Source: Chromera velia (Eukaryota; Sar; Chromeraceae). Taken from it: a stretch of DNA of 26,353 nt. The position numbers and the translations under genes were made by a program. The stretch's first letter is position 1. Every line of letters begins with the position of its first letter. Positions 1 to 26,353 of the stretch are shown here, piece by piece. A model generated the notes under the pieces. It saw nothing but the letters and a program-made list of their open reading frames with translations, searched no databases and was not told the origin of the DNA. Location of the stretch: contig JAHBMJ010005712.1 of the NCBI GenBank assembly GCA_018398765.1, forward strand, positions 123,410 through 149,762, given 5' to 3'.

Positions 1-15
1 GGGGGGGGGGGGGGG
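1..15. repeat. Poly-G tract at the window edge
   Basis: The window opens with at least 15 consecutive G residues. On the minus strand this is a C-run inside, or next to, the first intron of the leftmost gene. It may mark an assembly break at a homopolymer; the right edge also ends in G after a CT/GT microsatellite. Confidence 0.8.
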
Positions 16-89
16 ATAAGTGCATGCGGGGCAAGGTTGCACGCCCGGGTGAAAGCTGTCTCGTGAGCAATTCTTCTTTAGAGATGTAC

Positions 90-306
90 CTGTGTCCATC
101 TTTGTCTTCAGGACGGACACCAGGTCCTTCAGTTCTTCCTTCATTTTCTCCATGTCCTCCTCAACCAGATGGACATCTCCTTCACTGACGTCGTCTCCAC
201 CCCTGAGTCGCTCCTCGGCATTCACCACAGCCGCACTCCTCATCTCGACGTCTCCTCCCGTCTCCTCCTCTCCCAGAATGTCACGGAAGTCGTCTTCGAA
301 GGACAT
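90..306 (-). CDS. 5' exon of an unknown coiled-coil-like protein (partial)
   Basis: Read on the minus strand, an ATG at 306-304 opens a frame starting MSFEDDFRDILGEEE that stays open to the window edge. The probable exon is 72 codons plus one base and ends at 90, before a GT (GTACAT) at 89-88. No stop forces this junction, so the frame could instead read on. The peptide is acidic, then heptad-like and charged near residues 50-70 (EEDMEKMKEELKDLV), which looks like the start of a coiled coil. I do not recognise the family. The gene is divergent from the one at 1092 and probably shares its upstream region. Only the N-terminus is visible, so function cannot be assigned. It could be a chance open frame, but its composition resembles the real proteins here. 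Confidence 0.4.
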
Positions 307-1091
307 GGCGATCAGAGCAAAAACTGCGAGAAGCTAGTCTGATGCTGTGAGCTGAAACTCGAATAAAAGAGGGAGACGTGACCCTTTCTCGAAACTCTTC
401 AGTGCTCAACGATGTGGAATTGCATGGATCCAATCCTTACAAATCACTTGTCTCCAAGCTGCTGACATTGAAAGTGCTCGTAGCAGAATTCTACAATTTT
501 CAGAAGCCATCTTGGGGTCCACGGGTGTTTCGAAGATGTCTGAAGAGTGCTTGAGAGCTGTCGGAGGCTCGGAGCATATGCACCTTCGGCGCTTTCCGAG
601 CTGTGGAGCGTTCTGATTGTCTGACACCCCTGTTGCAGATCGCTTCAACAGAAATTTCGAAATTTCAATGCGCACACACATGCTGAAATTCCATCCGCGA
701 AGACTCCGCGCGCATGCATCGCATATGCGCCGATGCATGCATGCACTGGAATGTACTGAATGTTGACCGGGGTGTTACAAACCTGCGAGTTAACTCGGAA
801 AGGAATAGCTCGGACGTCGCGAAGTCCACAGTCGAAGATTCTCAGTGTCGAGGCAGCCGAGCTTCAATGCCCGAAGATGCCCGAAGTGAACAGCCAGAAT
901 TCCGACTCTCATCAGAGTCCCGTGAGAGTCTGTGGGAGCTGTGCGTGAGCGAATTGAATGTCGACTTCTTCCTCTCTGATTGGAATCTCGGCTTACCCGG
1001 AGAAGAGACTTGAATCCTTTTCGCAATACAATTCGATTCTACGCGACGTAAATTTCGTCTCACACTGTACTGTCCCCTCATACCTTCAAGA
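307..1091. promoter_or_regulatory. Divergent intergenic region between two head-to-head genes
   Basis: These 785 bases separate the start codons of the minus-strand gene at 306 and the plus-strand gene at 1092, so they should contain both promoters. No TATA-like element is convincing. The one conspicuous element is the GCATGCATCG inverted repeat at 712-740. Short open frames on both strands here are poorly supported. Confidence 0.45.
712..740. repeat. Perfect 10-bp inverted repeat containing TGCATGC motifs
   Basis: GCATGCATCG at 712-721 is followed by a 9-base spacer and its exact reverse complement at 731-740. A further TGCATGC overlaps the right arm. GCATGC-type motifs are bound by ApiAP2 transcription factors in apicomplexans, so a regulatory site is possible. 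The position inside a divergent promoter region fits, but the function is inferred. Confidence 0.6.
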
Positions 1092-3683
1092 ATGGTCTCT
1101 GTGTTGCTTTTGAAGAACTGGCATGACTTGATCGAAGTCGTGCTATCTGAATACTGCACGTGGGAACGATTGCGCACTTTTTTACGCTCCGGGTTCAAGC
1201 TTGAGCGCGAAAAGACCTACGCAGTCTCCTCCAAGCCGTCCAAATTCGTCTGTCTTCGACATGGTACAGATGAGCAGCTCCCTGTGTCCGAAGATGCCGT
1301 GCTCAGATTCGTCGAGTGCTACAAGGTCCGCGAGAGTGCGGAGAAGGAGCCCGATGCCTTCGCCCCTCTTGTGTCTGCCGTCAAACAGGATGTGCGCTGT
1401 TGGAGAGAGAACCTCAGAGAGGTAGACGGAGACGTCGAAATGGTGGACGCCTCCACCTGTGCAGACGACGCTCTCTGTGGTCCCCGCAGCCAGAGTGCGA
1501 CCCCTGACAGACCTCCCTTTTCTTCTCCTGTAGTGCCGGTCAAAGGCAAGGGGGCAGAAGAGACGAGTGTTGAGTTGAAATCGATTCTGAAACCCAAAGA
1601 GAGACCAGAAGACCCACAGTCTGCACGAGGTCTGAAGAGGAAGGTGACCTTCCTGTGCAAACAGGACACTCAGGATGAAATAGACGAGGGGTGGAAGCGT
1701 TACTTTGAGTCCTCTCCCACCGACACTGTGTCTGATCAGAAGGAGTTGCGAGGAGACGCTCTTGAGATCTTCAAAGCGACTCTGTTGATCAGCCGTCTCG
1801 ATGTGAGGGAGACGAGGAAGAAGGCCGAGAAAGATGAGGCCATCCATTTGCGGTCTCACACAACGAAGAGCTTGGCAGAACGAGAGTCGGAGTCTCCGCC
1901 TGTCTCTGCGTCTGCGTCTGCGTCGACGAAGGCAGCCGCACGACAGCAATTAGCTCTGGAGGTGAAAGAGCGGGAGAAGGAGATAGAGACAGAGGCGAGA
2001 TTGAAGTTACAGGAGGATTTCAGGCGGTCAGAGGGCAAGGGGAGAAAAGGGAAAGAAAAGAAGGGGGGCAGTGGAGGGCTGTTGGACTGGGCCTGTGGTT
2101 TTTTTGCTCGGAAAGAAACTGCAGACAAGGCAATGTCCCCTGAGCGCAGGAGAAGCTTTTCTCCTCCAGCTGCCGGGAAGCCATCAGAGAAAAGAAAGAG
2201 GTCTGGGAAGGAGGTGGATGAGAGAAAAGTCAGAGGAAGTGCAGAAAAGGGGGAGGTGAAGGAGAAAAGAGAACCGTCAAATCCTCTTCCTGTCTTTCCC
2301 CCTCCCCCCGACAGATCTAGACCAACAGAGAAGAAATCTCTGAAAGACGACAACATGACTGCAAGAAGGCCTCTTGAGAGTAAGCCCTCCATTCGCTCCT
2401 CCCGAAGATCGGGATCTCATGGGCCCACGAAGAGAACAACAAGCGCAACCGCAGTGCCACGGGGTCGATCCCAAGATCCTTATGGTAGGCATCAGGCGCG
2501 GGAGTCGGGCGCGTGTGGCGTGTACTCTGCCTCCGTCAAGAAAACTCCCCATTCCCCCAGGTTTTCCGAACACTTCGAAGGTGACGAGAAGTTTCAATCC
2601 TCCCAGCCTCAACAAAGAGAGAGGGCGTCAGAGAGGACGAAAAGACCCGCCTCCCCCTCTCTCAGACCTTCCACACTGACGAAGAGAGAGACTGCCGAGT
2701 GCCGGCGTGGGGGTGCGGGTGACGAAGTGTTGTCTCAGCCTCCAGAAGTGGAGAAAGCACATCTCAGAGAAAGCCACATCTCCCGCAGCACCTTTCAGAG
2801 CGGGCACCCCATGAGAGAGGACACAGGAGTAGAGATAGAAACCCCTTCTGCAGACGCCCCAGCATCCCCCCCAAACCCCAAGCGTCCTCGTGCTGGGGCG
2901 TCCCCTCCCCGGACCCCCCCTTCGCGTTCTGCCGCTGCTCTCCCCCCTGCTGCCCTTGAATGGTCCTTCGAAGACCACAAAGACGCAAAGAAAAGCCTCG
3001 AGCATGGCCACCCCGCAGAATCGTGCAGTGGCACTGCCGTGGCTCCCGTGCAGTCTCCTCAGTCCCCCCCTCAGCCTTACCCCCTTTCTGAACCGTCTCG
3101 TAGCGACGCCCCTCCCCGACATTCCCTCAAAGTCTCGTCACCCGTCCCCCGTGCTCATCCTGCATCACATCACGGTTCCGCCACCGGCTCTTGCTACCCG
3201 TCAGTTGAACCTCCCTTCGCCATCAATTATGGACAGCCAACCCACCTCGTTGCGCAGAGGACGTATCGGTACCCTGATTCCTCGCTCACACAAAGCCCCC
3301 CCATGAACAGGCAGGACGAAAAAGGGGTCCTCAGATCCCCTCGAGGAGACGCTGAACGCCCTCTCCGTCCCTTCTCAGTCGCAGCCTCTGCTCCCGTTGC
3401 AACAGACCTCTCTGAGACAGACCCTCACATGCACTCAATTGAGGGTCCGAGTGTCCCCCCCCGCCCTCAGGCCGAGTGCGTGCGTCAGCCCTCTCCTCTC
3501 CGGGGGACTGATGATTACTCCTCTCAGCCCACAAATCGTCATTTCCGTTCCGCACGCTATCCAGACTATCCCTGGGGCACTGACAGAGATGAGAGCACGG
3601 GGAGAGTGGAAGACCAGACCAGAGAGGGGACGTTGTGGCTTCGGTTGGGTGCCTGGGGCAAGGAGAGCTTCAAGCGGGTGTAG
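1092..3683 (+). CDS. Large disordered basic protein with SILK and RVxF-type PP1 docking motifs
   Basis: A single uninterrupted frame of 863 codons ends in TAG. Residues 1-115 look globular and contain hydrophobic helices (start MVSVLLLKNWHDLIEVVL). The rest is rich in Ser, Pro, Arg, Lys and Glu and is probably disordered, with NLS-like clusters such as EKRKRSGK. Residues 164-167 are SILK and residues 184-187 are KVTF, preceded by KR. These match the SILK and RVxF docking motifs for protein phosphatase 1, in the usual order. A charged helical stretch lies near 225-315. A PP1-binding, possibly nuclear, scaffold is therefore inferred; no enzymatic domain is visible. The coding strand carries several C-tracts of 6-8 in its Pro-rich second half. 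It has no intron, unlike RPS12, the lipase and SCC2 here. An intron that happens to stay open in frame cannot be excluded. Confidence 0.65.
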   Translation: MVSVLLLKNWHDLIEVVLSEYCTWERLRTFLRSGFKLEREKTYAVSSKPSKFVCLRHGTDEQLPVSEDAVLRFVECYKVRESAEKEPDAFAPLVSAVKQDVRCWRENLREVDGDVEMVDASTCADDALCGPRSQSATPDRPPFSSPVVPVKGKGAEETSVELKSILKPKERPEDPQSARGLKRKVTFLCKQDTQDEIDEGWKRYFESSPTDTVSDQKELRGDALEIFKATLLISRLDVRETRKKAEKDEAIHLRSHTTKSLAERESESPPVSASASASTKAAARQQLALEVKEREKEIETEARLKLQEDFRRSEGKGRKGKEKKGGSGGLLDWACGFFARKETADKAMSPERRRSFSPPAAGKPSEKRKRSGKEVDERKVRGSAEKGEVKEKREPSNPLPVFPPPPDRSRPTEKKSLKDDNMTARRPLESKPSIRSSRRSGSHGPTKRTTSATAVPRGRSQDPYGRHQARESGACGVYSASVKKTPHSPRFSEHFEGDEKFQSSQPQQRERASERTKRPASPSLRPSTLTKRETAECRRGGAGDEVLSQPPEVEKAHLRESHISRSTFQSGHPMREDTGVEIETPSADAPASPPNPKRPRAGASPPRTPPSRSAAALPPAALEWSFEDHKDAKKSLEHGHPAESCSGTAVAPVQSPQSPPQPYPLSEPSRSDAPPRHSLKVSSPVPRAHPASHHGSATGSCYPSVEPPFAINYGQPTHLVAQRTYRYPDSSLTQSPPMNRQDEKGVLRSPRGDAERPLRPFSVAASAPVATDLSETDPHMHSIEGPSVPPRPQAECVRQPSPLRGTDDYSSQPTNRHFRSARYPDYPWGTDRDESTGRVEDQTREGTLWLRLGAWGKESFKRV

Positions 3684-5439
3684 CTGGAGCAGGAATCAAC
3701 TGGGGTCCCAGATGCATGGCAAGGATGGTCCGTCATCTCTCTCTTTTTTAATTTACTTGAATGCCCCTTGCTGCACTCAAACAACTGCTTTGGAGTCTGC
3801 TCACCTGATCTCGTCAAGAAAAATGACTCTTCCACCTGTTCTCTTCCCTTTTGTGTATTATCTACACATCGTTATGCTCCCCCTACGCTGCTTGCAGACA
3901 GCTTTCACAAGACCGCACCCGAGAGGGAGAAGGAGAAGGTCCGAAAGAAAGGATCGGATCCCGCCGGAGTGTTTTCTTGTGGTCCTTGCAAGCAAGCGAG
4001 GGGCCTAGTGGAGACCTCTCGTTGGTTTTTGGGACTCGTGCGGGTATGGACTTCTTCCGGAGGGCGTTTGTTCTGTTTGCATGCTCTGTCTGTTGTGCAT
4101 CTTCACGATGGATGTGCGTTCTGCTGCTGATCGATGCTGCTTAGAGGAAGAAGATCGAGGGAAGGGAAGAGTTGAGCAAGAAGGAAAGAAAGAGTGTACG
4201 TGGAAAAGAAACGTGAGGTCTCCTTTTTTGGCGTATCCAAACGGTTGATCGTTTGCAGCGGAGCGTTTTCCTGCTGCTTGTACTATATCTGTGTATTAGT
4301 GCCTTCTTAGTGATGCACCTGGAGGGAAGGCGGCAGCTGCGGGGTGGTTTGGACTCGAGATCGAGAGATCAAGTGGGCAATTGACTGATCGAGCGGGTCT
4401 CTCTCGGGTGCGTGTGTGTATGTGAGAACTGAATGGAAGGATCGAAGCTTTGTTTTGAGAATCTGGAGGGAAGGAGCAGGCGAAGTGCGAGGTCGTGTTT
4501 GCTTTGTGCCCCTTCGTCGTGTTTGTACATTTTTGCCACGGAGAAATTAGTAGAGCCAAGGGAGAAAGGGAGACGAAGGACTAAGGGGAGCATTATTTCC
4601 TAACGGTGTGAGTTTTGCGTGGGTGACTGGGAGAGAAATGATAGATGCGGAAAGAAGAGGAAACGACTTGCTGTTTCATGTTTTGCCCGTGTCTGTACTA
4701 GCGATTGATCAATTTATTTGGGTGATGAGAAGGAGACTTTCTGTGTCTGCAACAATACTTTTTGACTGCTGCACTTCTTTGTGTCTCTGTCTTCCTTCAA
4801 ATCTTGCAATTGAGTGAGTGTGCCGAAAGGGTCGGGTCGTTCGTCTTTTCGGCTTGAATTGGGGTGTGACAATAGGCGTGGAGCGCAATTTTGGCTGTGT
4901 GCGTTGGCTGTTTTCTTCTTCTTTGTCTGTCTCTGTCTCTTCCGTACTTTTTCAGTCCGCTTTTCCGTGAGAAGAAGTATACTCGTCTCTCTGTCTGCCT
5001 ATCTCTCTGTCTGTCCGTCTGTCTGTCTGGTCTTCCATGTGAATCTTCTTCTGTTCCTCTCCTCTTTTTCTCTCTCTCTTCCTTGCTGGCAGCGGGGCGG
5101 CACACCTTGAAGGGGAAGAATGGGCTGCCTCCGCTGGTGTATTGCGGGTGGCTTGCGAACGTTTGTACCTGCGCATGTGCTTTCTGCTCTTCTTGGGCTG
5201 ACTGTAGGAACAAGATTGAGCGAGCCTCTCTGAGGTGCGCCTTTTCTCTTTGGGGAGGGGGGAGAGAGGGGGGGTATATCTTGCTTGTTCTATTGGTGGT
5301 CAGGCCCGTCTGCATGTTGTAGCGGCGATGTCTGAATGAGGGCGGGACGCGTGTGGGGAAGGAATGATGGACCAGCAGGAGGCGTGACCGGATCTTTCAT
5401 TATTGAATTGGAGGGGCCTGTGGAGGGGTCTGATGAAGA
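3684..5439 (+). other. 3' flank of the PP1-motif gene, no gene recognised
   Basis: This stretch lies downstream of the stop at 3683 and keeps the GC content of the genic regions. It is increasingly pyrimidine-rich on the plus strand, with TCTGTC-type repeats around 4985-5035. Short open frames on both strands have low-complexity composition and no recognisable domain. It probably holds the 3' UTR and spacer; no poly(A) site can be placed with confidence. Confidence 0.5.
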
Positions 5440-5724
5440 ATTAATGTTGCAGGAGAATCAACTTGAACTAGCTCCGCAAGTTGTTTAAATAAAGTTAAAT
5501 AGAGAAGAGTAAAAATAATAAAGGAACTAGTAAAGGAATAACCGTGTCATAGATTGTTAATAACTTAAAATTTGTTAGGCCACTACAACAACAATATTTG
5601 TCTAGCTGCGCTTAGTTACTCCTGTATATTACATGCATATAGACAGTAACCTGAAAGAGCCCCTCATATGTGTGGACACGGCATGCATAACAAAACTCTC
5701 GATCATCAACCTGAGAGTACAGAG

Positions 5725-5746
5725 TGATGATGATGATGATGATGAT
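5725..5746. repeat. (TGA)n microsatellite
   Basis: Seven TGA units in a row plus one base, inside AT-rich island 1. Confidence 0.9.
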
Positions 5747-6537
5747 AGTACGGTTAGAAGTTACATCCAGCCCTTTTTAGCGAGTAGCGAGTAGTATTCA
5801 TCATTTTATGACTGAACTCTAACTGGTATATCACTATATATCACTATGTATAGCATATTATAGCATATATAATTTGACTATGATTATTTTAGGGCTTTAA
5901 ACTGCTAGTGAGTCAAATTGTTAGGCTTTAAAATAGGTTTAGCAACCGTTTTTACCAGAGTTTTCCCTTAAACTACCATGGTAGTGGTACACGCCTTCAG
6001 GTCTGCCGGTTACCATCTCATGGTTATCAAACTGACGGTTACTCTAGTATTGAATCTTACTAGAATGAACTTTTAATGAATGCCAAAGATATGATTCTTA
6101 CTAGTCTAAAATTGGTTTTGTAGGTTAAGTTTGATTCAGAATATGGCTAAATCTGCCTGTTTTTAGCTATTACCCCTACCATTGGAACACTACTACCGTA
6201 ACCACAAATTTGGTAACCGGGCAGCTTAGCGGCCACCTAGTAACCATCCTACTTTCGTTACTCCTAACCGTACTGTGTACCTGAGAGAGTCTCTTTTTCA
6301 TATGGATTTCTTATGCATGGTATAGTGAATATGGTAAAATGCTCTGGATATGGATAACGATCGATGGTGCGTTATAGTGATAGTCATAGCTAAAATACGT
6401 CTGTTCGTACCTTTAAAAATTCAATAGATTCGTGGCCTAGTAGTTTCTAGCTAAAATCTTATGCTTTAGCTTATGCTATGTTTATACTAAAATCCCATAT
6501 AAAACCCGTTAAAATATGTTAATTAATATCCATACAA

Positions 6538-6582
6538 TAAAATCTCATAAAATCTTAGCTTAAAATCTGATAAAATCTTAGC
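6538..6582. repeat. Imperfect tandem repeat of AAAATCT-type units
   Basis: Two adjacent units of about 22 bp, each of the form AAAATCT-N-ATAAAATCTTAGC, lie side by side in AT-rich island 1. Related single copies occur nearby. Confidence 0.65.
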
Positions 6583-7106
6583 ATTCCTAGCTAGTTGCAT
6601 TGCTCCTGTCCAGGTTCCTGCTAGAATTAATTGAACTTATTATGGCACCACTAATCACTATCACTATTATCGAAGTTCATAAATAAAAATACTATGCCAT
6701 TAGTAACATTCAATTGAGTTTCAACTTCTTAAAATAACAGAGCAAAATTCTTGAAACTATAGCTAAATTATAGGTTTAAAACTTATGCATATAAAGTATG
6801 TAGTGCTTCATATAGTCATATTGCTTAGATAATTGCTAGTCATATTGCATGATTTCTAAATTAATCTGGAAGTTGAATACACGTGTTAAGCAAGGTTTAC
6901 TTTGTTGATGATCGTTGTTCAATTACTCAGTTAAAGAAGCCACCCAGACAACATAAAGAAGCCTAGGCACACTTCTCTCCCAAGTTCCCCTGCTTTCATT
7001 GTGACCCCTTCCAATCATGTCCATCAAACCAAGAATCCAACCCCGTCCTCCATCCACCGATCACACACGCGAGTGAGTGATGAGAGAAATCTGCCTGCGT
7101 GTTTGT

Positions 7107-9353
7107 TTACTTGTTCTCCTTGATGTGATCGAGGAGGAAGGTCATTCCGTCGGACTCCTCACCCCAGTCAGTGACGGCAACGCACGAGGCGCCAACGACC
7201 TTTCTGGGCTCTCCGTTCTTGTCGATCTTGCACAGACCAGACCACTCTCCAAGGGTCTTCGAGTTGGGCACAGTCACAAGGGGGATGGAAGCCTCCTTGC
7301 AGAGCGCCTGCATGCATGCAATCAATCGCAGAATTCAACTTGACTGTATCCGCATGAGAAATCAACAAGCGAGCGAAGCGATGGAATAAACAGAAATGCG
7401 AAAAGGAAGAAAGAAGTGAGGGAACACAAGGAAAGAAAAAAAGCTGTGAGTTCCATGGTTTTTCTCGCAGCCATCCAGCCAGAGGCCTGCCCGCAGAGAG
7501 GCTGACTGCCAAGATCAGGAATATGGAACGCCTCCCAAGGGAGCCGGGCTCAACACGAGGGAATTTGTTTCAGACGACGCTGCCTCAACTATACACCACA
7601 GACAGACAGTCAGAAACCGTCAAGGCGCTTGGGTGCAGCCCACAAGACGACGCCCCCGAAGGATTGCCGCACGAGTGTGATCGTCCAAGAAAGGAAGAAG
7701 CACAAGGAGAACGAGAATGCGATTTGATTCCATGCAAAACCGAAAAATCGGACGCGGATGAATCTATGCACTTCATCTCATCAATGCATCAATCAAGGCA
7801 TCAGAATGCTTTATGAGTTCATTCACTACATGCATGAGTGCATCATGCAAAGTCATGTCAGGTCAACTGCGATGAATTAATCTAGGTGCTGATTCAACTC
7901 TAGTTCGTTCCTCAACTCGTCCTCTCCTCAAAGCTCCGACGCCTTCTGCCCCCCCCCCCTCCTTCCACCCATCTTTCACAACCAAGTCTTTGTCTTCCTA
8001 TCACCTCTCTCACCCCGCCCGTGGACCCATCCACACACCAGCTCCCTCTTCATCTTCTCTTTCTTCTTCAGACACAGATTTCTGTTGTATTGCCCCCGCT
8101 CTCGGCCCCCCTTTCTGTCCTCCCAAGTACGTCAGTCCCGGTAAGTGGAAAAGTGGGTGAACAGACGGAACGGAGAGACAGACAAAGCGAAGCATGCAGA
8201 AACAGACAAATGGACAGAGAGGTTAAGAAGGACAGGCACTCTCTCGGCAGGCGGTGAAAGAGGCAGACAGACAGACAGACACACAAGAAAGCAGGACAGC
8301 CGTTCAGAGAGGACACACAGAAAGGAGAAGCAGGCAGCCAAACAAACAGTGGGAATCGAAAGGAGGAAAGCTGTCCAGAAAGCAGGAGGAAAGGGGCAGG
8401 GAGAAGAAACCAGAAAGGAACCACGAGACAAAAGGAAAAAAAAGAAAATTAAGCTGTGAGTTCCATGGTTTTTCTCGCAGCCATCCGGCCAGAGGCCTGC
8501 CCGCAGAGAGGCTGACTGCCAAGATCAGGAATATGGAACGCTTCCCAAGGGAGCCAGGCTCAACACGAGGGAATTTGTCTCAGACGACGCTGCCTCAACT
8601 ATACACCACAGACAGACAGTCAGAAACCGTCAAGGCGCTTGGGTGCAGCCTACAAGACGACGCCCCCGAAGGATTGCCGCACGAGTGTGATCGTCCTCTC
8701 ATCCCCCCCCCCTTCTCTCAAGTCATCCTTTTCTTTTCCGATTCCTTTTTCGTGATTCTCTTTCACCCACTCGCCTGATGTGCCCACTGCCTACAAAGCA
8801 CCCGTGCCTGATACCCCCCCACAGTGACCTGACAGCAACCCTCTTCAGCTACACCGCCCTCGCTCGATCAAAGAGCTCTCCCAAAAATCGCGCCCGCTCG
8901 AAATACCAATGTGCTCACGACCTGACTGCCTGACTGCCAGCTGACACATGCATTCATATGCAGGAGAATGCAGGAGATTAATCGGTAAACCGACTGACCG
9001 TGACGAGCTTCTTGTAGGCGGGCTCATCGACAGACTCGGAGAGAAAACACACGTGAGCCTTCTTCTGGGAGAGAATCTGGGCGACCTCGTGGAGTCCTCT
9101 CACAAGGCCGTCATTGATCAGCGCGTTCTTGAGAACCTTCTTGGTGGCCTGCACACAAGCAGTAAGGCCGAAAAATCGTCATAGAGAAGGAGGGGTGACA
9201 CGTGGGGTTCACACACTCAAGAGAAAGCAGAAGAGCACGTTGGCACACAAAAAGAGAGAGAGAGAGACTGACGCTGGAGATGTCAGTGACCGCCTCTTCC
9301 TCTTCCTCCTGGACCTCCTCCTGGATGTCGGGGGCTTCGTCGTGATCGGACAT
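7107..9353 (-). CDS. RPS12: 40S ribosomal protein S12 (eS12), three exons
   Basis: Exons on the minus strand are 9353-9273, 9148-8999 and 7307-7107, all joined in phase 0, giving 143 residues, normal for eS12. The protein starts MSDHDEAPDIQEEVQEEEEE, an acidic N-terminal extension seen in this family. It continues with the conserved stretches KKVLKNAL, GLVRGLHEVAQIL, EPAYKKLV, ALCKEASIPLV, LGEWSGLCKID and RKVVGASCVAVTDWGEES. eS12 is part of the small ribosomal subunit and acts in the cytosol after nucleolar assembly. The start has A at -3. Both 5' splice sites read GTCAGT. The second intron (8998-7308) is long and hosts two copies of a U17/snR30-like snoRNA. The gene is head-to-head with the lipase gene and convergent with the gene on its left. 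The identification is firm. Confidence 0.95.
7442..7686 (-). ncRNA. U17/snR30-like H/ACA snoRNA, copy 1, in RPS12 intron 2
   Basis: A 245-nt element on the RPS12 sense strand, bounded by its identity with a second copy. In RNA sense it begins with GGACGAU (7686-7680), which pairs with GUCGUCU (7578-7572) to close a 5' hairpin. An H box AAACAA (7570-7565, fits ANANNA) follows almost directly. A 3' hairpin closes with GUUCCAU (7529-7523) against AUGGAAC (7456-7450). ACA (7447-7445) then stands exactly three nt from the inferred 3' end. The 3' hairpin carries AUAUUCCU (7524-7517) and AAACCAU (7461-7455), matching the m1 and m2 motifs that define U17/snR30. That snoRNA base-pairs with 18S rRNA and is required for its processing, rather than guiding pseudouridylation. 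It is probably released from the spliced intron. Folding was done by eye. Confidence 0.8.
7687..8451 (-). other. Intron spacer between the two snoRNA copies
   Basis: About 765 nt of RPS12 intron 2. In the transcript sense the part covering about 8140-8450 is strongly pyrimidine-rich, with GTCTGTCT-type repeats. A C-run lies near 7950 on the plus strand. No coding potential or third snoRNA copy was recognised. Confidence 0.5.
8452..8696 (-). ncRNA. U17/snR30-like H/ACA snoRNA, copy 2, in RPS12 intron 2
   Basis: This is a direct repeat of the element at 7442-7686: the same 245-nt length, five substitutions and no gaps. All diagnostic parts are kept: the 5' basal stem (8696-8690 with 8588-8582), the 3' basal stem (8539-8533 with 8466-8460), AUAUUCCU (8534-8527), AAACCAU (8471-8465) and ACA (8457-8455). 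The H box reads AGACAA instead of AAACAA and still fits ANANNA. It lies 5' of copy 1 in the transcript, nearer exon 2. Outside the 245 nt the two copies do not resemble each other, so the conserved unit coincides with the predicted RNA. Confidence 0.8.
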
Positions 9354-9821
9354 GTTTCTTCTCAATTCCTTTCAGAATCAAAACAACTCGCAGAAGGTGG
9401 AGTCTTTTGAATCGAGGGTGGCAAGAACGGATCGAGCCGTTTCGAGGTTTCATCCGTGCTTACGAAGTCCCGCCCAACCCACAAGCCTGCTTTCCGGGCC
9501 CGCGGTTCCCACATGCATAGGTTCCCTCGAAGAAGGCCTTAAAAAGCGAATTCGGGCCTCCGAGACGGACACAGATTTATCTTTCCGGGGCCCTCCCTTC
9601 AAATCGGCTACGCAACACTGCAAATTCTCTTCGCTAGCTTAAGTAAGAGGGGAGAGGTTTCACCCCCTTCCACAAGCTTCGAAAGGCAACTCAGTCATTT
9701 TCACGGTCTCTCTACTGTACTAGAAGTTGCCTCAAATCTCCACCGATGAGCTGGACGAGGTTACGAGCTCCCCGCTGACAACGTTCAGCTTCTGTCGTGC
9801 AGTAGCTCGCTGTATGACAGG
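9354..9821. promoter_or_regulatory. Divergent region between RPS12 and the lipase gene
   Basis: These 468 bases separate the two start codons and should hold both promoters and 5' UTRs. A TGCATAGG lies near 9514. No TATA box or clear ribosomal-protein-gene element was recognised. Short open frames on either strand are judged to be chance. Confidence 0.45.
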
Positions 9822-12761
9822 ATGTGTGTCAGTCGAGCTTTTCGTTTTCTCTGGGCAGTGTTCCAGTGGTGTTTCGGGTGGGTTCTGAAACTCCTGGTTC
9901 CAAAGTCCCAGTTTGACATTGTGCAGCGGCTCGTCTCTGAAGAAGCCGGGCCGAATGTGGAGTGTGAACGTCACACACTCCTCACAAAGGATGGCTACGC
10001 AATCACTATGCACCGAATATACAATCGGAAGAATGCGAAGCCACCGAAGGACAAGCGAGTCGTATTCATCCAGCATGGACTTCTTGAGTCTTCGTACAAT
10101 TGGGTAGCAGTCGGTTGGGAGCATTCTATCGTGAGGGGATTGATTGAATCCCTGGGTTGTGAGGTGTGGCTGGGGAATTCTAGAGGAAACTTCTTTACCA
10201 GCAATGTGAGCGCGCCTTCTCAGTACAACTTTGAAAGGATGGCGATGTACGACACCAAGGGACAACTGGATTACGTACTGAAGTACACGGGGGTCGCACA
10301 CGTGGATGTAATTGGACAGTCACAGGTGAGGAAAAGGGAGCAAGATACCATCTTTCGAAGAGACGGAAAACGATTTGCTTTATCATAACTTTGTTATGCG
10401 TTCATGATGTTTGCAGGGTGGAGCGCAGACTCTGATTGCTTTGAGTTTGTCACCTTCTCTTCGTGAGCGTGTGGCCAGAGTTGTGTTGATTTCGGCCCCT
10501 GTGGTGATAACGAACCTTCTGGATTCGTCCCGGTCACCAGTCCTCCAGAGACTGTACAGCGGGTTCTCCAAGATCTTTGCAGCTGTACTGCTGCCAGTAG
10601 TCAGCGTCCTTGGCATCATTACGCCTGCATGGATCTTGGCGGCCGTTTTGAACTTCCTCTTTCGGTCAGTGACGGTGCAAGCATGTTCAGAATGGAAGTG
10701 GTTGAGGGAGGGGAGGGAAAGTTCATGAAAGAAGCAACAAAGAGTACAGTACGGTTTCCGTTCCACCCCACCTTGCTGATTCCGTCTTGTCTTTTCGTTC
10801 AGACGATTTTCTTTCGTTCAGATTATGAGCCTCACTCCCCAGTGCAACTTTCGTTGAAAAACTTTCGGTTGGTTGACTTTGATCCTCAATCTTCTCTTTC
10901 TGCTGCAACTCTCCAGCAGTACAACCTTGTGAAACTTCTTATCTGCTGCAGTCACGTTGTGGGTTTCTACCTCAGCGAGCTTCCTCTTGGAGGGAAAGAA
11001 CGAATCTGGAAGGCCAACCCTGCCGGACGGACGAGCTCGGACAACATCAAATTCTGGTTGCAGCAGACCAAGCACGGGGATGGGGCACCTCTCACACGGT
11101 CAGTTAGTCCGTCAGTCAACTCATCCTATCAGCAGCATGCTTTCTTTCTCTGTGATGAGCAGTGTCTGCATTTCGCGCAGGTCAACATGAATTCTCGTTC
11201 CGTCTTGCCTAAACTCATTGATGTTCACTGTCTGTACTCCCGCAGAGAGGATTTCGCTGAGGAGACTAATATTGTGACCTACGGGCAGCCCACAGCTCCC
11301 AGGTACCCCGTGGAGAACATCAGGTGTCCAGTGCACGCCTTCTACGGGCAAAGGGATTGCCTGGTCGACGTTGGTAAGTTTGAAGAACAACGGAATCTAT
11401 GCGCAGAGAGAAACTTCTTGTGGGCGGGTGGGAGGGTTTGGGGGGGGCGGATGATGCGTGTCTCCTAGTTGCGTGCGTCCCTGTGTTCTGTACACACCAA
11501 CGAGTGTCTGTTTCTCAGTGTCTGTGCGAGCGCATGTTTTGCCAGAAAAGGCTGTACATATACTTTGGTATGTTCCCATAGACAATTCTGACGGTTTGCA
11601 TCTGTCTGCTCGTGTGTGCTTGCAGAGAGGTCGCTTCACCACCTCCGGGACTGTTTGGGGCAGTACCTCTCTTCAACTGTGTACCCTCACTTCTCCCACG
11701 GAGACCTAGGATGGGGTGCAGAGAGGCACAAGGATTTCCACCCCATCCTCATTGCATGGCTTGCAACACCCCACAAACTGGACTATCCCTCCTTCTTCCC
11801 GCACAGCCTTATGTACCCCCAAGCGGCTCAAAAGAAATTGGCAGAAAAGGCCCGACTGATGCGGAGACTGACAGACGAGACAGACACATGGACAATCACA
11901 ATTTCAGGGGGGGCGGGGGGAAGTGAGTCTCTTCCGCCTGTGGGTCTGCAAAGACGATCCCCTTCCGTCTCCTCCCTTCCTGCCGCTCTGACGGGCCGGA
12001 GGGCGGAGTCTCCTGCGGTTGGGAGTGAGGATAAGGGGGGGGCTGAGAGTCAGGCCTCTTCAAGAAAACGCCCCCTGGGCTTGCCGTCTGGACGGTCGAG
12101 ACCTAGTACTCGGGGGGGGTCTTCAGGGGCGGTGGGTGTGGAGCCTAAGCCGTCGCCTAGTCCCACCCAGACGGGGGGTGATGCTTCGGGGTCTACCAAC
12201 TCTGGTGGTGACACTAGTGCGTCCCCAACTAGTGCAGGGATCTCGAGGGCTTCTGGTGGGCATGTGGGGGCTGTGCGTCGTGCTCCCGGGGGGGGTATGG
12301 AAGAGAGGTCGCAGTTTGTTGAAGCTGTAGATTTGGGAGGCAGAGGTCTGGGTGATTCGGAGGAATTAACAGAGACGGACGTGAATGAAGCCGTGAGTGC
12401 GTTACCTGATTCTCCTAAGGCAGGGCACCAGAGAGGTCAGACAGAGACTTCTATGGTGACTGCGTCGGAGGGTGAGGAGATGGGAGACCTGAGGACTCGA
12501 TTGGGAGATCACGTGGAGAGTTCGAGGGGCGTTGGGGGGGTAATGGATAACGATGATGTTGAAATTTTCTCTGCTGCTTCGTTTTCAATGAAGAGTTCGA
12601 GATACTTTTCAGATGCTGAAGGACCTTCAGAAAAGTCTCAACCGACCGGACGGCAAAAACAGCAACAGCACAAAGGGAAAACGTGGGGGGGGAAAGGCGG
12701 GGGAGGGGGTGGGATGGTTCTGAGAGCTCCACCAACATTTCACCACCGAGCATCACGATGA
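9822..12761 (+). CDS. Alpha/beta-hydrolase lipase of the acid-lipase type, with long low-complexity tail
   Basis: Proposed exons are 9822-10325, 10417-10674, 10803-11098, 11246-11373 and 11626-12761, for 773 residues. The second donor could instead follow 10668, removing two residues. N-terminal residues 1-27 are hydrophobic, suggesting a signal anchor or membrane association. HG at 85-86 in the segment FIQHGLLESSYNW fits the oxyanion region of acid lipases. The nucleophile elbow GQSQG puts Ser at 167; the first intron splits the motif. Likely partners are Asp390 (FYGQRDCLVDV) and His420 (FSHGDLGWG), each on a separate exon. Family members hydrolyse cholesteryl esters or triacylglycerols; the substrate here is unknown. 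The last 300 or so residues are Ser/Gly/Thr-rich, encoded partly by G-runs of 6-8, and are not part of the hydrolase fold. The gene is divergent from RPS12. The family call is firm; tail function and exact donor 2 are not. Confidence 0.85.
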
Positions 12762-14860
12762 ATGATGAAAGCAACGTTCTGTTCTGTTCGCAAACGACCT
12801 GCATGTGACGAGTGGAGTGTGTGTACCTTGCTTCTTGAAAAATTATCCTTTAGCCCGGAGTGAGTGAGTGAGTGAGTGAATGAGTGTGTGTGCGTGAGAC
12901 AGCCTAATTCAGACGTGAGGGATCAATGCGTTCTTCTCTCACAAACTGTGTGTAAAGGAAAGAAAAAGCATCTTTCTGTTCTGTTTGTCAGACATTCGTC
13001 CTTCCTTCCCTCCATGCGACTTGACCGTGTTGTGTCAACGAATGTTGCTGTGCATTGCATCTCCGCTCTTTTTCGATGACCTTCATGCATTCATGAATTT
13101 TGTGCGTGTCCTTTCGTTCTGTGTGTGTCCGCTGTCTTCATTCGCGACGCATCTGTTGTTTCTATCTGCAAACGATCGCACTCTTTTAATTCTGACTCGC
13201 ACAACGACCATTCGCAGAGAGAGGAGCACTGCTGTCTCGTCTGCCTCCGCATGCATGCGTACATGTGTGCATTTTTTCGTTTCTCTTTCCTTTCATTCGA
13301 TGATGGTGCCATTTCTTTTTTTCTTCTTCCTTTCTGTAAACCTCCTCTTCGCTGCGTCGGTTCATTTCGTTCCTCTGCTTCCTTTCTCGATACTAGCCTA
13401 ACTCACTCGTGCGTTCCTGTCCCCCTGTGATAGGAAGCATTGGGGGTGGGGTGAGTGCCTTGTGTTCGCTCTATGACCAATCGCACGTTTCATCTATCTG
13501 TTTGTGTGTCCGTTCTTTGCTTGTGAGGTCTTTGTGCTTGACTTTGACTGTGGCGGCGTGCGCATGCACCCTCTCCTGCTGTTACATGATATCACCAATG
13601 CGGAAGTCTTCACTCGTTCCATGTTAACGCATCGGTTCATGCTGTTACATGACATGATCAGAATGGGAATGAGAAGGCGACTCTCCCAGACGAGAGCTGA
13701 GGAGAAGAAGAGAAAAAACGAGGAGGGGACTGGTAGGCAGGCAGGTAGGTGTCTCTCTTGCATATGCTGCATGAGCATGGGTGCTTATTTAAGTGGGGGG
13801 CTTGGAAGGGGAGGGGAGATGGAGCGTGGACCTACCAGCCAGAGAAGGGAGACAGGCAGAGAGAGACCAGGGGAAGCGGTGCTTCTTCCCTGTTGCAGTT
13901 GCCCTCCAGTCTTTCTTTCTCTGGTTATGGAAGGAGGACCGCGTCGTCGCTGGAATCGTTGTTTAAGATTCTTCTTGGGCTGGGAAAAGCGGGGGCAGGG
14001 TTCTGGGCGAGTAGATGCATTGGTTGCCGTGTTGTGTCGTGAGAAGGGGGGACTCAGTGAGGGACTGAGGAGGGAGAGTGAGTCGTATAGGCATCAGGAA
14101 AGGGTGTGGGTCTGAAGGGGGTCGCTGCGCATGTTTCGATTCTCTCCTTCCCTTTTGTTCTTGATCACTCTTGCTTTCTACCCCATACTGTGTTCCTTTT
14201 GTTTGAAAAAGAGAGACGTCTGACCTTGAACAAAACAACCAACTCATCTCAATCTGCCTGATTGTATTCGTGCATAAACGTGTGTGTAGAGTGAAAAAGG
14301 GAAGGAGGGACGGAAGTGTTCTGTCTCTGTATGTGACTGCGTGAATGCATGCATGCTTCCATATTTTTGCATGACAGTCAAATAACGCGTCTCTTCCTGT
14401 TGGAACAGGGCATCTATCTCTGCGTGAATGCTTCGGCGTTTCCTGCCACTTCATGGATCTCCTGCCTGCCTTCATGCCTTCATGCTGCCGTGTGGGCCTT
14501 CACCGGACAACTCCATCGAGCACAGATGAGCGAACAATTAAGCCAATTACTGCACAAACGCCCTTTCCATGCATCTCTTTTAATCAAGACGCGCGTTCCT
14601 GCTCAATTGGCACTGCTGTGTTGTTTCTTGAAAGTTCGGTCCAACGGACGAGTCGTCTCGATCCCTTCCATCAAATCTGTCTGTTTTGACCGTCCGACGT
14701 TTTGCATCTTGATGTGGACTCGACCTAAGGCTGACCAATGCGCAATGCTTCTTGCATGTCTGAAGCATGCGCAGGTCTGTTGCCTGTGAAGAACTCCGCG
14801 GCACAAGAATGGCAGGCTGGTTCCATCTTGACAGGGGATCAACCATGTAAATTCTCTTCC
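12762..14860. other. 3' flank of the lipase gene, no gene recognised
   Basis: About 2.1 kb between the lipase stop and AT-rich island 2. It holds a GAGT microsatellite and pyrimidine-rich stretches. TGCTGTTACATGA occurs twice about 64 nt apart (from about 13577 and 13641), and TGCATGCATGC lies near 14346. The longest open frame (13504-14115, plus strand) has no recognisable domain and lies where a 3' UTR is expected, so it is not called. Confidence 0.5.
12858..12892. repeat. (GAGT)n / (GT)n microsatellite
   Basis: Five to six GAGT units, one GAAT variant and a short GT run lie about 100 nt downstream of the lipase stop codon. Confidence 0.85.
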
Positions 14861-15640
14861 ACTGATGTTCATTAATGTTATAGACAATCATGATCTACTA
14901 GACAATCTTTTAGATGTTCTAGTTGACTCTACGCAACTCTACCTAGACTCTATATATGGTTAATTTGTATCACAGCCTCAGAAACGGCTGAGGAGAGGCA
15001 GTTCAGAGGCTCTGCTGCCCCTGCACTACTTCTAGTAGCTGTAATAGCTATTAAAAATAAAATAAAAAAATTAAATCATTTTTTTTAAATGTATTCAGGG
15101 TAACCTAGGGGGTAACATACAGAGTATTGAATGAATGAATGAATTCCAGCATTTTTTGTTTTTTACTTCATTTAATTGTTCACTCAACTAATCACCTAGC
15201 CTAGCTAGCCTAGCACCTAGGCGTGACCTAGCTAATCACTCAAACTGTCATTGAAACTTACTAGCAGCTAGACCTACGTACTTGACACTAGCTCTGAACT
15301 TAAGTCTAAAGTCAAATGATAGGATAGGATATAGGATTCAAGTTTATCTTCCCGCTACCTCCTACGGTCCACTGTCTAGAACGGGCTTAAACATGCATAG
15401 ATGCTAGCATATAGATGATAAATCTGAAAAAAAAAATAAAAAATTAAGATTTTTTTTTTAAACATAGTGCAGATTGCTAGATTTTATGTAGCAAGATCTG
15501 CCGCATGTTATACAGCACGCCAGGCAGCCGGAGGCTGACACCGTATTGCATGGCGTATTAATTACACCCTTTAAATATGTCCTTTCAAAGACTCCCTTTT
15601 CAAGTTTTGGCTCGATTTCTCCCCAAGTACAAGATTTCTT
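14861..15640. other. AT-rich, CTAG-enriched, ORF-free island 2
   Basis: About 0.8 kb of low-GC sequence with A- and T-runs near 15055-15090 and 15427-15460. CTAG is very frequent, including a cluster at 15190-15235. A short GC-rich patch carries the hairpin CCTCAG/CTGAGG at 14976-14993. A TGAA microsatellite lies near 15128. No coding frame is seen. Like island 1, it sits at a convergent junction, here between the lipase and the D-serine dehydratase-like gene. Transposon hallmarks are not evident. Edges are approximate. Confidence 0.6.
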
Positions 15641-15679
15641 CGTCTTTCATCTCCCTCACACTCGGTGACTAAGTCTCGG

Positions 15680-16858
15680 TCACCAGTACTTGCAGGGTGT
15701 CCAAGTGTCTACAACCTCCCGATCGCCTCTTTTCTCCAGCACTGAGTACTGCGCATGTTGGCAAGCAGACATGCAAGAGTGATTGGGCAAAATCGTGACC
15801 ATCGACCCCAACGAGAATCGATCCGCAATCGGCAGCCCCACCGAGGAGGCTGAGGGGTCCATGCCGATCACTGACACCTCCTGGCTCATTCTCTTCACCA
15901 AAAGATCCGGATGCCCATCAACCCGTCCCCAACCGGATATACCCCCCGAGTCTTTATGGACAGCGGTACCCCCTGCATCTATCAGCGCCTCATTCCGCTC
16001 AGGATATACAGAGACGACTCGAGACAGCACACCCACTGCGATATCAGGCAGGGTGCAACTCCCACTATCGACCTGCTGGAGGTCATAGAACACAAAATTG
16101 CCGGGATGGATCTCGGTGATCTCTGGAGGAAGAGGCGAGACGGCAGTGGCACTGGGGGTGCTCCCCACACCAACGGCTTGGGGATATAAGCCCAACGATT
16201 TCAGGTACCGTGCAGCTGTAGCACTCAGCTCGGCCTCTCTATCTGCAATTTGGGCTGCTTCCTGAACCCCCCCCTTGCAGTTATACGTGTTCCCACTATG
16301 CGCATACAATCCAAAAAACTCCGTGTGCTTCCCTGCTGCAATTGCCTTCACGACCGACTCCAACACATCAAATTTTCCCTCGGAAATGTCTATACCTGCC
16401 CTGTGATACCCGCAATCGAGTTTCACAAACAGATGGATTTTTCCCGTCTCCCCTCTTTCGGCAAGAGCCGTCTCCAGCTCCTCCACCGCCCCCACTGAAT
16501 CCACCATCAATCGGGGAACAAACGAAGGAAGGCAGTGCCGAAGGGCAAGCACACGATCTAGACGGGAGATATGGAAGGGCGTTGCATAAGTGATATCGTT
16601 GTGTCCCCCCTCGGCGAAAAATTCCATTTCCGAAATGGTGCTGGCAACAATCCCGACTACCTTCCTTCCCTCTTGAAGAATTCCCTCCCCCTCTTCCTGA
16701 ATGATCTTGGAAACCTCCAGGGTTTTGTGTGTCTTCACATGGGGTCGAATGTTTACTTTCAGCTGCTCTGCTCTCTTCAGGACCCTCACACAGTTCTGCC
16801 TCACAACAGAACGCCACAAAAGGAACGAGGGCGTCTGAAGAGTTTCAAGCAACACCAT
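15680..16858 (-). CDS. D-serine dehydratase / D-threonine aldolase family PLP enzyme
   Basis: An intronless frame of 392 residues. The N-terminal alanine-racemase-like barrel begins LQTPSFLLWRSVVRQN and contains RPHVKTHKT, where Lys42 is the expected PLP-binding lysine. Later segments KLDCGYHRAGID, YAHSGNTYNC, GVGSTPSA and EIHPGNFVFYD match conserved blocks of this fold. The C-terminal domain has PNHSCM, with His about 360 and Cys about 362 as the expected metal ligands of eukaryotic D-serine dehydratase. The reaction would be D-serine to pyruvate plus ammonia. D-threonine aldolase or 3-hydroxy-D-aspartate dehydratase activity cannot be excluded from sequence alone. Length and both domain ends look complete. 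It is head-to-head with the SCC2-like gene. The absence of introns, next to intron-rich genes, could reflect transfer or retrocopying, but nothing else here proves that. Confidence 0.9.
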   Translation of the reverse strand: MVLLETLQTPSFLLWRSVVRQNCVRVLKRAEQLKVNIRPHVKTHKTLEVSKIIQEEGEGILQEGRKVVGIVASTISEMEFFAEGGHNDITYATPFHISRLDRVLALRHCLPSFVPRLMVDSVGAVEELETALAERGETGKIHLFVKLDCGYHRAGIDISEGKFDVLESVVKAIAAGKHTEFFGLYAHSGNTYNCKGGVQEAAQIADREAELSATAARYLKSLGLYPQAVGVGSTPSATAVSPLPPEITEIHPGNFVFYDLQQVDSGSCTLPDIAVGVLSRVVSVYPERNEALIDAGGTAVHKDSGGISGWGRVDGHPDLLVKRMSQEVSVIGMDPSASSVGLPIADRFSLGSMVTILPNHSCMSACQHAQYSVLEKRGDREVVDTWTPCKYW

Positions 16859-17742
16859 GACGTCTTTCTGTCTTTTTCTCTCTCCTTTTTCTCAACGTGT
16901 CCACGGTGCCAAGCAATCAGGCAGCAGGACTGAAGGTTGGACTGACAGTGAAAGGAAATAAAGAGAAGAACACCTGAGGTGACTGAGCAATCGATATTGA
17001 GCTGCACGAGACGGGAAGGAAAAGGAGACGGCTTCCTTTCTCTGGCAGGTTGCTGACCGCAGTGACGATGCCCTGATTCTTGTGATGAGACGAAGAGAAC
17101 GGTAGCCCAAGTGACGGTCCTCAACCAGCTGCTCGTGCATTTAATTGACCCGCTGGATCGATTGCTCTTCATTTCTGGTAGTCTTCTCATTCGTCGCGAA
17201 AGAACTCAGTCTCTCACGCGAGTCACAGTGATAATGGAGGGCCCCATGGCCCCGGAAACTCGCGGAGAGGGAAACATAGGGAAACTGCGCGACATGCCGG
17301 GGTCCGTGCGCATGCAGATTAGATGCCCTTTCAACATCTTTCAACATGCATCCTTTCAACGCGCGTGCACGAGACGGCAGGCCGAGCCACAATTTGCTCT
17401 CAGTCACTTAATTTGGCAATCTTCGATCAGCAGTCACTTTCGACCTCTCACAAGATCTCACAACACCAAGACTCTCCATGTTCTCCACCTCTGTCAGAGA
17501 AGTCTGATGCATCAGCAAAAACACAGCACGGAGAAATTTTGACTGAGGTAGAGTTTCGCACCTGCCTGCGTCTTCCTGCCTTCTTCGGTGTGGAAAGTTG
17601 TCTTCCATTTCTGCTTTGCTCTTTGGTTGACCCACGTTGAAGATTTGTTGTGTCGATTGATCTTCTCCTAGTGCTCATTCGAAAAGTCCAGTGGTTTTTC
17701 TGCTGAAGAAGCTTCAGTCGAGAGCTTTCCTCCATCCTTCCG
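16859..17742. promoter_or_regulatory. Divergent region between the D-serine dehydratase-like and SCC2-like genes
   Basis: These 884 bases separate the two start codons. They contain CTTTCAACATNTTTCAACATGC-type repeated short words near 17328-17348 and a GC-rich CCATGG-centred patch near 17240. No core promoter element is convincing. Open frames on both strands here have no recognisable domain. Confidence 0.4.
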
Positions 17743-20253
17743 ATGCAGGGAGGAATGGAGGCGAGTGATGCATCTGTATCTGAAGGGGGAGGCAGCGTGT
17801 AAGTTTGCTTTCTGTCCTTGCACCAACACTTCAGCACTGTTGCCTGGGCTGGCGCCTTTTCATTTCTAATCTTCACTCGCTCTCTCTCCTTCCTTGCAGA
17901 TTCAGTGAAAATCCTTTCGAAGAACTTTTCCTTCAAGAAACCAATGGAGAACTGCCACCTCTGGAGTCAAAGGAATGGGAAGAACAGGTAAGCACCATTG
18001 TCCAAGCAACAAGACACACTCATTGCGGAGGGCCGATGAAACGCGCAGAGCGTTGGTCAAAAGGTGAAAGTGGAACACAAAACAGTGACACAGTGTTTCG
18101 TTTTCCCCTCCTCGTGTTTTCCTGTCGTCGTCTCTCCTTCTTTTCGTCTTTTTCGCTCTCCTCTTTCCTCTCGTATATCCTTCCTTCATCACGTGAAAAG
18201 AGTGGAGGACCTCCGGTTGGCGTCCTTCCCATCGCGTGTCCGTATCTACTCCTTCCATTCCAGCAGCTTCTTGTGCCCTCTCCTGCTACACCTTTTCTTG
18301 ACTGCAGGCCGACAAAGTCCTCACCGCCGCTCTCAAACTCGTGAAAGAACTCAAAGAATGCCAACCAGCCGCCGCCCTCCAGGTAGGACACGAAAAGAGA
18401 AGAGGGGATGCACTGCTGCCTTGTTCTGCCTGATGCTGCTTCTCTTCCCAAAGCATCTCTTCCTTCTGCCGAATATGCCTCAGCTGTTCATCACCACCTT
18501 CTCTTCCGCATCGGACCCAAGAACAGAAGCAGGAAGGTTCTTGTATGTCTCAGCAAAACGAACGTTGTGCGATTCTCTTGTTTGATCGTCTCGGCCTGCA
18601 TGACTCGATTTGGGTCGACGTGCGTTCGTTCGATTGGCAAGACCGGATCCTTGTCAAGGCAACTTGAGCGTCTGCGTGTGTCTAATGTCTGCGTGCCTTG
18701 CCTTCCCTGACTGCAGGCCGCCTCGAAGAGCGCCGCTAAGGCTGCACTCCAAGTGAAGGCAGAGGAACGAACAGGAGAGGGCGGGAGGGGGGTCAGAGGC
18801 CGAGGAGGGAAGGGGGGACGCAGACAGACAGACCGTGAGAAGGGGGCAGATGCAGCGGAACAGCCGTCCCGCGATCTCGTCTCTGCCTCTCTGAAGAAAG
18901 CAACAGATCTCCTCTCAAGGCTCCGGTCCCTGCTTTCCCTGGCTTCGTCTCCACAGAGGGCAAAGGCGATTTTTACAGACGAAGTGCTGTTGGGTGCAAC
19001 TGCAGCCATGAAAGCACACATGAAGGAGACGGTGTTCATTTGTGCTGCAGATCCTGGTAAGTCTGTCGGTTGTGCTAACCCAAAGCTTTCCGAAGAGAGG
19101 CGGCAGGAGAGCTAGCTATTGTATTTGTGCGTGTGTGCGTTTGTGCGATCACGCGAAAGATAGGAAGAGATACAGATTGATGACCCAGAAATGAAGAGGC
19201 AGCGAGGTGCAAATCAGGATCGCCGTCTTCTTCCTCTTTCTCGTTGTGTGCCTGTTCATCTACATTTGCCTGTCATCATCTGCCTCTCCCTCTTGCCCCC
19301 CCGTCTGTTCGAGCAGATGTCGTTGGAGGGAAGGTGACGATGCGACAGTGGTCGGTCGGTTGGTTGGTTGGTCAGGGGGGGATTTGGAGGGGGGGAGGGC
19401 GTCTGGGATCTAGAAAGGAGAAGGAGTTCATCGGTGGGGTTTGACGTGGAGAGAGTGCGAGAGAGACGGATAGAGAGGGAGGTGGGCAGAATGCTCAACA
19501 AAGAAAGAAGAGACGGAGCAAGAGAACCGCTTGGTTGGCTTTCTTTGTGTCTGTCCCCATCGCTATCCGAGTGTGTCATTTCTTTCTGAGAGATAAACAA
19601 GAGAAATGAAGGGTCAAGATGAGACAGACAGGAAAGACCTCTTTCTTTCTCTCTTTCCCTTCCGCAAGATCACGAGCGGACACTCAAGTACCCTCTTGAT
19701 CCATCCTGCCTTTCTGCCTTTTCTCCCTGGTGGCATGATGCCTCTATTCATCCGTTCGTTGTGTGTGCAGTGTGACAACAAATGAGATCGAAACTTTCTT
19801 CGTGACGCTCAGAAGCGTCCTTTCGGTCAGTCAGTCAGTCAGTCGGTCGGTCAGTCAGGCATATATCTTCTTGGCAAAGAGTTCAGAGTGAAAGACCCTT
19901 CAGGAATGCAAGAGAGCGTGCGTGTGCGTGTGGCGTGTTTTCCTTTTTCCTGCTCTCTTTTCCCTCACTTTCGGTCCAGTCTCTCATAGAACTTTTCTGA
20001 GCTTCATTTTCTTTTGTCTTTTCATCTACCTCTCCTTTCCTCTCAAAAGAACTCTGCCACCAAAAAAAATGTGCATACTTGATCAGGCTTCAGCGGATCC
20101 CGTCTTCTCTCAACAGGCAGGCAGGAGCACTGGAACAACTTTGGCAGGCCGTTCGCTCATGTGCGTCCTTTCTCCTCCCTCTCCCAAGCAGCCTCTAGCT
20201 CTCCGTGTGAAGAGAAGGAGATGCCCCATGGTCCTCCCCCTTCTACCCACCCT

Positions 20254-20301
<48 letters not shown>

Positions 20302-23300
20302 TGTGTTGAAGCAGGCCGCCGAGGAGCTGCTGGTGTTGGTCCACGTGCCTGAACAGCACCTCCACACCATTGCCGCAGCAGCCGCGAGCCTGTTCCAAGT
20401 TCCCCACCTCTCTGCAGCCAGACAGTGCCAGAAGAAGGCCCTGGACCTCCTCTGTACTGTCAGTCGATCGACCTATCTGCCTGTGACGCATGTGGGTGGG
20501 TGGGTGGGTGGACCGTCAGTCTGCCTGTGATGTGGGTGGGTGGGTGGAATCCGAGAGAGAGAGAGAAAGGGACGAGAATGAGGGGAAAAAGGCATATACT
20601 TGCAGACAAAGAGAGGAAGATAAAGGCATATACTTGCAGACAAAGAGAGGAAGATAATGGAAAAGAGGGGGGGCGGCGGGGGAATCGCAATCCTTCCTTG
20701 CAGCTCTCTCTGTGCTAGCACGCTGATCTTACCTTGATGTTTTTTTACCTGAACCCTCGACCATGCGTATTTCTGAGCATGTTAACTGTTCATGTGGTCC
20801 GACCTGTGTGTGTGCCTCCCTGTCTTCCTTCCCTTTTCCTTCCTTCCTTCCTTCCTGTTTCTTTTCAGATGCAAAGCCGGTTTGGAGCAGACGTTGGACA
20901 GTCTGTGGCGATGGTCGGTTGGTGGTTTGGTCTTTGATTTCGTTTCTTCTTCCCCTCTTCGATCCAGGAAGTTCTGAGTTTGAACTTTCACCTCATGTCT
21001 TTCCCCTTTCTCTTGTTTGTTTCGAGTTTGTTCAGCAGAATGCAAGAAGAAGAAGACTATATCGAGACCTCTCCTTTTCTCCGTGCCCCTTGTTCCTTCC
21101 CTTGCTCCCAGGAGGTTTCCAACCTTCTGCCTGATATCGCTGTTCGTCCCATGAGCACGCTCAAGCGGTGGGAGTGGTACGACATCTCCACCGGACGCAC
21201 TCTCCATCTGTTTACCTACGTCGCTCTCAGGTCAGAGGGGGAGGAAATGTCAAGATCCATGAGACCCGAGTGACGCACGCATTGAGGGTCTGAAGCGACA
21301 GGCGACAAGTGTGGGAAAGGACTCTAAGAAGATGTTGATTCCCTTTCTTGACCAAGGGTGCCTCTCTCTCACTGCTCTATCGACGTTCCATGGGTGTGTC
21401 GTTAGTGGCTTCCTGACATGTGTTTTTGGTCTCCTGTGTCAAGTTTTCTTTTCTCCGCTCCATTCGTTCCCCCACAGCTGTTCTCTACTCTGTCTGCTTT
21501 GATTGTTTCTTCAGAAAGAGGCGCTCATTGCTCCCCCTTTTACTTGAATGAATTGTTCAAGACTGCAAATGAAATTGTTCATCACTTCCCGCAGAGTCGC
21601 CCAAGCAGCGAGTGCTCCGGTAGACCGTGTCGGCATCAGTCGAGGCACACCGTTCGATAAGATGGTCTCTGCGGGCGGTGACTCTCTGACGGTGGAGAGG
21701 ACAATCTCAGGGCAGGTCCTGCATCAGTGTGCAATCAGAGCAGAAAGTCCGGAGATGAAGGAGAAGGGGAGATTCCTCTTCACCGATTTCTGGAAGGTTT
21801 GTTTCGTCAGGGAAATCAGAGAATTAATGCGCTGTCGTCGATGTTTTTTTTCTTCATCGGTTGCTTCGTCTGTTTGTTTCTGGGTTTGGCAGGGAAGAAC
21901 AGAGAAGGAAGGAAGAAGCTGTCCTGAATCCGGAATCCTGAATTCTTTGATAAAAAGATCGGTTGTGGTAAACCAAGTACGTTTTTTTTTGCCTCTGTTG
22001 ACCTTTTTGCGGCCTCACGGCGGACCTCCGCTCGCAGAAAAAAGAAAAAAAGAGGAAGAAAAGAGAGAAGAGAGACCTCTCAGGGAGGGCCCTTGTGTGC
22101 GGGCAGAGACGGGCAACGGGGAGTTTCAGTTTGGTAAGTGGGGGTTGTGTGTATTTATTTGTCTGCATCGAGGGGCCTCTCCTTTCTTTCATAATATCTC
22201 TTTCTCTGTATATGTATGCAGGCCGCCCAGTGCCCCCTGTTTCCGTCTGCAATGAACTTTGTGGTCCTCCTCTGTCGGGGTCTCTGCCTCCTCATATCCA
22301 GACAGGCCAATGCTCTGGTGGGAGTGGACAGACAACAACAGGCAGCAGCAGCAGCTGCAGAGGAAGAGGGAGGAGATGATGAAAAGGAAGATGGAGAAGC
22401 AGGTGAAGAGAAGAAAGAGAAGGGAAAAGGGGCGGGGGGGGGAAAGAAGAAACCTCCTCCTGCACCCACAGGACCGGGAAGACAAGCCCTCTCTGCCCTG
22501 GACCACTTCACAAACCTTCTAGGGGTGGTCAGCCGTGTCTTCTTTTCCTGGTTTTCTTTCTGTCCTTCAAGACTTTGCGAAATACCTGTGATTGCTGCTG
22601 TATGCAATTGCGTATCTCTCTTCGTTTCTTTTCTCCATTTTCTGAAAGACAATTTCACTGATCTCTCTCTTCTGGTCGAAGAAGAGCCCTCTCCCCCTTT
22701 CTTCGTAAAGAGCACCAGGCGTCGTGCTTCTCTTCTCTCTCTTTTGTGTCTGTTGAAAATTTTCTGCCTCCTGTCTCATTCGTTTCACAGTAACGGACAG
22801 AACTCGACTCCATCTTTCGTGGTGACTGACGACTGCCTTTCCGTTCCTTCTTCCATCTGCAGTCCGCCCGGCACGTGTTCACAGACCACAAGGAGAGCCA
22901 GACCCTTCGGGTGGACGAACGGCGATCCAGGGAGAAGGGGTGCCCCTGCGGGAGGAATTTTAGTGCCACAGGGGACGGACCCGGTCAGTGGGAATGAATA
23001 CAGTATCTCATTGTCGTGCCCACATGTGCATGGTCTGTTTCTTTTTATTTTTTCGGAATCTTCTGCCCTTCACATCGCACTTTATCCATCTTTTCTGCCT
23101 CCCTCGCCGCCCTTCCTTGCCATCGCAGCTTTGCGTCTTCCCTTTGAATGGCAGCGCTCGAGAAATCAACGAATGAGTGAGACTTGCACTTCGTTCTTCC
23201 CCGTTTTGCCCCGCCCCTTGTTTGCCCTTCTTTCTCAGAGGATCCGACGGAAGAGGACGAGAACGCAGGCAGAGTGGTGAGGTGCTCGAGGTGTGAAGCC

Positions 23301-26300
23301 TGGATGCACAGTGCGTGTGCGGAAGATGCGGCAGACAGCCTGGCTGTGAGCGTGACAGTGGACCCGATCAACAATCTTCCGACAAGCGTGGGACAATGGT
23401 ACGCTCCTTGGCTTTGCTTAGATTAGACCAGATTAGAATACACGACGCCAGATTAGACCAGATTAGAATACACGACGCCAGATTGTGATGAGATGGAATA
23501 CGGTAGTGCGTCTTGAAGATTGCTGTTACAAAAAAATCGATGCCTGCCTGTTTGTGGAGAAGAAGAATTTCTCATTCGATTGGGAAGCTTCCGTTGGTGT
23601 GAGATATGAGGGAGCGTTGGGAGACACGCATTTGCTTTCATACAGAATTTGTATGAAAGTAAATGCAAGGTGTGAGATATGAGTGAGGGAGCGTTGGGAG
23701 GCAAGAAGCGCAAGAAACTCGAAGTAGAAGGAGGAAAGGATTGAGTCGGTTCTGAAGACATTGAGATAATAGAAAGAAAAATGAATGACAGTGCGCATTC
23801 ACTCTCCTCTTAATTCTCTCCTCTGTTTCCACCTAACAAACAGGATGTGCGACTTCTGCGCCCTGAGAGAGTTTGCTTTCGCGAGGGCAGACGAGACACA
23901 GAGAGCTGCTCCGGGGACTCTAGAATTCGTGGCACAGGTGAGTGGGCAGGCAGAAGGGGGGAGTAAGTAGCTTTTGTGTGTGTTGTCTCCCTGTCTTTCT
24001 TTAGAGAAAGGCAAGTGTGACAGATGGGTCTCTTGTCTTCTGGGTTCCCCTCCAGTGCCGTCTCCTCTCTGCCAGTCAGATTTTCTACTTTCTCTCTCTT
24101 TCTGTATGTGCCTATGTGAACACACTTATGCTCCTGATCCTCCTTCTTTCCCTTTTCAGGGAGCTGCTGAGGCCCAGGAGATGATTCGGAACGAGCAGAG
24201 AGCGGCGGCAGCAGAGGAGCAACAGCAGCAGCAGCAGAGGGATGAGAGGGGGGCGGTGAAGGTGAAGAAGGAGCCCGGCTTGGAGGAAGAGGAGGACGAG
24301 GAGGCATATCAGGCAATGGAAGTTGAAATTGCGATGGAACTGGACAAGGACGACAACGCTTCCCCTTGTACGGGAGCAGCAGCAGCTGCTGCAGCTTTCC
24401 AGAATCTGTCGACGAGTTTCGAGGACAGGTTGGCGGTGTGTCATGGATTGCTGCATGCAACAGACACCGGGAAGGCGTGTGACGTCCCGAAAGAAGCAGG
24501 AACGGGGGGAATGATGCGGGGGGAGATGATGATGGAGAACGGAGAGAATGCGGTGGACATTCGCCTGAACAATAAAGTGGTGGGTCTGTCTGTCGGTTTA
24601 TACAGCTGTGTCTCTGGGTTTGTCTTCTTCTCCCTTGATCTTTGTGTATGTCTATACCTCTCTCTGTCGCTCCCTGTCTGTGAAAAACGCTTTATTCTGC
24701 CATGAAGCATTTTGCCCCTCTCCTGCGCCTCGCTTCTCCCAGGCAGTTTGTCATGTCTTGCAATTTCTTTCCATCCCCCTTTTCTCCTTCCCATCTTTCG
24801 GGTCTTTTGCTTTCTTCAGTTGCCTTCCGAAGGGGAGTGGAGCACGCTGGTCCGACTGAGGATGACTGCTGTGCCTTTGGAAGATGTCTTCGCGTCTCTC
24901 TGTCTCATTGTCTTATTGCCTGTCCTCCGTTCACCCATTCTTTCTTCTTTCCTTCCTTTCTCTCCTTCTTTTCCTTGTTTCTGCAGCTGCTCTCTCACGA
25001 TCACCCTCTCTTCGCTCGGTCCCGTCTGTTGACGTACTGGGCGTGTGAGAACGTGGAGAAGAAAAGAATCGAGTCCAGCAGAAACAAGAAACGAGGAGGG
25101 GCTGCGGCTGCAGCTGGGAGAGCGGAACAGAAGGACGAAAAGAAGGCGAAGAAGAAGCGAAAGGAGGAAAAGAAGAGATCGGGTTCCAGACGCAGAGTGT
25201 CATCTTCAGATGAAGAAGACGAGGAAGGGGAAGAGGAGGAAGAGGAGATGTACGCCAATGGCAGACGTGGGGGGAGACGGGGCGCCTCCAGCAGAAGAAG
25301 CTCGAGGGCAGCGGCTGCAGTTCAGAAAGAAAACAGAGGAGGAGGGCGTCGTGGAAAGAAGAGAGATGACGGTCAGATCAACGGAAAGAGAAACAGAGAG
25401 CTGAAATGGGGAGATGGAAGAGGAGTGGAAATCAACGAGAGACAAAGAAATGAAGGAAGGAAATGAAAGCGAATTGCCGTTCCCTTTCGATTTGATTTGG
25501 CTACCTGAGGTACACTTCAAACAACCTGTCCTGCCTGCCCGTCTATGTCTCTGCTTCTCTGCCTGCCTCCCTGCCTTCCGATATGAAGTGACTGACTGCT
25601 TTTCTGACTCCCCACTTGCAGAGAACCAAGAAGAGAGACCTTCGAGGAATGTGAAGAGGATCAAAATGGAGAACCCTGACGATGAGCCTCAAGAGATGGA
25701 TCTGGACGAGACGGAGAAGGAGGATGAGGGAAGAGGGGGGGGGAGTGAGGTGGCGGGTTTGGGCTCTGAGGAGGAAGAGAGTCGGTACCGTTCGTTCTTG
25801 GCAAAGGAGTGGGAGACGCCGATTTTGCTGGACGGTCAGAATCGTCGCACGTCTCTTGACCTCCCTTCTGGCTTCATCACACGTGTGTGGCAGCAGTACC
25901 GTGCCGCAGCGTTGGCGGATTTCCGAGATCGAGCGCTGGAGATTGTGTGTATGGAGACGGGACCGGCCAAGCAGGGGACTGTGCGGAGGGCTGGGATGGT
26001 GCTTCTGCAGGAGATGTTGTCGGCAGAACCGGGTCTAGTGGAGGATTCGAGGGCTCAGGAGGTCATCTTCAGGGGTCTTTCGGACGAGGGGGCAAAGGTC
26101 AGTCAGTCAGTCAGTCAGGCTGCAGGCTGGTTTGATGAGTGCACTGGTGGGCTGCTTCAGTGAACGATTCCCCTTCTCTGGCTGTCTTTCTTTCTGATTT
26201 CGTTTGCAGCTTTCTTTGCTCTGCCATTCCTGCATTGCCTCTTGGTAGAAAGAAGAGAGATTTGAAAGAAAGAAGCCTGAACTACTCGCATGCTCGAGAT

Positions 26301-26314
26301 GTTGTTTTCTCCAA

Positions 26315-26349
<35 letters not shown>

Positions 26350-26353
26350 GGGG
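17743..26353 (+). CDS. SCC2: Cohesin loader SCC2/NIPBL-like protein with PHD finger (3' end missing)
   Basis: Phase-consistent exons: 17743-17798, 17900-17987, 18308-18382, 18717-19056, 20117-20160 (weak), 20315-20458, 20869-20913, 21112-21230, 21595-21796, 22222-22527, 22863-22983, 23239-23398, 23844-23937, 24160-24579, 24820-24909, 24987-25371 and 25622-26097. They total 1,055 residues, then the window ends. The first ATG follows an in-frame TGA at 17704. SCC2/NIPBL-like helical segments include KKALDLLC, RQALSALDHFTNLLG, DHPLFARSRLLTYW and, near the end, VRRAGMVLLQEML followed by FRGLSDEGAK, at the place of the family's HEAT repeat with VREA. Cys500/502, 529/532, His537, Cys540 and Cys569/572 form a PHD finger, as in plant SCC2. 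A charged Lys/Glu/Arg/Ala insert covers about 790-900. SCC2 loads cohesin onto chromatin with SCC4. Family call by pattern; some small exons are uncertain. Confidence 0.72.
19825..19859. repeat. (CAGT/CGGT)n microsatellite in an SCC2 intron
   Basis: Tetranucleotide repeats of GTCA and GTCG type, inside the long intron 19057-20116. Confidence 0.85.
20256..20306. repeat. (CT)n(GT)n compound microsatellite at a 3' splice site
   Basis: About 14 CT units run directly into about 11 GT units. The tract ends eight bases before the exon at 20315, so it probably supplies the polypyrimidine/UG-rich tract for that acceptor. Confidence 0.9.
20492..20548. repeat. GGGT repeats with G-quadruplex potential
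   Basis: At 20492-20512 five GGG/GG runs are separated by single T residues, and a second GGGT cluster lies near 20533-20548. Both are on the sense strand of the SCC2 intron 20459-20868. Four G3 runs with one-base loops satisfy the standard quadruplex pattern. Confidence 0.7.
20588..20655. repeat. Exact 34-bp tandem duplication in an SCC2 intron
   Basis: The unit at 20588-20621, beginning AAAGGCATATACTTGCAG, is repeated without change at 20622-20655. Each unit contains a potential TTGCAG acceptor. Confidence 0.9.
23420..23484. repeat. Exact 30-bp tandem duplication plus partial third unit in an SCC2 intron
   Basis: The unit at 23420-23449, beginning AGATTAGACCAGATTAG, is repeated exactly at 23450-23479 and followed by AGATT. 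Each unit itself contains an internal AGATTAGA duplication. It lies in the intron that splits the PHD finger. Confidence 0.9.
23598..23700. repeat. Hairpin flanked by direct repeats in an SCC2 intron
   Basis: Arms 23628-23643 and 23651-23666 are inverted repeats of 16 bp with one mismatch and a 7-base loop. They are flanked by direct repeats beginning TGTGAGATATGAG at 23598-23623 and 23671-23700; the second copy has a 4-base TGAG insertion. The symmetry resembles a small inserted element or a duplicated segment, but the flanking repeats are too long for usual target-site duplications. Confidence 0.7.
26098..26118. repeat. (GTCA)n repeat forming a 5' splice site
   Basis: Five GTCA units begin exactly at the inferred donor after the exon ending at 26097, so the GTCAGT splice site is repeated in register every four bases. 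Confidence 0.8.
26315..26353. repeat. (CT)n(GT)n compound microsatellite at the right edge
   Basis: CT units followed by GT units and a terminal G-run. The same order of repeats occurs at 20256-20306 before an SCC2 acceptor, so another acceptor may lie just outside the window. Confidence 0.85.

Follow-up and report, generated by a model that had tools for sequence, protein, structure and literature searches.

U17/snR30-like snoRNA genes in an intron of RPS12

We are confident that two near-identical 245-nt repeats in the second intron of the Chromera velia gene for ribosomal protein S12 (RPS12) are intron-encoded genes for the box H/ACA snoRNA U17/snR30, and that at least one copy, not necessarily every copy, is functional. 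A third copy is found on the same contig (Table 1), and it is part of our best explanation that this set of three is the putative source of U17/snR30 RNA in the genome. The window that was analysed is a stretch of 26,353 nt (G000:C3784:123410-149762) from an assembly of 178 Mb in 4,040 contigs.

The product of the host gene matches the Pfam family Ribosomal_L7Ae (PF01248) with 82 bits. Its top PDB match is chain M of 5xxu with 183 bits (runner-up 139.2), an entry that we take to be the Toxoplasma ribosome. When the assembly was searched with RPS12, the three matches were its own three exons, and thus the gene looks single-copy. At the splice junctions of intron 2, the exon end ...CTCGTCACG is followed by gtcagt on the 5′ side, and tgcatgcag is followed by the exon start GCGCTC on the 3′ side.

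The first-pass annotation had described two 245-nt copies with five differences and no gaps in a single RPS12 intron. The alignment of copies 1 and 2 agrees (5 differences in 245 aligned columns, 0 gaps); a scan gives an ungapped repeat of 251 nt, with 6 nt extra on one side. The strand had been absent from that annotation. It is the minus strand, which is the sense strand of RPS12; the plus strand is excluded as the RNA strand since neither the motifs nor the Rfam match nor the host gene is on it. Copy 2 starts 302 nt from the 5′ splice site, a spacer of 765 nt separates it from copy 1, and the end of copy 1 is 134 nt from the end of the intron, the two copy starts being 1,010 bases apart.

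Table 1. Features of the RPS12 locus and of the U17/snR30-like snoRNA copies (window positions unless a contig is named).
Feature	Position	Strand	Remarks
RPS12 (eS12) host gene	7107..9353	-	exons 9353-9273, 9148-8999, 7307-7107; ends hand-read from sequence
RPS12 intron 2	7308..8998	-	1,691 nt, GT...AG; exon 2 ends at 8999, exon 3 starts at 7307; contains copies 1 and 2
U17/snR30-like snoRNA copy 1	7442..7686	-	predicted mature RNA, 245 nt, 5′ end 7686
U17/snR30-like snoRNA copy 2	8452..8696	-	predicted mature RNA, 245 nt, 5′ end 8696; first transcribed
Third copy of the 245-nt RNA	G000:C3784:95370-95614 (L002 1501-1745)	same strand	~35 kb from the RPS12 pair
m1 AUAUUCCUG	7516..7524 (copy 1); 8526-8534 (copy 2)	-	equals the 9-mer of Tetrahymena U17 (Table 1 of PMC7601244)
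m2 AAACCAU	7455..7461 (copy 1); 8465-8471 (copy 2)	-	
ACA box	7445..7447 (copy 1); 8455-8457 (copy 2)	-	3 nt from 3′ end
H box	7565..7570, AAACAA (copy 1); 8575-8580, AGACAA (copy 2)	-	difference at an N position
5′ domain	7571..7686 (copy 1); 8581-8696 (copy 2)	-	predicted; two stems inside closing stem nt 1-7/109-115
3′ hairpin	7448..7529 (copy 1); 8458-8539 (copy 2)	-	predicted; basal stem GUUCCAU/AUGGAAC, open pocket

Sequence motifs and family assignment

The two boxes that had been reported, an ANANNA H box and an ACA three nucleotides from the end, are present in every copy on the minus strand. ACA has this position in 3 of 3 copies when the 3′ end of the RNA is taken to be the end of the repeat. 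In a scan of start positions 102-170, the hinge of each of the three copies has a single ANANNA, its H box at nt 117. Nucleotides 117-122 read AAACAA, AGACAA and AAACAA in copies 1, 2 and 3, respectively, with the same invariant letters in each.

In RNA numbering, m1 AUAUUCCUG is found at nt 163, m2 AAACCAU at nt 226 and ACA at nt 240 followed by 3 nt, with m2 starting 14 nt ahead of ACA; these values are the same for all three copies. Each copy thus carries the motif pair of U17/snR30, m1 AUAUUCCU(A/G/U) together with m2 AAACCAU. The version AUAUUCCUG/AAACCAU is listed for Candida glabrata and for Tetrahymena thermophila, and U17 of the latter has both motifs letter for letter (Table 1 of PMC7601244).

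The arrangement of m1 core, 30-60 nt, m2, 4-14 nt and ACA was absent, on either strand, from all 20,000 sequences obtained by dinucleotide shuffling of copy 1. Across the 178-Mb assembly it occurs at four places, of which three are the copies and the fourth is on another contig, C315 (five rows in total, two overlapping ones being from C315). No basal stem forms when the place on C315 is folded, and the reversed-pattern control has 0 matches in the same assembly.

At its gathering thresholds, Rfam reports nothing in the window. With permissive filters and 4,227 families, SNORA73 (RF00045, U17) is the top family for each copy, on the correct strand, with 21.1, 20.5 and 19.7 bits (E 0.011, 0.016 and 0.012) for copies 1 to 3. 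The alignments span model positions 1-219, end exactly where the repeat ends and have CAUAUUCCU, AAACCAUG and ACA in register. Of the 245 nt, they cover 218 in copies 1 and 3 and 182 in copy 2, none begins at nt 1, and the 5′ domain of copy 2 is placed unlike that of copies 1 and 3. Six other weak Rfam rows in the window (E 0.14 to 9.3) were dismissed as chance. A whole-genome SNORA73 search listed no row at E <= 10 (29 of 4,591 first-look candidates were scored), though the window matches at E 0.011.

The proposed U17/snR30-like identity is well supported by motifs, layout and top family, while the Rfam score of 20-21 bits is far from the SNORA73 gathering cut-off of 74 bits, which none of the three copies reaches, so that Rfam itself makes no call. 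As the cut-off is a database threshold and no biological definition of the family, a low score is no veto on membership. We consider it very improbable that the copies are ordinary H/ACA pseudouridylation guides with m1- and m2-like letters in the pocket by chance. The generic H/ACA architecture and the low Rfam score would fit such guides, but both motifs are complete, the half of the 3′ pocket that they occupy is the basal one, and their order ahead of ACA is correct; the shuffle result and the first rank of SNORA73 among 4,227 families for each of three copies also argue against them. By their motifs and layout, the copies are very probably U17/snR30. Because the Rfam model misses such an RNA by a wide margin, a search for motifs plus layout could help the annotation of protist genomes.

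Two Fcf1/PIN-family matches are found in the genome. They would fit Utp24 and a Utp23-like partner, which are not told apart here.

Predicted secondary structure

It had been claimed that m1 and m2 are opposite each other next to the 3′ basal stem; in the predicted fold, both motifs overlap the stem GUUCCAU/AUGGAAC and extend into the open pocket of the 3′ hairpin. On the other side of the hinge, all seven of nt 1-7 pair with nt 109-115, two as G-U, when nt 1-116 are folded alone, and the H box follows one base later. From this pairing, the predicted RNA would begin at the 5′ edge of the repeat. The SNORA73 consensus, as far as the alignment output shows it, has a like layout with a closing stem around inner stems and then AGAgcA.

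Folding of both copies had been suggested as a check. The domains fold as expected when taken apart, but shuffles fold as well as or better than the full 245 nt, in 197 of 200 cases for copy 1 (z +1.82) and in 187 of 200 for copy 2 (z +1.30), and the H/ACA fold is absent from the unconstrained full-length MFE structures of both. The energy of the 5′ domain is ordinary, with z of 0.08, 0.55 and -0.58 for copies 1 to 3 (105, 136 and 51 of 200 shuffles), and that of the 3′ hairpin is slightly better than shuffles, with z of -0.86, -1.58 and -1.58 (38, 14 and 14 of 200). Above the pocket, the MFE structure of the 3′ hairpin of copy 1 is unlike that of copies 2 and 3. When the 5′ domain is shuffled 500 times, a comparable closing stem arises in 23 cases for copy 1 and in 11 for copy 3; for the 3′ basal stem, the numbers are 32 of 500 hairpin shuffles (copy 1) and 16 of 500 (copy 2).

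Seven sites are variable across the three copies (nt 14, 20, 46, 118, 141, 155 and 210). When they are placed on the structure of copy 3, four are unpaired or at an N position, two keep their pair and one breaks it. The pair-breaking site is nt 46 in copy 2, which affects one pair of the 5′ domain; in yeast snR30, the 5′ domain is dispensable (PMC7601244). Nucleotides 141 and 155 of copy 2 were considered as a compensatory pair and excluded, as both are outside the drawn helices. Since the three copies are near-identical, no covariation is obtainable from them.

A third copy and the origin of the repeat

Copy 3, which the first-pass annotation had not included, differs from copy 1 at 3 and from copy 2 at 6 positions, so that identity among the three copies is 97.6-98.8% (5, 3 and 6 differences in 245). 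It sits between two hand-read exons of a gene with the same orientation, whose product, as far as it was assembled from these exons, matches CREG_beta-barrel (PF13883) with 51.4 bits (cut-off 27) and PNPOx_N with 25.7 bits, which is below the cut-off of 28.1. Because its best PDB matches are the AT3G03890 protein (6m09, 80.7 bits) and the heme-binding protein PtHOZ1 (9bl1, 66.6 bits), we annotate it by similarity as a HugZ/HOZ-like gene of the CREG fold. The HOZ alignment crosses the junction that spans copy 3 and reaches just 4-5 residues into the upstream exon; hence the placement of copy 3 inside an intron of this gene is likely, not proven. Its distance to the end of that putative intron, 139 nt, can be set beside the 134 nt of copy 1.

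At least three copies are present in the assembly, all within 37 kb of one contig and on one strand. This is not the genome-wide scatter of a mobile element that the first-pass annotation had named as evidence against a snoRNA. Sharp repeat edges would suit a mobile or repetitive element unrelated to snoRNAs, but at least three copies in 178 Mb with such a distribution, and the presence of the U17 motifs, make this explanation the least credible of those considered. Hardly more credible is a duplication introduced by the assembly, with one real copy: the high identity of the copies would be expected, but their starts are separated by 1,010 bases and by ~35 kb, their gene contexts differ, each copy can be told by its own substitutions, and the 5′ flanks do not share the likeness of the repeat. 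In pairwise comparisons, these flanks (130 nt) are alike only at shuffle level, the score being reached by 75, 87 and 79 of 200 shuffles. Among the 3′ flanks (129 nt), that of copy 3 is weakly alike those of copies 1 and 2 (1 of 200 and 3 of 200 shuffles), and copies 1 and 2 show no likeness beyond shuffles (155 of 200). On the sense strand, 20-25 nt directly 3′ of each copy are T-rich (window 7418-7441 and 8428-8451; L002 1477-1500), which may reflect either a signal for processing or simply the base composition of the intron.

It is conceivable, and compatible with U17 identity, that one or both copies in the RPS12 intron are non-functional duplicates or retroposed, and that the RNA comes from a single one of the three, perhaps the copy in the HOZ-like gene; we regard this as rather unlikely. 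That the RNA is common to the copies while 5′ flanks are alike only at shuffle level would fit, as does the case of Plasmodium knowlesi, where a pair of identical snoRNAs that have poly-A stretches was interpreted as mobile (PMC2656528). Against it, each copy is on the sense strand of its host gene, no A-tail is seen on the sense 3′ side in the flanks examined, and the motifs are intact in 3 of 3 copies, which is weak evidence as recent copies would be intact anyway. Short flank-shared words as signs of retroposition (a 10-mer for copy 1, an 8-mer for copy 3, none for copy 2) lie in T-rich simple sequence of the 40-nt flanks and were not counted.

The intact copy 3 next to non-ribosomal exons shows that this snoRNA family is not bound to ribosomal protein genes, which argues against a strict coupling to ribosomal protein expression. 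Less likely than not, U17 is 'nomadic' in this lineage, and RNA-mediated copying or gene conversion has spread the RNA itself to introns of unrelated genes nearby; the RPS12 intron would then need an endonucleolytic cut for the release of both its RNAs, and supply would be split between a ribosomal protein gene and an unrelated one. If this were true, an RNA essential for ribosome assembly would be supplied by both kinds of gene.

The target site in 18S rRNA

Pairing of m1 and m2 with the organism's own 18S rRNA had been proposed as a check of the assignment. In the assembly, no rDNA was found by a search for the 5.8S family or by three 18S pattern searches, and one of the 18S patterns had 0 matches on viral contigs. 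Another 18S pattern gave 91 matches (41+50) in the assembly against 59 (23+36) for its reversed control, all listed at 2-3 mismatches, and the matches were not taken as 18S. The rDNA is missing from the assembly, withheld from it or missed by the searches. As the own 18S sequence was not found there, the pairing of m1 and m2 was modelled on 18S rRNA of other eukaryotes alone.

As proxies we used nine eukaryotic-type 18S stretches (L011-L019) from GTDB contigs that contain an exact 34-nt 18S pattern. These are prokaryote genome records with a eukaryotic 18S pattern, probably due to contamination. GGAATA is found within 420 nt of the 18S pattern in 8 of the 9 proxies, in 7 of them within AGCATGGAATAA. 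It is followed after 34-35 nt by TGGTTT in four (L011, L014, L015, L017), and TTGGTTA, with one pair fewer, occurs after it in three (L012, L013, L019). L016 has GGAATA without such an rm2, and L018 has neither. This GGAATA-TGGTTT spacing agrees with that of yeast 18S, where rm1 is at 801-806 (6 nt) and rm2 at 836-841 (PMC9176245).

The best predicted m1 duplex (UAUUCC/GGAAUA) is at the expected GGAATA in 7 of the 9 proxies, the exceptions being L012 and L018. For m2, the best duplex is at UUGGUU(U/A) in six and elsewhere in L011, L016 and L018. Both are at their expected places in 5 of 9. The longer m1 complement NAGGAATA is present in one proxy (L016).

Proposed expression and function

The RPS12 pre-mRNA would be spliced and the intron would yield U17/snR30, the RNA being shielded by the H/ACA proteins Cbf5, Nop10, Nhp2 and Gar1 while exonucleases trim its ends. 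As two RNAs share one intron with a 765-nt spacer, an extra cut in this spacer is probably required for both to mature; alternatively, one RNA might be released per intron.

In ES6 of pre-18S rRNA, the RNP would then bind rm1 through m1, the core of which is UAUUCC, and rm2 through m2, with the core AAACCA. By analogy with yeast snR30, it would chaperone platform folding and early cleavages and guide no pseudouridine. U17/snR30 pairs with ES6, is required for early cleavage and does not pseudouridylate its target (PMC7601244), and yeast snR30 chaperones the platform subdomain before this joins the 90S particle (PMC12095548). It is possible that the RPS12 transcript co-produces the maturation RNA of its own subunit, with a putative doubled dosage.

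Comparison with known U17/snR30 genes

Tetrahymena is an alveolate too. Its U17 is ~240 nt long, compared to 245 nt here, and is known from a partial sequence record (PMC7601244). The RNA described in the present study is a candidate U17/snR30, in full length, from an alveolate that is close to Apicomplexa.

In Xenopus laevis, U17 is likewise intron-encoded in the gene for a small-subunit ribosomal protein, in several copies (PMC7601244). These occupy all six introns of RPS8, whereas here two copies share one intron of RPS12 and one adjoins exons of another gene. The human U17a/U17b (SNORA73) in U17HG are also two copies per host transcript (PMC7601244), but they are in two introns of one gene rather than in one. 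Human U17 has 207 nt, and its 5′ part has two stems ahead of the H box, as is predicted here. Two snoRNAs in one intron of a ribosomal protein gene have been described from an apicomplexan, PFS15 and PFS16 in RPS27a of Plasmodium falciparum (PMC2656528). Those are box C/D snoRNAs, not described there as copies of each other, in contrast to the near-identical H/ACA pair.

The main text of the Plasmodium snoRNA paper (PMC2656528) does not mention snR30 or U17. In the open-licence literature, we found no paper linking snR30 with Apicomplexa or U17 snoRNA with Toxoplasma; papers with snR30 and Plasmodium are, by title, on Entamoeba and trypanosomatids, and among those with snoRNA and Chromera no title is on U17. 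U17 in introns of ribosomal protein genes, two U17 per host and two snoRNAs per ribosomal protein intron all have precedents, so that the present case, which is well supported, is a further instance of an arrangement that is already known. It adds a case where two copies of one snoRNA occur in a single intron.

Two minor observations concern the window. At its 3′ splice site (7308-7320, minus strand), intron 2 of RPS12 has the run TGCATGCATGCAG, which contains TGCATGC, a word known as an AP2-type motif in Apicomplexa. A 403-aa open frame at 15680-16891 on the minus strand matches D-ser_dehydrat and Ala_racemase_N and resembles a D-serine/D-threonine dehydratase-like enzyme.
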